The notes under the pieces: model-generated
Database searches by the model: none
Seen by the model: the letters and a program-made list of their open reading frames with translations, nothing else
Told to the model about the DNA's origin: nothing
Made by a program: the position numbers and the translations under genes
In this document: positions 1-64,000 of the stretch, piece by piece
Position numbering within the stretch: position 1 is the stretch's first letter
How the letters are laid out: each line of letters opens with the position of its first letter
NCBI RefSeq assembly: GCF_000735355.1
Contig: NZ_JMPI01000022.1
Coordinates: 248,025 to 312,024 of the forward strand
Reading direction: 5' to 3'
DNA from: Buttiauxella agrestis ATCC 33320
GTDB lineage: Bacteria; Pseudomonadota; Gammaproteobacteria; Enterobacterales; Enterobacteriaceae
Length of the DNA stretch: 64,000 nucleotides

Positions 1-720
1 GCGATGGTGGTGCTGGATGCCAAATTACCAATGGATGAAATGCTGAGTGTCGACATCAGCCAGACGCCTGAAATGAAAGGGATTTATTCTCGCGTTCGTC
101 TGAACAGCAAAATTAATCGCAAAGATATGATGCTCCTGGCGCTGATGTCATCGGAAAACCGTGCAGCGGCGAGTCTCGCGCACCATTATCCTGGCGGCTA
201 CAACGCATTTATTCGCGCGATGAATGCGAAAGCGAAATCTCTTGGCATGACCCACACGCGCTATGTCGAGCCGACGGGGTTATCGATTAAGAACGTTTCC
301 ACGGCGCGTGACTTGTCCAAATTGCTGATTGCCTCGAAGCAATATCCGCTGCTTGGCCAGTTGAGTACCACCAAAGAAGATATGGCGACCTTCGCCAACC
401 CGCCGTACACGCTGCCATTCCGTAACACCAACCATTTGGTTTACAACAACAAATGGAATATTCAGCTGACTAAAACCGGTTTTACGAACAACGCGGGCCA
501 TTGCTTAGTGATGCGCACCATGATCAACAATCGTCCGGTGGCATTAGTGGTGCTGGATGCATTCGGGAAATATACGCACTTTGCGGATGCAAACCGTCTG
601 CGTAATTACCTGGAAAGCGGCAAAGTGACGCCAGTTCCAGGTTCCGCTCTGGCTTATAAAAAGCAAAAAGCGGCGCAAATGGCGAGCAATAGCACGCAGG
701 GCAATGCCTTAGACGATTAA
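1..720 (+). CDS. pbpG: D-alanyl-D-alanine endopeptidase PbpG (PBP7), 5'-truncated by the window edge
   Basis: This is the C-terminal part of the low-molecular-weight penicillin-binding protein PBP7, which cuts D-Ala-meso-DAP cross-links in periplasmic peptidoglycan. The reading frame is open from base 1 (Ala-Met-Val...) and ends at TAA 718-720. The visible 239 residues include the second active-site motif (Ser-Glu-Asn in LMSSEN, near residue 50) and the KTG triad (TKTGF, near residue 160) of SxxK serine peptidases. The Ser-x-x-Lys nucleophile and the signal peptide lie upstream, outside the window. The E. coli protein is about 310 residues, so about 70 residues are missing. The sequence is collinear with E. 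coli PbpG to its lysine-rich end. The first ATG seen here (base 4) is internal, not the start. Confidence 0.96.
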
Positions 721-736
721 GGCAAATCAAACGAGA

Positions 737-857
737 CCCTAAATAATTCGAGTTACAGCAAGGCGGCAAGTGAATGAGTCCCGATGAGCTTAGTGAACTA
801 AGTGATTCGGGCGAATGAGCGTAGCCAACAAAGCTGCAACTTGAAGTATGACGGATA
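737..857. repeat. ERIC (IRU) repeat, copy 1
   Basis: This is a roughly 121-bp element with the ends and centre of the enterobacterial repetitive intergenic consensus: it begins CCCTAAATAATTCGAGTT, has a central near-palindrome around GAGCTTAGTGAACTAAGTGA, and finishes CTTGAAGTATGACGG. It lies between pbpG and the convergent acetyltransferase gene. A second copy, in the opposite orientation, lies at 61671-61792. ERICs are non-coding and can fold into a long hairpin when transcribed. Confidence 0.93.
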
Positions 858-1409
858 TCAGGGAAGCGTCCGGTCGCCATCATTGAGCGGACGCTGCATA
901 ATCAACGTATCGCGCCACGCCCCAAGCTTAAACCCAACACTTCGCAACTGCCCGGCCACTTCAAAACCTAACTGCCTATGCAGACGACATGAACCCGTGT
1001 TGTTTTCACCGTCGCCAATAATGGCCACCATTTGTCGCCATGGGCCTTGCTCACAGATAGCGATCAATTGGGTTAATAACTCGCGCCCGACACCTCGCCC
1101 GGTCATGCTGGCATCAATGTAAACGGATTCTTCCAGGGTAAAACGGTACGCCGGACGCGGGCGATAAGCGGTTGCGTAGCTATAACCCACCACAATGCCG
1201 CTATGCAAGGCGACCAACCAGGGAAGTTCCTGGGAACGAACGGCTTGCAAGCGTTCAGACATTTGAGCCTGCGTGGGCGGCGTTTCCTCAAAAGATCCAC
1301 GGCCATGCAATACATGCCACTCATAAATAGCGGTGATGGCCGGGATATCATCAGGCGTTGCGTCACGAACCTGCAACCGTGCTATTGGCAATGTTTCGAG
1401 CACTGACAT
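858..1409 (-). CDS. GNAT N-acetyltransferase, phosphinothricin/MnaT-like
   Basis: A 183-residue cytoplasmic acetyl-CoA-dependent acyltransferase of the GNAT fold. The acetyl-CoA binding motif A is visible near residues 105-115 (TGRGVGRELL), preceded by the ESVYID strand, and followed by NNTGSCRLHRQLGF, the region that in the PAT/YncA subfamily carries the N-x-x-S-x-x-L-H signature. These features place it with phosphinothricin and methionine-sulfone acetyltransferases, which acetylate amino-acid analogues, but the true substrate cannot be read from sequence. The ATG at 1409 was chosen because AGGAGCGAGA sits just ahead of it; an upstream TTG extension of nine residues lacks support. It is convergent with pbpG, with an ERIC between them, and it does not occupy this place in E. 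coli. Confidence 0.85.
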   Translation of the reverse strand: MSVLETLPIARLQVRDATPDDIPAITAIYEWHVLHGRGSFEETPPTQAQMSERLQAVRSQELPWLVALHSGIVVGYSYATAYRPRPAYRFTLEESVYIDASMTGRGVGRELLTQLIAICEQGPWRQMVAIIGDGENNTGSCRLHRQLGFEVAGQLRSVGFKLGAWRDTLIMQRPLNDGDRTLP

Positions 1410-1528
1410 TTCTCGCTCCTGTACGCAAAGAACCAAAGTGGCATGTGGTCACACCACTTTGCGATAGTCTAATCTAGTACGAAAAGTAAGCGAGGAATAG
1501 CCCCCGATCTGGTGGTTGACACCCAAAC

Positions 1529-3274
1529 TTAATGGGGATCGTGGTGATGAGTATGGCTACAGGTTTGCTCCTCCCACCATTTATGCTTCGTGGTTTTGCC
1601 AATGCCTGGGTTCATACTGTTTGTAGGGTCATTTGCCTTATAAAACTGTTTTAAGCTGTCTGGGGCTTCGTATAAATGTCCGACGTTATGTTCCGCCGGA
1701 TATTGCGCACCCCGGGTGCGGAGCAGTTCGAGCATCTGCTCCTTCAACGCGTGAACATCCACCCCTTTTTTGACGATGTAATCCTGATGGAATACATGAC
1801 ACATAAAGTGGCCGTAATACAGGCTGTGACTAATCTGGTTGCTGATTTCCGCTGGTAATTGCTCGAACCATTCCTGGTCATTACGACGCAAGGCAATATC
1901 GAGCGCCAGAATATCTTCCACTTCATTGGCATGAACGGAGTGATAACGTACAGCGGCTCCGGCTGCGGCGAAACGGTGTAAAAACGCTTTCGCGCCTTCG
2001 GTTGGGGTACAGATAAAAAAGTCCCCTTCGGCCTGTTGGAAATAGCTCTCAAGCCAGTTGCGGGCTTCGCTAATACCGTCACCCGACATCTTCAACAGCA
2101 AATGATGTTCGTACTTACTACGCCACTCTTTCATGCGTGGAGGCAAATGGCTCGGACACCAGCCGCTCACGCGCTGTAGCACACGGTCAGTAAAGTGAGG
2201 TTTAACAAACGGGACTTTTTCAAACCAGGCGTCAGTACGGCCTTTCAGTGTGAAAAACAGCGGCATTTTGTCGGTGCCCAGCTTGTCGATCATCATGAAA
2301 GTGTCTTTGCCATACACTTCAGCAATATCGTAAATATCGCGGTGCATGTATTCGCCCGCCACCGGCAGGTTTTCAAAATTAGCCAGAATATGACGGCGGA
2401 TTTCCGTCAGCACATCTGGTTGATTGGTGCCGATGTAAAAGACTTCATTTTGCTTTTCGGCGACAAACGTATCGAGGCGTACCGCAAAAACAGCCAATTT
2501 ACCGGCACAACCTGAGGCTTCAAACAGGCGGCTTGGATCAGCGTTAAAGCGTGATGGCGTGTCGGCATCCACATCGCGTACACGTTCAGCATAATCTTTA
2601 TCAGATGCCTGGCGCTGATCATGTAGCACGTTTTCAGGTTTGACGCGTTCATCATCGAGCTTGCCGAGAATTTGTTCCGGCGTAACACCAAGATCAATAC
2701 CCAGATGGTTCACCAGCGTTAACTTACCTTGCTCATCAATGCGCGCATACAGCGCCATCTCGGTATACGCCGGGCCACGTTTCACCAGCGAGCCGCCGGA
2801 GTTATTACAGATCCCGCCGATCACCGACGCGCCAATGCACGACGAACCAATCACCGAATGGGGTTCACGTCCCAGCGGTTTGAGCGCTTTTTCCAGTTGA
2901 TACAACGTGCTGCCAGGGAAGGCCAGCACCTGCTTGCCGCCATCCAGCAGCTGCAATTTATCCAGACGCAGGGTGCTGATAATGACAATTTCACGGTCGT
3001 AATCATTGCCGTTTGGCGTCGAACCTTCGGTCAGTCCGGTATTGGCGGCCTGCATCAAAATGATTTTGTCGGTGCTGACGCAGATGCTCAGTACGCGCCA
3101 TAACTCAAGCAGCGTGCCGGGGAAAACCACGGCTAACGCGTCGCCCTGGCCGGAGCGAAAACCTTTACGATAGCGCGCGGTTTTAGCCGCATCCGTTAAC
3201 ACATGCTGGCTGCCCACCAGACGGTTCAGTTCGTTTATAAATGTTTGTTTTTGGGATGGGGTAGGGTTAGGCAT
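1529..3274 (-). CDS. dld: FAD-dependent D-lactate dehydrogenase (quinone)
   Basis: A peripheral inner-membrane flavoprotein that oxidises D-lactate to pyruvate and passes the electrons to quinone. The protein is 581 residues against about 571 in E. coli and is collinear with it. The N-terminal FAD-binding domain contains the diagnostic stretches AANTGLTEGSTPNG (near residue 77) and PHSVIGSSCIGASVIGGICNNSGG (near residues 137-160), and the C-terminal membrane-binding cap domain ends in DPTNSMNPGIGKT. The extra length is a histidine-rich tail ending THHHDPH, which I do not recall from E. coli. It is divergent from bglX with a 193-bp shared upstream region, as in E. coli. The start has the expected N-terminal match only from residue 8 onward, so the exact first codon is slightly uncertain. 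Confidence 0.96.
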   Translation of the reverse strand: MPNPTPSQKQTFINELNRLVGSQHVLTDAAKTARYRKGFRSGQGDALAVVFPGTLLELWRVLSICVSTDKIILMQAANTGLTEGSTPNGNDYDREIVIISTLRLDKLQLLDGGKQVLAFPGSTLYQLEKALKPLGREPHSVIGSSCIGASVIGGICNNSGGSLVKRGPAYTEMALYARIDEQGKLTLVNHLGIDLGVTPEQILGKLDDERVKPENVLHDQRQASDKDYAERVRDVDADTPSRFNADPSRLFEASGCAGKLAVFAVRLDTFVAEKQNEVFYIGTNQPDVLTEIRRHILANFENLPVAGEYMHRDIYDIAEVYGKDTFMMIDKLGTDKMPLFFTLKGRTDAWFEKVPFVKPHFTDRVLQRVSGWCPSHLPPRMKEWRSKYEHHLLLKMSGDGISEARNWLESYFQQAEGDFFICTPTEGAKAFLHRFAAAGAAVRYHSVHANEVEDILALDIALRRNDQEWFEQLPAEISNQISHSLYYGHFMCHVFHQDYIVKKGVDVHALKEQMLELLRTRGAQYPAEHNVGHLYEAPDSLKQFYKANDPTNSMNPGIGKTTKHKWWEEQTCSHTHHHDPH

Positions 3275-3467
3275 TTATCCGCTCCTTGGGAAAATATTGA
3301 CGACTACAAGCATAGCTCGCAAATCGATAATGAATCTTCTTAAACGTTCGGAAAATCAGCATATAACACCGGGGCGACTCTTCTTACCGCTTTAACCTTG
3401 TGGCACACTGCACGTCTTATCACTTCGTGCTGCCCACTGCGGCGGCCTGAGCAAGAGAGTAATGTCG

Positions 3468-5765
3468 ATGAAATGGCTCTGTTCTGTAAGTATCGCAGTT
3501 AGCCTTGCGCTGCAACCTGCGCTGGCGAACGAAATGTTTGGCCCGCACCCGCTAACGCCAGAAGCGCGTGACGCCTTCGTCACTGATTTGCTGAAGAAAA
3601 TGACCACCGATGAGAAAATCGGCCAGTTGCGTTTAATCAGTGTCGGTCCGGATAACCCGAAAGAAGCCATTCGCGAGATGATTAAAGACGGGCAGGTGGG
3701 CGCGATTTTTAATACCGTCACCCGCCACGACATTCGTACTATGCAAGATCAGGTGATGAGCCTTAACCGCCTGAAAATCCCATTATTCTTTGCTTATGAC
3801 GTGGTTCATGGTCAACGTACCGTGTTCCCAATCAGCCTCGGTTTAGCCTCTTCATTCAACCGCGATGCGGTGAAAACGGTAGGGCGCGTTTCGGCTTATG
3901 AAGCCGCAGACGATGGCCTGAACATGACCTGGGCGCCGATGGTTGATGTCTCGCGTGATCCGCGCTGGGGCCGAGTTTCCGAAGGCTTTGGTGAAGATAC
4001 TTATCTGACTTCAATTATGGGGCGCACCATGGTTGAAGCGATGCAGGGCAAAAGTCCGGCAGATCGCTATTCCGTGATGACCAGCGTGAAACACTTCGCG
4101 GCCTATGGCGCAGTCGAAGGTGGCAAAGAGTACAACACCGTTGATATGAGCCCGCAGCGTTTGTTCAACGACTACATGCCGCCGTACAAAGCCGCTCTGG
4201 ATGCGGGCAGCGGTGGCGTAATGGTAGCGCTGAACTCACTGAACGGCACGCCAGCTTCTTCTGATTCATGGCTTTTGAAAGATCTTCTGCGCGATGAATG
4301 GAAATTTAAAGGCATCACTATTTCCGATCACGGTGCCATTAAAGAGCTGATCAAGCATGGTGTGGCAAGTGACCCGAAAGATGCGGTGCGTATCGCGCTG
4401 AACTCCGGCATCAACATGAGTATGAGCGACGAGTATTACAGCAAATACTTGCCGGAACTGGTGAAAAGCGGTGCAGTGCCGATGGCGGAATTGGATGATG
4501 CAACCCGCCACGTGCTGAACGTGAAATACGATATGGGCCTGTTTAACGATCCATACAGCCACTTAGGCCCGAAAGAATCAGACCCGGAAGACACCAACGC
4601 CGAAAGCCGTCTGCATCGTAAAGAAGCGCGTGAAGTGGCGCGTGAAAGCATGGTGCTGCTTAAAAACCGCCTGCAAACGTTGCCACTTAAAAAATCCGGC
4701 ACCATTGCCGTGGTTGGCCCACTGGCTGACAGCAAACGCGACATGATGGGCAGTTGGTCTGCCGCAGGGGTTGCCGACCAGACTGTTACTGTATTGCAGG
4801 GCATTAAAACCGCGGTGGGTGACAACGCTAAAATCGTTGTCGCCAAAGGCGCTAACGTCACCGACGATAAAGGCATTGTTGAATTCCTCAACCAGTACGA
4901 ACCTGCGGTTTCCGTGGATACACGTTCTGCAAAAGAGATGATCGACGAAGCGGTTAACACCGCAAAATCTGCTGATGTGGTTGTGGCGGTAGTGGGTGAG
5001 GCACAAGGTATGGCGCACGAAGCATCAAGCCGTACCGACCTGGTTCTGCCGCAGAGCCAGCGCGATTTAATCAGCGCGTTAAAAGCCACCGGCAAACCGT
5101 TGGTGTTGGTATTAATGAACGGACGTCCGCTGGCGTTGGTGAAAGAAAACCAACAGGCCGACGCGCTGCTGGAAGCCTGGTATAGCGGGACTGAAGGCGG
5201 TAACGCGGTGGCCGATATCCTGTTTGGCGATTACAACCCGTCAGGCAAACTGCCGATGTCCTTCCCGCGCTCTGTGGGTCAAATCCCGACGTACTACAGC
5301 CACCTGAACACTGGTCGCCCGTACAATCCGGAAAAACCGAACAAATATACTTCGCGTTACTTTGATGAAGCTAACGGCCCGCTGTTCCCGTTCGGTTACG
5401 GCCTGAGCTACACCACGTTCACCGTTTCGGATGTGAAAATGTCGGCACCTTCCATGAAAGCGGATGGCAAAGTAGAAGCCTCTGTTGAAGTGAAAAACAC
5501 CGGTGACCGTGCGGGCGAAACCGTGGTGCAGATGTATTTGCAGGATGTGACGGCTTCTATGAGTCGCCCGGTTAAGGAGCTGAAAGGCTTTAAGAAAGTG
5601 ACGCTGAAACCTGGCGAAACCCAGACCGTGAGCTTCCCGATTGACGTAGAAGCGCTGAAATTCTGGAACGCGCAGATGAAGCACGTCGCCGAGCCAGGCA
5701 AGTTTAACGTGTTCATCGGGCTGGATTCTGCGCGCGTTAAGCAGGGTGAGTTTGAACTGAAGTAA
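3468..5765 (+). CDS. bglX: periplasmic beta-glucosidase BglX (GH3)
   Basis: A secreted family-3 glycoside hydrolase that releases glucose from the non-reducing end of beta-glucosides in the periplasm. The 765-residue product has a signal peptide of about 20 residues (cleavage near PALAN), the GH3 (beta/alpha)8 domain, the alpha/beta sandwich with the KHFAAYG motif, and a C-terminal fibronectin-III-like domain (from about residue 660). The catalytic nucleophile is Asp287 in TISDHGAIK, the same number as in E. coli. ATG 3468 (MKWLCSV) is preferred because it gives the better spacing to AGAGAG and matches the E. coli start; ATG 3462 is in frame six bases upstream. A REP hairpin and a terminator follow the gene. 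Confidence 0.97.
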   Translation: MKWLCSVSIAVSLALQPALANEMFGPHPLTPEARDAFVTDLLKKMTTDEKIGQLRLISVGPDNPKEAIREMIKDGQVGAIFNTVTRHDIRTMQDQVMSLNRLKIPLFFAYDVVHGQRTVFPISLGLASSFNRDAVKTVGRVSAYEAADDGLNMTWAPMVDVSRDPRWGRVSEGFGEDTYLTSIMGRTMVEAMQGKSPADRYSVMTSVKHFAAYGAVEGGKEYNTVDMSPQRLFNDYMPPYKAALDAGSGGVMVALNSLNGTPASSDSWLLKDLLRDEWKFKGITISDHGAIKELIKHGVASDPKDAVRIALNSGINMSMSDEYYSKYLPELVKSGAVPMAELDDATRHVLNVKYDMGLFNDPYSHLGPKESDPEDTNAESRLHRKEAREVARESMVLLKNRLQTLPLKKSGTIAVVGPLADSKRDMMGSWSAAGVADQTVTVLQGIKTAVGDNAKIVVAKGANVTDDKGIVEFLNQYEPAVSVDTRSAKEMIDEAVNTAKSADVVVAVVGEAQGMAHEASSRTDLVLPQSQRDLISALKATGKPLVLVLMNGRPLALVKENQQADALLEAWYSGTEGGNAVADILFGDYNPSGKLPMSFPRSVGQIPTYYSHLNTGRPYNPEKPNKYTSRYFDEANGPLFPFGYGLSYTTFTVSDVKMSAPSMKADGKVEASVEVKNTGDRAGETVVQMYLQDVTASMSRPVKELKGFKKVTLKPGETQTVSFPIDVEALKFWNAQMKHVAEPGKFNVFIGLDSARVKQGEFELK

Positions 5766-5772
5766 TGGTGGT

Positions 5773-5795
5773 GTCGGATGCTTCGCTTATCCGAC
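5773..5795. repeat. single REP-like palindrome after bglX
   Basis: GTCGGAT / ATCCGAC arms enclose GCTTCGCTT, matching the core of enterobacterial REP (PU) sequences. It lies eight bases after the bglX stop and may protect the 3' end of its mRNA. Confidence 0.8.
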
Positions 5796-5835
5796 CGACA
5801 AACTGCGTCCGTACGCCTTGACGCAACTCCAAATC

Positions 5836-5862
5836 AAGAGCCGGTTTCCGGCTCTTTTCTTA
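5836..5862 (+). terminator. rho-independent terminator of bglX
   Basis: A short G/C stem (AGAGCCGG...CCGGCTCT) is followed at once by TTTTCTT. It lies about 70 bases after the bglX stop and about 100 bases before the osmF start, so it probably separates the two transcription units. Confidence 0.85.
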
Positions 5863-5956
5863 TTCTTCCCCGTTTCGTCCAGCCAACCTTCAAATTCTCA
5901 GCTAAACTTTTGCGACTCCATGATTTTTAAGCAAAGAAAAACAGTGAGGAAGCACG

Positions 5957-6868
5957 ATGAACTTAGCAGCGCGTTGGAGCATGGCAGGGTTAGCATTGTT
6001 AGCCGCAGGGGCGCACGCCGCAGAGCCAGTCAAAGTCGGCTCTAAGATTGATACCGAAGGGTCGTTGCTCGGTAATATCATTTTGCAGGTACTGGATAGC
6101 CACGGCGTTAAAACCGTCAATAAAGTGCAATTAGGAACCACTCCCGTTGTGCGTGGAGCGATAACCGCAGGCGAGCTGGATATTTACCCGGAATACACCG
6201 GTAACGGTGCGTTTTTCTTCAAAGATGAAAAAGATGCGGCGTGGAAAAATGCGCAGCAGGGCTACGAGAAAGTCAAAAAACTCGATGCCGAAAAAAATCA
6301 CCTTGTGTGGCTAACACCCGCGCCCGCAAACAATACCTGGACCATTGCGGTGCGCAAAGACCTGGCTGAAAAAAACAAACTCACCTCGCTTGACGATCTC
6401 AGCGCGTATCTGAAAAAAGGCGGTGAATTTAAACTGGCGGCTTCCGCTGAATTTATCGAACGCTCCGATGCGCTTCCTGCTTTTGAAAAAGCCTACGGAT
6501 TTAAACTCGAACAGCCGCAATTATTATCGCTGGCAGGTGGCGATACGGCGGTCACCATCAAAGCGGCGGCGCAGCAAACTTCTGGCGTGAACGCGGCAAT
6601 GGCCTATGGAACGGATGGCCCTGTTGCGGCACTCGGTTTGCAAACTCTGAGCGATCCGAAAGGCGTGCAGCCAATCTACGCGCCAACACCTGTCGTGCGT
6701 GAAGCGGTGCTAAAAGCCTACCCGGAATTGGACGCCTGGCTAAAACCTGTGTTTGCATCTCTGGATGAAAAAACGTTACAACAGCTTAACGCCAGTATCG
6801 CGGTGGAAGGGTTAGATGCCAAAAAAGTGGCGGCTGACTACCTGAAACAAAAAGGCTTCGTGAAATAG
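5957..6868 (+). CDS. osmF: osmoprotectant-type ABC transporter substrate-binding protein OsmF (YehZ)
   Basis: The periplasmic binding protein of the OsmF-YehYXW importer, an OpuC/ProX-family system linked in E. coli to stationary-phase and osmotic stress. The 303-residue product (about 305 in E. coli) has a signal peptide of about 21 residues (AAGAHA|AEP). The mature protein begins VKVGSKIDTEG and carries the family stretch ELDIYPEYTGNG near residue 73. It heads a four-gene run osmF-yehY-yehX-yehW with short gaps or overlaps. A RpoS-type promoter would be expected in the 90 bases upstream, but I cannot single one out. The E. coli system binds glycine betaine only weakly, so the natural ligand stays open. 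Confidence 0.95.
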   Translation: MNLAARWSMAGLALLAAGAHAAEPVKVGSKIDTEGSLLGNIILQVLDSHGVKTVNKVQLGTTPVVRGAITAGELDIYPEYTGNGAFFFKDEKDAAWKNAQQGYEKVKKLDAEKNHLVWLTPAPANNTWTIAVRKDLAEKNKLTSLDDLSAYLKKGGEFKLAASAEFIERSDALPAFEKAYGFKLEQPQLLSLAGGDTAVTIKAAAQQTSGVNAAMAYGTDGPVAALGLQTLSDPKGVQPIYAPTPVVREAVLKAYPELDAWLKPVFASLDEKTLQQLNASIAVEGLDAKKVAADYLKQKGFVK

Positions 6869-6913
6869 CTTTTGTGGAACAGGTTTTGTGAAATAAAAAA
6901 ACAGGACGTTCGT

Positions 6914-8071
6914 TTGCCCAAAATTCATAATCGCGTCTTGCTACTGCTGGTTTTTTTGCTGGTAGTGGCGGGCGCAGTATTACCGTTTATCAACTTTGCG
7001 CCCAACCGCCTGGTTTCCGGGGAGCCTATCGCGCTCAGCCAACTCCCGGCGCAAACCTGGTTGCTGTTCTCTGTCCCGGTATTCGTTCTGGCAATCCTCG
7101 TGCTGACACCATGTCGGCCACTCCCATTGTTGCTGACTCTCATGGTGGGCGAGTTTCTGTTCATCGCCATTTTGTGGCGGCTTGGACAAACGGCGACGCA
7201 ATTTGCTCAGCAAGGCAGCACGCTTGCGCGGACATCGCCCGGCAGCGGATTGTGGATGTCGTTAACGCTGTGCTTGCTACTGTGTGCCGATGTTATCAAC
7301 CGCCTGACGGCAAAAGCGCTGTGGCGATTGCTGCTGAATCTGCAAATCTGGATTGTGCCTCTTGGTCTGTTACTCAGCGGGTACTTTGCCGATCTTTCTT
7401 TGCTAAAAGAGTATGCCAATCGACAGGAAGTTTTTGACGATGCTTTATTGCGCCACCTGGCTTTGCTGGTCGGAACGTTGTTGCCCGCATTATTGATTGG
7501 CGTGCCGTTAGGTGTGTTTTGTTATACCCGTTCGGCCTGGCAATCCTCGGTGTTTTCGGTGCTCAACGTCATTCAAACCGTGCCGTCGGTAGCCTTATTT
7601 GGTTTGTTGATTGCGCCACTGGCGGGGTTAGTCAAACTGGCACCATGGTTGGCTTCGCTCGGCGTGAGTGGGATTGGCATCGCTCCAGCGTTAATCGCCC
7701 TGGTGTTGTACGCGCTATTGCCCCTGGTGCGTGGTGTGGTCGCCGGGTTGCAGCAAGTCCCGCGCAATATCATTGAAAGTGCCGAAGGCATGGGCATGTC
7801 GCGCTGGCAGATATTCTGGCAGGCCGAAGTGCCACTGGCGCTGCCGGTTTTGTTGAGAAGCCTGCGCGTCGTCTGCGTGCAAACCATCGGTATGACGGTG
7901 ATTGCCGCGCTGATTGGGGCCGGTGGTTTCGGGGCGATCATTTTCCAGGGGCTGCTCAGTAGCGCGCTGGATTTGGTGTTGCTCGGCGTGATTCCGGTTA
8001 TTGCATTGGCGGTTGTTTTTGACGCACTTTTTAAACTGTTTATCTCATTGCTTGAGGAAAAACAGCCATGA
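6914..8071 (+). CDS. yehY: osmoprotectant-type ABC transporter permease YehY (TTG start)
   Basis: One of the two inner-membrane permeases of the OsmF-YehYXW importer. The N-terminal half has several hydrophobic segments absent from ordinary permeases of this class, and the C-terminal half holds the binding-protein-dependent transport domain with the EAA-type loop ([29 protein letters not shown], written here only in part in the family sense). The frame is open from TTG 6872, but TTG 6914 lies six bases after AGGACG and gives 385 residues, the length of E. coli YehY, so I take 6914 as the start. It ends in an ATGA overlap with yehX. Confidence 0.9.
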
Positions 8072-9012
8072 TTGAATTTGAAAATGTCAGCAAGTTTTTC
8101 CAGGGCGAGGCGGCGGTCAGTGATTTGTCGTTGAACATCAAAGAAGGGCAGTTCACGGTGCTGATTGGCACTTCCGGCTCGGGCAAGTCCACCACGCTGA
8201 AAATGATTAACCGCCTGGTGGAGCACGATACCGGGCGAATCCGCTTTGCCGGAGAAGAAATCCGTAATTTTGATGCGAAAACGCTGCGCCGCCGGATGGG
8301 GTACGCGATTCAATCTATCGGCCTGTTCCCGCACTGGAATGTGGCGCAGAACATTGCCACCGTGCCGCAATTGCTAAAGTGGCCGAAAGCGCGAATCAAC
8401 GCGCGTATCGACGAATTGCTGGACTTACTCGGCCTTGAAGCCGCGCAGTTTCGTGACCGCTATCCGCACCAGCTTTCTGGTGGGCAACAGCAGCGTGTCG
8501 GCGTGGCACGGGCGCTGGCGGCTGACCCGGAAGTGCTGCTGATGGATGAGCCATTCGGCGCGCTCGATCCCGTCACTCGTGGGGCGCTACAGCAGGAAAT
8601 TATCCGTATTCACCAGTTGCTCGGGCGCACGATTGTGCTGGTCACGCACGATATCGACGAAGCGCTGACGCTTGCCGACCGTATTGTGCTGATGGACAAC
8701 GGGCAGGTGATTCAACAGGGCACGCCGTTGGAACTGTTAACCCGCCCGGCGACGGATTTTGCGCGTGATTTCTTCGGTCGCAGCGAGCTGGGCGTGCGGC
8801 TGCTTTCGCTGCGCCATGTTGCCGACCGGGTGAGAACTCATGAGCGAATAGAAGGTGAGCCGATAAGCGAATCCGTCACGTTACGTGAAGCGCTGTCATT
8901 GTTTGTCCATCGCCAGTGCCGGCAGTTGCCGGTGGTGAATCAGCACGGCGAACCCTGCGGCGTACTGCATTTTAGTGATTTAATTGAGGGTGAAAATGCG
9001 CCTGCTACGTGA
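8068..9012 (+). CDS. yehX: osmoprotectant-type ABC transporter ATP-binding protein YehX
   Basis: The ATPase that drives the OsmF importer. The 314-residue protein has Walker A (GTSGSGKST, residues 34-42), the ABC signature [10 protein letters not shown], Walker B ending LLMDEP, and a switch histidine in VTHDIDEA. The C-terminal 60 residues form a CBS-like segment ([21 protein letters not shown]), as in OpuA/ProV-class ATPases, where CBS modules sense ionic strength. The start overlaps the yehY stop (ATGA) and its own 3' end overlaps yehW by 17 bases, which implies coupled translation. Confidence 0.95.
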
Positions 9013-9727
9013 CCCCTTATTGTGGCTGATTGCGGTATTCATCGCATTATTGGCGGTGATGCCGTACAGCAGCACGTTGTTCAGCTGGCTGTTTCCAGAA
9101 CTGGAAAGGCCGGTTTATCTTCAAGACAGTTTTATGGCGCTGGCATTTAAACATTTGATGCTGGTCGGTGTTTCCAGCGTGGTGGCGATTGTGATTGGCG
9201 TCGGGTTGGGTGTTGCGGTAACGCGCCCGGCGGGGCTGGAGTTTCGATCTCTGGTTGAAACTATTACCGCTGCCGGGCAAACCTTCCCGCCGGTGGCAGT
9301 GTTGGCGATTGCCGTTCCGGTGATGGGTTTTGGCCAACAGCCTGCCATTATCGCGCTCGTGCTTTACGGTTTGTTGCCCATTTTACAAGGGACGTTGGCA
9401 GGAATAGGGGCGGTGCCGGAAGCGACAAAAGAAATTGCGATGGGAGCCGGGATGAGCCGTTGGCAAATGCTGCGAAAAGTGGAGTTGCCACTGGCAGCAC
9501 CGCTGATTCTGGCAGGCATCCGAACATCGGTGATTATTAATATTGGTACTGCGGCGATTGCGTCAACCGTGGGTGCCAGCACTTTAGGTTCACCGATAAT
9601 CATTGGCCTGAGCGGTTTTAACACCGCATACGTGATTCAGGGCGCTCTACTGGTTGCGCTGGCGGCAATTGTTGTCGACCGCCTGTTTGAGCGCGTTTTG
9701 CGTCATATCACGCGCCATGCAGAATAA
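8996..9727 (+). CDS. yehW: osmoprotectant-type ABC transporter permease YehW
   Basis: The second permease of the OsmF importer, 243 residues with about six membrane segments and the EAA-type loop near residue 150 ([18 protein letters not shown]). ATG 8996 matches the E. coli N-terminus (MxxLRDPLxWLIA) and follows GAGGGTGA; an in-frame TTG at 8984 adds only four residues. The start lies inside yehX. The 3' end overlaps the opposite-strand small gene yohO by 20 bases. Confidence 0.94.
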
Positions 9728-9815
9728 CGATATAACCTACCAGCATCACGCCGCCAATTCCGCCGATAGCCATGACCAGCATGCCGCCCACGAGGGCAAT
9801 TTTACTCAGTTTCAT
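9708..9815 (-). CDS. yohO: small membrane protein YohO
   Basis: A 35-codon gene between mlrA and yehW. The translation begins [19 protein letters not shown] and ends GYIVILHGA. It is one hydrophobic glycine-rich transmembrane segment after a short positively charged N-terminus. It matches E. coli YohO in position, strand, length (35 residues) and the central [10 protein letters not shown] motif. AAGGAGCG lies six bases before the ATG. The role of YohO is unknown. Its last codons are antisense to the end of yehW. Confidence 0.92.
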
Positions 9816-9884
9816 CTTCGCTCCTTATATTGCGGGGGAGATTATAAGATGAAGCCGGCTTGTTAATGAACCTTTAAATTTATC

Positions 9885-10640
9885 TCATGCGCGTTCGGTC
9901 GAATGGCCATTGCTCATCAGTGGGAAAATTTGCAGGCCCGCGCAGCGCCAAAGTTCCAGTTGGTCGAGCTGATGAGTGGTGGGTGTATCACCACACCAAA
10001 CCAATAATGTCTGTTGGGCGAATATTTCCGGACGAAGCTGATGCAGCGGGTGCGCCAGAACATCAATCCGCCAGCCTTGTTGGATTGCCATCCATGCTGC
10101 CATCCACAAACGCGTGGTATCTGGCGTATCCCAGCCCACCAACAACGCATCTTTACCGCTACGCTTACGTGCCGATGAGAGGCATAACGCGATGTAATTA
10201 ATCAGTGCGCCGTCCAGCAGGCTTAACAGGGTATTGAGGGTGACTTGTTGGCATTGAAGGCGACGACGCAGAGGGATGTAGAGTTGTTGAACAAGAGTTT
10301 CAGCCGGATAATCACGGCCCACATCCGCAATCCAGGCGCGAAGACGAGAAGGGTTACCGCTTCGCAAATGGTGAAGTAACAATTCCTGGCGTTCTCGCCA
10401 GCCACTTTCCATATCCTGAAGTTCGCCGCTCAGAAGGGCTTTCACCTTGCTGACCTGAACCCCATTTTCAATCCAGTGTTTGATTTCACGGATACGTTCG
10501 ATGTCGGCATCATCAAACAGCCGATGGCCGCCATCCGTTCGCTGCGGTTTCAGTAGCCCGTAACGCCGTTGCCAGGCACGCAACGTTACGGGGTTGATAT
10601 CACAAAGCACAGCCACTTCACCAATGGTAAAAAGTGCCAT
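9885..10640 (-). CDS. mlrA: MerR-family regulator MlrA (curli/biofilm, csgD activator)
   Basis: A transcriptional activator which, in E. coli and Salmonella, drives csgD and so curli and cellulose production under RpoS and c-di-GMP control (via DgcM/PdeR). The 251-residue product has an N-terminal MerR winged helix-turn-helix (residues 1-70, FTIGEVAVLCDINPVTLRAW) and a C-terminal B12-binding-like domain without an obvious cobalamin histidine motif. The ATG at 10640 gives the E. coli N-terminus (MALxTIGEVA); a longer in-frame extension is not supported. A perfect 13-bp inverted repeat lies 64-95 bases upstream. Confidence 0.95.
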   Translation of the reverse strand: MALFTIGEVAVLCDINPVTLRAWQRRYGLLKPQRTDGGHRLFDDADIERIREIKHWIENGVQVSKVKALLSGELQDMESGWRERQELLLHHLRSGNPSRLRAWIADVGRDYPAETLVQQLYIPLRRRLQCQQVTLNTLLSLLDGALINYIALCLSSARKRSGKDALLVGWDTPDTTRLWMAAWMAIQQGWRIDVLAHPLHQLRPEIFAQQTLLVWCGDTPTTHQLDQLELWRCAGLQIFPLMSNGHSTERA

Positions 10641-10703
10641 GTTATCCCCACAGTCTGCCCGGGAAGCCCCCGTATAACTGTAGTCAGTCGCATACACTCT
10701 GTG

Positions 10704-10735
10704 TAATTTTTAGTTAACAATGTAACTAAAAATTA
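10704..10735. promoter_or_regulatory. 13-bp perfect inverted repeat between roxA and mlrA
   Basis: Arms TAATTTTTAGTTA and TAACTAAAAATTA are separated by six bases. The right arm runs into the roxA stop codon, and the left arm ends 64 bases ahead of the mlrA ATG. It is AT-rich with no adjoining T-run, so it looks more like an operator than a terminator, though an RNA hairpin at the roxA 3' end is also possible. The cognate protein is unknown. Confidence 0.5.
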
Positions 10736-11854
10736 ATCATCAAAGTACCAGTAGCCCTGATTAACCAGTTCGGTCAATACGTTAACAAACTCGGGGTTTT
10801 GCAGCGCATCGCCCAATTCGTTTTGGCTTACCGTGGTGTAACGGCACAATGCATCAGCAGCCTCTGGAACAGGGGCTTCCATAGGTTCGCTATTAACGAA
10901 GAACTGACCATCAACATTGAGAACACGTAAACCACTTAAGCGCGTCAGACATTCGCCCCCGAGCAACGCATCGACGATTTCGTCTTGCTGATAGGGCGGT
11001 TCAGCCGGGGCGACATCGAGTTCGTGACGCGGAGTGGTGACGAAGCGGCCGAACCACTGTTTGAAATCTTCAGGCTGGCTGATGACTTCCATCATCATGT
11101 AGCGCAGGCGGTTGAGCTCATAGCTTTCAACTTTGCCAGGATGCTCGCGAACCGTTAAATCCGGGTCGCTGTAGTGCTCGCCGCCCAGATCGTTTTCCAG
11201 TGCGTAATCGGCAAAGCTGCTGATCAAATCGCGGCCATTTGGCCCACGGAAACCGACGGAATAGTTGAGCGCCGTTTCATGCGTGAAGCCATCGTGCGGG
11301 AAACCTGGTGGAATATACAGAATGTCGCCAGGTTCCAGATCTTCATCAATAATCGGCTCGAACGGATCAACGTGCAGCAACGCCGGATGCGGGCAGAACT
11401 GGCGCATTGGCAGTTTATCGCCCACACGCCAGCGACGGCTGCCCATCCCCTGAATGATAAACACATCGTATTGGTCGATATGCGGGCCCACGCCACCACC
11501 CGGCACCGAGAAGGAGATCATCAGGTCGTCTAAACGCCAGTCAGGCAAAACGCGGAATGGGCGCACCAGTTCCGCAGAGGGCGCATGCCAATGGTTTACG
11601 GCTTGAGCCAGCAGCGACCAACCGGTATCACCTAAATTGTCAAAATGCTCAAATGGCCCGTTAGCGGCTTGCCATTGGCCATTGGTATGACTGACCAGGC
11701 GGCTGTCCACTTCTGCTTCCATAGCAAGACCGGCTAATTCGTCCGGGGTAATCGGATCGACAAAATCAGGAAACGCATTTTTTAAAACGACTGGCTTTTT
11801 CTGCCAGTATTTCGCCATAAATTCAGGCCAGTCTAAATTGAGTTGATAATCCAT
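10733..11854 (-). CDS. roxA: ribosomal protein uL16 arginine hydroxylase RoxA (YcfD)
   Basis: A 2-oxoglutarate/Fe(II) oxygenase of the JmjC/cupin class that hydroxylates Arg81 of ribosomal protein L16. The 373-residue length equals E. coli YcfD. The iron triad is intact: His125 and Asp127 (GPHIDQYD) and His187 (PPGFPHDGF), at the same numbers as in E. coli. The C-terminal winged-helix dimerisation/substrate region is also present. The location is unusual: in E. coli the gene is next to phoPQ, but here it stands between mlrA and dinG. It is divergent from dinG. Confidence 0.95.
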   Translation of the reverse strand: MDYQLNLDWPEFMAKYWQKKPVVLKNAFPDFVDPITPDELAGLAMEAEVDSRLVSHTNGQWQAANGPFEHFDNLGDTGWSLLAQAVNHWHAPSAELVRPFRVLPDWRLDDLMISFSVPGGGVGPHIDQYDVFIIQGMGSRRWRVGDKLPMRQFCPHPALLHVDPFEPIIDEDLEPGDILYIPPGFPHDGFTHETALNYSVGFRGPNGRDLISSFADYALENDLGGEHYSDPDLTVREHPGKVESYELNRLRYMMMEVISQPEDFKQWFGRFVTTPRHELDVAPAEPPYQQDEIVDALLGGECLTRLSGLRVLNVDGQFFVNSEPMEAPVPEAADALCRYTTVSQNELGDALQNPEFVNVLTELVNQGYWYFDD

Positions 11855-11987
11855 TTTTTGATACCAGTGGAGGATAAACGGGCTCGATTATAGAGACGCT
11901 CGCCCACAGGCCGCCTTGTTGTGTATCAAGGCTTGCTCACAGTAGCGGCGAAAAAACAATACAGCCCTACAGCAAAAAGTGGGACAA

Positions 11988-12007
11988 TAGTGGCTGTTTA
12001 TACAGTA
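11988..12007 (+). promoter_or_regulatory. LexA box of dinG
   Basis: TAGTGGCTGTTTATACAGTA ends 12 bases before the dinG ATG. From memory it differs at one position from the E. coli dinG SOS box, including its atypical left half. LexA binding here would put dinG under SOS control. Confidence 0.8.
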
Positions 12008-12019
12008 GAAGTGGTTCCC

Positions 12020-14179
12020 ATGGCTTTGTCCTCCGCGCAAAAAGAGCAAATCGCCGCCTGGTATAAGGCGCTACAACAGCAGATCCCGGACTTTATTCCG
12101 CGCCCACCGCAACGGCAGATGATTGCAGAAGTGGCAAAAACACTGGCGGGTGAAGCGGGGCGTCATCTGGCGATTGAAGCACCGACTGGCGTGGGGAAAA
12201 CCCTTTCTTACCTGATTCCGGGCATTGCGATTGCCCGCGGCGAACAAAAAACGCTGGTGGTCAGTACCGCTAACGTCGCATTGCAGGATCAAATATTTAG
12301 CAAGGATCTGCCCTTGCTCCGCAAAATTATCCCTGACTTAAAATTCACCGCCGCCTTCGGGCGCGGGCGTTATGTATGCCCGCGTAATCTTGCTGCACTG
12401 GCGACGGACAACCTGGCGCAGGGCGACTTGTTGGCGTTCCTCGAAGATGAAATGGCGCCGACCAGCAAAGACGAACAACAGCGCTGCGGCAAGCTGAAAA
12501 CCGATCTTGATGCGTACAAGTGGGACGGACTGCGTAACCATGCCTCACAAAATATTGAAGATGATTTATGGCGGCGTCTGAGCACCGACAAAGCCAGTTG
12601 CCTGGGGCGAAATTGCCATTGGTATCGTGAATGCCCGTTCTTTGTGGCGCGGCGTGAAATAGACGATGCCGAGGTGGTGGTCGCGAATCATGCGCTGGTA
12701 ATGGCGGCAATGGAAAGTGATGCTGTGCTACCGGAAGCCAAAAACCTGCTGTTGATTTTAGATGAAGGCCACCATCTGCCGGATGTGGCACGTGACGCGC
12801 TGGAAATGAGTGCCGAAGTCACGCCGGGTTATAGCCGTTTGCAGTTCGATCTCTTTACCAAACTGGTGGAAACCTGCATGGCGCAGTTCCGCCCAAAAAG
12901 TCCGCCGCCGCTGACCAATCCAGAGCGTTTGACCAACCATTGCGATGAAATTTACGAACTCTTAAGCTCGTTTAGCAGCATTGTGTCGTTATGGCTGGCG
13001 GGTGAACAAGAAGCCGAACATCGCTTTGAAATGGGCATTCTTCCTGAAGAACTGATGGTGATTTGCAAACGGCTGGCGAAGCTGATGGAAGGGCTGCGCA
13101 GCCTGTCAGAAGCGTTGCTTAACGATCTTGGCGAAAAAACCGGTAGCCACGATATTGTGCGTTTGCACCGCGCGTTACTACACATGAACCGCGCGCTGGG
13201 TTATTTCGAGACGCAGAGCAAACTGTGGCGGCTGTCAGCGATGGAACAGGCATCTGGTGCGCCGGTTTCAAAATGGGTGACGCGGGAAATCCGCGAAGGC
13301 CAGCCGCATCTGTTCTTCCATTGCGTCGGCATTCGCGTCAGCGATCAGCTCGAAAAACTGGTGTGGCGCAATGTGCCGCATGTCATCGTCACTTCCGCCA
13401 CGCTGCGTTCATTAAATAAATTCGACCGCCTGAAAGAGATGAGCGGGTTAGACGAACATGCGGGTGACCGGTTTGTCGCGCTGGACTCGCCGTTTAATCA
13501 TGTCGAGCAAGGCAAACTGGTCATCCCACAGTTAACCGTCGAACCAACGATGGAAAACGAAGCCCAGCATCTGGCTGAAATGGCAGCGTTTTTCCGTGCC
13601 GAACTGGCGAAAGGTGAACATAAAGGCATGCTGGTGCTGTTTGCCAGCAACCGTGCGATGCAGGTGTTTTTAACCCATGTCACCGATTTGCGTCTGACGT
13701 TGTTAGTGCAAGGCGATCAGCCACGTTATCGGCTGGTGGAGATGCACCGCAAACGCGTCGAACAGGGCGAAACCAGCGTGCTGGTTGGCCTGCAATCTTT
13801 TGCAGAAGGCCTCGATTTAAAAGGCGATTTACTCAGCCAGGTGCATATCCATAAAATCGCTTTCCCACCGATTGATAGCCCGGTTGTGCTTACCGAGGGC
13901 GAGTGGCTAAAAACCCTGAAACGCTATCCTTTTGAAGTACAGAGTTTACCGAGTGCTTCGTTTAATCTTATTCAGCAGGTTGGTCGCTTGATTCGTAGCC
14001 ACGGTTGTTACGGTGAAGTGGTGATTTATGATCGCCGCCTGTTGACCAAAAATTATGGGCAGCGTTTACTGGGTGCATTGCCGGTGTTTCCGATCAGTCA
14101 GCCTGAAGCGCCATCAGCTAAACCGATTGATACCAAACCTAAAAAAACGGTGCGGCGCAAACGTGTGAGCAAGAAATAG
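12020..14179 (+). CDS. dinG: ATP-dependent 5'-3' DNA helicase DinG
   Basis: A damage-inducible superfamily-2 iron-sulfur helicase (XPD-like) that unwinds DNA-RNA hybrids and R-loops. The product is 719 residues (716 in E. coli). Walker A is APTGVGKT at residues 54-61, and the DEAH-box is LDEGH. The four cluster-binding cysteines are at 120, 194, 199 and 205, the same numbers as in E. coli. The helicase C-terminal motifs are near the end (QSFAEGLDLKG; QQVGRLIRS). ATG 12020 gives the E. coli N-terminus (MAL..A.K.QIAAWYKAL); the frame is open further upstream but runs through the LexA box. Confidence 0.97.
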   Translation: MALSSAQKEQIAAWYKALQQQIPDFIPRPPQRQMIAEVAKTLAGEAGRHLAIEAPTGVGKTLSYLIPGIAIARGEQKTLVVSTANVALQDQIFSKDLPLLRKIIPDLKFTAAFGRGRYVCPRNLAALATDNLAQGDLLAFLEDEMAPTSKDEQQRCGKLKTDLDAYKWDGLRNHASQNIEDDLWRRLSTDKASCLGRNCHWYRECPFFVARREIDDAEVVVANHALVMAAMESDAVLPEAKNLLLILDEGHHLPDVARDALEMSAEVTPGYSRLQFDLFTKLVETCMAQFRPKSPPPLTNPERLTNHCDEIYELLSSFSSIVSLWLAGEQEAEHRFEMGILPEELMVICKRLAKLMEGLRSLSEALLNDLGEKTGSHDIVRLHRALLHMNRALGYFETQSKLWRLSAMEQASGAPVSKWVTREIREGQPHLFFHCVGIRVSDQLEKLVWRNVPHVIVTSATLRSLNKFDRLKEMSGLDEHAGDRFVALDSPFNHVEQGKLVIPQLTVEPTMENEAQHLAEMAAFFRAELAKGEHKGMLVLFASNRAMQVFLTHVTDLRLTLLVQGDQPRYRLVEMHRKRVEQGETSVLVGLQSFAEGLDLKGDLLSQVHIHKIAFPPIDSPVVLTEGEWLKTLKRYPFEVQSLPSASFNLIQQVGRLIRSHGCYGEVVIYDRRLLTKNYGQRLLGALPVFPISQPEAPSAKPIDTKPKKTVRRKRVSKK

Positions 14180-14193
14180 AAAGGAGAGTCTGA

Positions 14194-15162
14194 ATGGATT
14201 ACCGTAAAATAATCAAAGAAATAGGGCGCGGTAAAAACCATGCCCGCTCCCTGAATTTTGATACCGCTCGTGGCTTATATGCCCATATGCTCAGAGGTGA
14301 AGTACCTGAACTTGAACTCGGTGGCGTGTTGATTGCGTTGCGCATCAAAGGCGAAGGCGAGGAGGAAATGCTCGGCTTTTATGACGCGATGAAGCACCAT
14401 GTCATCTCCCTGACGCCTCCGGTCAACAAGCCGATGCCGATTGTGATCCCTTCTTATAACGGCGCGCGTAAACAAGCCAATCTCACGCCATTATTAGCGA
14501 TGTTACTCAACCGCCTCGGTTTTCCGGTGGTGGTGCATGGCGTCAGCCACGATCCCACTCGGGTATTAACCGAAACCATTTTTACGCTGATGGGCATTGA
14601 ACCCACGCTTCATGCGGGCCAGGCGCAAGCTAAACTGGACTCGCATCATCCGGTCTATATCCCGATCGGTGCGCTTTGCCCGCCGATGGAAGATCAGCTC
14701 GCCATGCGCTGGCGAATGGGGGTGCGTAATAGTGCGCATACGCTCGCCAAACTGGCGACACCGTTTGAAGAAAATTCCGCACTTCGTCTTGCCAGCGTTT
14801 CCCATCCTGAATATGTCCCGAAAGTGGCGAAGTTCTTTGCTGATATTGGCGGGCGTGGTCTGCTAATGCACGGAACGGAAGGGGAAGTTTATGCTAACCC
14901 GCAACGCTGCCCGCAGATTACGCTTATTGATAGTTTGGGATCACGTGTTGTGAGTGAACGTCAGACAGACGTCAATGAAGATGAAATCGTGTTGCCAGCG
15001 GGTAAAGATCCCGACGTGACCGCCCGTTGGATTGAGCGCTGTGTGGCGGGTGTTGAACCTATTCCGCAATCATTGAAAATACAAATGGCATGCTGTCTGA
15101 TGGCGACGGGCGAAGTGGCTACGTTTGATGAGGGTTTACTTCGCGTTAATCAGACATTCTGA
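14194..15162 (+). CDS. ybiB: TrpD2-family DNA/RNA-binding protein YbiB
   Basis: A homologue of anthranilate phosphoribosyltransferase that, in E. coli, lacks that activity, binds nucleic acids without sequence specificity and is induced with dinG in the SOS response. The 322-residue product has the glycosyltransferase-family-3 N-terminal helical domain and central domain (PIVIPSYNGARKQANLTPLLA near residue 90). It starts 14 bases after dinG with its own AGGAGAG, so the two are probably one transcript. E. coli ybiC (hcxB), the usual next gene, is absent. Confidence 0.94.
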   Translation: MDYRKIIKEIGRGKNHARSLNFDTARGLYAHMLRGEVPELELGGVLIALRIKGEGEEEMLGFYDAMKHHVISLTPPVNKPMPIVIPSYNGARKQANLTPLLAMLLNRLGFPVVVHGVSHDPTRVLTETIFTLMGIEPTLHAGQAQAKLDSHHPVYIPIGALCPPMEDQLAMRWRMGVRNSAHTLAKLATPFEENSALRLASVSHPEYVPKVAKFFADIGGRGLLMHGTEGEVYANPQRCPQITLIDSLGSRVVSERQTDVNEDEIVLPAGKDPDVTARWIERCVAGVEPIPQSLKIQMACCLMATGEVATFDEGLLRVNQTF

Positions 15163-15180
15163 ATAGCTGAATGCAAAGCA

Positions 15181-15211
15181 AAAAAAAAGCCCGCGGTAAA
15201 TGGCCGCGGGC
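15181..15211 (-). terminator. rho-independent terminator of ybiJ
   Basis: Arms GCCCGCGG / CCGCGGGC with a seven-base loop; on the minus strand the hairpin runs straight into eight or more T. It lies 80 bases beyond the ybiJ stop and, being a strong G/C stem, may also slow ybiB transcripts coming the other way. Confidence 0.85.
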
Positions 15212-15290
15212 AACAAGGGTTAAAACAGGGTCAAGCAGGGTGGAGCATCGCTCCAAATATATGAGGGTAAATCAGGGCAATACCGCAGGG

Positions 15291-15551
15291 TTATTTATAG
15301 ATAACCGCAGTACCGCTCATTTTGCCGTTGGTGTTAGCAGAAGTAATTGAGTACGCTTTTGCGCCAGCTTGTTCTGCTTTAGAAGCCAGTTGTGCTTCCA
15401 GGCCATCCAGAGTCGTTGCGTTATCAGCAGAAACCACACCAATTTTGTTCATGTTCTGTGCTTCAGATGGGCTGATAGATTGTGCAGCGAATGCGCCGAA
15501 AGAAAGAGTGGTCAGGGCGATAGCGGCTACAGCATATTTGATGGTTTTCAT
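15291..15551 (-). CDS. ybiJ: YhcN/BhsA-family periplasmic protein YbiJ
   Basis: An 86-residue secreted protein of the DUF1471 (YhcN/BhsA/McbA) family, small stress- and biofilm-related periplasmic proteins. It has a typical signal peptide of 22 residues (FGAFA|AQS). The mature domain has the family pattern IGVVSADNATTLDGLEAQL and ends SGTAVIYK. It is collinear with E. coli YbiJ along its whole length. A paralogue (McbA) lies at 24146 beyond the accessory island; in E. coli the two are much closer together. Confidence 0.93.
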   Translation of the reverse strand: MKTIKYAVAAIALTTLSFGAFAAQSISPSEAQNMNKIGVVSADNATTLDGLEAQLASKAEQAGAKAYSITSANTNGKMSGTAVIYK

Positions 15552-15910
15552 AGTATATTTCTCGCAGGTTATTCTGTTTAAGGTGACGTTGTTCCGTCGA
15601 TGTGATTATGGTCACACTTTTAGGCAGAAGAATAAATCGAATAGAATTGACGGCCTTGTTCAAATTTTTTGAATTTAAGTTAAATCATTGAAATAAGTGA
15701 TGATTAGCACACGAATCATCATTCCGGATTGTGTGATCCAGATCCCGCTTCGCTTTCCGCATTTTTTGCTACTTTTTTTCATAAGATAGAACTGGTCTGG
15801 CCTGCAATCGCTTGCGCGCTATTTTTACGATAATGTGTGGATTTGCTCTTTCCGCTGCGACACTTACTTTTATAATGAAGACCTTACTTAACTCATGATG
15901 AAGAGGTTCG
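15552..15910. other. intergenic region, ybiJ / transposase-like gene
   Basis: A 359-bp AT-rich divergent region. It must hold the ybiJ promoter and that of the gene at 15911 (whose RBS is GAAGAGG). I see no repeat, RNA gene or recognisable operator in it. Confidence 0.5.
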
Positions 15911-16732
15911 ATGGAGATCAAGCTGCACTCCAACGCCACCACCACGCCGCGTACCCGCAAATATATTCAAAGCTCTGACAAAACCGACAGTGAACTGGCG
16001 GAGGAGTTGAATATTTCTGTGGATACCGTCAGGCGCTGGCGTAAGCGAGATGACTGTTATGACAAATCTCATCGACCTAATACCATTCATCGTGCATTGA
16101 GCCATGAGCAGGAGGCGATGCTGGTCTTTCTGCGAGTACGTTTATCACTTTCCCTGGATGAGCTTGTGGAAGCCGCGCAATTGCTGGTCCAGCAGGGTAT
16201 TTCGCGCGCCAGTGTCAGCAGAACATTGCAAAACTGGCAGCAATCCCGGCTCGCTAAACCTGATTTAAAGCAGCCGGTCGGACATTTGCGCCTTGATGTG
16301 TTTTCGCTTCCTGAAAGCATTAGCCATAAACACGGCTCGTTGCTGGCCTTTAGTTGTCCGGTTTCTGGGTTTTTGGCGGTGGCATTGCGTGAACGAGGCG
16401 AACAACAATCCCTTGATGCGCTGGTCGGTTTTTTGCAGCAGGGTTTACTATTGAAAGTGCGGTCATTAACGGCCTGTTCTACCACGCTGACCCAACAACT
16501 GGCGCAACAACTTGGGGTTCCCTTGCATGAAGCCCAGCCGGAAGCCTGGCTTGAAAGAGCCGCAAGCGGTGAGTGGACGCAAACGCTGGAACAGTTACTT
16601 AACGGTGAGCGTTACGATAGGCGTTTGGGTTTTGGCGCGGTGTTGCTGGAATTTGAAGATTTGCTGAATAAGAGGATTATCCGCAGCCGACTTAAAAACC
16701 TCTCGCCGGCTGCGTGGCTAAAAACTCGTTAA
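15911..16732 (+). CDS. domesticated transposase-like HTH protein
   Basis: A 273-residue protein with an N-terminal helix-turn-helix (about residues 26-45, DSELAEELNISVDTVRRWRKR), then a second helical region and a degraded RNase-H-like core. The order resembles IS481/IS3-type transposases: GHLRLDVFSLPES (Asp129) stands where such enzymes have the first catalytic Asp in a LHID-like strand. The second Asp (usual DNG motif) and the catalytic Glu are not found, and no terminal inverted repeats flank the gene. I infer a transposase-derived DNA-binding protein, possibly a regulator, not an active element. Its stop codon overlaps that of the convergent PTS IIB gene. The function is unknown. Confidence 0.65.
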   Translation: MEIKLHSNATTTPRTRKYIQSSDKTDSELAEELNISVDTVRRWRKRDDCYDKSHRPNTIHRALSHEQEAMLVFLRVRLSLSLDELVEAAQLLVQQGISRASVSRTLQNWQQSRLAKPDLKQPVGHLRLDVFSLPESISHKHGSLLAFSCPVSGFLAVALRERGEQQSLDALVGFLQQGLLLKVRSLTACSTTLTQQLAQQLGVPLHEAQPEAWLERAASGEWTQTLEQLLNGERYDRRLGFGAVLLEFEDLLNKRIIRSRLKNLSPAAWLKTR

Positions 16733-17034
16733 TTAATCAGGCTCAACGCATGGTCAAGAATCTTCTCCCCGTTGACCATACCGTAATCCATCATATTAAT
16801 GGTTTCCACTCGCTTATTAAGCGGCGCGGCAATCTGTTTGCAGTCTGCGAGCTTATAGGCGATTTGCGGGCCAAGCAGTGCGCAGTCAAAAGCAGTAATC
16901 GCGTTTTTAAAATCGCTCATTCCTTTCGCCTGAATCTCGACTTCAAGCTGGCGTTTCACCGCCGCTTCCTGCATGCGTTTGACGACCAGACTGGTCGACA
17001 TGCCTAAATCACATACCAGTAGAATCTTTTTCAT
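16729..17034 (-). CDS. PTS lactose/cellobiose-family IIB component
   Basis: A 101-residue cytoplasmic phosphocarrier. The N-terminus KKILLVCDLGMSTS carries the phospho-accepting Cys8 in the P-loop typical of the cellobiose/chitobiose IIB class (ChbB-like). It is the last gene of the operon IIC-glycosylasparaginase-aminopeptidase-IIB, and its start overlaps the end of the aminopeptidase gene by 26 bases. No IIA gene is present nearby, so IIA would have to come from another locus such as a chb-type operon. The substrate is inferred from its neighbours to be a glycosyl-asparagine compound. Confidence 0.85.
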   Translation of the reverse strand: MKKILLVCDLGMSTSLVVKRMQEAAVKRQLEVEIQAKGMSDFKNAITAFDCALLGPQIAYKLADCKQIAAPLNKRVETINMMDYGMVNGEKILDHALSLIN

Positions 17035-18478
17035 TTGTCTTTCCTTTGCAGATGTCGAGTAAGAATTGCGTCAGTAACAGAGCAGGGCGGCCGCTGGCCT
17101 GGGTGAATTTACCCCGACTCAACGCGGTGCCGCTGACATCTAAATGCGCCCACGGCGACTGGTGGCAAAACTTACTTAAGAATTGGGCGGCGGATACCGC
17201 GATGGCCGCGTTATTGGGCGGTGTGTTCGTGAGGTCGGCAATATGGCTTTTGACTTGCGAATCAAAGCTTTCGTCGAGCGGCAGCGGCCAGATTCGGTCC
17301 TGGGTTAAATCGGCTGCCTGCTGCAATTGGTGGCTAAGGGGGGAATCATTACTCATCAGCCCGGAGATGTCATACCCCAGGGCTTTGACTACCGCTCCGG
17401 TCAGGGTGGCGACATCAATTAGCGCTGCCGGATTAAAGCGCGTTGAGGCGTAGCTCAGCGCATCCGCTAAAACCAGGCGACCTTCAGCATCGGTATTTAT
17501 AATTTCGACGCTATGACCGGCGTGCGATTTCACCACATCACCCGGCAGCATGGCGTTAACGCCAGGCATGTTTTCGGCCAGCGCCATCACGGCGACAACA
17601 TTGAGCGGGAGTTGCAGCGTTTTGACGATTTCCATCAGCCCGAACACCACGGCAGCACCACACATATCGTATTTCATGGTGCGCATTCCTTCGCCTTCTT
17701 TCAGCCACATCCCGCCGGTATCGAAGGTAATGCCTTTGCCGACAAACGCGTAATACGGTGCGTTTTCCGCGCCACCTTGCCAGCGCAGCGTCACCAACCG
17801 GGGCGGGTTGTCGCTGCCTTTTCCTGTGGCATCAAGACAACCTAAACCCTGCTTGCGAATGGCGTGTTCATCAAGGATTTCACAGTGCGTTTGCGGATGC
17901 TCGCACGCCCAGCTTTCAGCTTGTTGGGCCACATCATGCGGGCGGCAGTCATTTGCCGGAGTGTCGGCCAGTTTGCGCGAAAGCAGCATACCTTGAGCAA
18001 CTGCCTGCGTTTGCGCAGCCAGTTCTGACGATTGCGTGTTGTGTTCTGCCACCAGTAATAACAGTTGCCCGTGACTTTGCGCTTGCTGGGCGCGATATCC
18101 CAACTGCGGCAACTGATAGAAACGGTTCATCACTGCCACCAGGAAGGTGCGCAGGCGTGCAAAAACGACACGGTTTGCCAGGTCAAAACCTGAGATATCG
18201 ACGGCGACAGGGTGTGAAAGCGGGCCTGGCAAAACGCTATTCAGGTATTCTGTTAACTGGCGCAGCACTTCAGGACGCTCAATTTTTGCCGCAGATAAAA
18301 GCGTCAGTTGCAGGCATTTGCTGCTTAAACCGAAAGTGGTGGTTTGCGATTCACTGGAGAGCGCCATTTCATCCAGCAGCGGGCGCAGCGTTTGCGGCCA
18401 CGCGTTGGCGTGAGCTTTCCACAGTATTAAATGCGCATCAGCCGGACATTGCGTAAGGGGGGTTAACTGACATTTCAT
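17009..18478 (-). CDS. M17 leucyl aminopeptidase family protein
   Basis: A 489-residue cytosolic di-metal aminopeptidase of the PepA/PepB family, which removes N-terminal amino acids from peptides. The catalytic domain shows the metal and active-site motifs VGKGITFDTGG, MKYDMCGAA and the family signature NTDAEGRL. It is a third, diverged type beside PepA and PepB, and is embedded in a PTS operon: its start overlaps the stop of the glycosylasparaginase gene by four bases, and the IIB gene starts inside its end. In this setting it may trim amino acids from imported glycopeptides, because glycosylasparaginases need an Asn with free alpha-amino and carboxyl groups. That role is inference. Confidence 0.88.
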   Translation of the reverse strand: MKCQLTPLTQCPADAHLILWKAHANAWPQTLRPLLDEMALSSESQTTTFGLSSKCLQLTLLSAAKIERPEVLRQLTEYLNSVLPGPLSHPVAVDISGFDLANRVVFARLRTFLVAVMNRFYQLPQLGYRAQQAQSHGQLLLLVAEHNTQSSELAAQTQAVAQGMLLSRKLADTPANDCRPHDVAQQAESWACEHPQTHCEILDEHAIRKQGLGCLDATGKGSDNPPRLVTLRWQGGAENAPYYAFVGKGITFDTGGMWLKEGEGMRTMKYDMCGAAVVFGLMEIVKTLQLPLNVVAVMALAENMPGVNAMLPGDVVKSHAGHSVEIINTDAEGRLVLADALSYASTRFNPAALIDVATLTGAVVKALGYDISGLMSNDSPLSHQLQQAADLTQDRIWPLPLDESFDSQVKSHIADLTNTPPNNAAIAVSAAQFLSKFCHQSPWAHLDVSGTALSRGKFTQASGRPALLLTQFLLDICKGKTNEKDSTGM

Positions 18479-19443
18479 ACGATCACCTCGGCGGTAATAC
18501 GTTCGATATAGGCATCAAGCCACGCCTGGTCTGCCGGGCGAATCAGCGTGTGTTTTCCTTCGCGGGTTGTCAAAAATACCGCTGGCGTTTGCGCTGCCGT
18601 GGCGACTGAAAACGAGAAGTTATCAATGGTCGTGGCTGCACCGTATTCACCGCGGTTATTCATACACACCACCGACAAATCACCGGCGCGACCATAGCGG
18701 GCAATCAATTGGCTTTCGAGGTCGTAAACCGCTGATTCAGCCGCCTGTTGGGGTGACATTCCGCGCCCCATGCGGCTGACGATTTCGTAGCTGATGCAGC
18801 CTTTCATCAAGTCTTCGCCAAGGCCGGTGGCGGTGGCGGCACCAATCTGGCTGTCGGCATAAAAACCGGAACCCGATACCGGTGAATCGCCCACGCGCCC
18901 AGGGCGTTTCATAAACAAGCCGCTGGTGGAGGTGGCGACGCACATCTGTTGATTCTGATCGAGCGTAATCACACCAACGGTATCGTGGCCGGTGTACGGG
19001 CTGAGGCCGCGATCCAGCGTTTCACGTTTACGCTTGAGATAATGCTGATGGGCGCGATCGGTCAGCATGTTTTTGCGCTCAAAACCTTGCGCGAGCGCCC
19101 AGGTTTGCGCGCCTTCGCCGACCATAAAACTGTTGAAGCGCTCGCGGCTTAAGGCTTGTGCCACCAGAATTGGGTTAGCGATATCACGGATACTGGCCAC
19201 CGCGCCGATGGCGAGCGTTGAACCGTCCATAAATGCAGCGTCCAGTTCAACCACACCTTGTTCGTTAGGCAAGCCGCCGTAACCAACTGATTTATAAAAT
19301 GGATAATCTTCTACACAGGTGACTGCGCGAACCGCAGCACCACTGGCGTCGTTGTTCCCTTGCAATAACTGCGCGGCTTCACTGACCCCTTCCCAGGCCA
19401 TACGCCAGGTCGCTATCACGCCCCAGTTTTTTGATAACGTCAT
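18475..19443 (-). CDS. N4-(beta-N-acetylglucosaminyl)-L-asparaginase (glycosylasparaginase)
   Basis: An Ntn-hydrolase (family T2) that cuts the GlcNAc-Asn amide bond. The 322-residue precursor contains the autoprocessing site His153-Asp154|Thr155 (GHDTVGV), where Thr155 becomes the N-terminal nucleophile of the beta chain. Comparison with human and Flavobacterium enzymes from memory shows every substrate residue at the right spacing: Thr173, Arg183 and Asp186 (PGRVGDSP), Thr206-Gly207 (ATG) and Trp13 near the N-terminus. This separates it from plain isoaspartyl aminopeptidases such as IaaA. There is no signal peptide, unlike the Flavobacterium and lysosomal enzymes, so it should act in the cytoplasm after import. 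It is the second gene of the PTS operon, eight bases after IIC. Confidence 0.9.
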   Translation of the reverse strand: MTLSKNWGVIATWRMAWEGVSEAAQLLQGNNDASGAAVRAVTCVEDYPFYKSVGYGGLPNEQGVVELDAAFMDGSTLAIGAVASIRDIANPILVAQALSRERFNSFMVGEGAQTWALAQGFERKNMLTDRAHQHYLKRKRETLDRGLSPYTGHDTVGVITLDQNQQMCVATSTSGLFMKRPGRVGDSPVSGSGFYADSQIGAATATGLGEDLMKGCISYEIVSRMGRGMSPQQAAESAVYDLESQLIARYGRAGDLSVVCMNNRGEYGAATTIDNFSFSVATAAQTPAVFLTTREGKHTLIRPADQAWLDAYIERITAEVIV

Positions 19444-19451
19444 GTTTTTAC

Positions 19452-20759
19452 TTACTCCGTGGCGGGTTTAGTTGTGGCAGAAATTTCCGGGGTTTCATTC
19501 GCCCGGTATTGCTTGTCCACGACTTTAAGGAACGGCAGATAGATGATGGCGCCAATCAACAGATTGATGAGCTGAATTACAGCACCGCTGAGATGCCCGG
19601 TAACGATAAACCCGCTTAATACTGGCGGCAGCGTCCACGGGATATAGACCCCAGTGGTGGTGGCGACCCAACCTATAGACATGGTGATGTATTGCACCGT
19701 CACGAGGACCAGCGGGACCAGGTTGAATGGGATAAGCATTATCGGGTTCATGATGACCGGCAGGCCAAACAGCACCGGCTCGTTAATGTTGAAGATGGAA
19801 GAACCGGCAGCGAGACGCGAAACATTCTTAATGTGCTGGCTGCGGGCAAATAACAGCATAGCAATCACCAGAGACAAGGTGGCTCCCGCGCCGCCCATCC
19901 AAATCATGTCGTAGAACTGCTCGGTGACCACATGCGGAGGCAGCAAGCCTGCCTGCGTTGCGGTCAAGTTCTCCATTTGGTTTTCCATCCAGAATGGACG
20001 CAGGATGCCGTTGACCATCGAACCTGAGTTAATCCCTACTGACCACAGGCTGGTGATGCTAAAGCAAGTAAATAACGCGCCAACATAAGAAGTCCCGAAG
20101 TGGCGAATTGGCGTAGCCAGCACTTCGTAAACAAACTGGTGAATAGTGTGGTAATCCGTGCGGGCGAACAGCACGCGAATCGCGAGCGCAATCACCAGAA
20201 TCAGCAGCGATGGAATCAAAGCCGCGAACGATTTTTGTACCGCGGGTGGTACGCCATCCGGCATACGGATCACCCAATTGCGGCTTAGCATCCAGGCAAA
20301 TAATTCAGTGCTGGTAATTGCACCGAGCATCGCGACAAACAAACCCTTTGAACCCAACCATTCCATCGGAATGAGGTTGCCAATTTCCTGGGTTTTAGCG
20401 AAGGGGGTAAGAATCAGGAAGCAGGAGAGAGACAAAATCCCGGCGGACATTTTGTCGATGTCATAGCGCTCCGCCAGACGATAAGCGACCAGGAAACTAA
20501 TGAACACCGCCATAGTCGAGAAGATGGCATTAAACGGGATTTCGATAGTGGCAGACCAACCTTCACCAAAAATCGACGCCATAAACTGTTGATAGGCAGT
20601 GCTTGGGAAAGAGGAGATAACCAGCAGGATTGAACCGACAATAATAAAAGGCATAAACGAGATATACGCATCGCGAATGGCCCCGAGGTGGCGTTGTTGC
20701 GCCATTCTTCCGGCAAGTGGCATCAGCTTTGCTTCTATTGCGGCCATCAGGTTTTTCAT
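19452..20759 (-). CDS. PTS lactose/cellobiose-family IIC permease
   Basis: A 435-residue polytopic membrane permease of the Lac/chitobiose PTS class (CelB/ChbC-like), with about ten hydrophobic segments and the family stretches AYISFMPFIIVGSI near the N-terminus and NINEPVLFGLPVIMNP in the C-terminal half. ATG 20759 (MKNLMAAIEAKLMP) is preferred, since GGAG lies nine bases upstream; a further in-frame start at 20792 adds eleven unsupported residues. It is the first gene of the four-gene operon ending in IIB. A CRP-like site and a 20-bp operator-like palindrome lie 22-90 bases upstream. The likely substrate is a GlcNAc-containing compound, inferred from the adjoining glycosylasparaginase. Confidence 0.88.
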   Translation of the reverse strand: MKNLMAAIEAKLMPLAGRMAQQRHLGAIRDAYISFMPFIIVGSILLVISSFPSTAYQQFMASIFGEGWSATIEIPFNAIFSTMAVFISFLVAYRLAERYDIDKMSAGILSLSCFLILTPFAKTQEIGNLIPMEWLGSKGLFVAMLGAITSTELFAWMLSRNWVIRMPDGVPPAVQKSFAALIPSLLILVIALAIRVLFARTDYHTIHQFVYEVLATPIRHFGTSYVGALFTCFSITSLWSVGINSGSMVNGILRPFWMENQMENLTATQAGLLPPHVVTEQFYDMIWMGGAGATLSLVIAMLLFARSQHIKNVSRLAAGSSIFNINEPVLFGLPVIMNPIMLIPFNLVPLVLVTVQYITMSIGWVATTTGVYIPWTLPPVLSGFIVTGHLSGAVIQLINLLIGAIIYLPFLKVVDKQYRANETPEISATTKPATE

Positions 20760-20780
20760 TGTTACCGCTCCGTAAGGAAT

Positions 20781-20800
20781 CACAAGAGACAATTCTTGTG
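20781..20800. promoter_or_regulatory. operator-like palindrome before the PTS operon
   Basis: CACAAGA / TCTTGTG, seven-base arms with a six-base spacer, 22-41 bases ahead of the IIC ATG and downstream of a TATAC promoter-like sequence near 20805. This is a suitable place for a repressor. No dedicated regulator gene is adjacent except possibly the HTH gene at 15911. Confidence 0.5.
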
Positions 20801-20833
20801 TTGTATACAGTAGACAGTGTTGGCAATGAAAAA

Positions 20834-20849
20834 AGTGAGAGGATTCACA
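20834..20849. promoter_or_regulatory. CRP-like site before the PTS operon
   Basis: AGTGA-N6-TCACA, one mismatch from the CRP core TGTGA-N6-TCACA and flanked by A-runs, 75-90 bases ahead of the IIC ATG. It suggests catabolite control of the operon. Confidence 0.55.
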
Positions 20850-20922
20850 AAAGTATCATGTGATTGCTTATTGATTTTGTCAGTCAGGCAACATTGCGTT
20901 TGCCTGACCGACCGTACTGCAA

Positions 20923-22224
20923 TTACATCAGTCCCAACATCCGAGGAATGAAGAGGGAAATCTCAGGAATGTAGGTAATCATCATCAGTGAGACAAACAG
21001 CGCGGCATAGAAGGGCAGCAACGGTTTGATCAGATTCTGAATTTTAACGCCTGTGATGGAGCAGCCGACAAACAGTGCGCTGCCAACCGGAGGAGTCAGC
21101 AAGCCGACGCACAAGTTAGCCACCATCATGATGCCGAAGTGAACCGGATCCATCCCCAAATCTTGCGCGATAGGCAGGAAGATTGGCGTGAAGATAAGTA
21201 CCGCTGGCGTCATATCCATAAAGATGCCGACAATGAGCAGCACGATGTTGATAAGCAACAGAATCACCAGCGGGTTATCTGAGACACCCATCAGCGCATC
21301 GCTAATCATGTAGGGAATATCCGCGTTGGTCATGGCCCAGGACATGCCAACCGAGAAACCAATGAGCAGCAGAACAATCGAGGTTGTCACCACCGAATCA
21401 AGGATGAGCTTTGGCAAATCACGCCATTTCACTTCGCGATAGATAAGCACCGAAAGGACGAAGGTGTAAACCACCGCGATGGCTGAGGCTTCCGTTGCGG
21501 TGAATACGCCGCCCAGAATCCCGCCCATGACGATAATCACCAGCAACAGGCTTGGCAACGCGTCGAGAAACGCTTTTGCCGCTTGTGCGCAGGTTGGACG
21601 TGCAGATACCGGATAGCCGCGGCGCCGGGAGATAATCCAACACACCAGCATGATTGACAGGCCCATTAAGATGCCCGGCAAATAACCGGCCATAAATAAC
21701 GATGCCACCGATACGCCACCCGCCGTCAGCGAGAACACAATCAGCACGTTAGAAGGCGGAATCAGCAGCCCGGTAATGCACGATGAAACGTTCACCGCCG
21801 TTGAAAACGCCGGGTCATAACCTTCTTTATTTTGAATCGGGGAAAGTGTTCCCCCTACGGCTGCGGCAGCGGCAACAGCCGAACCGGAGATGGAGCCAAA
21901 CATCATATTCGCCAGGACGTTGACGTGGCCCAGAGAACCGGGAATACGGCCCACCATAATTTGCGCGAGATTAATTAAGCGGATGGCTATTCCGCCGCTG
22001 TTCATTAGCGTTCCGGCAAAAATAAAGAACGGAATCGCCAGCAGCGCAAAGTTATCCAGGCCATTGGCGAGACGCTGCGAAACAGTGATGACCGCCACAT
22101 CCCACGGGAACATCAGCAACATAGAGGAAACGGTGGCAATCCCAATCGCAAACGAAATAGGCACCCCGATAAACACCAGAACGAAGAACGCACCAAATAA
22201 GGTGAGGGCGATATAAGTTTCCAT
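20923..22224 (-). CDS. TRAP transporter large permease subunit (DctM family)
   Basis: The ion-coupled membrane subunit of a tripartite ATP-independent periplasmic transporter, 433 residues with about 12 hydrophobic segments. Family stretches are the early GVPISFAIGIA, the SGSAVAAAAAVGG loop, GGVFTATEASAIAVVY near residue 240, and the late GLLTPPVGSALFVG. Its first base overlaps the last base of the DctQ gene. It is the third gene of a DctP-DctQ-DctM run. No catabolic enzyme is encoded beside it, so the substrate, probably an organic or sugar acid, cannot be inferred from context. Confidence 0.93.
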   Translation of the reverse strand: METYIALTLFGAFFVLVFIGVPISFAIGIATVSSMLLMFPWDVAVITVSQRLANGLDNFALLAIPFFIFAGTLMNSGGIAIRLINLAQIMVGRIPGSLGHVNVLANMMFGSISGSAVAAAAAVGGTLSPIQNKEGYDPAFSTAVNVSSCITGLLIPPSNVLIVFSLTAGGVSVASLFMAGYLPGILMGLSIMLVCWIISRRRGYPVSARPTCAQAAKAFLDALPSLLLVIIVMGGILGGVFTATEASAIAVVYTFVLSVLIYREVKWRDLPKLILDSVVTTSIVLLLIGFSVGMSWAMTNADIPYMISDALMGVSDNPLVILLLINIVLLIVGIFMDMTPAVLIFTPIFLPIAQDLGMDPVHFGIMMVANLCVGLLTPPVGSALFVGCSITGVKIQNLIKPLLPFYAALFVSLMMITYIPEISLFIPRMLGLM

Positions 22225-22721
22225 TATTTCCCTTCCTTGCTGACCAGAGTGTGAGCGTCGGTCAGGATAAAATAGAGCGAGTAAAACATCATAATTGCCC
22301 CGCTTAATGGCAGCACAATGTAGACATAACCCATCGGGATTTGTAACGCCGCTGAGAGCTGCGAAGTGGCTAATGTTTTTTCAATCAGTTTCAGGCCGCC
22401 GTTGACGATAACCGTCGCTGAAAACAGCAATATCAGCGAGTTGATAACGATGTTAAGCAGCGGTTTTTTATTATCTGGCAGCATCATCGAAAGGAAATCG
22501 ATGGAAAGATGGCGTTGTGCGCCAACGGTATAAGATGCGCCCAGCAGTCCCACCCAGATCATCAGAAAACGTGCCAGTTCATCGGTGAGGGTACTGGGTT
22601 GATTGAGGATGTAGCGGCTGAAAACCTGCCACACCACGCAGACGACCAGAGCAACCATCACCAGTACGGAAAAAGTGGCAATAGTCCGGTCTACCGCAAG
22701 CTTTATGGGCTTAAGTATCAT
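22224..22721 (-). CDS. TRAP transporter small permease subunit (DctQ family)
   Basis: A 165-residue membrane protein with four hydrophobic segments. The family pattern VVWQVFSRYILNQPSTLTDELARFLMIW (residues about 30-57; shown only as the recognisable QVFSRY and DELARF motifs) is clear. It bridges the binding protein and the large permease. It lies between the DctP and DctM genes with a one-base overlap on DctM. Confidence 0.92.
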   Translation of the reverse strand: MILKPIKLAVDRTIATFSVLVMVALVVCVVWQVFSRYILNQPSTLTDELARFLMIWVGLLGASYTVGAQRHLSIDFLSMMLPDNKKPLLNIVINSLILLFSATVIVNGGLKLIEKTLATSQLSAALQIPMGYVYIVLPLSGAIMMFYSLYFILTDAHTLVSKEGK

Positions 22722-22793
22722 GTTTGCATACCTGAAATTTAACCTGGAAGAGCGGGCGATGACTGATCACCCGCTGAAACTTACCGCTCTAAA

Positions 22794-23780
22794 TCACTCA
22801 ACAGCGGATTCAAATTTAGCCAGCAACGCAGCCTGTTTAGGATCTTTGGCGAAGTCGTCATACAGCGGTTTTACTGCGGCGCGGAATGGGGCTTTATCAA
22901 CGCTGACGATAGTCGCGCCCATGGCTTTAGCCTGAGCACGTGAGTCAGCATCGACTTTCTCCCAAAGCTTTTGTTGATACGCTTCGGAGTTTTTAGCCGC
23001 TTTCATCAGGATTTGCTGCTGTTCAGGTGACAGCTTTTGCCAGGTTTTCGTGGAGATAACGAGGAAGTCAGGGATGGAAGTATGTTCATCTTCGGAGAAC
23101 ACTTTAGCGATTTCGATATGGCGAGTCTGAACCCATGACGGCACGTTATTTTCTGCACCATCAACCACGCCTTGTTGCATTGCGGTATACACTTCACCGA
23201 ATGAAATAGGAGTGGGTGAACCGCCCATCAATTCAACCATTTTTAATGTTGTAGGGCTTGCCTGGACACGAATTTTAAGCCCTTTTAAATCTTCTGGTTT
23301 GGTAATCGGTTTTTTAGCATAGAAACTACGGGTGCCGGCAACATAGGCAGAAATACCGAAGAACCCTTTATCTTTTGTTGATTCCATAATTTCTTTGCCG
23401 ACTTCACCAAACACCACGCGATTAAAATGCTGCTGGTCTTTAAATAAATACGGCAAATTATAAATAGCGTAAGTATTGTCAAAAGATTCCAAATCACTGG
23501 CCGAACCTTTCGTCATATCCAGCGCACCGTTTTGCAAAAGCTCCAGTGTTTCGCGCGCGCTGCCCATTTGGCTGCTTGGGTAAATACGAATACGCATATT
23601 ACCATCAGAAAGTTGTTGTACCTCTTTGGCTAATTCTTCAAATGCCAGATGCACAACATGGCTACGTTCCAGGTTATGTGCCAGTTTTAAGGTGATTTTA
23701 TCTGCGGCATTTGCGCCAGTGGCACATAAAGTCATCAGTGAGGCACAGAGTATTTGGCGAGGTAGAGTTAAAAATTTCAT
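22794..23780 (-). CDS. TRAP transporter substrate-binding protein (DctP family)
   Basis: A periplasmic binding protein of 328 residues with a signal peptide of about 26 residues (CATGANA|ADK). The DctP family region LKGLKIRVQASP contains the conserved arginine that usually pairs with a substrate carboxylate, and VDGAENN follows, so the ligand is probably an acid. ATG 23780 follows GGGAG by eight bases; a six-residue upstream extension is not favoured. It is first in the TRAP operon. It is clearly not the YiaO type of E. coli. The substrate is unknown. Confidence 0.92.
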   Translation of the reverse strand: MKFLTLPRQILCASLMTLCATGANAADKITLKLAHNLERSHVVHLAFEELAKEVQQLSDGNMRIRIYPSSQMGSARETLELLQNGALDMTKGSASDLESFDNTYAIYNLPYLFKDQQHFNRVVFGEVGKEIMESTKDKGFFGISAYVAGTRSFYAKKPITKPEDLKGLKIRVQASPTTLKMVELMGGSPTPISFGEVYTAMQQGVVDGAENNVPSWVQTRHIEIAKVFSEDEHTSIPDFLVISTKTWQKLSPEQQQILMKAAKNSEAYQQKLWEKVDADSRAQAKAMGATIVSVDKAPFRAAVKPLYDDFAKDPKQAALLAKFESAVE

Positions 23781-24145
23781 AAATAATGCTCCCTGCATAA
23801 AATATTAAGTGAGGATGAGAGATTGTTATTGCTGTATGACAGCTTATTGTATTTGTCTGATAACCAGGGTGTGTCGAGGTCACATTTTTAATCGAATGGG
23901 ATTGGTTTAGATCTTTTTTGTGCCCTTGCTCACCTTTCTGAATTTATTAATAAATGCAATTTTGATTGCGGGAGTGATTAATTTTCGGATTAAAGCGATG
24001 AATGCAAGGAAATACCGATGTTTTAATGCGGAATTACTATGACTTTTTATTAATATGTTAATTAGAACTTAAACTTAACAATAAAATAACGGTCTCCTGT
24101 TGTGGAAACCGTTATTATTGGAACCCCTCAGGGGATTTCTTGAGA
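23781..24145. other. AT-rich intergenic region between TRAP operon and mcbA
   Basis: 365 bp, conspicuously AT-rich around 23930-24080. It should hold the TRAP promoter. A perfect CRP half-site (TGTGA, minus strand, near 23880) is followed by only a poor second half. The stem-loop at 24085-24116 serves mcbA. No gene is seen. Confidence 0.5.
24085..24116 (-). terminator. probable terminator of mcbA
   Basis: Nine-base arms AATAACGGT / ACCGTTATT flank a 14-base loop, with TTTATT following on the minus strand. A smaller CCCCT/AGGGG hairpin lies between it and the mcbA stop. Confidence 0.55.
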
Positions 24146-24406
24146 CTATTTATAAATAGTCGCGGTGCCGAACATACGTTCATTACCGCTAGCCGAGTTA
24201 ACAATAAAACCTTTTGCTCCTTCTTCTTTCGCTTTCTCTCCAAGTTTGGCTTGCAGATCATCAAGGCTTGAAGCGCCAGTGACAGAAACGGTTCCTGCCG
24301 GACGTAGTTGGCCTGTGTTCATATCACTCATTTCTTGGGCTGCCATGGTAGCAAACGGTAATGCCGCAAGGGTGACAACCGCAGAAAAATACAGCAATTT
24401 TTTCAT
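24146..24406 (-). CDS. mcbA: YhcN/BhsA-family periplasmic protein McbA
   Basis: An 86-residue secreted DUF1471 protein. In E. coli McbA (YbiM) is induced by the MqsR/McbR system and represses colanic-acid-dependent mucoidy. It has a signal peptide (FATMA|AQE) and the family-specific TGQLRPAGTVSVTGASSLDDL and FGTATIYK end, matching McbA rather than BhsA or YbiJ. ATG 24406 has GAGGA seven bases upstream, whereas the in-frame GTG six bases earlier sits on top of it. Confidence 0.9.
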   Translation of the reverse strand: MKKLLYFSAVVTLAALPFATMAAQEMSDMNTGQLRPAGTVSVTGASSLDDLQAKLGEKAKEEGAKGFIVNSASGNERMFGTATIYK

Positions 24407-24584
24407 AATCACATCCTCATCGCTTTTAGGGGTCGATTAAAAAAACATCAACACTGAAAGTGTAGGTCTAATGTGATAATTAAAGGACGCAAAAAATTGA
24501 TGAACTCATGCTCATTTTTTGAACGACATTACTTGACGAAATTCTTACAAATCATACAGATACAGGTTCATGATTTTGTTAGTT

Positions 24585-25211
24585 TTATCGTGCGTCCGGG
24601 CGAATCAGATCGAAGCGCTGCGTTTCATCAATGGTGTAATAAGCTGACGGGCCACCCGCGCGCAGCACAGGTTTCGCCAGCGCAGTCTGATAAATACCGT
24701 CTATCAGCAAGGCTTCATCAATATGCACCGCGACGACTTCGCCCAGTACCAGCCAGCTATCAATCGCTATACCGTCGGCACTCGTTAACTGAATGCATTG
24801 CGACAAACGACATTCAAAGTTAACCGGGCTTTCTGCGACCCGGCTGGCTTTAACTTTTTGACCAGGAACGGCAGTTAATCCGGCGCGGGTAAATTCATCG
24901 TCACCGTGTGGAATTGACGCTGAGGTTTCATTCATCTGCTCCGCCAGTTCGCGTGTCGCAAGGTTCCAGACGAACTCTTTAGTGTCGAGAATATTTTGCA
25001 CGCTGTCTTTCCAGCCGCTGCTGGCAAAACCAATAATCGGTGGGCGATAATTAAAACAATTAAAGAAGCTATACGGGGCCAGATTACGGTTCCCGTGGCT
25101 GTCATATGAAGCAATCCAGCCGATAGGGCGAGGGCCGACGATCGCGTTAAGCGGATCATGTGGTAAACCGTGGCCATCGGCAGGTTCATAGTAATAGCGT
25201 TTCGCGGACAT
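24585..25211 (-). CDS. flavin reductase-like FMN-binding split-barrel protein
   Basis: A 208-residue cytosolic protein of the flavin reductase/DIM6-NTAB family. The N-terminal PLNAIVGPRPIGWIAS stretch and NLAPYSFFNCFNYRPPIIGF mark the FMN-binding split barrel. Members reduce flavins for a monooxygenase partner or act on unknown substrates; no partner gene is present here. ATG 25211 (MSAKRYYYEP) is used because the longer upstream frame shows no homology and runs through the rlmF leader. It is divergent from rlmF with 92 bases between. Confidence 0.88.
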   Translation of the reverse strand: MSAKRYYYEPADGHGLPHDPLNAIVGPRPIGWIASYDSHGNRNLAPYSFFNCFNYRPPIIGFASSGWKDSVQNILDTKEFVWNLATRELAEQMNETSASIPHGDDEFTRAGLTAVPGQKVKASRVAESPVNFECRLSQCIQLTSADGIAIDSWLVLGEVVAVHIDEALLIDGIYQTALAKPVLRAGGPSAYYTIDETQRFDLIRPDAR

Positions 25212-25303
25212 AAAACCTCTGCTTGCGTGATGAAATTGACGTGGCGTGTTTACGCCGCTGGCTTCACAGAGTATCTTACGCGCCCACACAAGGAGAAGCC
25301 GCA

Positions 25304-26245
25304 ATGAAAACCTCTGACACCACCAAACCGGGTCTGCACCCTCGCAACCGTCATCGTAACCGTTATGATTTCCCGGCGCTGACGCAAAGTAGCCCGGCGC
25401 TGAGCGCGTTTTTACGCCCTGGCCCACACGGCGATACGACGGTTGATTTTGCCGATCCGCTGGCGGTGAAAGCATTGAACCAGGCGCTGCTGGCCCATTT
25501 CTACGGTGTGAAACATTGGGATATTCCAGAAGGTTTTCTCTGCCCGCCAGTGCCAGGTCGCGCTGACTATATTCACCATCTAGCCGATTTGCTGGCAGAA
25601 GGGAATGGCGGCGTGGTGCCTTCTCAGGCTTCTGTGTTGGATGTGGGCGTGGGCGCGAACTGTATTTATCCGCTTATCGGGCAGCATGAATACGGCTGGC
25701 GTTTTACCGGGACGGATGTTGACCCGGAAGCGATGCGCAGTGCGACCGCTATTATTGACGCCAATCCGGGGCTTTCGCGCCTGATTCGTGTGCGCCGCCA
25801 GAAAACCCCGACCGCGATTCTGCCAGGCGTGATTCATAAGAATGAAATGTTTGATGCTACGCTGTGCAACCCGCCGTTCCATGATTCAGCGCAGGCGGCA
25901 CGCAGCGGCAGCGAGCGTAAACGCGTTAACCTCGGCCAGGCTAAAGACGGCGCACTGAATTTTGGTGGACGTGAACAAGAGCTGTGGTGTGAAGGTGGCG
26001 AAGTCGCATTCGTCAGCCAGATGGCGAAAGAGAGTAAAGAATTTGGCCGTCAGGTGCAGTGGTTCACTTCACTCGTATCACGTGGCGAAAACCTGCCGCT
26101 GATTTATCGCGCATTGCAGGAAGCGGGCGTGGAAAAAGTGGTGAAGAAAGAGATGGCCCAGGGGCAGAAACAGAGTCGTTTCATTGCCTGGACCTTTATG
26201 AACGACGCACAGCGCGCTCGTTGGGCCGCTACGCGTTATAAATAG
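25304..26245 (+). CDS. rlmF: 23S rRNA adenine(1618)-N(6)-methyltransferase RlmF
   Basis: An S-adenosylmethionine-dependent enzyme that methylates A1618 in 23S rRNA. The product is 313 residues. The SAM site is near residue 110 ([15 protein letters not shown]), and the catalytic NPPF motif for N6-adenine methylation is near residue 190 ([19 protein letters not shown], in part). ATG 25304 follows AAGGAG and leads into the conserved [10 protein letters not shown]. The stop codon abuts that of the convergent ybiO with no base between. Confidence 0.96.
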
Positions 26246-28498
26246 TCACACCGTAGGATTTGCGGGTGGCAGCGTTCCCGCTGCTGCCTGCGCATCCTGT
26301 AGCGCTTGAACGCCATCGGCACCCGGTTGCATCACTTGCACCGTTTGTACTGGCGGGCGAATGCCTGCCGCATCAAAGTGCTTTTTCACCATCCCATCTA
26401 ATGCAAATCGCACCGACCACTGCTTCAGCGGCTGGGTTGTAAACGATACGCGCACCGTAAATGCCTGATTAGTCAGCCCGACAATCCCGGCAAATGACGG
26501 TTCGCCAATCACCAGTTTGCGAATATCTTCCTGCTCCATCAATTCATGCACCGCCTCTTTCAGAATACGGTTAGCTTTGTCGACATCCTCCTGCCGGTCT
26601 ACGTCATAGTTGGCGACAAACGAACCAATGCCGCGCACAAAGTTGGCGAACGTGGTTATCGATGACCATGGAATGATGTGATACGCCCCGGTATCCTGGC
26701 GCACACCAACCGAACGAATCGACATGCGCTCAACGCTGCCGGTAATCGGCCCGATAGTGACTAAATCTCCAGTGTTCATCCCATTTTCAAACTGAATAAA
26801 CACCCCGGTAATAATGTCTTTGACCAGCGTTTGCGCCCCGAAACTGATGGCTAACCCCAGAGCGCCAGCCCCGGCGAGTAACGGTGCGATATTCACCCCA
26901 ATTTCTGACAGTAAAATCATAATGGTTATGGTGCTGATAACGACCGCCAGCGCGTTACGGAACAAGGTGAGCAGCGTGCGGGTACGTGCGCTAGGCATCG
27001 GGCGACCATGAATATCAGATGCCAGGCGGTTTTCAATCAGGCTTGCCAGCAACGTCCAACCAACGGCTGAGAACAGCAAAATCAGCACAATGCGGATGAT
27101 AATGTCGATAGTCTTCTCACCGGCGCCGTTAGTGAGCCATGCCCACATATCAAACAGTCCCCAGGCATTGAGCAGCATCATCACGGCAACGCAAACCGTC
27201 AGAATACGCGCCAGTTTCAATAGCGCTGAAATCCAGCCATTCAGCCGTTTTTGCAGTTCCGGGTAATTGCGCTGAACCTGGGGTGAAAGCGAGATGGTTT
27301 TCGCCAGCCAGCGTGACAGCATCCCTGAGATAAACGCCGCAATACTGATAATCGCCAGGCTATGCAGAGAAGCCGCCATCATCCATTTGAGGCTGTTACC
27401 AGGATCGAATAGCGAGAAGAAGAACAACACCACAAAGTAAGCGCTCGCCAGCCAGTGCCAGACCAGCGCGAAGGCGCGAATAAACAGGCTGAAAAACGCC
27501 ATCGAGCGGTCAGCCAGTTGAATCAGGCTTTGTTGGATATGGCGTTTATTGGTGAATATCAGATACAGCGCCCAAAGCATAATGCACAGCATTATCAAAA
27601 CATTGGTTATCGCGCCGACTTGTACGTTGACCTGGTTGGAGATAATCGGCACCGCGACCAGAATACCGTAGCCAATCAGGCTGCTTAAACCGGCGAGACG
27701 AATGTTCCAGTATCGCGCGTTCTGGTCACTGACCGGGAAGGGACGTAAATCGGGGAAACGCGGGCAGAATATTAATCGCAATATCGCTTTGAAGAATTCT
27801 ATTAACGCAAAGGCATTCAGGAACAGCCCCTGCTGGCGGGCGATGGTGCGACTGCCTGCGTTCATCATGTCGCTAAATATTTGCCCGACGAAAATCGTTA
27901 ATGCCAGGAGCAGCAAGTCGATGATAAATGCGCCAATGATCATCAGCGGCAGATGGAACCAGCTCGAGCGGTCGCGGTTCTTTTTGCGCCCCCATTTACC
28001 CATGCGCGTCCAGACCGGCGTCATACAGGTTCGAATCAACAAATAGAAAGCGAAAACGCTGACGGCGAGCATCGCAAAATGCGTGAGTGCGTTATAGAAA
28101 GTCTGTGGATTAAACGACTTATGCGGAGCACCGGTAATATTGCGGTGCAGTTGAGCAAAACGCTGGGCTAATTCACCGCCGTAATGGCGACTGACATCGG
28201 TGACATTTTCGAGCACCGTTTTGTCCTCGCTCAGTTGCTCAGGCGGCACAATGGCGGGAACCGGCTCTGGCGGTGGCGTGGCAGCCACTTTGCGTAGTTG
28301 TTCAATTAACTCATTGCGCGATTGCGAGTTATCCAGCACATCGGCCAGCGCGGAATAGGCTTTCTTTTTTTCTTCAAGATTAGGTTCGGCGGGTGGGGCG
28401 GTAGTGTTCTGTTGAGAGGAAGCCGCAGCCGCAGCGGGGAGGCTGACAGCCTGAGTTTGAAAGCTAAACATGCACAGCAGGAGCAAGAGTAGCGGCAC
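26246..28498 (-). CDS. ybiO: moderate-conductance mechanosensitive channel YbiO
   Basis: An inner-membrane MscS-family channel that releases solutes under hypo-osmotic shock. The 750-residue protein (741 in E. coli) has a signal-like N-terminus, a periplasmic coil-forming segment, about ten membrane helices, and the MscS core with the pore helix (LAGAGALGLAISFGAQTLVKD) near residue 540, followed by the beta domain (GDLVTIGPITGSVERM). The start is GTG 28498, placed by GGAGGAAC seven bases upstream. A REP pair lies upstream, between it and glnQ. Confidence 0.95.
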   Translation of the reverse strand: MPLLLLLLCMFSFQTQAVSLPAAAAASSQQNTTAPPAEPNLEEKKKAYSALADVLDNSQSRNELIEQLRKVAATPPPEPVPAIVPPEQLSEDKTVLENVTDVSRHYGGELAQRFAQLHRNITGAPHKSFNPQTFYNALTHFAMLAVSVFAFYLLIRTCMTPVWTRMGKWGRKKNRDRSSWFHLPLMIIGAFIIDLLLLALTIFVGQIFSDMMNAGSRTIARQQGLFLNAFALIEFFKAILRLIFCPRFPDLRPFPVSDQNARYWNIRLAGLSSLIGYGILVAVPIISNQVNVQVGAITNVLIMLCIMLWALYLIFTNKRHIQQSLIQLADRSMAFFSLFIRAFALVWHWLASAYFVVLFFFSLFDPGNSLKWMMAASLHSLAIISIAAFISGMLSRWLAKTISLSPQVQRNYPELQKRLNGWISALLKLARILTVCVAVMMLLNAWGLFDMWAWLTNGAGEKTIDIIIRIVLILLFSAVGWTLLASLIENRLASDIHGRPMPSARTRTLLTLFRNALAVVISTITIMILLSEIGVNIAPLLAGAGALGLAISFGAQTLVKDIITGVFIQFENGMNTGDLVTIGPITGSVERMSIRSVGVRQDTGAYHIIPWSSITTFANFVRGIGSFVANYDVDRQEDVDKANRILKEAVHELMEQEDIRKLVIGEPSFAGIVGLTNQAFTVRVSFTTQPLKQWSVRFALDGMVKKHFDAAGIRPPVQTVQVMQPGADGVQALQDAQAAAGTLPPANPTV

Positions 28499-28598
28499 GG
28501 CGTTCCTCCGGACTGAAAGTCAGACAAAGGAATAATTATAGAGGGGAGGGAGAAGGCGGCGAGAAAACGGGAATTATCTGGTGTGAACGTTGGACTGA

Positions 28599-28676
28599 TG
28601 TCGGATGACGCTGCGCTTATCCGACCTACGCCGGGATTGGTTTTGTAGGGGGGATAAGCCGTAGGCGTCATCCACC
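28599..28676. repeat. BIME: two inverted REP units
   Basis: A REP (GTCGGATGACG...CTTATCCGACCTACGCC) and an inverted partner (GTAGG...GGATAAGCCGTAGGCGTCATCC) are separated by a dozen bases. The pair lies between the end of glnQ and the ybiO start, where it may stabilise the glnHPQ transcript end. Confidence 0.85.
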
Positions 28677-28725
28677 AACTTTAAAGCGGCGGGGTCGCAT
28701 TCGCTTACCCGCCCTGGACGTTATT

Positions 28726-29448
28726 TTAAGAAACGTGCTGCAAGAATTCCTGTAAACGCTGGCTTGGCGGGTTCTCAATCAACTCTAGCGGGTTGCCATC
28801 TTCAGCAATGCGGCCCTTATCAATAAAGATCAGGCGCGATGCGACTTTGGCAGCAAAACCAACTTCGTGAGTCACGATAACCATCGTCATGCCTTCTTCG
28901 GCCAGATCCTGCATAACCTTCAGAACTTCATGGCGCAGTTCCGGGTCAAGTGCAGACGTTGGCTCATCGAACAGCATCATTTTCGGCTTAACCGCCAGCG
29001 CACGGGCAATGGCCACACGCTGTTGCTGACCGCCGGAAAGCTCTGAAGGATAGTGATGCGCACGCTCGGCGAGGCCCACTTTTGCCAGCAGTTCTTTAGC
29101 CAGTTTATCGGCCGCGTCTTTTTTCAAACCACGGACACGAATCGGGCCAAAGGCGACGTTTTCCAGCGCAGTCAGGTGTGGGAACAGATAAAACTGCTGG
29201 AACACCATGCCTGCTTCCTGACGAATCAGGCGCTCATCAACTTTCGGATCGTTTACTTTCAGACCATCAACGAACAGGTCGCCGCTGGTGATATCTTCAA
29301 GTTTGTTAATGCAGCGCAGCAGCGTGGATTTACCCGAACCAGACGGCCCGATAATAACGACGACTTCACCTTGTTTAATATCGAGATCGATATTGTGCAG
29401 CACCTGGGTTTTGCCAAAGTGCTTAGAAACATTTTTAAATTCAATCAC
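28726..29448 (-). CDS. glnQ: glutamine ABC transporter ATP-binding protein GlnQ
   Basis: The ATPase of the high-affinity glutamine importer. The 240-residue protein has Walker [10 protein letters not shown] (residues 34-42), signature [10 protein letters not shown], Walker B LLMFDEP-like (MMLFDEP) and switch histidine in VTHEVGFA. It overlaps glnP by four bases, in the order glnH-glnP-glnQ, and shares their NtrC/sigma-54 control. Confidence 0.97.
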
Positions 29449-30104
29449 AGGATTTTCATCCTTCTTTCAAGGCGACGCAGCACGAAGCTCAGCACCAAAG
29501 TAATAATCAGATAGAAGACCGCAACGGCGCTCCAGATCTCCAGCGCACGGAAGTTTCCGGCAATAATTTCTTGCCCCTGACGGGTCAATTCAGCCACACC
29601 GATAACGATGAACAGCGACGTATCTTTGATACTGATAATCCACTGGTTACCCAATGGCGGCAGCATACGACGCAGCGCCAGCGGCATAATCACGTGGCGA
29701 ATAGTTTCACGCTTAGACAAGCCCAATGCCAGGCCTGCTTCCTGAAAACCTTTATGAATTGACAGCACCGCACCACGGGTAATTTCCGCAATGTACGCGC
29801 CGGAGTTGATCATAATCGTTACGACGGCGGCGCTGAACGGGTCAATGCGCAGGTCGTTAAAGGCCATTGGCAGGGCAAAGTAAATAAACATGACCTGCAC
29901 CACAATTGGCGTGCCGCGAATCACTTCAATGAATACTAATGCGATGTGGTTGGCAATCCAGCCGCCGTAAGTACGGGCGAAGCCTGCGACCAGACCAATT
30001 ATCAGACCGCCGCAAAGCCCGAGGACCGAAATCCACAAGGTCATTTTGGCGCCTTCAATTAAAAGCGGGATTGCAGGCCAAATGGCACTCCAGTCGAACT
30101 CCAT
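29445..30104 (-). CDS. glnP: glutamine ABC transporter permease GlnP
   Basis: The inner-membrane subunit of the glutamine importer, 219 residues with five or six hydrophobic helices and the His/Glu/Gln-family permease loop ([23 protein letters not shown], in part near residue 140). It lies 85 bases after glnH, with a G/C hairpin in the gap, and overlaps glnQ. Confidence 0.97.
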
Positions 30105-30140
30105 GATTAATTCCTATATGTTACCGTGGTTCAAAAATAG

Positions 30141-30161
30141 CAGGGGCGAAAGTCGCCCCTG
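30141..30161 (-). promoter_or_regulatory. intergenic hairpin between glnH and glnP
   Basis: CAGGGGCGA / TCGCCCCTG with a three-base loop and no T-run. It may protect the glnH 3' end or reduce read-through into glnPQ, since more binding protein than permease is needed. Confidence 0.65.
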
Positions 30162-30189
30162 AGGTCTTACTTAAATCATTTTAGAGTTA

Positions 30190-31008
<819 letters not shown>

Positions 31009-31091
31009 CTACAACATACTGTTTTGCAAGGATGTGAATTTGTAACATTGCACAAAAATGGTTGCAAGCCAGCTGCGGCGCACTGTTGTGG

Positions 31092-31108
31092 TGCCCAGTT
31101 TTGGTGCG
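31092..31108. promoter_or_regulatory. NtrC site, proximal
   Basis: TGCCCAGTTTTGGTGCG fits the NtrC pattern TGCAC-N7-GTGCA with a strong right half, and is centred about 120 bases upstream of the predicted sigma-54 start, near where E. coli glnH sites lie. Confidence 0.6.
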
Positions 31109-31236
31109 AGATTGCGTGAGCAAGACCGATGTTTAGTTTTACCGCAGTTTAAGGTGGTAAAACAATCATCCGTTAACGATTGTGTGAAGTGATTATTACA
31201 AATGAGTAACTTATGCGGCAAGGATAAACAATTACG

Positions 31237-31253
31237 TGCGCTAAAATGGTGCA
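31237..31253. promoter_or_regulatory. NtrC site, distal
   Basis: TGCGCTAAAATGGTGCA has a single mismatch from the dyad TGCACT-N4-TGGTGCA as I recall it. It lies about 265 bases upstream of the predicted glnH start and 67 bases from the dps stop, a working distance for an enhancer. Confidence 0.65.
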
Positions 31254-31255
31254 GG

Positions 31256-31313
31256 CATCCTCCCGAAAACGGGAGGATGAGATAACAATTTAATCCCCAG
31301 ACAGGGATTTAAA
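31256..31313 (-). terminator. tandem hairpins after dps
   Basis: A perfect ten-base stem (CATCCTCCCG / CGGGAGGATG, loop AAAA, 31256-31279) and a second stem (TTTAATCCC / GGGATTTAAA, 31288-31313) lie between the dps stop and the distal NtrC site. Neither has a clean T-run, but together they probably end dps transcription. Confidence 0.6.
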
Positions 31314-31319
31314 TGGCCA

Positions 31320-32128
<809 letters not shown>

Positions 32129-33016
32129 TTAATTTACGTCAACGCTGGTAATCTGCGGTTCGCGCTTAATCGTCAGGGTTGAGCCGATGGAAGCCGCGAT
32201 GATGGAGAGCAGCGCCAGCCATTGCACCAGGGTCAGATGCTCACCGAGGAACAACATGCCAGACAACGCTGCAAGCCCCGGCTCCATGCTCATTAATGTG
32301 CCAAATGTGCGTGTTGGTAAGCGGGTCAATGCAATCATTTCAAGCGAGTAGGGAAGTGCTGTAGACAAAATCGCTACACCCAGGCCGAGCGGTAAAAGCG
32401 ACCAATGCCAGAGCGCTTCACCAGCTTGCCATGCTCCAATCGGTACAAAAATAACGGCAGCAATCAGTGAACCGAAGGCAACCGTTGCTGGGCCATGGTC
32501 AGCACCTGCCTTTTGGCCAAACAGAATATAAATCGCCCAGCAAGCCCCGGCGCCCAGTGCAAAAGCGGCACCGGTTAAATCGACGCTCGAAATAGATTGC
32601 CCCAGAGGCAGCAAGAACCACAGTCCCAGCACGGCCAGAATCACCCAGACAAAATCCACCGCCCGTCGGGAAGAGAATAACGCGACGGCAAGCGGGCCTG
32701 TGAATTCCAGGGCAACGGCAATGCCCAACGGCACCGTCTGAATAGACAAATAGAAGAGGTAGTTCATCCCACCGAGCGCCAGTCCATACATTAACAATGG
32801 GAAGCGTTGTTCGGCTTTAAAGCGTAATCGCCAGGGTTTAAAAATTACCACCAGAATCAACGTACCCAGAGTCAGACGTAGTGCCGTCACACCGGGTGCG
32901 CCGACGAGCGGGAAGAGTGATTTTGCAAGTGATGCGCCACTCTGAATGGAAGTCATGGCAATCAAAAGAACAACAATGGGCAACCATACTGGGGTTTTAC
33001 GGGGGGATAACGGCAT
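32129..33016 (-). CDS. rhtA: threonine/homoserine exporter RhtA
   Basis: An inner-membrane exporter of homoserine, threonine and some other amino acids, in the DMT superfamily. The 295-residue length equals E. coli RhtA. There are ten hydrophobic segments in two EamA repeats; the N-terminal one has GVTALRLTLGTLIL and the C-terminal one EPGLAALSGMLFLGE. The order dps-rhtA-ompX is that of E. coli. Confidence 0.96.
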   Translation of the reverse strand: MPLSPRKTPVWLPIVVLLIAMTSIQSGASLAKSLFPLVGAPGVTALRLTLGTLILVVIFKPWRLRFKAEQRFPLLMYGLALGGMNYLFYLSIQTVPLGIAVALEFTGPLAVALFSSRRAVDFVWVILAVLGLWFLLPLGQSISSVDLTGAAFALGAGACWAIYILFGQKAGADHGPATVAFGSLIAAVIFVPIGAWQAGEALWHWSLLPLGLGVAILSTALPYSLEMIALTRLPTRTFGTLMSMEPGLAALSGMLFLGEHLTLVQWLALLSIIAASIGSTLTIKREPQITSVDVN

Positions 33017-33385
33017 CCTGCGTCCTGTCAGTCAGAGTCTGGTTTGGTCAAGAAATTAAAAGTAACCCCAGTGTAAATGATTAACTTATGGCTGGTTGAG
33101 AATTCATTGAAAAAAATAATAGTCTGATGCAGTAACATAACTGCGTGATTGCATAAGATTTGTTCGAATCTGTTTAAGAATTATCTGGATGACGATGTTG
33201 CGTTTCATGACAATAATTGCTGCGGTTTATGGCAAGAAGTCCATGAATTGAAGGGATTATGATGTAATGGAAATGTTCTGTTACATGAAAGGATTCTTTA
33301 GACAACGTAAATGTCGAAGAGTTTCTTACACAATTTTGATATATTAAAAACTTAGAAGTTACTTGAAGCACATTTGAGGTGGTTT
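33017..33385. other. intergenic region, rhtA / ompX
   Basis: 369 AT-rich bases between the divergent rhtA and ompX genes, containing both promoters and the ompX leader, whose RBS is GAGGTGG. In E. coli the ompX leader is a target of sRNAs such as CyaR; I cannot confirm pairing here. No gene seen. Confidence 0.45.
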
Positions 33386-33889
33386 ATGAAAAAAATTGCA
33401 TGTCTTTCAGCATTAGCTTGTGTTCTGGCCGTTTCCGTTGGTACCGCATCTGCAACTAGCACCGTAACCGGTGGCTACGCACAAAGCGATATGCAGGGCG
33501 TTGCTAACAAAGCTGGCGGTTTCAACTTGAAATACCGTTACGAAAACGACACTCAGCTGGGTTACATCGCTTCTTTCACTCACACTGAGAAAAGCCGTAC
33601 CGAAGATGGCGTTTACAACAAAGGTCAATACTACGGCATCACTGCTGGTCCAGCTTTCCGCATCAACGACTGGGCAAGCATCTACGGTGTAGTCGGTGTT
33701 GGTTACGGTAAAGCATTAGCAACCGCATACCCAGATCACGATTCAACTAGCGACTACGGTTTCTCTTACGGCGCTGGTCTGCAGTTCAACCCAATCGAAA
33801 ACGTTGCTCTTGACGTTTCCTACGAGCAGAGCCGCATCCGTAACGTTGATGTTGGCACCTGGATCGCAGGCGTGGGTTACCGCTTCTAA
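33386..33889 (+). CDS. ompX: outer membrane protein OmpX
   Basis: An eight-stranded outer-membrane beta-barrel of the Ail/Lom/OmpX family, involved in surface stress responses and adhesion. It is 167 residues (171 in E. coli) with a 23-residue signal peptide (SVGTASA|TST). The terminal strand ends GVGYRF with the C-terminal phenylalanine required for assembly. Extracellular loops, rich in Tyr/Asn/Asp, are slightly shorter than in E. coli. ATG 33386 is the start; the TTG twelve bases earlier lies in the RBS. Confidence 0.97.
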   Translation: MKKIACLSALACVLAVSVGTASATSTVTGGYAQSDMQGVANKAGGFNLKYRYENDTQLGYIASFTHTEKSRTEDGVYNKGQYYGITAGPAFRINDWASIYGVVGVGYGKALATAYPDHDSTSDYGFSYGAGLQFNPIENVALDVSYEQSRIRNVDVGTWIAGVGYRF

Positions 33890-33912
33890 TTTCACTCTTT
33901 AATCGAGTGAAA

Positions 33913-33941
33913 AAAAATCCGCCTCTCGGGGCGGATTTTTT
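33913..33941. terminator. bidirectional terminator, ompX / opgE
   Basis: A TCCGCC / GGCGGA stem with A-run before and T-run after lies between the convergent ompX and opgE genes, so it can end transcription both ways. Confidence 0.9.
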
Positions 33942-33957
33942 ATGCGCTGAATTTGAG

Positions 33958-35544
33958 TTAACGCGTTTGCGTTTCAAACACATCCGTCTGCAAATGAGTA
34001 TAGTCCACCTTCTTGAGCTTAAAGTTGGTGATATAGATTGGCCCCGCTTTTTGCTCAGAGATGAACTTGTATTTCGGCGTTAACTCTTTGGTTTTAATCC
34101 CGGTCCACGCTGAGAAGAAGTTCAGGAAATCATTGGCTGAACGGCGCGCTTTAATCTGACGATGCGCGGTATCATCGCTTGAAAGCACCATAAACGGCAC
34201 CTGGAAGTTTTGCTGGAACTCGTCATCATGTGCCAGATATTGCACATCGGTGCCACGTTCTTTGAACGCCAGTCCGTGGTCTGAAAAGTAAACCATCGAG
34301 AAACTGTCACCGGTATTTTTCAGTTGCTGATAGAGCTGTTTGAGCAAGTCGTCGGTCTGCGTCATGGTATACAGATAACAAGATGTCTCTTTCGACTGCA
34401 CAAAATCTTTGTATTTGCCCTGAGTCCGGTCGCAGGCCTGGGGATGTGAACCCATCAAGTGCAGCACAATTAATTGCGGGGTAGTGTGCTGGGTGGCAAA
34501 CACCTGCGCCGTCATCTTTAATAATGCTTCGTCACGGGTATTTTTATCCGCTTCAAAATCACCATTTTTCAAAAAATGCACTTCATCCGCACGCTTGGCG
34601 ATGCTGGCAATGGCGGTATCGTATTCACCGATTTGCCCCTGGTTTGAGAACCACCATGTCTGGAAACCAGCACGGTTGGCGAGGGTGATAATGCTGTCCT
34701 GATATTGCGGTTTGCCATCAATAACCCGGTTGAGCGTCATCCCCAATGATTTCTGCGTTGAACCACTGGCGGCAACATAATCCATAAACAAGTTGCCATT
34801 GACCTGGCTGGCGAAAGGCGTGTTATCCCAGTGACCACCGAAAGCCCCCAGCGCATCACGCCGTGCGCTCTCACCAATCACCACCACATAAGTGTGATAC
34901 TTCGGTTTAACCGCCAGCACATTCCAGGTGTCCTTCATCTGAGCGAAGGCCTGCATCCGCGTCTGTTCGTCGATCACTTCCTGGTTATTGACTACCACAT
35001 CTTTGACGAACCGGAACACCGGATAACCGGAATCTTTGAATTTAAATACGCCACCGTAAGCCAGATTTTGCACCGGAGCCACAAAGAAACAAACCACGCT
35101 GACAACCAGACATAAACTGTCGAAATGACACCAGTTTCTTTTCTTCGGCGCGACTTTACGACGCACGGCAATAATGCCAAGCGCCAGAATAAATACCGAC
35201 ACCAAATAGCTGTACCACGGGAAGATAGTCATCAATTCCGTGGATTCTTCGAAGTTGGTCGAATGCAGGGCCAGCAAGGTATTAAAGTTGGGCGAACCGT
35301 AGGCCTGACCAAACGGGAAATACATCGCGGCTATCAAACTGCAAATTGCCAGCAAACCTTTCTGGAATTTAGGCGCGCTGCGCCAAAGCAGCAGCAATAC
35401 GCAGCTAAAAGCCACCGCATACAGAATGCTAAATTCATAACCGAGAGCGAAGTTAATCAGCAAAGACTGAAGGAAATAAAAGCCAGTCCACGGATTGAGC
35501 GCAATTGCGCGGGTCGTCAGGGTTTCTTTAACCGTTAAATTCAT
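33958..35544 (-). CDS. opgE: phosphoethanolamine transferase OpgE (YbiP)
   Basis: An inner-membrane enzyme of the EptA/sulfatase family that adds phosphoethanolamine to osmoregulated periplasmic glucans. It is 528 residues, with five N-terminal membrane helices (to about residue 155) and a periplasmic alkaline-phosphatase-fold domain. Metal-site motifs are visible at GESARRD (residues 224-230) and SDHG near residue 400; the nucleophilic threonine is expected in the SGSTQKSLGMT region. The neighbours ompX and mntS agree with E. coli. Confidence 0.94.
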   Translation of the reverse strand: MNLTVKETLTTRAIALNPWTGFYFLQSLLINFALGYEFSILYAVAFSCVLLLLWRSAPKFQKGLLAICSLIAAMYFPFGQAYGSPNFNTLLALHSTNFEESTELMTIFPWYSYLVSVFILALGIIAVRRKVAPKKRNWCHFDSLCLVVSVVCFFVAPVQNLAYGGVFKFKDSGYPVFRFVKDVVVNNQEVIDEQTRMQAFAQMKDTWNVLAVKPKYHTYVVVIGESARRDALGAFGGHWDNTPFASQVNGNLFMDYVAASGSTQKSLGMTLNRVIDGKPQYQDSIITLANRAGFQTWWFSNQGQIGEYDTAIASIAKRADEVHFLKNGDFEADKNTRDEALLKMTAQVFATQHTTPQLIVLHLMGSHPQACDRTQGKYKDFVQSKETSCYLYTMTQTDDLLKQLYQQLKNTGDSFSMVYFSDHGLAFKERGTDVQYLAHDDEFQQNFQVPFMVLSSDDTAHRQIKARRSANDFLNFFSAWTGIKTKELTPKYKFISEQKAGPIYITNFKLKKVDYTHLQTDVFETQTR

Positions 35545-35862
35545 GTTTACCGAGATCTACTAAACGCCATGCGAAAACCCTGGCGACGAGGGTAAGAACC
35601 TGCCTGACAGACGGAAAAGAAGGGGGAACTGGACCGCATCTGCGAGCCGCTTCATGTGCAGGGCTGCAAGAAGATAGAGCGGTACGATAAGAAGATCAAC
35701 TGATAAGAGAAATGTGTTTTGCGAAGCAGGTAACAAAACCGACAAATGGTAGGGTTAAAGTGCGACTAAACGGTAATTTCAGGGAATCTAATGAAAGGAA
35801 AAACTAACAGCTGGGATAGCCGACGTGAGTCAGACTACTGGTGAAGAAGGCAGGGCGGCTGC
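35545..35862. other. intergenic region, opgE / mntS
   Basis: 318 bases upstream of opgE and downstream of mntS. A 61-codon frame with a TTG start and no RBS was dismissed. I see no repeat or convincing terminator. Confidence 0.4.
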
Positions 35863-35991
35863 CTATGACTTCGGTTTTTCGCCCTGCTGTGGTTTGCCGG
35901 AAACCCAATCACATAACATATTGAGCAGCATCAGCCGCACTTGAAACGGGGAATGTGTAAACACGCTCATGCACCTCTTAAATTCATTCAT
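35863..35991 (-). CDS. mntS: small manganese-homeostasis protein MntS
   Basis: A 42-codon gene on the strand opposite to mntR, as in E. coli. The translation begins MNEFKRCMSVFTHSPFQVRL and ends QQGEKPKS, close to E. coli MntS in length and sequence. MntS raises available intracellular Mn(II), in part by inhibiting the exporter MntP, and is repressed by MntR with manganese. AGGAGG lies six bases before the ATG. A MntR box lies about 65 bases upstream of the start. In E. coli the transcript was first described as sRNA RybA. Confidence 0.95.
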   Translation of the reverse strand: MNEFKRCMSVFTHSPFQVRLMLLNMLCDWVSGKPQQGEKPKS

Positions 35992-36054
35992 CTTGTCCTC
36001 CTAATAACATCTGCTGCCTTCAATTCCTTTTAAGGCTGACTGCATTACATACAG

Positions 36055-36072
36055 ATATAGCACAGGCTATAT
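36055..36072. promoter_or_regulatory. MntR box of mntS
   Basis: ATATAGC-ACAG-GCTATAT is a perfect seven-base dyad with a four-base spacer and matches the MntR operators of E. coli mntH and mntS. It lies between mntS and the divergent mntR and would place mntS, and possibly mntR, under manganese repression. Confidence 0.85.
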
Positions 36073-36181
36073 TGTATAGCTATTGCTAATTCGTTAAATT
36101 TTTGTGCTTGGGTGATGCTGGTTTACAATGGGGCCAAAGCTCGTCATCGGACGATGCCGCACCCCTGCATGAGGAAGCATC

Positions 36182-36649
36182 ATGAGCCGTACGCCAGGCC
36201 AAAAAAATAAACCAAAAATGACGCAGTTGGTAAACGTTGAAGAGCATGTCGAAGGCTTTCGGCAGGTGCGTGAAGCGCATCGCCGTGAATTGATTGATGA
36301 CTACGTTGAGCTGATTTCTGATTTGATTCGTGAAGTGGGGGAAGTGCGCCAGGTTGATATGGCGGCAAGGCTTGGCGTCTCTCAGCCAACTGTTGCTAAA
36401 ATGTTAAAAAGACTCGCCTCGGTGGGGCTTATTGAACAAATTCCATGGCGCGGCGTATTTCTGACGGCAGAAGGTGAGAAGTTGGCGCAAATGAGCCGTG
36501 AGCGTCATCAAATCGTTGAAAACTTTTTTCTCGCGCTGGGCATCAGCCCGGAAACGGCCAGAATTGACGCCGAAGGTGTTGAGCACCACGTGAGTGAAGA
36601 AACGCTGGAAGCCTTTCGCTTGTTTAGCGAGCAGCGGGGATTTAAGTAG
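36182..36649 (+). CDS. mntR: manganese-responsive regulator MntR
   Basis: A DtxR-family regulator that, with Mn(II), represses mntH and mntS and activates mntP. The 155-residue length equals E. coli. The winged helix-turn-helix is at about residues 60-85 ([22 protein letters not shown]), followed by the metal-binding and dimerisation helices with [10 protein letters not shown] and [11 protein letters not shown]. The N-terminal 15 residues are the least conserved part. The RBS is GAGGAAG. It is followed two bases later by ybiR. Confidence 0.97.
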
Positions 36650-36651
36650 CA

Positions 36652-37770
36652 ATGTTACTGAACCTGGTGCGCCCGTTTGCTCGCGATCGCTTTCTTCATC
36701 TATTGCTTATCGTGGGCGTTATTCTGAGTTTTGCCGCGCCTTTTCAGCCGCAGCATTGGGTTCATGCCATTGACTGGCACACTATCATTACGCTTGCGGG
36801 CTTAATGATGTTGACCAAAGGCGTGGAACTGAGCGGTTATTTCGATGTGCTGGGCCGCCGCATGGTGAAGCGGTTTGATAATGAACGAACGCTGGCGATA
36901 TTCCTCGTCAGCGCAGCGGCATTACTTTCAACGTTTCTGACTAACGACGTCGCGCTGTTTATTATAGTGCCGCTGACTATCACGCTGAAAAAATTGTGTG
37001 CGATACCGATTAATCGTCTCATCATATTTGAGGCATTAGCGGTCAACGCAGGCTCGATGCTCACGCCCATTGGCAACCCGCAGAATATTTTGCTGTGGGG
37101 ACGCTCGGGCTTATCGTTCGGTGAATTTACCTGGCAAATGGTGCCGCTGGCGCTGGCGATAATGTTCAGCTTGTTGGTGCTGTGCTGGTTCTGTTTTCCG
37201 CATAAAAAGCTCACGTATCACGCTCACGATAAACTTCATGACTGGCAGCCGCGTCTGGTGATGAGTTGCGTCGCGTTCTACATCATCTTTATCGTCGCGC
37301 TGGAATTAAAGCAGGAAATATGGGGACTGGCCGTGGTGGCTGTGGGTTTTTTACTGCTGGCAAGGCGCGTATTGCTGAGTATCGACTGGAGTCTATTGCT
37401 GGTATTTATGGTGATGTTTATCGACGTCTACCTGATTACGCAGCTTCCGGTATTACAACAGGCTTTGTCAGGAATAAATCAACTCCCGGCCGGTGGATTG
37501 TTTGCGTTAGGAATAGGTCTCTCACAGTTTATCAGTAATGTTCCATCGACCATTTTATTACTGAATTACGTTCCTGCTTCCCTGTTACTCGCCTTTGCAG
37601 TCAACATCGGTGGTTTTGGGTTATTGCCGGGATCGCTGGCGAATTTAATTGCATTACGCATGGCAAATGACCGCCGCATCTGGATTCGCTTTCACTATTA
37701 TTCACTGCCAATGCTGTTATGGTCGGCCCTGCTGGGCTACGGTATTTTGCTGTTGCTTAAGCAATTATAA
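36652..37770 (+). CDS. ybiR: putative anion transporter YbiR
   Basis: An inner-membrane protein of the ion-transporter superfamily (ArsB/NhaD/CitM type), 372 residues as in E. coli, with about ten hydrophobic segments. The re-entrant-like stretches LLSTFLTNDVALFIIVPL and NAGSMLTPIGNPQNILLWG are typical of this superfamily. It begins two bases after the mntR stop, so the two are probably cotranscribed, which hints at a metal- or anion-related role. No substrate is established. Confidence 0.92.
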   Translation: MLLNLVRPFARDRFLHLLLIVGVILSFAAPFQPQHWVHAIDWHTIITLAGLMMLTKGVELSGYFDVLGRRMVKRFDNERTLAIFLVSAAALLSTFLTNDVALFIIVPLTITLKKLCAIPINRLIIFEALAVNAGSMLTPIGNPQNILLWGRSGLSFGEFTWQMVPLALAIMFSLLVLCWFCFPHKKLTYHAHDKLHDWQPRLVMSCVAFYIIFIVALELKQEIWGLAVVAVGFLLLARRVLLSIDWSLLLVFMVMFIDVYLITQLPVLQQALSGINQLPAGGLFALGIGLSQFISNVPSTILLLNYVPASLLLAFAVNIGGFGLLPGSLANLIALRMANDRRIWIRFHYYSLPMLLWSALLGYGILLLLKQL

Positions 37771-37773
37771 AAG

Positions 37774-37793
37774 AAGGGGCTTTTCAGCCCCTT
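37774..37793. terminator. terminator between ybiR and ybjI
   Basis: AAGGGGCT / AGCCCCTT with a four-base loop lies immediately after ybiR, eight bases before the convergent ybjI stop. The following TATT is a weak T-run. Confidence 0.7.
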
Positions 37794-37801
37794 ATTCAAG
37801 A

Positions 37802-38617
37802 TTACGCGTTAAACGGCGCTTCTTTTTTCAGCGCTCGCTCAATCACATTCAACACACCTTGCTCATTGCAGTGCCCGGTCTGATAAGCGGCGATTTGCTT
37901 AATTTTTTCCGGCGCATTCGCCATCGCGAAACCATATTTTGCCTGGCGTAGCATTTCGATATCGTTCCCACCATCGCCAAACGTCACCACTTCGCTGTCA
38001 TCAATGCCCCATTTTTCCTGCAATATTCGCAAGCCATTCGCTTTGTGAACACCGGGAATAATCAGGTCAATCGAGCCATGACCGCTGGTGACTGGCACCA
38101 TAATTCCGTCGAATTGCGCAGCCAGAACATCCATGGTGTCGTCTAATAAATTATCTGGCAGATTCAGGGCGAATTTAAAGAACACGTCATCCAGATTTGA
38201 GAAGTTTTCGACCACTTCCAGGCGGTGATAATAACTGCGCGCCATTTTGATAAACGCGTCGTCATAGCTTTTCAGGGTGTAGCCGTTGCGTTTGCCACAA
38301 GCGATGATATCCACATGCGGCAACGTCAAAAGATGATCGATGACGGTGTTGAATTCCTGCTTTGTCAGCTCACCGTTAAAGGTATCTTTGCCTTCGCTGA
38401 CTACCCAACCGCCATTATCGGCAACGAAAGAAATCTCGTGGGCGATCTCCGGGAAGAATGAAATGAGTTGGTAATATTGGTTGCCGCTGGCGACCACAAA
38501 TCGAATGCCTTGTTCTTTCATCTGCGCGTAAAGCTCCGCAAAACGCGCACGGTTGTACTCTTTGTTATCGTCCAGGAACGTACCATCCATGTCGACGGCA
38601 ATTAATTTCACACTCAT
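37802..38617 (-). CDS. ybjI: HAD-superfamily phosphatase YbjI (Cof-type)
   Basis: A cytosolic Cof-type sugar phosphatase; E. coli YbjI hydrolyses FMN and some sugar phosphates in vitro. It is 271 residues, as in E. coli. HAD motif I is DMDGTFLD (residues 9-16), motif II VASGNQ, motif III a lysine near residue 192, and motif [13 protein letters not shown]. It is closer to YbjI than to YbiV by its [14 protein letters not shown] and [14 protein letters not shown] stretches and by its neighbour ybjJ, with which it overlaps (ATGA). Confidence 0.92.
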
Positions 38618-39837
38618 CGAACTCTCCCTTCAAGCGAGTTGGTCACAAGATCGGTTGGTTTAGCGACGGCTTTCGCAACCAGTGCGGCGACCACCATTAA
38701 ACTCAGTACCACTAACATAGCCAGGCGCAGGCCGTAATGTTCGCCTAAGAAGCCCAACAACGGCGGGCCAACTAAAAACGCGATATAGCCGGAAGCCGCC
38801 ACCACACTGACGCGAGTTGCCGGATCCGGGCCGGTATCGCCCGCTGCGGAAATCGTTAATGGGAAACCGAGAGAGGTTCCCAGTCCCCATAAAATAACGG
38901 AAATACCCGCCACAAAGGTGTTATCCACAAAGATGATTAAGCCGATGCCTAAGATCCCCATCATTGCGCAGGCGCGAACCACGGCTACACGGCTGTAGCG
39001 ATCGATAAACCAGCCGCCGGTAAAACGCCCTACGGTCATGCCCAGCGTGAAACCGACATAAATCATTGAACCTGAGGTTGGGCTAAAACCATGGCCATCG
39101 ACCATCAGTAGTGGCAGCCAGTCGTTGGCAGAACCTTCAGCAAACGCCATTGCCAGTACAATCGTGCCAATTAAAATCAGCTGTAAATCTTTATAAAAGG
39201 GCGGATGAGGTTTGTGCTCATTATCTTTATTAGCATCGGCATTATTTTTCCCGACACCGTGTGGGATTGCAGTAATGGCAATAATAATCGGCGTGATAAC
39301 CACCAGGCCAATCACTAAAAGATGCCCATACGCGGTGACGTTAAGGGCGGTCAGACTCATGCCAATTCCCGCGCCTGCTAATGTGCCGAGGCTATAAAAG
39401 CCGTGCATCATGGGTAATACGGTCTTTTTTAGCAGCCCTTCAACAATTGCGCCTTCGACGTTCATTGCCACTTCAGCCGAACCCAGTCCAGCCCCGAGGA
39501 TTGCCAGGCCAGTTGCGAACAGAACAGGAGACGCCAGGAACAGCGCGGCGCCCATCACCAGCATGCCAGTGACCATCAGCGTCATGCCGCTGCGAATAAT
39601 ATTGCGCGTACCAAAACGTTTAACCAGCCAGCCGGAACATAAAATGCCGCTCATCGAACCAATCGACAGGCCAAATAGCACGATACCCATACCGGCAGTT
39701 GAAACGCTGAGTGTGTCACGAATGGCTGGAGTACGGGTGGCCCAGGAGGCCATGACAAGGCCGGGCAGGAAGAAAAAGGCGAACAGCGCCCAGGTGCGAC
39801 GTTGAGTCGCTTTGCGATGACTAATGGCGGCAGACAT
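38614..39837 (-). CDS. ybjJ: MFS transporter YbjJ
   Basis: A 12-helix major-facilitator inner-membrane protein of 407 residues (402 in E. coli). The loop between helices 2 and 3 reads [13 protein letters not shown], the MFS motif. Its substrate is unknown. It is first in a ybjJ-ybjI pair with a four-base overlap, and is divergent from rcdA across a 103-bp region with a perfect palindrome, which suggests RcdA or another regulator controls it. Confidence 0.92.
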
Positions 39838-39880
39838 GGAAGTACCGGTTGGCGGCGAATGGAAATTACACTAGCAAGTT

Positions 39881-39898
39881 TGTGTACATTTGTACACA
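39881..39898. promoter_or_regulatory. operator-like palindrome, ybjJ / rcdA
   Basis: TGTGTACA-TT-TGTACACA is a perfect dyad in the divergent promoter region of ybjJ and the TetR-family gene rcdA. Size and place suit a TetR operator, most simply RcdA autoregulation; this is inference. Confidence 0.6.
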
Positions 39899-39940
39899 TT
39901 GCCTGGTAAACTCTTTTGAGCCTGTTTTTACCGAGCGAAA

Positions 39941-40489
39941 ATGATGACGAAAGCTCCGCGACGCAACGACCCCGACCGCCGTTCACGTATATTGCACGCC
40001 ACGTTGGATATGCTGGTGGAACACGGTATTAGCCATATCACGCACCGCAAAATTGCCGAAGCGGCAGGTGTCTCGCTGGGATCGATGACCTACTATTTCG
40101 ACGGCATCGAATCGCTTTTGAGCGAAGCCTTTACACAGTTTGCGCATCAAATGTCAGACGATTATCGTTGTCGCATTGAGCAGGCCCGTAATCGCGATGA
40201 AGCCTGCGAAGCGATAGTCGACATGATTTGCGGTGAGAAAATCGCCACGTCATACAACCTGCAAGTGATGTATCAACTCTATGCTTACGCTAATCGCAAT
40301 CCTGAACTAAAAATCATCATGCAGGATTGGATGTGTCGCAGCCAGCAAGCGCTCGAGGCGTTTTTTGACCCGATAACCGCTCGCATGCTGGATGCTTTTA
40401 TCGAAGGTATGACACTGCATTATGTGACGGACAGGCATCCGTTGAGTCGTGAGGACTTGAGCAGGATGCTGGCAAAAATTGCCGGTTAG
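39941..40489 (+). CDS. rcdA: TetR-family regulator RcdA (YbjK)
   Basis: A TetR-type regulator which in E. coli activates csgD and affects stress genes. It is 182 residues. The N-terminal helix-turn-helix is at about residues 30-52 (ITHRKIAEAAGVSLGSMTYYFDG), and the C-terminal ligand/dimer domain ends DAFIEGMTLHYVTDRHPLSRED, nearly the E. coli sequence. ATG 39941 follows GAGCG; a second ATG is the next codon but one base triplet on. It lies upstream of the broken dehydrogenase and rybB. Confidence 0.93.
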   Translation: MMTKAPRRNDPDRRSRILHATLDMLVEHGISHITHRKIAEAAGVSLGSMTYYFDGIESLLSEAFTQFAHQMSDDYRCRIEQARNRDEACEAIVDMICGEKIATSYNLQVMYQLYAYANRNPELKIIMQDWMCRSQQALEAFFDPITARMLDAFIEGMTLHYVTDRHPLSREDLSRMLAKIAG

Positions 40490-40508
40490 ATTGGACAGGG
40501 TATTCTTA

Positions 40509-40885
40509 TCAGTCAATCGTCGTACCCGCACTCATATTGACCACAGTTGCCGTCATCGCCCCTGCGTTTTCTGACGCCAGAAATGTCATTAACTCTGCAA
40601 TCTGCGAAAGCGTGGGCAGACGTTTTAACATCGTACTTTGTGCCGCCCCTCCTACCCACTGTTCCACGCTCAAACCCATCGCTTGTGCCTTTGGCTCGAA
40701 AACTTCTCTGGTATAGGAACCAGCCTGAACGGCATCAGAAATAGCATGTGATCGGACGCAGACGACGCGAATATTCTTCGGAGCAAGTTCGCTGGCTAGT
40801 GTTTTAATAAAGGCTTCTGTACCAGCGTGCTACCGATAGCTCCGCTGCCCCCGAAGATCACCACGATTTTATCTTTAAGTAACAT
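40509..40885 (-). pseudogene. short-chain dehydrogenase remnant with internal deletion
   Basis: The minus strand from ATG 40885 reads MLLKDKIVVIFGGSGAIGST, the start of an SDR Rossmann fold with its glycine-rich NAD(P) motif, and then meets a stop after 29 codons. In another frame from about 40813 it continues GTEAFIKTLASELAPKNIRV, a typical SDR stretch that normally follows the Tyr-x-x-x-Lys catalytic motif, and runs through ...ASENAGAMTATVVNMSAGTT to TGA 40509. The middle of the protein (about 130 residues, including the catalytic tyrosine and lysine) is gone and the frame changes at the junction. It is therefore a decayed gene. E. coli has no SDR gene here between rcdA and rybB. Confidence 0.85.
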
Positions 40886-41018
40886 CACGAATCCTCGCTC
40901 ACTAGCTCTCAGTATTCAAATTATGAAGGATGGGTTTAGATTTGGTGGTGATTAAGGCGTGACTGGAGCAGAGATGGGCAAGAGTTTGATTTGAAAGGGA
41001 ACACGAATTTCAGGCAAT

Positions 41019-41097
41019 AAAAAACCCATCAACCTTGAACCAAAGAGGCGGGGTTGATGGGCTCCACAAATTGGGGACATCAAAGAAAAGCAGTGGC
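41019..41097 (-). ncRNA. rybB: sigma-E-dependent small RNA RybB
   Basis: The 79-nt minus-strand sequence begins GCCACTGCTTTTCTTTGATG, the conserved seed that pairs with outer-membrane-protein mRNAs, and ends in a CCCATCAACC / GGTTGATGGG stem followed by six T. Length, both ends and location between rcdA and ybjL match E. coli RybB, with a few changes in the terminator loop. With Hfq it represses many porin genes in envelope stress, possibly including ompX-type targets. Confidence 0.97.
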
Positions 41098-41103
41098 ACT
41101 AAT

Positions 41104-41131
41104 TAAGACTTTGTCTTGGGTAAAAAGTTCG
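41104..41131 (-). promoter_or_regulatory. sigma-E promoter of rybB
   Basis: Minus-strand -35 CGAACTT, 15-base spacer and -10 GTCTTA, ending six bases before the RybB 5' end. Spacing and -35 fit the RpoE consensus GGAACTT-N15-GTCTAA. Confidence 0.85.
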
Positions 41132-41173
41132 CACTGTCATAAAAAAATCTTTTTTCTTTGTCTGCGGCACGGA

Positions 41174-42856
41174 TCACAAACCAGGCCATATGATTACGAT
41201 AAGCGTCCCCGCCAACGTTAACAACACGTTAGCGATAGCGTAAGTTCCGGCGTAGCCAAGGGCTGGAATATTACTGCGCGCGGTGTCGCTGATAATTTCC
41301 ATCGCCGGTGCACAAGTTCGTGCGCCCATCATCGCCCCGAATAGCAATGCGCGGTTCATACGTAAAACATATGCACCGAACAGGAAGCAGATCACTACGG
41401 GTACCAGGCTAACGATAAGGCCTGCAATCAACATTTGCCCGCCGACTGCACCTAAACCATTGCCAATGCCGCTACCGGCACTTAACCCGACGCCCGCCAT
41501 AAACACCATCAGGCCGAATTCTTTCACCATGTTCAACGCCCCTTGCGGGATGTAGCCGAACGTTGGGTGGTTGGCGCGCAAGAAGCCCAACATGATTCCG
41601 GCAAACAGCAAGCCTGCGGCGTTACCGACACCGAAACTAAACGAGCTGAACTGGAAGGTGATCATGCCGATCATCAGGCCGATAATGAAGAAGGCGCAAA
41701 AAGCGAGCAGGTCGGTAATCTGGCTATGAATCGAGATAAAACCGATGCGCTCTGCCACGGTTTTCACGCGTCGAGCGTCACCGCTAACCTGTAAAACGTC
41801 GCCTTTGTTCAGCACGATATTGTCGTCGATAGGCATTTCAATCTGGCTGCGGATAACGCGGTTCAGGAAGCAACCGTGATCGGTCAGCTTTAATTGCCCC
41901 AGGCGGCGACCTACGGCATTGTGGTTTTTCACCACAATTTCTTCGGTGACGATGCGCATGTCCAGCAGGTCACGGTCAAAAACTTCTTTACCATTACGGA
42001 AGCTTGGGTCGAGACGAGAGTGTGCGTCCGGGTAACCGACCAGCGCGATTTCATCCCCTTTTTGCAGCACAGCGTCACCGTCCGGGTTTGCCAGAATACC
42101 GTTACGGCGAATACGTTCGATATAGCAACCGGTCTGGCGATAAATACCCAGTTCGCGCAGATTTTTGCCATCCGCCCAGGCAACAAGTTCAGAACCGACG
42201 CGGTAGGCGCGGATAACGGGCAGGTAAACTTTGCGTGCGGCATCGGTATCCAGACCGCGTTCACGAGCGATTTGTTGAGCACTGGTTTGCAAATCCTGGT
42301 GCTGAAGTTTTGGCAGATAACGCGCACCAACAATTAAACTCACCAGGCCGATAAGATAAGTCAGCGCGTAGCCGAGGCTCAGATTATCAAGAGAGGCGGC
42401 AAGTTCGGTTCCCGCTATGCCGGAATGGCGCAAGGTATCACCTGCACCGACCAACACGGGGGTAGAGGTCATCGAACCGGCGAGCATACCGGCGGTGAGG
42501 CCAATATCCCAGCCAAAGAGTTTCCCCAATCCGAGTGCAAGAAGCATGGCGCTGCCGACCATCACCAGTGCCAGCATTAAATAATTTTTGCCGTCGCGGA
42601 AGAAAATTGAAAAAAAGTTTGGCCCAGCTTCCACGCCAACACAAAAAATGAACAGCATGAAACCCAGATTTAGGGCGTCTGTGTTAATGGAAAAATGTTG
42701 TTGTCCGAGTAATAAAGAGACCACTAAAACACCAATGGAATTACCCAGTTGGACAGAACCGAGGCGTAATTTACCCAGACATAAGCCTAAGGTCAGAACA
42801 ACAAATAATAACAGGATGTAATTCCCGCTTAACAAATCTGCGACGTTTATATTCAC
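41174..42856 (-). CDS. ybjL: AspT/YidE-family transporter YbjL
   Basis: A 560-residue inner-membrane protein (561 in E. coli) of the aspartate-alanine-exchanger family, with about ten membrane segments in two blocks around two central cytoplasmic TrkA-C domains (residues about 200-370). The E. coli homologue has been linked to glutamate/aspartate or C4-dicarboxylate export; the substrate here is not set by sequence. The conserved membrane motifs [15 protein letters not shown] and [14 protein letters not shown] are present. It ends 77 bases from the rybB 5' end, reading toward it. Confidence 0.93.
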
Positions 42857-43092
42857 GAAGGATAACTTCTTGTTTACTAGTAAGCTGTTGAAAGAAATGG
42901 TTTTTTGGGTTAGGGTTTCTACTAATTACAACGCAATTTAATGTATTTTTATTGCATTAAAATATCCAGTGCACAGACCTGATAATAGCCGCTAGTTTAA
43001 TCTTTATGTAGTTTTACGGCTAGTAAGAATATTGTGCGAATTGCGCGACTTATTTTTTAGCAGGGATTGCTGAAACTTATCTGACCCGGGCT

Positions 43093-43108
43093 GTTCTGCG
43101 TGCAGAAC
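43093..43108 (+). promoter_or_regulatory. inverted repeat ahead of ybjM
   Basis: GTTCTGC-GT-GCAGAAC, a perfect seven-base dyad 48-63 bases ahead of the ybjM ATG, in the 299-bp ybjL-ybjM divergent region. It is either an operator or a leader hairpin. The rest of that region shows nothing recognisable. Confidence 0.45.
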
Positions 43109-43155
43109 TGTAATTTTAAGTTCGATACAAGCGATCGTCAGGAGGATGTGTGTTC

Positions 43156-43521
43156 ATGCGTGGACAACGTTGGTTTGGAGTCATTTGTTGCTTCGTGTTG
43201 TTTGTTGGCGTGTTTTTGTCTCAGAAGTTGAGTGCCGCCAATAGCTACCCGGGTGATAGACATTCAGAGTGGGGATTGCTGTTTTTTATCCTTCCGGGTG
43301 TTATTGCTAGCGTGTTTTCACGCCATGGCCGAGTGATCAAACCGCTGATGGGCGCAGTACTGGCTTCACCGCTTTGTCTGTTAATCATTCACTTTTGGCT
43401 TTCGCCAACGCGAACGTTCTGGCAGGAAATGGCCTGGATGTTTAGTGCTGTGTTTTGGTGTGCTCTTGGAGCATTGAGCTACTTATTTGTTCGTACATTG
43501 CTCCGCCGTCAGCGGCGATAA
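43156..43521 (+). CDS. ybjM: inner membrane protein YbjM
   Basis: A 121-residue protein with four hydrophobic segments, matching E. coli YbjM (125 residues) throughout, best in LLFFILPG and FWQEMAW...SAVFWCALGAL. The function is unknown. ATG 43156 gives MRGQRW, aligning with the E. coli start; an in-frame GTG six bases upstream is closer to AGGAGG and is possible. It converges on grxA with a shared terminator. Confidence 0.88.
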   Translation: MRGQRWFGVICCFVLFVGVFLSQKLSAANSYPGDRHSEWGLLFFILPGVIASVFSRHGRVIKPLMGAVLASPLCLLIIHFWLSPTRTFWQEMAWMFSAVFWCALGALSYLFVRTLLRRQRR

Positions 43522-43560
43522 AAAAAACCGGCTCAGTTATACAACGGAGCCGGTTTTTTT
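43521..43560. terminator. bidirectional terminator, ybjM / grxA
   Basis: An AAAACCGGCTC / GAGCCGGTTTT stem flanked by A- and T-runs lies between the convergent genes. Confidence 0.92.
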
Positions 43561-43571
43561 AGTTTGAGTAT

Positions 43572-43844
43572 TTATTCCGCGTTCTGGAACAAGCTCAGGT
43601 GTTCTTTAGCGTAAGCTTCAAAATCAGTGCAACCACCGATGTGTTTCTGGTCGAGGAAAATCTGCGGTACAGTTTCAACAGGTTTACCTACGGTTTTTTC
43701 CAGATCGGCTTTGCTGATGCCTTCTGCGTGAATATCAACGTAACGGAAGTTGAAGTCATCACGCTCAGCGGTCAATTTCTCAGCCAACTCTTTAGCACGA
43801 ACACAATATGGGCAGCCTGGGCGACCAAAGATTACTGCAAACAT
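43572..43844 (-). CDS. grxA: glutaredoxin 1
   Basis: A small thiol-disulfide oxidoreductase that uses glutathione, reduces ribonucleotide reductase and turns off OxyR. It is 90 residues (85 in E. coli). The active site is Cys11-Pro-Tyr-Cys14, the TVP cis-proline motif is ETVPQIF, and the glutathione site is HIGG. A third cysteine follows directly (HIGGC) where E. coli has tyrosine, and the C-terminus is five residues longer. The RBS is AAGGAG. Confidence 0.96.
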   Translation of the reverse strand: MFAVIFGRPGCPYCVRAKELAEKLTAERDDFNFRYVDIHAEGISKADLEKTVGKPVETVPQIFLDQKHIGGCTDFEAYAKEHLSLFQNAE

Positions 43845-43932
43845 AGAATCTCCTTTATTTTTTGTGGCCGAACGAGCCGGCGAATGGCAACTATAATGCC
43901 GCTAACCGGGGGGAATGGAAAGAAGGTCTTGC

Positions 43933-43973
43933 CTCTTACATTGATATTCATCGTCTATATTGCAATGTAAGAG
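43933..43973. promoter_or_regulatory. 11-bp inverted repeat ahead of ybjC-nfsA
   Basis: CTCTTACATTG and CAATGTAAGAG are perfect arms around 19 bases, 53-93 bases ahead of the ybjC ATG. The ybjC-nfsA operon is SoxS/MarA-controlled in E. coli; this dyad is not a soxbox, and its role is unknown. Confidence 0.45.
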
Positions 43974-44025
43974 TCAGGCGCAACCAGGTTATACTCAAGT
44001 GATAATTGCCTGTGGAGACAAGCGG

Positions 44026-44325
44026 ATGCGTTCACTCGGAGCCTTACCGAAACCTGTATTAATCCTCGAAGTTATCGGTATCGCCTTTTTATTGCTTTCT
44101 TATCTTTCCCTGAACGGTTATGTGGCATTACCCGCACCCTTTGGGAATGCGACGGCGGCCATCATCATGGTATTTTTAGGGATTGCACTCATGATCCCGG
44201 CAGCGGCATTCATGGTGTGGGCGATGGCTCAAAACGTTGCGCCGCTGCTGACCAAAGGGCAATCGCCCGTTAAGAAATCTCTTTCAGACAAGCCAAAGGA
44301 TAAACACGATGACGCCGACCATTGA
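44026..44325 (+). CDS. ybjC: inner membrane protein YbjC
   Basis: A 99-residue protein with two hydrophobic segments and a charged C-terminal tail, matching E. coli YbjC (95 residues) in MR.(L/I)G.LPK.VLILE.IG and the second segment. The function is unknown; in E. coli it is in the SoxRS regulon with nfsA. Its end overlaps nfsA by 17 bases, as in E. coli. Confidence 0.9.
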   Translation: MRSLGALPKPVLILEVIGIAFLLLSYLSLNGYVALPAPFGNATAAIIMVFLGIALMIPAAAFMVWAMAQNVAPLLTKGQSPVKKSLSDKPKDKHDDADH

Positions 44326-45031
44326 TCTGCTGCGTTCACACCGTTCCGTTCGTCGCTACACCGACGAGCCAATTACTGACGAACAGCGTGCAGCGATTGT
44401 TGCCAGTGCCCAGGCGGCCTCAAGTTCCAGTTTTTTACAATGCACCTCGATTATCCGTATCACGGACAAATCCCTGCGTGAGCAACTGGTTCCGCTCACC
44501 GGCGGGCAGAAACATGTCGCGCAAGCCGCTGAATTTTGGGTGTTCTGCGCCGACTTTAACCGTCATTTGCAAATTTGCCCGGAAGCGCAGTTAGGTCTGG
44601 CCGAACAGTTGCTCCTTGGCGTGGTCGATACGGCTATTCTGGCGCAAAACGCGTTTACCGCAGCGGAGTCGCTGGGATTGGGCGGCGTTTATATCGGCGG
44701 GCTGCGTAACAACATCGAAGCGGTGACGGAATTACTGAATATCCCAAAACACGTGTTACCTCTGTTTGGTTTATGCCTGGGTTGGCCCGATGAAGACCAC
44801 GGTATTAAACCGCGCATCCCGGCGGCCATGATCATGCATGAAAATAGCTATCAGCCGGTCGATGAAAACGTGCTGGAGCAATACGACGAAGAGATGGCGC
44901 AATACTATCTTTCCCGTGGCAGCAATACGCGCCGCGACACGTGGAGCGATCATATTCGTCGCACAATCATCAAAGAAAACCGTCCATTTATTCTCGATTA
45001 TTTGCACAAACAGGGCTGGGCTACCCGATAA
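44309..45031 (+). CDS. nfsA: oxygen-insensitive NADPH nitroreductase NfsA
   Basis: A major FMN-containing nitroreductase that reduces nitroaromatics and quinones by two-electron transfer with NADPH. It is 240 residues, as in E. coli. The FMN-binding N-terminus is HRSVRRYTDEPI (residues 11-22), the conserved SLGLGGVYIGGLRNN lies near residue 130, and the C-terminus is SDHIRRTIIKENRPFILDYLH. It starts inside ybjC. In E. coli rimK follows directly; here xapABR intervenes. Confidence 0.97.
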   Translation: MTPTIDLLRSHRSVRRYTDEPITDEQRAAIVASAQAASSSSFLQCTSIIRITDKSLREQLVPLTGGQKHVAQAAEFWVFCADFNRHLQICPEAQLGLAEQLLLGVVDTAILAQNAFTAAESLGLGGVYIGGLRNNIEAVTELLNIPKHVLPLFGLCLGWPDEDHGIKPRIPAAMIMHENSYQPVDENVLEQYDEEMAQYYLSRGSNTRRDTWSDHIRRTIIKENRPFILDYLHKQGWATR

Positions 45032-45181
45032 CAACCTCTGGCGGTGGCGCTCGCCGCCGCTGATCAATACATTTTCGCTATCAATCACCCGCCTAAACGG
45101 TATTGGTTCTGCACTATTGTCAGTCGGTATAACAGAGTTAACGCAAATTCTGATTATTCGACTCATGACAAGGAGCACCTG

Positions 45182-46015
45182 ATGCCGATGACTACTCTTG
45201 ATAACTCTCCGTATTACGCCGCAGATATTATCCGTTCCCGTATTAATGGCCTGGTGCCGCGCGTGGCTTTCATTTTGGGGTCTGGCCTGGGCGAACTGGC
45301 TGAGAAAATCGAACAACCTATTGTTTTCCCTTACGACGAACTGCCAGGCTTTCCGGTCAGCACGGTACACGGCCATGCCGGTGAGCTGGTGGTAGGGACG
45401 CTTGCGGGTGTTCCTGTCGCTTGCATGAAAGGGCGCGGTCACTTCTACGAAGGGCGCGGTATGTCAGTGATGACTAACGCGATTCGCACGTTTAAATTGC
45501 TCGGCTGTGAAATCCTGTTCTCCACAAACGCCGCGGGTTCATTGCGTCCTGAAGTGGGGCCTGGCAGCCTGGTTGCATTGAACGACCATATTAATACCAT
45601 GCCGGGTACTCCAACTATCGGCCCTAACGATGACCGTTTCGGTGAGCGTTTCTTCTCTCTGGCAAATGCTTATGACGCCGATTACCGTGGCGTATTACAG
45701 CAAGTCGCAAAAGAGCAGGGCTTCCCACTCACCGAAGGTGTGTTTGTTTCCTATCCTGGCCCCAACTTTGAAACCGCAGCTGAGATTCGCATGATGCAAA
45801 TCATCGGCGGCGATGTGGTGGGTATGTCTGTTGTGCCCGAGGTGATCAGCGCTCGCCATTGCGGCCTGAAAGTGGTGGCGGTTTCGGCGATTACCAATCT
45901 TGCTGAAGGCCTGGGAAGCGTGCAGCTTTCTCATGCGCAAACGCTGGCGGCAGCGGCACTTTCGCGCCAGAACTTTATTAATCTGATTTGCGGTTTCCTG
46001 GGCAAACTCGCCTGA
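45182..46015 (+). CDS. xapA: xanthosine phosphorylase XapA (PNP II)
   Basis: A purine-nucleoside phosphorylase that splits xanthosine, inosine and guanosine to base and ribose-1-phosphate. It is 277 residues, as in E. coli XapA. The phosphate site is LGSGLGELA (near residue 36) and TVHGHAGE; the central GRGHFYEGRG and the base-binding YPGPNFETAAEIRMMQ are intact. ATG 45182 follows AAGGAG by six bases. It is first in xapA-xapB-xapR, a locus that in E. coli lies far from nfsA/rimK. Confidence 0.95.
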   Translation: MPMTTLDNSPYYAADIIRSRINGLVPRVAFILGSGLGELAEKIEQPIVFPYDELPGFPVSTVHGHAGELVVGTLAGVPVACMKGRGHFYEGRGMSVMTNAIRTFKLLGCEILFSTNAAGSLRPEVGPGSLVALNDHINTMPGTPTIGPNDDRFGERFFSLANAYDADYRGVLQQVAKEQGFPLTEGVFVSYPGPNFETAAEIRMMQIIGGDVVGMSVVPEVISARHCGLKVVAVSAITNLAEGLGSVQLSHAQTLAAAALSRQNFINLICGFLGKLA

Positions 46016-46043
46016 GGCACTACCAACACACCGGGTAAAACAC

Positions 46044-47315
46044 ATGGCGATTAACGTTTTGGCGATTAAACCTCGCTTGAAAATCATGTTGTTTTTGCAG
46101 TATTTCATTTGGGGCGCATGGCTGGTCACACTAGGCTCATACATGATTAACACCCTCGGTTTCCGGGGGGCTGATGTCGGTATGGTCTACAGTACCAAGG
46201 GACTTGCGGCGTTATTAATGCCGGGGATCGTCGGCATTATTGCCGACAAATGGCTGCCTGCGAATCGTGTCTATGCACTCTGCCACCTGGTGTGCGCCGC
46301 AATGCTGGCCTGGGCTGCCAGCATTAATCAGCCGGGGCTGATGTTTTGGGTGATGCTGGGTAACGCGATGGCATTTATGCCAACCATTGCCCTGTCGAAC
46401 ACCATCTCGTATGCCAGCCTTGAAAAAGCCGGCCTGGATACCGTCAGCCATTTCCCACCGATCCGCGTTTTCGGCACTATCGGTTTTATCGCCGCGATGT
46501 GGACGGTGAGCCTGATGCGATTTGAGCTGAGTAATCTCCAGCTTTATATTGCCGCGGGAGCCTCGCTGGCGCTGGCGTTGTATTCCCTGACTCTGCCAAC
46601 CATTCCGGTGGCGAAAGGCGGTGTGTCGCGCTCGTGGGTGAGTCGTCTGGGTCTGGATGCGTTTGTATTATTCAAGAATCCGCGCATGGCTGTTTTCTTC
46701 TTATTTGCCATGCTGTTGGGTGCGGTTTTGCAGATAACCAATACTTTCGGCAACCCGTTCCTGCATGATTTTGCGCGTAACCCTGAATTTGCCAACAGCT
46801 TCGTGGTTCAGTACCCGTCGATTCTGCTTTCAGTTTCGCAAATGTCTGAAGTGGCATTTATCCTCACCATTCCATTCTTCTTACGTCGCTTTGGGATTAA
46901 ACAAGTGATGTTGATGAGCATGGTGGCCTGGGTGCTGCGATTCGCCTTGTTTGCCTGGGGGGACCCGTCTGCATTTGGTTTCGTATTACTGCTACTTTCG
47001 ATGGTGGTTTATGGCTGTGCGTTCGACTTCTTTAATATCTCGGGCTCTGTGTTTGTGGAACAAGAAGTTGATAAACGTATCCGGGCCAGTGCGCAAGGGC
47101 TGTTTATGACGATGGTTAACGGGATTGGTGCCTATCTCGGGGCGATTCTCAGTGGCTATGTGGTGGATTACTTTAGCGTTGATGGCGTCAAAGACTGGAC
47201 GACGATTTGGTTGGTGTTTGCCGGATATGCATTAGTGCTGGCAGTTATTTTCCACTTCAGTTTCCAGTATCGACACAATCCTTCGCTCAAGGCTTCGGAA
47301 CCGGTCGCACATTAA
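46044..47315 (+). CDS. xapB: xanthosine permease XapB
   Basis: A nucleoside:proton symporter of the NHS/MFS family with 12 membrane segments, which imports xanthosine. It is 423 residues (418 in E. coli). The family N-terminus LKIMLFLQYFIWGAWLVTLG and the region DFFNISGSVFVEQE in the later helices are present. It is 28 bases downstream of xapA, so cotranscribed. Confidence 0.94.
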   Translation: MAINVLAIKPRLKIMLFLQYFIWGAWLVTLGSYMINTLGFRGADVGMVYSTKGLAALLMPGIVGIIADKWLPANRVYALCHLVCAAMLAWAASINQPGLMFWVMLGNAMAFMPTIALSNTISYASLEKAGLDTVSHFPPIRVFGTIGFIAAMWTVSLMRFELSNLQLYIAAGASLALALYSLTLPTIPVAKGGVSRSWVSRLGLDAFVLFKNPRMAVFFLFAMLLGAVLQITNTFGNPFLHDFARNPEFANSFVVQYPSILLSVSQMSEVAFILTIPFFLRRFGIKQVMLMSMVAWVLRFALFAWGDPSAFGFVLLLLSMVVYGCAFDFFNISGSVFVEQEVDKRIRASAQGLFMTMVNGIGAYLGAILSGYVVDYFSVDGVKDWTTIWLVFAGYALVLAVIFHFSFQYRHNPSLKASEPVAH

Positions 47316-47383
47316 CAGTCGGCTGGATTACAGCGAGCGGCAGGAGTGATAGTTTATGGGGCTGCCAGAACAAAGGGAGCCTC

Positions 47384-48301
47384 ATGAGCATTTCACAGCG
47401 AGTTTATCGCACCGATTTAAAACTATTGCGCTATTTCCAGGCTGTGGCAGAAGAGCTGCATTTTGGCAAAGCTGCGGCGCGCTTAAATATGTCCCAGCCG
47501 CCGCTGAGTTTTCACATTAAAGAATTAGAGTCCCAGCTCGGCACCGTTCTGTTTATTCGCCATTCACGTAGCGTCGCGCTTACTTATGCGGGTGAAATTC
47601 TACTCGAAGAAACCCGGCGTTTGCTCGACAGCGCAAACCTTGCCCTGGCCCGAGTCGAACAAATAGGTCGTGGCGAAGGTGGGCGAATTCACCTGGGCAT
47701 TGTCGGCACCGCTATCTGGGGCGGGTTGCGTCTGGGGCTGCAACAATTTATCGCTGATTATCCCGCGATTGATATTTTATTCCGCGAAAAGTCACCTGGC
47801 GTCCAGCTTTCTTTAATTGAACGCCATGACATCGACGCCGGGATCTGGCGTATGGAAACCAATCCACCTCCCGGTTTACGCAGCGAAAAACTTCACGACG
47901 CGACGTTTTTAGTGGCCTTGCCAGAAAAGCACCCCCTCACAAAACAAACCGCCATTGATATCGAGCAGTTGCGTCACGAGGCTTTTGTCACCATGACGGC
48001 GGTGCATTCTGACTGGACCTTTTTGCAGGGGGTCTGTCGGGAGGCGGGGTTCACGCCGCGTATAGTCAGGGAAGCCGTCGAGCCGCAAACGGTGCTGGCA
48101 TTAGTGAGCATCGGTATCGGATTAACCATCATGGCCGACAGCTACGCGCAAATGAACTGGCCGGGCGTGACCTTCCGCCCGCTCACAAAAGCGATCCCGG
48201 CGGATCTCTATGTGGTCTACGATCCGCATCATCTGGCCTCCACAACACGCCATTTAATTGACGTGTTAAAACAGTCTCCAGATACATTGCCCGTTCGTTG
48301 A
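47384..48301 (+). CDS. xapR: LysR-family activator XapR
   Basis: A LysR-type regulator that activates xapAB with xanthosine. It is 305 residues. The winged helix-turn-helix is near residues 24-45 (HFGKAAARLNMSQPPLSFHI), and the effector domain contains the XapR-like EPQTVLALVSIGIG and MADSYAQMNWPGVTFRPL. The ATG at 47384 follows GGGAG. It lies downstream of xapB in the same direction, as in E. coli. The effector domain is more diverged than the HTH. Confidence 0.92.
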   Translation: MSISQRVYRTDLKLLRYFQAVAEELHFGKAAARLNMSQPPLSFHIKELESQLGTVLFIRHSRSVALTYAGEILLEETRRLLDSANLALARVEQIGRGEGGRIHLGIVGTAIWGGLRLGLQQFIADYPAIDILFREKSPGVQLSLIERHDIDAGIWRMETNPPPGLRSEKLHDATFLVALPEKHPLTKQTAIDIEQLRHEAFVTMTAVHSDWTFLQGVCREAGFTPRIVREAVEPQTVLALVSIGIGLTIMADSYAQMNWPGVTFRPLTKAIPADLYVVYDPHHLASTTRHLIDVLKQSPDTLPVR

Positions 48302-48342
48302 AACAACATGGCAGTGCTATGATATCCGCGCTGTCATTATTA

Positions 48343-48486
48343 GAGACTATCCCATTAGGCTATTTTATTTGTTAGTTTTGCCCTGGGCTGTGCTCAAAAT
48401 CCTCACGTACTTCGTGTACGCTCCGGTTTTTCCGCGCAGTCCGAGTCCAAACTAACTGCATCAATCACGCCTACTGAGATTGTCTC
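48343..48486. repeat. 144-bp palindromic element between xapR and rimK
   Basis: The outer ends GAGACTATCCCATTAGGC and GCCTACTGAGATTGTCTC are near-perfect inverted repeats (15 of 18), and the pairing continues inward along both arms (for example GTTAGTTTTG with CAAACTAAC, and TGTGCTC with GCGCAG) to a CGTAC/GTACG centre at about 48407-48421. There is no coding frame. The layout is that of a MITE-like or ERIC-like repeat. Only one copy is in the window. It ends 26 bases before the rimK start, so it must lie in or beside the rimK leader. Confidence 0.75.
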
Positions 48487-48512
48487 ATAGACTGGAAACG
48501 CTGAGGTGCAGG

Positions 48513-49415
48513 GTGAAAATCGCCATTTTGTCCCGGGATGGAACGCTTTATTCTTGTAAACGGCTTCGTGAAGCGGCATCGCGCCGGGGTCACGCCGTCG
48601 AAATTATCGATCCCCTTTCTTGCTATATGAACATCAATCCGGCAGCACCCTCTGTGCATTATAAAGGCCGCCAGCTTCCGCATTATGATGCAGTTATTCC
48701 ACGTATCGGCTCGGCAATCACATTTTATGGCACTGCGGTTTTGCGCCAGTTTGAAATGCTGGGCAGCTATCCACTCAATGAATCCGTCGCGATTACCCGT
48801 GCGCGCGACAAACTGCGTTCCTTGCAGTTGATGGCGAGGCAGGGCATTGATTTGCCCGTTACCGGTTTTGCTCACTCACCTGATGACACCAGTGATTTAA
48901 TCGACATGGTAGGCGGTGCTCCGCTGGTGGTAAAACTGGTGGAAGGTACACAAGGGATTGGCGTCGTGTTGGCTGAAACCCGGCAGGCGGCAGAAAGCGT
49001 GATTGATGCCTTCCGGGGTCTTAACGCTCATATTCTGGTGCAGGAATATATAAAAGAAGCGCAGGGCAGGGATATCCGCTGTCTTGTGGTCGGCAACAAC
49101 GTGGTGGCGGCAATCGAACGCCAGGCAAAACCCGGTGATTTTCGCTCCAACCTGCATCGCGGAGGCGTGGCAAATCAGGTTGAAATCACCGAACGTGAAC
49201 GCGAAATCGCCCTGCATGCGGCTGCAACGCTCGGGTTGGATGTGGCGGGCGTTGATATTTTGCGCGCCGAACGCGGCCCACTGGTTATGGAAGTCAACGC
49301 GTCGCCAGGTCTGGAAGGCATTGAAAAAACAAGCGGTGTGGATATTGCGACACTGATGATTAAATGGATTGAACAGCAAGCGCAGCCGGGATATTGCCTG
49401 AAAACAGGCGGCTAA
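48513..49415 (+). CDS. rimK: ribosomal protein S6--L-glutamate ligase RimK
   Basis: An ATP-grasp enzyme that adds glutamate residues to the C-terminus of ribosomal protein S6. It is 300 residues, as in E. coli. GTG 48513 is the start: it follows GAGG, gives [13 protein letters not shown] directly, and an upstream in-frame ATG lies in the palindromic element. ATP-grasp motifs include [15 protein letters not shown] near residue 140 and the metal-binding [14 protein letters not shown] near residue 258. ybjN follows. Confidence 0.96.
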
Positions 49416-49520
49416 ATTCGAACGCATGAGCCATTGGGCGCATAATATTAGTATGAGGCGTTATTTTTGCGTAAGCTATGGCGCGACTTACTCACCCTTA
49501 TTTAAGAGGCTACGGCATTT

Positions 49521-50006
49521 ATGGATTCACTCGTTGTCCCGACTCTGGACATCTTACGCCGCTGGCTTGACGAAATCGGCGTGACCATTTTCGAGTGCGA
49601 CACTTGCCAGGCGCTCCATCTGCCCCATATGCAGAATTTTGATGGTGTCTACGATGCGAAAATCGATCTGGTCGATAATATCGTCTTGTTCTCAGCGCTG
49701 GCCGAAGTAAAACCTTCCGCTTTGCTGCCACTGGCATCTGATTTGTCCTCTATCAACGCCAGTTCGTTAACCGTGAAAGCGTTCCTGGATATCCAGGATG
49801 ACAATTTGCCTAAACTTGTGGTTTGCCAGTCGCTGCAAGCGTCAGTCGGCATTACCCGTGAGCAGTTTGCTGCCTTTGTAAAACAGAGTGAAGAGCAAAT
49901 CTCTATGGTGATTCTGGAAGCGTGTGCCAACCAGCTGCTCTTTATCTCTGAAGGAGAAGAAGAGCAAGATGACGGCACAATTATTCAAACCCACTTCCTG
50001 CACTAA
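49521..50006 (+). CDS. ybjN: YbjN family sensory-transduction-like regulator
   Basis: A 161-residue cytoplasmic protein (158 in E. coli) of the YbjN family, with an alpha/beta fold similar to type III secretion chaperones. In E. coli and Erwinia its level affects motility, fimbriation and exopolysaccharide; no direct activity is known. The N-terminus MDSLVVPTLDILRRWLDEIG and the acidic end SEGEEEQDDGTI are typical. It lies 105 bases after rimK and is followed by a terminator. Confidence 0.92.
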   Translation: MDSLVVPTLDILRRWLDEIGVTIFECDTCQALHLPHMQNFDGVYDAKIDLVDNIVLFSALAEVKPSALLPLASDLSSINASSLTVKAFLDIQDDNLPKLVVCQSLQASVGITREQFAAFVKQSEEQISMVILEACANQLLFISEGEEEQDDGTIIQTHFLH

Positions 50007-50022
50007 TCGTTTCTTTCCTGAC

Positions 50023-50061
50023 CGCAGCGGCTGCCATACCCGCTGCGTTCCATGTTTTTTT
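50023..50061 (+). terminator. terminator after ybjN
   Basis: CGCAGCGG / CCGCTGCG stem, then seven bases and a run of T. The remaining 330 bases to potF are AT-rich; they hold the potF promoter, and I recognise nothing else in them. Confidence 0.75.
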
Positions 50062-50390
50062 ATTCTGCCTTAATAGCCTCCCACCAGAATTATTCTCGCC
50101 ACTCCTGCCCGTTTTGCGCCACACCATAGATGTTTTATGCTTAAAAAATTGATAAAAGTCACTTTTCTGCCTGGGCTATAGTCTCTAAGTCTGGCTACAG
50201 TTATTCTTGCGGGACGCGTAAAGCGTGCAATGTCTGCTGGGGAGGCGTCAGTCTTTTTTCACAGCAGTTTGAATAGAGATGCATGATTCTTGCATGGCCT
50301 GTGTGCGAGAAAAAAATGCGTGAAAGGTTGATTGAGTAAATTATGCTCGCGAAAGCGAGATTTACCCTTTATTCAGAAGGAATGATAACT

Positions 50391-51503
50391 ATGTTCGCCC
50401 AACGTAAAAAATTGCTATCGGGTATGGTGGCGGGTTTGCTGATGGCCGTTTCTGCCACCACATTTGCTGCTGAACAAAAGACGCTGCACGTTTATAACTG
50501 GTCTGATTATATTGCGCCGGATACGCTGGCAAACTTCACCAAAGAAACCGGTATTAAAGTCGTTTATGACGTCTTCGACTCCAACGAAGTGTTGGAAGGG
50601 AAGTTGATGGCGGGCAGTACGGGCTACGACCTGGTTGTGCCTTCTTCGCAATTCCTCGAACGTCAGGCTCAGGCCGGGATTTTCCAGCCGCTGGATAAAA
50701 GTAAACTCCCGAACTACAAAAACCTCGATCCGGAAATGCTCAAGCTGGTCGCGCACAACGACCACGACAATAAATACGGCATTCCGTACATGATGGTCAC
50801 AACCGGTATCGGTTACAACGTCGAAAAAGTCAAAGCGGCACTGGGCAAAGACGCGCCAGTGGATAGCTGGGATCTTATCCTGAAACCCGAAAACCTCGAG
50901 AAGCTGAAAAGCTGCGGTGTCTCCTTCCTTGACGCACCAAGCGAAGTCTATGCCTCTGTGTTGCACTATCTGGGCAAAGATCCTAACAGCACCGACCCGA
51001 AAGATTACACCGGGGCGGCGAACGATCTGCTGTTGAAACTGCGCCCGTCTATCCGCTATTTCCACTCTTCTCAATACATCAATGACCTGGCAAACGGCGA
51101 CATTTGCGTCGCGATTGGTTGGTCGGGCGATATTCTCCAGGCAGCGAATCGCGCCAAAGAAGCAAAAAATGGCGTGAATATTGCTTATACCATTCCTAAA
51201 GAAGGGGCGATGGTGTACTTCGATATGTTCGCCATGACCGCAGATGCGAAAAACAAAGACGAAGCCTATCAGTTCCTGAATTACCTGATGCGCCCGGATG
51301 TCGTGGCGAATATCAGTAACCACGTTTATTACGCGAACGCGAACAAAGACTCGACGCCGCTGCTGAACGCAGAAATTCGCGATAACCCAGGTATTTATCC
51401 GCCAGCTGATGTGCGTGCCAAATTGTTCACACAAAGTGTGCAATCGCCAAAAGTTGACCGCGTAATTACCCGGGCGTGGACTAAAGTTAAAACAGGCAAA
51501 TAA
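50391..51503 (+). CDS. potF: putrescine-binding periplasmic protein PotF
   Basis: The receptor of the PotFGHI putrescine importer. It is 370 residues, as in E. coli, with a signal peptide of 26 residues (SATTFA|AEQ). The mature N-terminus KTLHVYNWSDYIAPDTLANF contains the tryptophan and serine that contact the diamine in E. coli, and KLMAGSTGYDLVVPSSQF and SSQYINDLANGD are conserved. ATG 50391 gives the E. coli length; an in-frame ATG at 50382 sits too close to AAGGA. Confidence 0.96.
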   Translation: MFAQRKKLLSGMVAGLLMAVSATTFAAEQKTLHVYNWSDYIAPDTLANFTKETGIKVVYDVFDSNEVLEGKLMAGSTGYDLVVPSSQFLERQAQAGIFQPLDKSKLPNYKNLDPEMLKLVAHNDHDNKYGIPYMMVTTGIGYNVEKVKAALGKDAPVDSWDLILKPENLEKLKSCGVSFLDAPSEVYASVLHYLGKDPNSTDPKDYTGAANDLLLKLRPSIRYFHSSQYINDLANGDICVAIGWSGDILQAANRAKEAKNGVNIAYTIPKEGAMVYFDMFAMTADAKNKDEAYQFLNYLMRPDVVANISNHVYYANANKDSTPLLNAEIRDNPGIYPPADVRAKLFTQSVQSPKVDRVITRAWTKVKTGK

Positions 51504-51577
51504 GTAAACCTGTTAGCGACTTAACAAGGTTTGCAACGGAGTGGTGCACCGAAACAGTGCATGCGCTCCAACACGAG

Positions 51578-51595
51578 CAGAGGCCGAGGCCTCTG
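51578..51595 (+). promoter_or_regulatory. stem-loop between potF and potG
   Basis: CAGAGGC / GCCTCTG with loop CGAG in the 154-base potF-potG gap and no T-run. It probably stabilises the potF message or lowers downstream expression. Confidence 0.55.
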
Positions 51596-51657
51596 TATCG
51601 TCATTAGTACGGCAACCGGGTCGTACATCTATTTCGTTTTTGCCGGAGAGCAACATA

Positions 51658-52791
51658 TTGAACGACGTAACTCCTCGTCCACACGCGAAAACTCGCAAAG
51701 CGCTCACCCCGCTGCTTGAAGTACGCAACCTCACAAAATCCTTCGACGGGCAACACGCCGTTGATGATGTGAATCTCACCATTTATAAAGGCGAAATTTT
51801 TGCGCTGCTCGGGCCATCCGGCTGTGGTAAATCAACACTTTTACGTATGTTGGCAGGCTTTGAGCAACCGAGTGCCGGGCAGATCGTGCTTGATGGCGTC
51901 GATTTGTCGCATGTGCCGCCGTATCAGCGCCCGATCAATATGATGTTCCAGTCGTATGCGCTTTTCCCGCATATGACGGTTGAACAAAATATCGCCTTCG
52001 GCCTCAAGCAAGACAAACTGCCGAAAAGTGAAATCACTCAGCGCGTGCAGGAAATGCTAACTCTTGTGCATATGCAGGAGTACGCGAAACGTAAGCCGCA
52101 CCAGCTTTCTGGCGGACAGCGCCAACGTGTCGCGCTGGCACGAAGCCTCGCGAAACGGCCAAAACTGTTGCTGCTCGATGAGCCAATGGGCGCGCTGGAT
52201 AAAAAGCTGCGTGACCGTATGCAACTTGAAGTCGTCGATATTCTTGAGCGCGTGGGCGCGACCTGCGTGATGGTGACGCACGACCAGGAAGAAGCGATGA
52301 CTATGGCGGGGCGTATCGCCATCATGAATCGCGGTAAATTCGAGCAAATCGGCGAGCCGGAAGAAGTCTATGAATACCCGGCAACGCGCTACAGCGCTGA
52401 ATTTATCGGTTCGGTAAACGTCTTTGAAGGTCTGTTGAAAGAGCGTCAGGAAGATGGCCTGGTGATTGACAGTCCAGGGCTTGTGCATCCATTGAAAGTA
52501 GACCCGGATATTTCAGTGGTCGACGGTGTGCCGGTCTACGTTGCATTGCGCCCGGAAAAAGTAATGCTTTGCGACGAACCGCCTGCCGATGGCTACAACT
52601 TTGCGGTAGGTGAAGTGGTGCACATTGCTTACCTTGGCGACTTGTCGATATATCACGTCCGCCTGAAAAGTGGCCAGATGATCAGCGCGCAGTTGCAGAA
52701 CGAGAACCGCAATCGTAAAGGAATGCCGACATGGGGCGACGAAGTGCGCCTGTGTTGGGATGCTGAAAGTTGTGTGGTGTTGACGGTTTAA
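51658..52791 (+). CDS. potG: putrescine ABC transporter ATP-binding protein PotG (TTG start)
   Basis: The ATPase of the putrescine importer. TTG 51658 gives 377 residues, the E. coli length, with N-terminus (M)NDVTPRPHAKTRKALTPLL collinear with E. coli; GGAGAG lies nine bases upstream. The upstream in-frame ATG at 51541 adds 39 residues through the intergenic hairpin and is rejected. Walker A is GPSGCGKST at residues 52-60, signature LSGGQRQRVA, Walker B LLLLDEP and switch histidine VTHDQEEA. A C-terminal TOBE-like domain follows. It is 154 bases after potF and 9 before potH. Confidence 0.95.
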   Translation: MNDVTPRPHAKTRKALTPLLEVRNLTKSFDGQHAVDDVNLTIYKGEIFALLGPSGCGKSTLLRMLAGFEQPSAGQIVLDGVDLSHVPPYQRPINMMFQSYALFPHMTVEQNIAFGLKQDKLPKSEITQRVQEMLTLVHMQEYAKRKPHQLSGGQRQRVALARSLAKRPKLLLLDEPMGALDKKLRDRMQLEVVDILERVGATCVMVTHDQEEAMTMAGRIAIMNRGKFEQIGEPEEVYEYPATRYSAEFIGSVNVFEGLLKERQEDGLVIDSPGLVHPLKVDPDISVVDGVPVYVALRPEKVMLCDEPPADGYNFAVGEVVHIAYLGDLSIYHVRLKSGQMISAQLQNENRNRKGMPTWGDEVRLCWDAESCVVLTV

Positions 52792-52800
52792 GGGGGCGAA

Positions 52801-53754
52801 ATGAGCACGATGACTGAACGCCCGGCGGAGCCACCGGCAAGCGGTTTTAAATTGTGGCTGGGAAAAATGCAAATGCGCCATGGCCGCAAGCTGGTGATCG
52901 CTTTGCCTTATCTGTGGCTAATTTTGCTGTTTATGCTGCCATTCTTGATTGTCTTTAAGATAAGTTTTGCAGAAATAGCGCGATCCATTCCGCCTTACAC
53001 CGATCTCGTCACCTGGGCAGACGATCAGATTTCGCTGGCGCTGAATCTGGCTAACTATCTTCAGCTAACTGACGATCCGTTATATGCCGAAGCCTATCTG
53101 CAATCGCTGCAAATGGCGGGCGTTTCTACAATTTGCTGTTTGCTGCTGGGCTATCCGTTGGCCTGGGCGGTGGCTCACAGTAAATCCTCAACACGTAATA
53201 TTCTGTTGTTATTGGTTATTTTACCTTCATGGACCTCGTTCCTGATTCGCGTGTATGCGTGGATGGGGATCCTCAAAAATAACGGTGTGCTTAATAATGT
53301 GCTGATATGGTTGGGTGTTATCGATCAACCGCTGGTGATTTTACATACCAATCTCGCGGTTTATATCGGTATCGTTTATGCCTATTTACCCTTTATGGTG
53401 CTGCCGATTTATACCGCGCTGACCCGAATTGATTACTCGCTGGTGGAGGCCTCTCTGGATTTAGGTGCCCGGCCGCTGAAAACATTCTTTAGCGTTATCG
53501 TGCCGCTCACCAAAGGTGGGATTATTGCCGGCTCGATGCTGGTGTTTATTCCGGCGGTAGGGGAGTTTGTTATCCCGGAACTGCTCGGCGGGCCAGATAG
53601 CATCATGATTGGTCGTGTACTGTGGCAGGAATTCTTCAATAACCGCGACTGGCCTGTGGCCTCAGCGGTAGCTATCACTATGCTTATCCTGCTGATTGTG
53701 CCGATTATGTGGTTCCACAAATACCAGAACAAAGCGGCGGAGGACCACGCATGA
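52801..53754 (+). CDS. potH: putrescine ABC transporter permease PotH
   Basis: The first inner-membrane permease of PotFGHI, 317 residues as in E. coli. An extended N-terminal cytoplasmic segment precedes six membrane helices, and the coupling loop is near residue 220 (EASLDLGARPLKTFFSVIVPL). The RBS GGGGGC-like AAGGGGG is nine bases from potG. It overlaps potI (ATGA). Confidence 0.96.
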   Translation: MSTMTERPAEPPASGFKLWLGKMQMRHGRKLVIALPYLWLILLFMLPFLIVFKISFAEIARSIPPYTDLVTWADDQISLALNLANYLQLTDDPLYAEAYLQSLQMAGVSTICCLLLGYPLAWAVAHSKSSTRNILLLLVILPSWTSFLIRVYAWMGILKNNGVLNNVLIWLGVIDQPLVILHTNLAVYIGIVYAYLPFMVLPIYTALTRIDYSLVEASLDLGARPLKTFFSVIVPLTKGGIIAGSMLVFIPAVGEFVIPELLGGPDSIMIGRVLWQEFFNNRDWPVASAVAITMLILLIVPIMWFHKYQNKAAEDHA

Positions 53755-54596
53755 ACAATTTACCGGTAGTGCGTTCACCGTGGCGTATTTTGATTTTGGT
53801 GATTGGTTTCACCTTTCTGTACGCCCCAATGTTAATGCTGGTGATCTACTCATTTAACAGCTCAAAACTGGTAACAGTTTGGGCGGGGTGGTCTACACGT
53901 TGGTATGCCGAGCTATTCCACGACTCGGCGATGATGAGCGCAGTGGGGCTGAGTTTGACCATTGCGGCTGCGGCTGCAACAGCCGCGGTTATCCTTGGCA
54001 CCATTGCTGCTATGGTGATGGTGCGTTTTGGTAAGTTTCGGGGCTCCACAGGTTTTGCCTTTATGCTCACCGCACCGCTGGTTATGCCTGATGTCATTAC
54101 TGGCCTGTCGTTGCTGTTGTTGTTCGTCGCGCTTGGGCATGCCATTGGCTGGCCAAGTGACCGCGGCATGTTGACCATCTGGCTTGCGCACGTCACTTTT
54201 TGTACTGCGTATGTGTCAGTGGTAATTAGCTCACGCTTGCGCGAGCTAGACCACTCAATCGAAGAAGCGGCAATGGATTTAGGCGCCACGCCGCTGAAGG
54301 TGTTTTTTGTGATCACCGTTCCGATGATTGCCCCGGCAATCGTCTCCGGCTGGCTACTGGCGTTTACCTTATCGCTCGATGATTTGGTTATTGCGAGCTT
54401 CGTCTCAGGGCCAGGTGCGACAACCTTACCGATGCTGGTATTCTCGAGTGTCAGAATGGGGGTCAACCCGGAAATTAACGCTCTGGCATCTATCATTTTG
54501 GGTGTCGTCGGGGTTATTGGCTTAATTGCATGGTGGTTTATGGCGCGGGCAGAAAAGCAGCGTCTGCGCGATATCCAGCGTGCAAGGCGTAGCTGA
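53751..54596 (+). CDS. potI: putrescine ABC transporter permease PotI
   Basis: The second permease of PotFGHI, 281 residues as in E. coli, with six membrane helices and the coupling loop near residue 180 (EEAAMDLGATPLKVFFVITVPM). ATG 53751 overlaps the potH stop by four bases. It is the last gene of the operon before a hairpin and ybjO. Confidence 0.96.
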   Translation: MNNLPVVRSPWRILILVIGFTFLYAPMLMLVIYSFNSSKLVTVWAGWSTRWYAELFHDSAMMSAVGLSLTIAAAAATAAVILGTIAAMVMVRFGKFRGSTGFAFMLTAPLVMPDVITGLSLLLLFVALGHAIGWPSDRGMLTIWLAHVTFCTAYVSVVISSRLRELDHSIEEAAMDLGATPLKVFFVITVPMIAPAIVSGWLLAFTLSLDDLVIASFVSGPGATTLPMLVFSSVRMGVNPEINALASIILGVVGVIGLIAWWFMARAEKQRLRDIQRARRS

Positions 54597-54621
54597 AAGG
54601 TTTAAAATCTGATAAAACCTT

Positions 54622-54646
54622 CAGTGCCGCGCCAGACGCGGCACTG
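54622..54646 (+). terminator. hairpin between potI and ybjO
   Basis: A perfect ten-base stem CAGTGCCGCG / CGCGGCACTG with loop CCAGA, 25 bases after the potI stop, without a T-run. It is probably the potFGHI 3' boundary, possibly leaky. Confidence 0.6.
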
Positions 54647-54652
54647 TGACGT

Positions 54653-55142
54653 ATGGAACACGAGGTTTGCGGAAATTTTCAGGAAACGAAGTCAAACTCA
54701 AGCCAAATTGAATGCCCCCACACTCGTTCTGGTGGCGGCAATCGCTATTCTTACTACGCGGATGCTCGATCTTATGTTGCTGTTCAACATGCTCGGGTTG
54801 CGTGGAGTGATTGATTTTGTTCATCGCAGTGTGCAAACCTGGAACCTGACGCTGATTTTCCTTGGCAGCCTGGTGATGCTTTGCATCGAGTTACGTTGTG
54901 CGTTTGTCATCATGAAAGGGTGCAACTGGGGGCGCTGGGTATTCCTTGCCACGCAGGTTATTGCGGTCTCATATTTATGGGCGGCGTCGCTGGGTTGGGG
55001 TTATCCCGAACTTTTTAGTATTCCCGGCGAGTCAAAACGTGAGATATTCCGCTCGTTAATGATGCAGAAACTCCCCGATTTACTGGTGTTGTTCCTGCTG
55101 TTTGCCCCTTCGCGCAGTCGGCTTTTTTTCAAACTTCAATAA
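54653..55142 (+). CDS. ybjO: inner membrane protein YbjO, N-terminal +1 frameshift
   Basis: A membrane protein with four hydrophobic segments and unknown function. ATG 54653 reads MEHEVCGNFQETKSNS, like the E. coli start (MEDETLGFF...), but that frame then diverges. The rest of the protein (AKLNAPTLVLVAAIAILTT onward, to GESKREIFRSLMMQKLPDLL and TAA 55142) lies in the +1 frame from about 54702. Skipping one base near 54689-54701 joins the two parts to exactly 162 residues, the E. coli length. The only long uninterrupted frame would start at GTG 54624, inside a hairpin stem, with an unrelated N-terminus. So the gene has a real or sequencing-derived one-base insertion. Confidence 0.8.
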
Positions 55143-55181
55143 CCGCGTAGTGTTTTGATCTGCGCCCTTCAGGATTTAATT

Positions 55182-56318
55182 ATGCATTGCGCGCTATACC
55201 AGGCTAATCGTTGCCGTTCTTGTCAGTGGATTGAACAGCCGATTTCTGAACAGCTCACCGACAAAATGAACGAACTTCAGCAATTACTGGAGGGAGTTGC
55301 GGTGCAAGACTGGCGCGCGCCAATCAGTGGCCCTGAACATGCTTTTCGTAATAAAGCTAAAATGGTGGTCAGCGGCAGCGTAGAAAAGCCGTTGCTTGGC
55401 ATGCTGCACCGCGATGGGACGCCTGAAGATTTAACCGAATGCCCGCTTTATCCTGCCTCTTTCCAGGTGGTTTTTGCCGTACTGAAACCTTTTATTGCTC
55501 GTGCGGGTTTGACGCCCTATAACGTGGCGCGTAAACGTGGCGAACTGAAATATCTGTTGCTGACGGAAAGCCAGTTAGATGGCGGCATGATGCTGCGTTT
55601 TGTATTGCGTTCCGATGCAAAAATTGAGCAGCTGCGTGCGGCGCTGCCATGGCTGCAACAACAACTCCCACAGCTCAAAGTGATTTCCGCCAACATCCAG
55701 CCAGTGCATATGGCGATTATGGAAGGCGAGCAGGAGATTCCGTTCACCGAACAACAATGGCTTGAAGAAAATTTTAACGGCGTGCCGTTATATATCCGCC
55801 CGCAAAGTTTCTTCCAGACTAACCCAACGGTTGCTGCGTCGTTGTATGCCACCGCCCGTGAGTGGGTGCGAGAAATGCCCGTCAAACATATGTGGGATTT
55901 ATTCTGTGGAGTTGGCGGCTTTGGGCTGCACTGCGCCACACCGGATATGAAACTGACTGGAATTGAAATTGCCCCAGAAGCAATTGCCTCAGCTCGCCAA
56001 TCAGCCGAAAAACTCGGCTTAACCGATATTCACTTCCAGGCGCTGGACTCCACGAAATTTGCGACTGAACAGGAAGATATTCCTGACCTGGTTTTAGTGA
56101 ATCCGCCAAGACGTGGCATTGGCCAGGCGCTGTGTTATTTCCTGAACAACATGGCTCCGAAATACATCATCTATTCAAGTTGTAATGCGCAGACGATGGC
56201 GCAGGATATTGCTTCGCTGGCGGAATACCGGGTTGAGAGAGTACAGCTGTTTGATATGTTCCCGCATACGGCGCATTACGAGGTGTTGGCGTTGTTGGTG
56301 CGGCTGCCTTCACCTTAA
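55182..56318 (+). CDS. rlmC: 23S rRNA (uracil(747)-C(5))-methyltransferase RlmC
   Basis: An iron-sulfur SAM-dependent enzyme that makes m5U747 in 23S rRNA. It is 378 residues (375 in E. coli). The [4Fe-4S] cysteines are Cys3, Cys11 and Cys14 ([14 protein letters not shown]) and a fourth near residue 87 (ECPLYP). The SAM motif is [14 protein letters not shown], and the catalytic part has NPPRRGIG and the nucleophilic cysteine in [11 protein letters not shown] 55182 is fixed by the cysteine-rich N-terminus. Confidence 0.96.
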
Positions 56319-56389
56319 TCTCCAAAACCTGGATAGAAGGAAATCGACTCGTGTGACATCTATCCAGATAAAGAAAATAATATGACCTA

Positions 56390-56839
56390 TCAATTCTCTG
56401 CATTTGGAAATGGCAGTGCTGGAGTATAAGAATCCTGCTGCTCGGGCTGAGTATAAATTGAGTTCTCATACTCTTCCGTTATAGGGAATGTTAAGGTAGC
56501 ACAGATAAGAGGTATAATCAGGCCACACCAGAAAATAGTATGATTACTCTTGGTAATATTATCCCTTTTCCAATAATAAACAGGGGAGAAAAATATCCAT
56601 ATCCAATGTGGTAATTTTGTATATCCGGCCGCGGTTAAATTGATTCGGTCCTTAATAAATAATGTTATAGGCAGGGCGTAACCTATAAGTTGAAGTGAAA
56701 TAAAAATCACAGGGCTTGAATGTAGCTGCAAATAAGTTATTGGAATGAAAAATATCGGACAAAGAACTAGCAGCCAAATATAAAGGTTATTCAAGGGAGG
56801 GCGAGAAGAATTAGATTGTAGAACACTATTATTTTCCAT
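56390..56839 (-). CDS. orphan AT-rich membrane protein
   Basis: A 149-residue protein that I do not recognise. It has four hydrophobic segments (about residues 19-39, 43-62, 78-93 and 104-120), an N-terminal polar region rich in Asn and Ser, and a polar C-terminus (EEYENSIYTQPEQQDS). The tract 56330-57090 is clearly more AT-rich than its surroundings, and the codon choice follows, suggesting acquisition. It sits between rlmC and artJ, which are neighbours in E. coli. A start at ATG 56839 is plausible, though no strong RBS is seen. Confidence 0.65.
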   Translation of the reverse strand: MENNSVLQSNSSRPPLNNLYIWLLVLCPIFFIPITYLQLHSSPVIFISLQLIGYALPITLFIKDRINLTAAGYTKLPHWIWIFFSPVYYWKRDNITKSNHTIFWCGLIIPLICATLTFPITEEYENSIYTQPEQQDSYTPALPFPNAEN

Positions 56840-57092
56840 TTAAATCATCCATGTAAAATTCTGTCATGTATTTTACATAGATAATTTATCTAGTGCAAAA
56901 ACGTCACACCCACTATTAACTGGATGTAATTTAAGTAAAAATACGTATTTTTTCATTTTTCAAATGTACGAATTCAGATTGTACATTTATACTTTAAATG
57001 ATTGGGTCTACTTCATCAGCACGATACTTGTGAGAATATCGGCCAGAAGGTAAAAACACAATCTGGCCTGGATATTTAGAACATGTAAATAA

Positions 57093-57824
57093 TTACTGCG
57101 GGAACCACTGGTCGCTAATCTTCTGATAAGTCCCGTCAGCTTTAATCGCTGCCAGCGCGGTATTCAGTTTGGTCAGCAATGCCTTGTTATCCGGGCGAAC
57201 CGCAATCCCCAGGCCCGTACCGAAGTATTCTGCATCAGTCACGTGCTCGCCCACCGTCCCTAACTGCGGGTTGGTTTTCAGCCATTCATTAACGACAGCC
57301 GTGTCGCCAAATACGCCATCAATACGCCCATTTTTCAGGTCGATAATCGCATTCTGGTAGCTATCGTAAGAAACGGTTTTAATTTCCGGATGTTTATCCT
57401 GGAGATATTTCTGATGTGTGGTGCCGTTTTCCATGCCGATACGTTTGCCTTTCAGTTCGTCAAAAGATTTAAACGCCCCTTTTTTGGCAATCACCACCGC
57501 TGAGTTGGCATAGTACGGTGCAGTGAAGGAAACTTGTTTGCTGCGTTCAGGGGTAATATCCATGCCGGAAATGACGGCATCGTATTTACGGAATTTAAGC
57601 GACGGGATCAGGCTGTCAAATGCATGGTTAGTGAATGTGCATTCAGCTTGCATTTGTTTGCATAAAGCTTTTGCCAGGTCGATATCAAAACCGACAATCT
57701 GATTATTGGCATCCAGCGATTCAAATGGCGGATAAGTCGCCGAAGAACCAAAGTTGATTTTGTCGGCCGCAGCCACGTTGAATGCGGCTGTGGCGAACAG
57801 TGCGGCCAAAATAAACTTCTTCAT
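57093..57824 (-). CDS. artJ: L-arginine-binding periplasmic protein ArtJ
   Basis: A periplasmic receptor specific for arginine, which delivers to the ArtPQM importer. It is 243 residues, as in E. coli. The signal peptide is about 19 residues (FNVAA|ADK), and the mature protein has SSATYPPFESLD, ISGMDITPERSKQV and FGDTAVVNEW of the family. ATG 57824 matches E. coli; a further 18 codons upstream are not conserved. It is a separate unit from artPIQM, with two ARG boxes upstream. Confidence 0.96.
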   Translation of the reverse strand: MKKFILAALFATAAFNVAAADKINFGSSATYPPFESLDANNQIVGFDIDLAKALCKQMQAECTFTNHAFDSLIPSLKFRKYDAVISGMDITPERSKQVSFTAPYYANSAVVIAKKGAFKSFDELKGKRIGMENGTTHQKYLQDKHPEIKTVSYDSYQNAIIDLKNGRIDGVFGDTAVVNEWLKTNPQLGTVGEHVTDAEYFGTGLGIAVRPDNKALLTKLNTALAAIKADGTYQKISDQWFPQ

Positions 57825-57892
57825 GTGTGTAGCTCCTGTCTGTCGTGTTTTATTGTATTCACCGTTTTCCGGCGTCAAAAAATCATGCCAGT

Positions 57893-57931
57893 AAATGAAT
57901 TTATATGCAAATTAAATGTATAATTATATTT
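57893..57931. promoter_or_regulatory. pair of ARG boxes ahead of artJ
   Basis: Two 18-bp ArgR sites three bases apart: AAATGAATTTATATGCAA (57893-57910) and AAATGTATAATTATATTT (57914-57931). The three-base spacing is that of paired ARG boxes bound by the ArgR hexamer. They lie 69-107 bases ahead of the artJ ATG. Confidence 0.75.
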
Positions 57932-57941
57932 GTCGGGATAT

Positions 57942-57970
57942 AAAAAAGGCGGGGAATTCCCCGCCGTTTT
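57942..57970 (-). terminator. terminator of artPIQM
   Basis: A perfect GGCGGGGAATTCCCCGCC dyad with T-run on the minus strand, 18 bases after the artM stop. Flanking A- and T-tracts make it work in both directions. Confidence 0.9.
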
Positions 57971-57987
57971 CTATGATTCGCTATCGT

Positions 57988-58656
57988 TTAATTTCGACGT
58001 TCAAATGCCAGAGCGCGACGTTCTACCACACGCATTATGAGCGTCAGTAAACCGTTCACGACCAGATAAACCAGGCCTGCGGCACCGAACACCATCACAT
58101 CGTAAGTCCGTCCATACAGCAACTGCCCGTGGCCCATCACTTCCATCAGCGTAATGGTGTACGCCAGCGAAGTACTTTTAAACACTAAAACCACTTCGTT
58201 CGAGTACGACGATAGTGCGCGTTTAAATGCATAAGGAAGCAAAATGGCGAGCGTATCCTTTTTGCTCATTCCCAATGCGCCACACGATTGCCACTGCCCC
58301 TCAGGAATCGCGCGAATAGCCCCGTAAAACAGTTGTGTGGTGTAAGCCGCACTGTTTAACGAAAGGGCAATCAATGCACACAACCACGGCTCAGAAAGCA
58401 GATGCCACAACACAGGGTAATTTTGAATCGACGGGAATTGACCTGGGCCGTAGTAAATAAGGAAGATTTGCACCAGCAAAGGCGTACCAGTAAACAGGGT
58501 GATGTAGGCACGTACAATATGAACCAATACCGGTGTTTTCAGCGTCAAAACGATGGTGAAAAACAGCGATAAAATCAACGCGACCACAATTGACGCTACG
58601 GTCAGAGTCAGGCTGGTATGCAGGCCTTTAAACAGTTCCGGTAAATACTCAAGCAT
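57988..58656 (-). CDS. artM: arginine ABC transporter permease ArtM
   Basis: An inner-membrane permease of the arginine importer, 222 residues as in E. coli, with five hydrophobic segments and a coupling loop near residue 135 (CGALGMSKKDTLAILLPYA). It forms a heterodimer with ArtQ. The start shares one base with the artQ stop. Last gene of artP-artI-artQ-artM. Confidence 0.96.
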   Translation of the reverse strand: MLEYLPELFKGLHTSLTLTVASIVVALILSLFFTIVLTLKTPVLVHIVRAYITLFTGTPLLVQIFLIYYGPGQFPSIQNYPVLWHLLSEPWLCALIALSLNSAAYTTQLFYGAIRAIPEGQWQSCGALGMSKKDTLAILLPYAFKRALSSYSNEVVLVFKSTSLAYTITLMEVMGHGQLLYGRTYDVMVFGAAGLVYLVVNGLLTLIMRVVERRALAFERRN

Positions 58657-59372
58657 CAGCCGGGTCTCCGTTCAAAACGAGTCGCTCTCTGGTCAATACG
58701 TTTGAGCACGTACTGGCTGATGAGGGTGATCACGAGGTAGATCGCGGCAGCGACCACATACCAGGTAAATGGCTCCTGGGTACGGGTGGCGATACTCTTG
58801 GTTTGTAACATCAAATCATTGACGCTTATCAGCGAAACCAGCGCGGTATCTTTAAGCAAAACTAACCACTGGTTGCCTAAACCTGGCAGCGCATGGCGCC
58901 ACATTTGCGGCATCACCAGACGGAAGAAAATGGCTGCTTTCGATAAACCTAATGCCTGGCCGGACTCCCATTGCCCAATTGGTACGGCTTTGAGTGCGCC
59001 ACGCAAAGTTTGCGAAGCATAAGCCGAGTAGAGCAAGGAAAGTGCAATGACGCCGCACAGGAACGGGCTGACATCGAAATTCTCGATCTGTAATTGGATG
59101 GGGATCTGCGCAAAACCGAGATTGAGCGTGAAGCCATCTGAGAGGATAAGCAGTAACTGTGAGGAGCCGAAATAAATAAACAGCACCACCAGAATTTCAG
59201 GTAAGCCGCGCAGCACCGTCACCCAAGCTGAACCCAGCCAGGCTATCGGACGCCATTTTGCAGACTCCCATACGGCAAAAATCATCGCCAGAGCCAGGCC
59301 GATGATTAGCGCACAAACGGCAAGGCCGACGGTCATCCCGGCGGCGCTTGCTAAAGTAAACATTTCGTTCAT
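58656..59372 (-). CDS. artQ: arginine ABC transporter permease ArtQ
   Basis: The partner permease of ArtM, 238 residues as in E. coli, with five hydrophobic segments and the coupling loop [19 protein letters not shown]. It lies five bases after artI and overlaps artM by one base. Confidence 0.96.
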
Positions 59373-59377
59373 TCAGA

Positions 59378-60109
59378 TTACTTCTGGAACCATTTTTCGT
59401 AGATGGTTTTGTAGGTACCATCTTGCTTCACTTTTTCAAGTGCAGTGTTGAACTTCGCCTGCAGGTCAGTGTTGCCCTGACGAACAGCGATGCCCAGGCC
59501 TGTACCGAAGTAGTCTTTATCCGTAACTTTATCGCCAATGGCGGCTAGTTTAGGATCGGCTTTCAGCCATTCGGTAACGACAGCAGTGTCACCAAATACC
59601 GCGTCAATACGGCCACTTTCCATATCCAGCTTGGCATTCATGTAGCTGTCGTAAGGAACGGTGGTGATTTCTGGATGTTTATCCATGATAAATTTCTGGT
59701 GCGTGGAGCCGTTCTGCATACCCACTTTTTTGCCTTTCAGCGCACTGATATCAGCAATTTTGCCTTTCTGGCCGACAAACAGCGCAGAGTTTTCATAGTA
59801 TGGGGTGCTGAAAAGTACCTGTTTTTCACGCTCTGGGGTGATATCCATACCTGAGATTACCGCGTCGATACGGCGGAATTTCAAACTTGGGATCAGACTA
59901 TCAAATGCTTGATTACTGAAAGTACAGGTTGCATCGATCTCTTTACACAACGCATTGGCTAAATCGACATCAAAACCAACAATCTTGTTACTGGCATCCA
60001 TCGATTCAAACGGAGGGTAAGACGCTTCCATAGCAAAACGAATAGTTTGTGCAGCCGACGCGGAAAGGCTCAGGCTGGCTAATAATGTGGCAAGCAGAAC
60101 TTTTTTCAT
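59378..60109 (-). CDS. artI: arginine-transport periplasmic binding protein ArtI
   Basis: A paralogue of ArtJ within the artPIQM operon; its ligand in E. coli is less certain than that of ArtJ. It is 243 residues with a 19-residue signal peptide (LSLSASA|AQT). The mature protein shares MEASYPPFESMDASN and ISGMDITPEREKQV with ArtJ. ATG 60109 is by match; the longer upstream frame overlaps artP. Confidence 0.95.
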   Translation of the reverse strand: MKKVLLATLLASLSLSASAAQTIRFAMEASYPPFESMDASNKIVGFDVDLANALCKEIDATCTFSNQAFDSLIPSLKFRRIDAVISGMDITPEREKQVLFSTPYYENSALFVGQKGKIADISALKGKKVGMQNGSTHQKFIMDKHPEITTVPYDSYMNAKLDMESGRIDAVFGDTAVVTEWLKADPKLAAIGDKVTDKDYFGTGLGIAVRQGNTDLQAKFNTALEKVKQDGTYKTIYEKWFQK

Positions 60110-60128
60110 GGTTATTTTCCCGGATACA

Positions 60129-60857
60129 TCAGTGTGACAGATAGAATTTAAACGCTTCGGTCTGTGGTTTTGCGAAGCAACTCGCATCACCTTGCTCGAC
60201 GATGTGGCCATTTTCCATGTAAACCACACGGCTTGCGGTTTTACGCGCAACTTCCACTTCGTGGGTCACGATGACCTGAGTGATGTTGGTTTCTGCCAAC
60301 TCACGAATGATGCTGACGATCTGCGCGGTGATTTCCGGATCCAGTGCTGCGGTGGGTTCATCGAACAGCAGGATCTGTGGTTCCATCATCAAGGCACGTG
60401 CAATCGCGACACGCTGCTGCTGGCCACCGGAAAGGTGCAGCGGATAGCGGTCCATATACGGTTTCAGGCGTAAACGCTCAAGCAGTTTGTCGGCACGCTG
60501 ACGCGCTTCATCTTTGCTGATCCCCAGAACGCGACAAGGCGCTTCCATCAGGTTTTGCAGCACAGTGAGATGAGGCCAAAGATTATATTGCTGGAACACC
60601 ATGCCAACATTGCGACGCAATTCACGAATGGCTTTATCGCCAGGCGCTTTTGCAAAGTCAAAATGGTTATCCGCAATGGTGAGTTGCCCGGAGTGCGGCA
60701 TCTCAAGCAGATTGAGTACGCGCAGAAGCGAGCTTTTACCTGCGCCGCTTGGACCAAGCAGCACCAGCGTTTCGCCCTGTGGGCAACTAAGGGTGATATC
60801 GAACAGCGCCTGGTGTGCGCCGTAAAAACAATTAATGCCGTTTAGTTGAATACTCAT
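60129..60857 (-). CDS. artP: arginine ABC transporter ATP-binding protein ArtP
   Basis: The ATPase of the arginine importer, 242 residues as in E. coli. Walker A is GPSGAGKSS (residues 35-43), signature [10 protein letters not shown], Walker B ILLFDEP and switch histidine VTHEVEVA. First gene of artPIQM, with ARG-box-like sites upstream. Confidence 0.96.
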
Positions 60858-60864
60858 GCGCATA

Positions 60865-60919
60865 AGTTGAATAGCAATTGAAGCCGCAAAGGGTACCTTT
60901 AACAGAATAGTTATGCAAT
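60865..60919. promoter_or_regulatory. ARG-box-like sites ahead of artP
   Basis: AGTTGAATAGCAATTGAA (60865-60882) has one mismatch from the TGAAT-N4-ATTCA core, and ACAGAATAGTTATGCAAT (60902-60919) has two. They lie 8-62 bases ahead of the artP ATG. Their 19-base separation differs from the usual three, so cooperative ArgR binding is less sure. Confidence 0.5.
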
Positions 60920-61086
60920 CTTTGTGCGTTAAAACCTAAAAATAACTACTCACATGCATTAAAGGTAGCACAATATAGCGGGGCGGGGTGAAGGCAAGAA
61001 TAAATGTCGGAGTTATGTCAAAACTCCAGACTATTTACATGGGTTATGAATTTCACCCCGCCGATTGCGTGAATATTAGACAGTTG

Positions 61087-61614
61087 TTAGTTGGTTTCTA
61101 TTGCCTGACGCAGGCTACCTGAAGGTGCGTGGCTGTTTTCGCCTAAATAACGCACGTCATCCACTGCCCAGCACTGACCCTCACGAATCATCAATACTTC
61201 ATCGTTCCAGCTTTGACTGCCTTTAGTCAGTTTCACACGCAACGGAATATTCCGTGCGTCGGTGTTGGGAATGGTTGATGCAGAAGCCACTTCGGCTGTG
61301 TCCGCGCCGTCTGCATTGCTGGTAAACATATTGCTGCGCATAAATTCATTCTGCGCGTTTGGCGAAGCGCTGGCTTTCTGGAGTTGCTGCGCCAGAGAAT
61401 CACTCATATAAGGACGTAAGCCGGTAATGGCGCTGCTGCCCTGGGTTTTATGGGTTAATTGATAATCGTAAAATTTCTGTGCCACGCTATCCGGGCCGCC
61501 CTCAATACAAGGGCCGCTGCGGGTGCCAATATCTTTAAAAGCGGGAGTAACGGGGGTAGTACAGGCCGTGAGGAGCAGAGCGCACGGAAGAAGAACCAAA
61601 ACTGAGCTGCGCAT
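61087..61614 (-). CDS. ybjP: lipoprotein YbjP
   Basis: A 175-residue lipoprotein (171 in E. coli) of unknown function. The lipobox LLLTAC places the lipidated cysteine at residue 18. The mature part is a DUF3828-like domain (VAQKFYDYQLTHKTQG...CWAVDDVRYLGE). It reads away from artP on the same strand, 229 bases upstream, and is followed on its 5' side by an ERIC. Confidence 0.92.
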   Translation of the reverse strand: MRSSVLVLLPCALLLTACTTPVTPAFKDIGTRSGPCIEGGPDSVAQKFYDYQLTHKTQGSSAITGLRPYMSDSLAQQLQKASASPNAQNEFMRSNMFTSNADGADTAEVASASTIPNTDARNIPLRVKLTKGSQSWNDEVLMIREGQCWAVDDVRYLGENSHAPSGSLRQAIETN

Positions 61615-61670
61615 TTTTATTTCCTTATTTTCTCAGGAGGACTCACTTAGCATAGCGTATCGCTGTCAAA

Positions 61671-61792
61671 ACCCGTCATACTTCGAGCTGCCTCTTTGTT
61701 GGCTGCGCGAACTCACCCGAATCACTTAGTTTACTAAGCTCGTCGGGATTCGTTTACTTGCCGCTGCGATGCCGCTCGAATTATTTAGGGTT
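61671..61792. repeat. ERIC (IRU) repeat, copy 2
   Basis: Begins ACCCGTCATACTTCGAGCTG, with central CACTTAGTTTACTAAGCTCG and end CTCGAATTATTTAGGGTT, i.e. the inverse orientation of the copy at 737-857. It fills most of the gap between the divergent ybjP and amiD, where E. coli has ybjQ. Confidence 0.93.
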
Positions 61793-61827
61793 TAATATGT
61801 TGATTCAAAAAAGAGAGAGGGAAGCGA

Positions 61828-62673
61828 ATGCAGTGGCGAATTAGCCTGATCATTTTCGTAGCTTTGCTGGTGGGGTGCTCCAGTAAGCCTGAAGTTGTTG
61901 AAAAAACCGTTGTCGATAAAGGCGATTTTAAAGTCGACACCAGCCACACCGCGAGGAATGCCTATCCACGGGTAAAAGTGTTGGTTATTCACTACACCGC
62001 CGATGACTTTGCCGGTTCGCTAACCACTTTAACTGAACAAAATGTCAGTTCACATTATCTCATTCCTGACACCCCTCCGGTATCTGGCGGCAAGCCTGTT
62101 ATCTGGCAATTAGTGCCTGAGAGCGAATTGGCGTGGCACGCAGGAGTGAGTTTTTGGCGTGGCGCAACGCGGATTAATGACACCTCGATTGGTATCGAGC
62201 TTGAGAATAAAGGTTTTACGCGTCAGGGCCGTGGAAAGCAGTTTTATCCCTTCAATGCTCCGCAGATCTCGGTGCTGGAGAAACTGGCGAAAGTGATTAT
62301 CGCTCGTTATCAAATCCAACCGCAAAATGTTGTCGCCCATGCGGATATTGCTCCGCAACGTAAAGTTGACCCAGGTCCGCTATTCCCATGGCAGCAATTG
62401 GCTCAACAGGGCGTGGGTGCCTGGCCGGATGCAAACAGAGTAGCCTTTTATCTGAATGGTCGTGGGCCTTACCAACCGGTGGACAGGCGAGGTCTGCTGG
62501 ATTTGCTATCGCGTTATGGTTATCAGGTGACGCCTGATATGGCGTGGGAGCAGCAAAAGAGAGTGATCCAGGCTTTCCAGATGCACTTCCGCCCAACGAA
62601 ATATTCCGGTGATGCGGATGCGCAAACTGAGGCAATAGCGGAAGCGCTACTTGAAAAATACGGGCAAGGTTGA
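61828..62673 (+). CDS. amiD: N-acetylmuramoyl-L-alanine amidase AmiD
   Basis: An outer-membrane-anchored zinc amidase of the amidase-2 family, which cuts muropeptides including anhydro forms. It is 281 residues (276 in E. coli). The lipobox LLVGC gives lipidated Cys17. Zinc ligands are His55 (VIHYTADD) and the later His and Asp in VVAHADIAPQRKVDPG. A C-terminal peptidoglycan-binding-type helical domain follows (QVTPDMAWEQQKRVIQAFQM). Its stop codon abuts that of the convergent ybjS. Confidence 0.95.
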   Translation: MQWRISLIIFVALLVGCSSKPEVVEKTVVDKGDFKVDTSHTARNAYPRVKVLVIHYTADDFAGSLTTLTEQNVSSHYLIPDTPPVSGGKPVIWQLVPESELAWHAGVSFWRGATRINDTSIGIELENKGFTRQGRGKQFYPFNAPQISVLEKLAKVIIARYQIQPQNVVAHADIAPQRKVDPGPLFPWQQLAQQGVGAWPDANRVAFYLNGRGPYQPVDRRGLLDLLSRYGYQVTPDMAWEQQKRVIQAFQMHFRPTKYSGDADAQTEAIAEALLEKYGQG

Positions 62674-63684
62674 TTAGCGATGCAATAACGTACCGTGGTC
62701 ACGCAGCCAGAGCGCGGTACGCCGGATACCTTCATCAAGCGTAACAACAGGCTGATAACCTAATTCTGTTTCAGCGCGTGTCGTATCGAGCGTTAAATCA
62801 AAATTAAGCTTCGACACGCCGTAGTGAGTGAGCACCGGTTCTTTGGCTGATTTACTGCCAAAACGCTCCATGCTTCGGGCAATCATATCCAGCATCGGAT
62901 ACGGTACCGAACGGATCCTGCATTGAATGTCTAATTCATCAATCAGCTTTTGCACGATAACCCGCAGCGGGCGAGCTTCCATGTTAGTGATGTTGTAGGC
63001 GCGCCCAGATGGCTGTGATTCGCACTGAGTTGCGAGCCACATCGCATGTACGGCATTTTCGATATAAGTCATATCGACCATCGCATCACCACCGCGCGGT
63101 AACAGCACGCTGCCGTAATGGCGCATCATCTGTACCAGACGTGGGAAGAAGACTTTGTCGTGCGGGCCGAACAAACTTTGCGGACGCAGAATCGTAAAGC
63201 GCGTGTGCGGATTCGATTGTGCCAGCAGCTGAATCACTTCTTCGCTGGCGGCTTTGCTGCGGGCAAATTCGTTGGCAAAGCGCACCGGACGGAAGTCCTC
63301 GCTGATATTGCGATGATGGTGATAATCAAAATAGAGTGAAGGTGAGGAAATATGCACAAAGTTGCGCACCCCCCACGCCACTGCCCATTCACCTAAGCGG
63401 CGAGTTGCGCGAACATTGGCGAGATCAAATGCTTCCTGTGTCCCCCACGGGGAAGTAAAGCTTGAGCAATGCCAGAGCGTGTCAACATCGGCCAGCATCA
63501 CTTTGGCCTGCGAGGAAACCAGTTCCGTCAGGTCGGCATGGACGAACTCGGCACCCATTTTTTCCAGCAGTTTGCCCATGGCTTCATTGCGCCCGGTTGC
63601 CCGTACGCTGATGCCTTTTGCGCGAAGAAATTCGACCGCGTTTCGGCCTAAACCGCTGGTGGCGCCCGTTACCAGTACCTTCAT
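62674..63684 (-). CDS. ybjS: NAD(P)-dependent epimerase/dehydratase-like YbjS
   Basis: An extended short-chain dehydrogenase-like protein, 336 residues (337 in E. coli), of unknown substrate. The NAD(P) motif is [15 protein letters not shown] (residues 5-19). SSPSLYF carries the likely catalytic serine and tyrosine region, and a hydrophobic [12 protein letters not shown] stretch is near the C-terminus. ATG 63684 ([13 protein letters not shown]) matches E. coli exactly, so the longer upstream frame is rejected. ybjT follows 91 bases upstream in the same direction. Confidence 0.94.
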
Positions 63685-63775
63685 GTCGACCAACTCATGA
63701 TAATTGAGATTTACGCTGCGCATTTTTCCGTGAAATGGCAGCGCTTGCAATGGGGAAAGCTAAAGATTAGGACTC

Positions 63776-64000
63776 TTAACGGACTTTATGTGCAGATTGT
63801 TCGGAAAGCTGGCAAATCCGTCGGGCCATGCCGCGGAAAATGAACAGATGCGCGGGGATCATGACCAACCAGTAGAACAAACCTGCTGTTCCATGCGGAT
63901 GCCACCAGGCGCGAACATCCAGCGTGCGATGTTGGCCGTGGTCACGCAAAGTGAAAGAAAGTCGCCCAAGTCCGGGGGCTTTCATGCCAAACAATAGCGT
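63776..64000 (-). CDS. ybjT: YbjT C-terminal part, cut by the window edge
   Basis: The last 74 codons, open to the window end and closing at TAA 63776. The visible sequence ([18 protein letters not shown], then [31 protein letters not shown]) fits the DUF2867 end of E. coli YbjT, an SDR-related protein of about 476 residues located next to ybjS. A hydrophobic segment ([15 protein letters not shown]) is near the end. Function unknown. Confidence 0.88.

Follow-up and report, generated by a model that had tools for sequence, protein, structure and literature searches.

A PTS operon with a cytoplasmic glycosylasparaginase in Buttiauxella as a probable GlcNAc-Asn utilization system

Introduction

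Which compound does a sugar phosphotransferase system (PTS) take up when its genes are packed together with those of a cytoplasmic glycosylasparaginase (AGA) and an aminopeptidase? Such an operon lies in a 64,000-nucleotide stretch of Buttiauxella DNA (hereafter the window, i.e., the whole stretch that was analysed). Import of sugar-amino acid conjugates is known from the fra (fructose-asparagine) and gfr (glucoselysine) systems, whose Amadori compounds are split by SIS-type deglycases. A deglycase of that type is absent from the window operon, whose four proteins match other families only.

A closer counterpart is the ega locus of Enterococcus faecalis, reportedly described by Combret et al. 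in 2024. According to the excerpted text of PMC11160706, ega encodes the glycosylasparaginase EgaG, an EIIB, an EIIC, and a dipeptidase, and serves the use of GlcNAc-Asn. Both loci combine a glycosylasparaginase with lac/cellobiose-family EIIB and EIIC and a peptidase; ega has a GntR regulator and a dipeptidase, neither of which the mechanism requires, whereas the window has a helix-turn-helix (HTH)/integrase-fold regulator and an M17 aminopeptidase, another gene order, and no IIA in the operon. An earlier, sequence-only reading had proposed that GlcNAc-Asn is taken up by a lac/cellobiose PTS and then cleaved by AGA, in a gene set of which no description was known. The first part is still the best reading and matches ega, whereas the claim of novelty falls with the published PTS-glycosylasparaginase locus of E. 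faecalis, as excerpted from PMC11160706. We consider it probable (roughly 75%), judging from sequence comparison, that the operon is an ega-type GlcNAc-Asn utilization system; the idea is well supported, yet not new in kind.

Organization of the operon

The four genes lie on the minus strand at the positions that the sequence-only reading had given, with gaps of +8, −4, and −26 bases from the coordinates. They encode a lactose/cellobiose-family IIC (19452-20759; PF02378, PTS_EIIC, 1.1e-55; TIGR00359, 445 bits), the cytoplasmic AGA (18475-19443; PF01112, Asparaginase_2, 3.5e-61), an M17 leucyl-aminopeptidase-type enzyme (17009-18478; PF00883, Peptidase_M17, 1.2e-110), and a lactose/cellobiose-family IIB with Cys8 (16729-17034; PF02302, PTS_IIB, 4.7e-18). 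The IIC reading frame begins with ATG, and an in-frame TTG at 20792 leaves an alternative start open. Compared with five loci, four from Buttiauxella and one from Cedecea, the operon genes have dN/dS values of 0.01-0.12 (0.02-0.04 for IIB, which was comparable with three of the five) and are therefore under purifying selection. The M17 gene changes faster than its neighbors, with 82-87% identity within the genus vs 94-99% for AGA and IIC.

A DNA search with the whole operon against plasmids and E. coli returned no record covering 80% of it; the matches listed were AGA or PepA genes, or unannotated stretches. Promoter and terminator scans gave results no higher than those of shuffled sequences. 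The TRAP transporter at 20923-23783 was considered as a part of the system and is treated as a neighbor, because DctP together with DctM was found in only four loci of 80, all from Buttiauxella. Sialic acid as the ligand of its binding protein was likewise considered, but SiaP chains score below other DctP proteins against it.

The glycosylasparaginase

The substrate residues named in the sequence-only reading are present in the window protein and its relatives: Thr155 (the nucleophile), Arg183, Asp186, Thr206, and Gly207 in 77/77 IIC-linked AGAs, and Thr173 in 76 of the 77 (one of the 113 alignment rows, L077, which a contig end reduces to a fragment, was dropped). Arg183, Asp186, and Thr206-Gly207 are presumably the contacts to the alpha-carboxyl and amino groups of the substrate. 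The statement in that reading that a signal peptide is missing also agrees with the sequence, since the N-terminus reads MTLSKNWGVIATWRM and the conserved ATWRM motif begins already at residue 11.

PF01112 is common to AGA (EC 3.5.1.26) and the isoaspartyl peptidase IaaA. The operon might accordingly be read as a PTS for some other beta-glycoside, with an AGA-type isoaspartyl-dipeptidase that recycles damaged peptides together with the aminopeptidase. The peptidases could then be housekeeping enzymes, and the same genome carries a second PF01112 gene (322 aa). Against this stand the AGA-type HDT motif (H153-D154-T155 in the window protein; His153 and Thr155 invariant) and Trp13, which we take to be an AGA-type marker, all found in each of the 77 IIC-linked AGAs. 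Moreover, the closest PDB chains are glycosylasparaginases (181 bits vs 117 for the best chain otherwise named), placing the window protein nearer to AGA than to isoaspartyl peptidase by sequence, and AGA and a lac-family IIC are kept together in two phyla. We regard the isoaspartyl explanation as very unlikely.

Three further positions, Arg14, Arg130, and Lys/Arg180, are basic in each of the 77 AGAs that are linked to a IIC. Among 13 divergent AGAs (counting the relative L108, which lacks the nucleophile Thr) Lys or Arg occurs at these positions in six, four, and three proteins, respectively, with His at position 180 in five; among AGAs with no IIC in view, some of whose loci are cut by contig ends, Lys/Arg180 is found in 23/35 and Arg14 in 24/35. 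The constant basic residues perhaps serve a 6-phosphate on the substrate. Residue signatures of this kind can reflect descent as well as function.

The PTS components

The IIC differs from chitobiose-type transporters at position 244. Asn244 is Asn in 72/72 AGA-linked IICs and in none of 10 other IICs (nine His, one Gln), where AGA-linked means the same locus, spanning up to about 20 kb (nine Bacillota IICs stand 3-8 kb from AGA), 64 of the 66 IIC-bearing loci among the 80 are included (L049 and L060 were left out), and E. raffinosus is counted twice, because one control IIC (L203) proved to be AGA-linked and was shifted to that side. The only PDB relative of the IIC by sequence, 3qnq, is of the cellobiose/diacetylchitobiose type with no link to a glycosylasparaginase; it has Gly-Ile-His at this position. 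The genome's own chb-like IIC likewise carries the ChbC hallmark His, which we take to be part of the sugar site and in whose place the window IIC has Asn.

No lac-family IIA is encoded in the operon. Three are found elsewhere in the genome, each adjoining a IIB, and one of them lies in a chb-like cluster (judged by eye). By tblastn, IIB was not found in 19/34 and IIA not in 23/34 gammaproteobacterial loci; among the loci compared, IIB was not found in the B. agrestis locus and in five Cedecea-type loci. This weighs against the ega-type reading: phosphoryl transfer must be borrowed in these loci, or the IIC may work without phosphorylation.

The latter option recalls the alf-2 system of L. casei, in which, by the excerpt of PMC6960285, a cytoplasmic glycosylasparaginase (AsnA2) that cleaves GlcNAc-Asn is likewise accompanied by a peptidase gene (pepV). 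Unlike the window, alf-2 relies on uptake by an MFS permease, a sugar kinase (SugK), and a fucosidase, acts on fucosyl-GlcNAc-Asn, and has no PTS in the excerpted account (PMC6960285). GlcNAc-Asn might by analogy enter through the IIC unphosphorylated and be phosphorylated after cleavage. No kinase is encoded in the operon, however, the window IIB retains Cys8 under purifying selection, and IIB and IIA genes are present elsewhere in the genome, and this route appears quite unlikely. An ega-type system with phosphorylating uptake remains our preferred reading.

The aminopeptidase

The M17 residues Lys248, Asp253, Asp271, Asp330, Glu332, and Arg334, which we take to be metal ligands and the active-site Lys/Arg, are present in 32/32 aligned sequences. 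The gene is missing from three Vibrionaceae loci, which, like its faster divergence, weighs against the ega-type reading. A peptidase gene is found in 31/34 gammaproteobacterial and 41/46 Bacillota loci, of the M17 family in the former and of the M20 family in the latter.

Both the exchange of peptidase partner and the intact M17 catalytic residues would suit a larger stump as the true substrate (a short N-glycopeptide or (GlcNAc)2-Asn), on which M17 and a distant 6-phospho-hexosaminidase would act first. On the other hand, the operon is without a glycosidase, lac-family IICs carry small sugars, and PepV was dispensable for 6'FN-Asn in L. casei (excerpt of PMC6960285). We judge a larger stump unlikely and keep GlcNAc-Asn as the preferred substrate.

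Distribution and phylogeny

AGA relatives were collected from 34 gammaproteobacterial and 46 Bacillota loci (80 in total, to which a single Clostridium assembly contributes four contigs and C. difficile four genomes). They occur in Enterobacterales, Vibrionaceae, Pasteurellaceae, Endozoicomonas, Clostridia (including C. difficile), and Erysipelotrichia. A IIC stands within 3 kb of AGA in 34/34 gammaproteobacterial loci, and NagA is encoded in the source genome. In Bacillota a IIC is in view in 32/46 loci, in 24 of these within 3 kb of AGA.

In the AGA tree, calculated without four further duplicates or copies (L054-L056, L111), all 76 IIC-linked AGAs are united in a single starred set with 96 rows (97/99), and the gammaproteobacterial members form a set of 38 (100/99). 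The E. raffinosus AGA sits on a long branch within the larger set. Its locus unites GntR, dipeptidase, AGA, IIB, IIC, and IIA, a make-up like that of ega, and shares the IIC Asn with the window; the enterococcal lineage is compared here through E. raffinosus and not through E. faecalis. A further likeness, drawn from neighboring gene tags, is LSA1690-LSA1693 of Latilactobacillus sakei, with a cellobiose-type IIC (LSA1690), asnA2 (LSA1693), and, unlike the window, a GntR regulator (LSA1692), as given in the excerpt of PMC3146418. What goes beyond published ega is the branch in gammaproteobacteria, where an M17 enzyme replaces the M20 peptidase. Some Bacillota loci also contain aspartase (9/46) or malic enzyme (7/46), which fits aspartate as a product.

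Regulator and upstream sites

The candidate regulator (15911-16732, plus strand), present in 33/34 gammaproteobacterial loci, combines an N-terminal HTH with a C-terminal degenerate integrase/transposase core. It matches HTH_23 and HTH_29, and the IS481 transposase model covers residues 22-120 only. Because its profile gave weak HTH matches to PDB sequences (E 0.4-0.8), fold comparison was used; model and fold matches are to IstA and retroviral integrases. An IS481-type Asp-Asp-Glu triad is not seen, as no Asp or Glu past residue 84 reaches 90% conservation, let alone invariance, among 33 aligned members.

Upstream of IIC lies a conserved operator-like motif, AATCACATGATACTT (20851-20865, minus strand), and AATCANNTGAKACTT occurs once in the genome, at this motif. 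It was found in 36/39 upstream regions (one contig being included twice, as L036 and L111) vs a mean of 0.125 and a maximum of 2 in single-letter shuffles, counted on the same sequences on which the motif had been found. Adjoining it is a CRP-like site, TGTGAATCCTCTCACT (20834-20849, minus strand); the pattern TGTGA-N6-TCA, presumably the CRP consensus, occurs in 30/39 upstream regions. The regulator probably pairs with the operator.

CutC and the fate of the glycosylamine

CutC was named for copper, and the copper phenotype in E. coli is reportedly due to the sRNA MicL. In one sampled class, cutC was found in 23/23 AGA genomes vs 44/273 others, a co-occurrence whose p-value ignores phylogeny; a Clostridia sample with AGA in only 2/291 genomes adds little. 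The gene adjoins that of AGA in several lineages. CutC was not seen in 12/46 Bacillota loci, in three of which the sequence runs out within 1.4 kb on the downstream side of AGA, unlike in the other nine, and by tblastn no cutC lies in or beside the operon in Buttiauxella loci, the genome's single copy being elsewhere. Where CutC genes lie distant from AGA, the neighbors considered are 10 proteins from 9 of 18 viewed loci, picked as recognisable, with 3 of the 18 coming from genomes that have AGA elsewhere.

CutC may handle the glycosylamine released by AGA. After CutC proteins themselves, the closest barrels in a fold comparison include MJ1099, TrpF, and HisA, and fold alone gives no function. 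An Amadori isomerase was considered and rejected despite this resemblance; hydrolysis is preferred because this rearrangement is not expected of a sugar with an acetamido group at C2. We tentatively propose, at somewhat less than even odds, that CutC is the enzyme so far lacking in glycosylasparagine breakdown, acting on the released glycosylamine (1-amino-GlcNAc or its 6-phosphate), most likely by hydrolysis to GlcNAc or GlcNAc-6-P and ammonia, and that the AGA of the PTS systems acts on a 6-phosphorylated substrate via Arg14, Arg130, and Lys/Arg180. The proposal concerns bacteria and, since a human CutC homologue exists, perhaps also animals.

Proposed pathway

The substrate, its 6-phosphorylation, and the role of M17 are inferred from sequence in the following scheme. 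IIC and IIB, with a IIA that a different lac-family PTS would lend, would import GlcNAc-Asn and phosphorylate the sugar at C6. M17 would trim N-terminal amino acids from small glycopeptides, leaving Asn with free alpha groups. In the cytoplasm, AGA would split GlcNAc-6P-Asn into aspartate and 1-amino-GlcNAc-6-P, which would shed ammonia, either spontaneously or via the chromosomal CutC; the GlcNAc-6-P so formed would pass to NagA and NagB. The dedicated transposase-fold regulator at one palindromic operator would control the operon together with CRP.

Significance

The operon would probably allow use of the sugar-amino acid stump that is left by the digestion of sugar-coated proteins. The pairing of PTS and glycosylasparaginase genes is not confined to Enterococcus, and the residue signatures may help to tell such loci from chitobiose or cellobiose PTSs in genomes. 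For CutC, a family that extends to humans, the association offers a testable hypothesis: removal of glycosylamine nitrogen after N-glycan breakdown.

The glycosylasparaginase operon and its occurrence in the order

The operon is formed by four genes on the minus strand that encode a PTS IIC component (19452-20759), a glycosylasparaginase (AGA, PF01112; 18475-19443), a peptidase (17009-18478), and a PTS IIB component (16729-17034). The ORF coordinates confirm the arrangement proposed in the sequence-only reading, with gaps of +8, -4, and -26 bases. Pfam and NCBIfam assign the products to the lac/cellobiose-family IIC and IIB, Asparaginase_2, and peptidase M17. In comparisons with five loci (four of Buttiauxella, one of Cedecea), the operon genes have a dN/dS of 0.01-0.12, IIB being comparable in three of the five. 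AGA is 94-96% identical to that of the window in the Buttiauxella loci L022-L025 and is present at 94-100% in 7 of 12 genomes of the genus, the remaining five having a weaker match only (37-40%). Order-wide, 11 of 394 genomes contain a match at 1e-50 or better, eight at 63-100% identity and three at 37-38%. IIB was not found in B. agrestis locus L022 (12330-12520) or in five Cedecea-type loci (L027-L031, downstream of M17). As IIC, AGA, and M17 are retained there, IIB is by implication borrowed.

Distribution across bacteria

An AGA scan of species genomes delivered 80 loci (the best 80 of 233, identity 57-96%), which by record title are 34 gammaproteobacterial and 46 Bacillota loci. The former include Buttiauxella, Cedecea, Citrobacter, Klebsiella, Hafnia, Serratia, Providencia, Trabulsiella, Enterovibrio, Photobacterium, Endozoicomonas, Histophilus, and others. 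By tblastn, the gammaproteobacterial loci contain IIC (34), the HTH regulator (33; 15911-16732, plus strand, in the window), M17 (31), IIB (15), IIA (11), and CutC (1), and the Bacillota loci an M20 dipeptidase (40), CutC (34), IIB (33), IIC (32), IIA (30), a GrdB-like protein (28), a lyase that we read as aspartase-like from its Lyase_1/FumaraseC_C match (9), and malic enzyme (7). The occurrence of M17 in gammaproteobacteria where Bacillota carry M20 suggests selection for a peptidase; in three Vibrionaceae loci, tblastn revealed none. Lys248, Asp253, Asp271, Asp330, Glu332, and Arg334 of M17 are kept in 32 of 32 sequences. M17 evolves faster than its operon neighbors (82-87% identity within the genus versus 94-99% for AGA and IIC), despite which its catalytic residues are constant.

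The AGA tree has 109 rows. A single starred set of 38 (100/99) unites its gammaproteobacterial PTS rows and is nested in a starred set of 96 (97/99) that also includes the Bacillota PTS loci and Enterococcus raffinosus; owing to several long branches, the root and some joins are unsure.

A TRAP transporter (DctP-DctQ-DctM, 20923-23783) lies immediately upstream of IIC in the same orientation; its DctP and DctM occur in the four Buttiauxella loci but were not detected in any of the remaining 76 of the 80. The IIC leader contains an inverted repeat (CACAAGA-ATTGTC-TCTTGTG, 20781-20800, minus strand), part of which is retained in Cedecea davisae (L028). The TRAP-PTS-regulator block is bracketed by a pair of similar small secreted-type proteins (15291-15551 and 24146-24412, both minus strand), and several loci of Cedecea and Buttiauxella have members of one small-ORF cluster on both sides of the operon; these flanking ORFs perhaps mark an insertion site. 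In L022, a repeat of about 50 bases is present in tandem in front of the operon, upstream of IIC; it was not seen at the same place in the window.

Known counterparts and the proposed substrate

A PTS-glycosylasparaginase locus of Enterococcus faecalis (ega: EgaG, EIIB, EIIC, and a dipeptidase) is described in section 6 of PMC11160706, and Combret et al. (2024) state in their title that GlcNAc-Asn derived from glycoproteins is used. GntR, dipeptidase, AGA, IIB, IIC, and IIA are encoded together at a plasmid locus of E. raffinosus. The short GrdB-like protein of 28 Bacillota loci (L046-L101; NF041545, putative oxidoreductase, e.g., L065:2670-3191) may correspond to the ega oxidoreductase. Lactobacillus casei AsnA2 is reported to convert GlcNAc-Asn into Asp and 1-amino-GlcNAc, which its authors consider not metabolizable yet unstable at acidic pH (PMC6960285). 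Together, ega, the E. raffinosus locus, and AsnA2 make the idea of GlcNAc-Asn as the substrate a sound one; the earlier interpretation was thus largely right, but the kind of system was already known. Among the literature matches listed, none describes the gammaproteobacterial IIC-AGA-M17-IIB set, and with its distinct peptidase, regulator, and operator the operon represents a new variant.

Position 244 of IIC is Asn in 72 of 72 AGA-linked IICs (the window, 64/64 aligned from the 80 loci, 5/5 of a Bacilli sample, and two E. raffinosus loci). Ten further lac-family IICs, including two encoded by the window's genome, have His (nine) or Gln (one), and 3qnq has His at the equivalent position. In ChbC, this His belongs to the sugar site. 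The IIC-linked AGAs share three basic residues without exception (77 of 77): Arg14 (adjoining Trp13), Arg130, and Lys/Arg180. The 13 divergent AGAs have Lys or Arg at position 14 in six cases, Lys at position 130 in four, and at position 180 Lys or Arg in three and His in five; the Elizabethkingia-type chain 1p4k has STWNFG and KMHGR at the matching stretches. A 6-phosphate pocket would be a natural but unproven reading of these basic residues; the IIC and AGA signatures may also mark descent. One AGA relative (L108; 35-37% identity) has neither the nucleophile Thr nor the Arg/Asp substrate residues.

Association of CutC with glycosylasparaginase

Among 296 genomes from the class of [Clostridium] spiroforme, CutC is present in 23 of 23 AGA genomes (one AGA being a stop-bearing fragment) versus 44 of 273 others (Fisher 5e-17, ignoring phylogeny). 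CutC lies at most about 1.6 kb from AGA in 13 of the 23 and, in the others, on another contig or far off, so operon hitch-hiking alone is no explanation. In the class of C. difficile (291 genomes), the proportions are 2 of 2 versus 18 of 289. Each of the genomes searched from C. difficile and C. spiroforme has a single CutC, the copy inside the AGA locus. CutC stands beside or co-occurs with AGA in L036, L046-L101 (Bacillota loci), L106, L107, and L142, with Histophilus among the lineages concerned; in L106 and L107 the two genes overlap by 4 bases, L106 additionally encoding an ATPase of the BadF family and having an AGA that looks exported. A Hymenobacter plasmid combines CutC and AGA with GH92, GH18, ROK, and NagB. 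In Xanthomonas, cutC (XAC3091) belongs to the nix N-glycan cluster and, judged by locus tags, would adjoin the asparaginase XAC3092 (PMC6718126, PMC5700972). The window's genome has its own cutC copy (L200:2883-3623).

Nine selectively chosen CutC loci away from AGA had their neighbors tested. In L145 (1360-3128), CutC overlaps an L-asparaginase II gene (PF06089), as if a different asparaginase family had replaced AGA; NagA adjoins CutC in two loci, GH18 in one, and a GlcNAc-type PTS gene in one, and all five loci lie in genomes without an AGA match. The copper phenotype of Escherichia coli cutC is reported to be entirely due to MicL (PMC6538781), and no paper among the literature matches listed proposes a tie of CutC to glycosylasparaginase, glycosylamine, or N-acetylglucosamine. 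Against such a link, tblastn placed CutC nearby in only 1 of 34 gammaproteobacterial loci and did not detect it in 12 of 46 Bacillota loci, and AGA is absent from most CutC genomes (44/67 and 18/20 in the two samples); a broader function or additional substrates must therefore be assumed for CutC. The comparison across genomes gives a strong lead on CutC.
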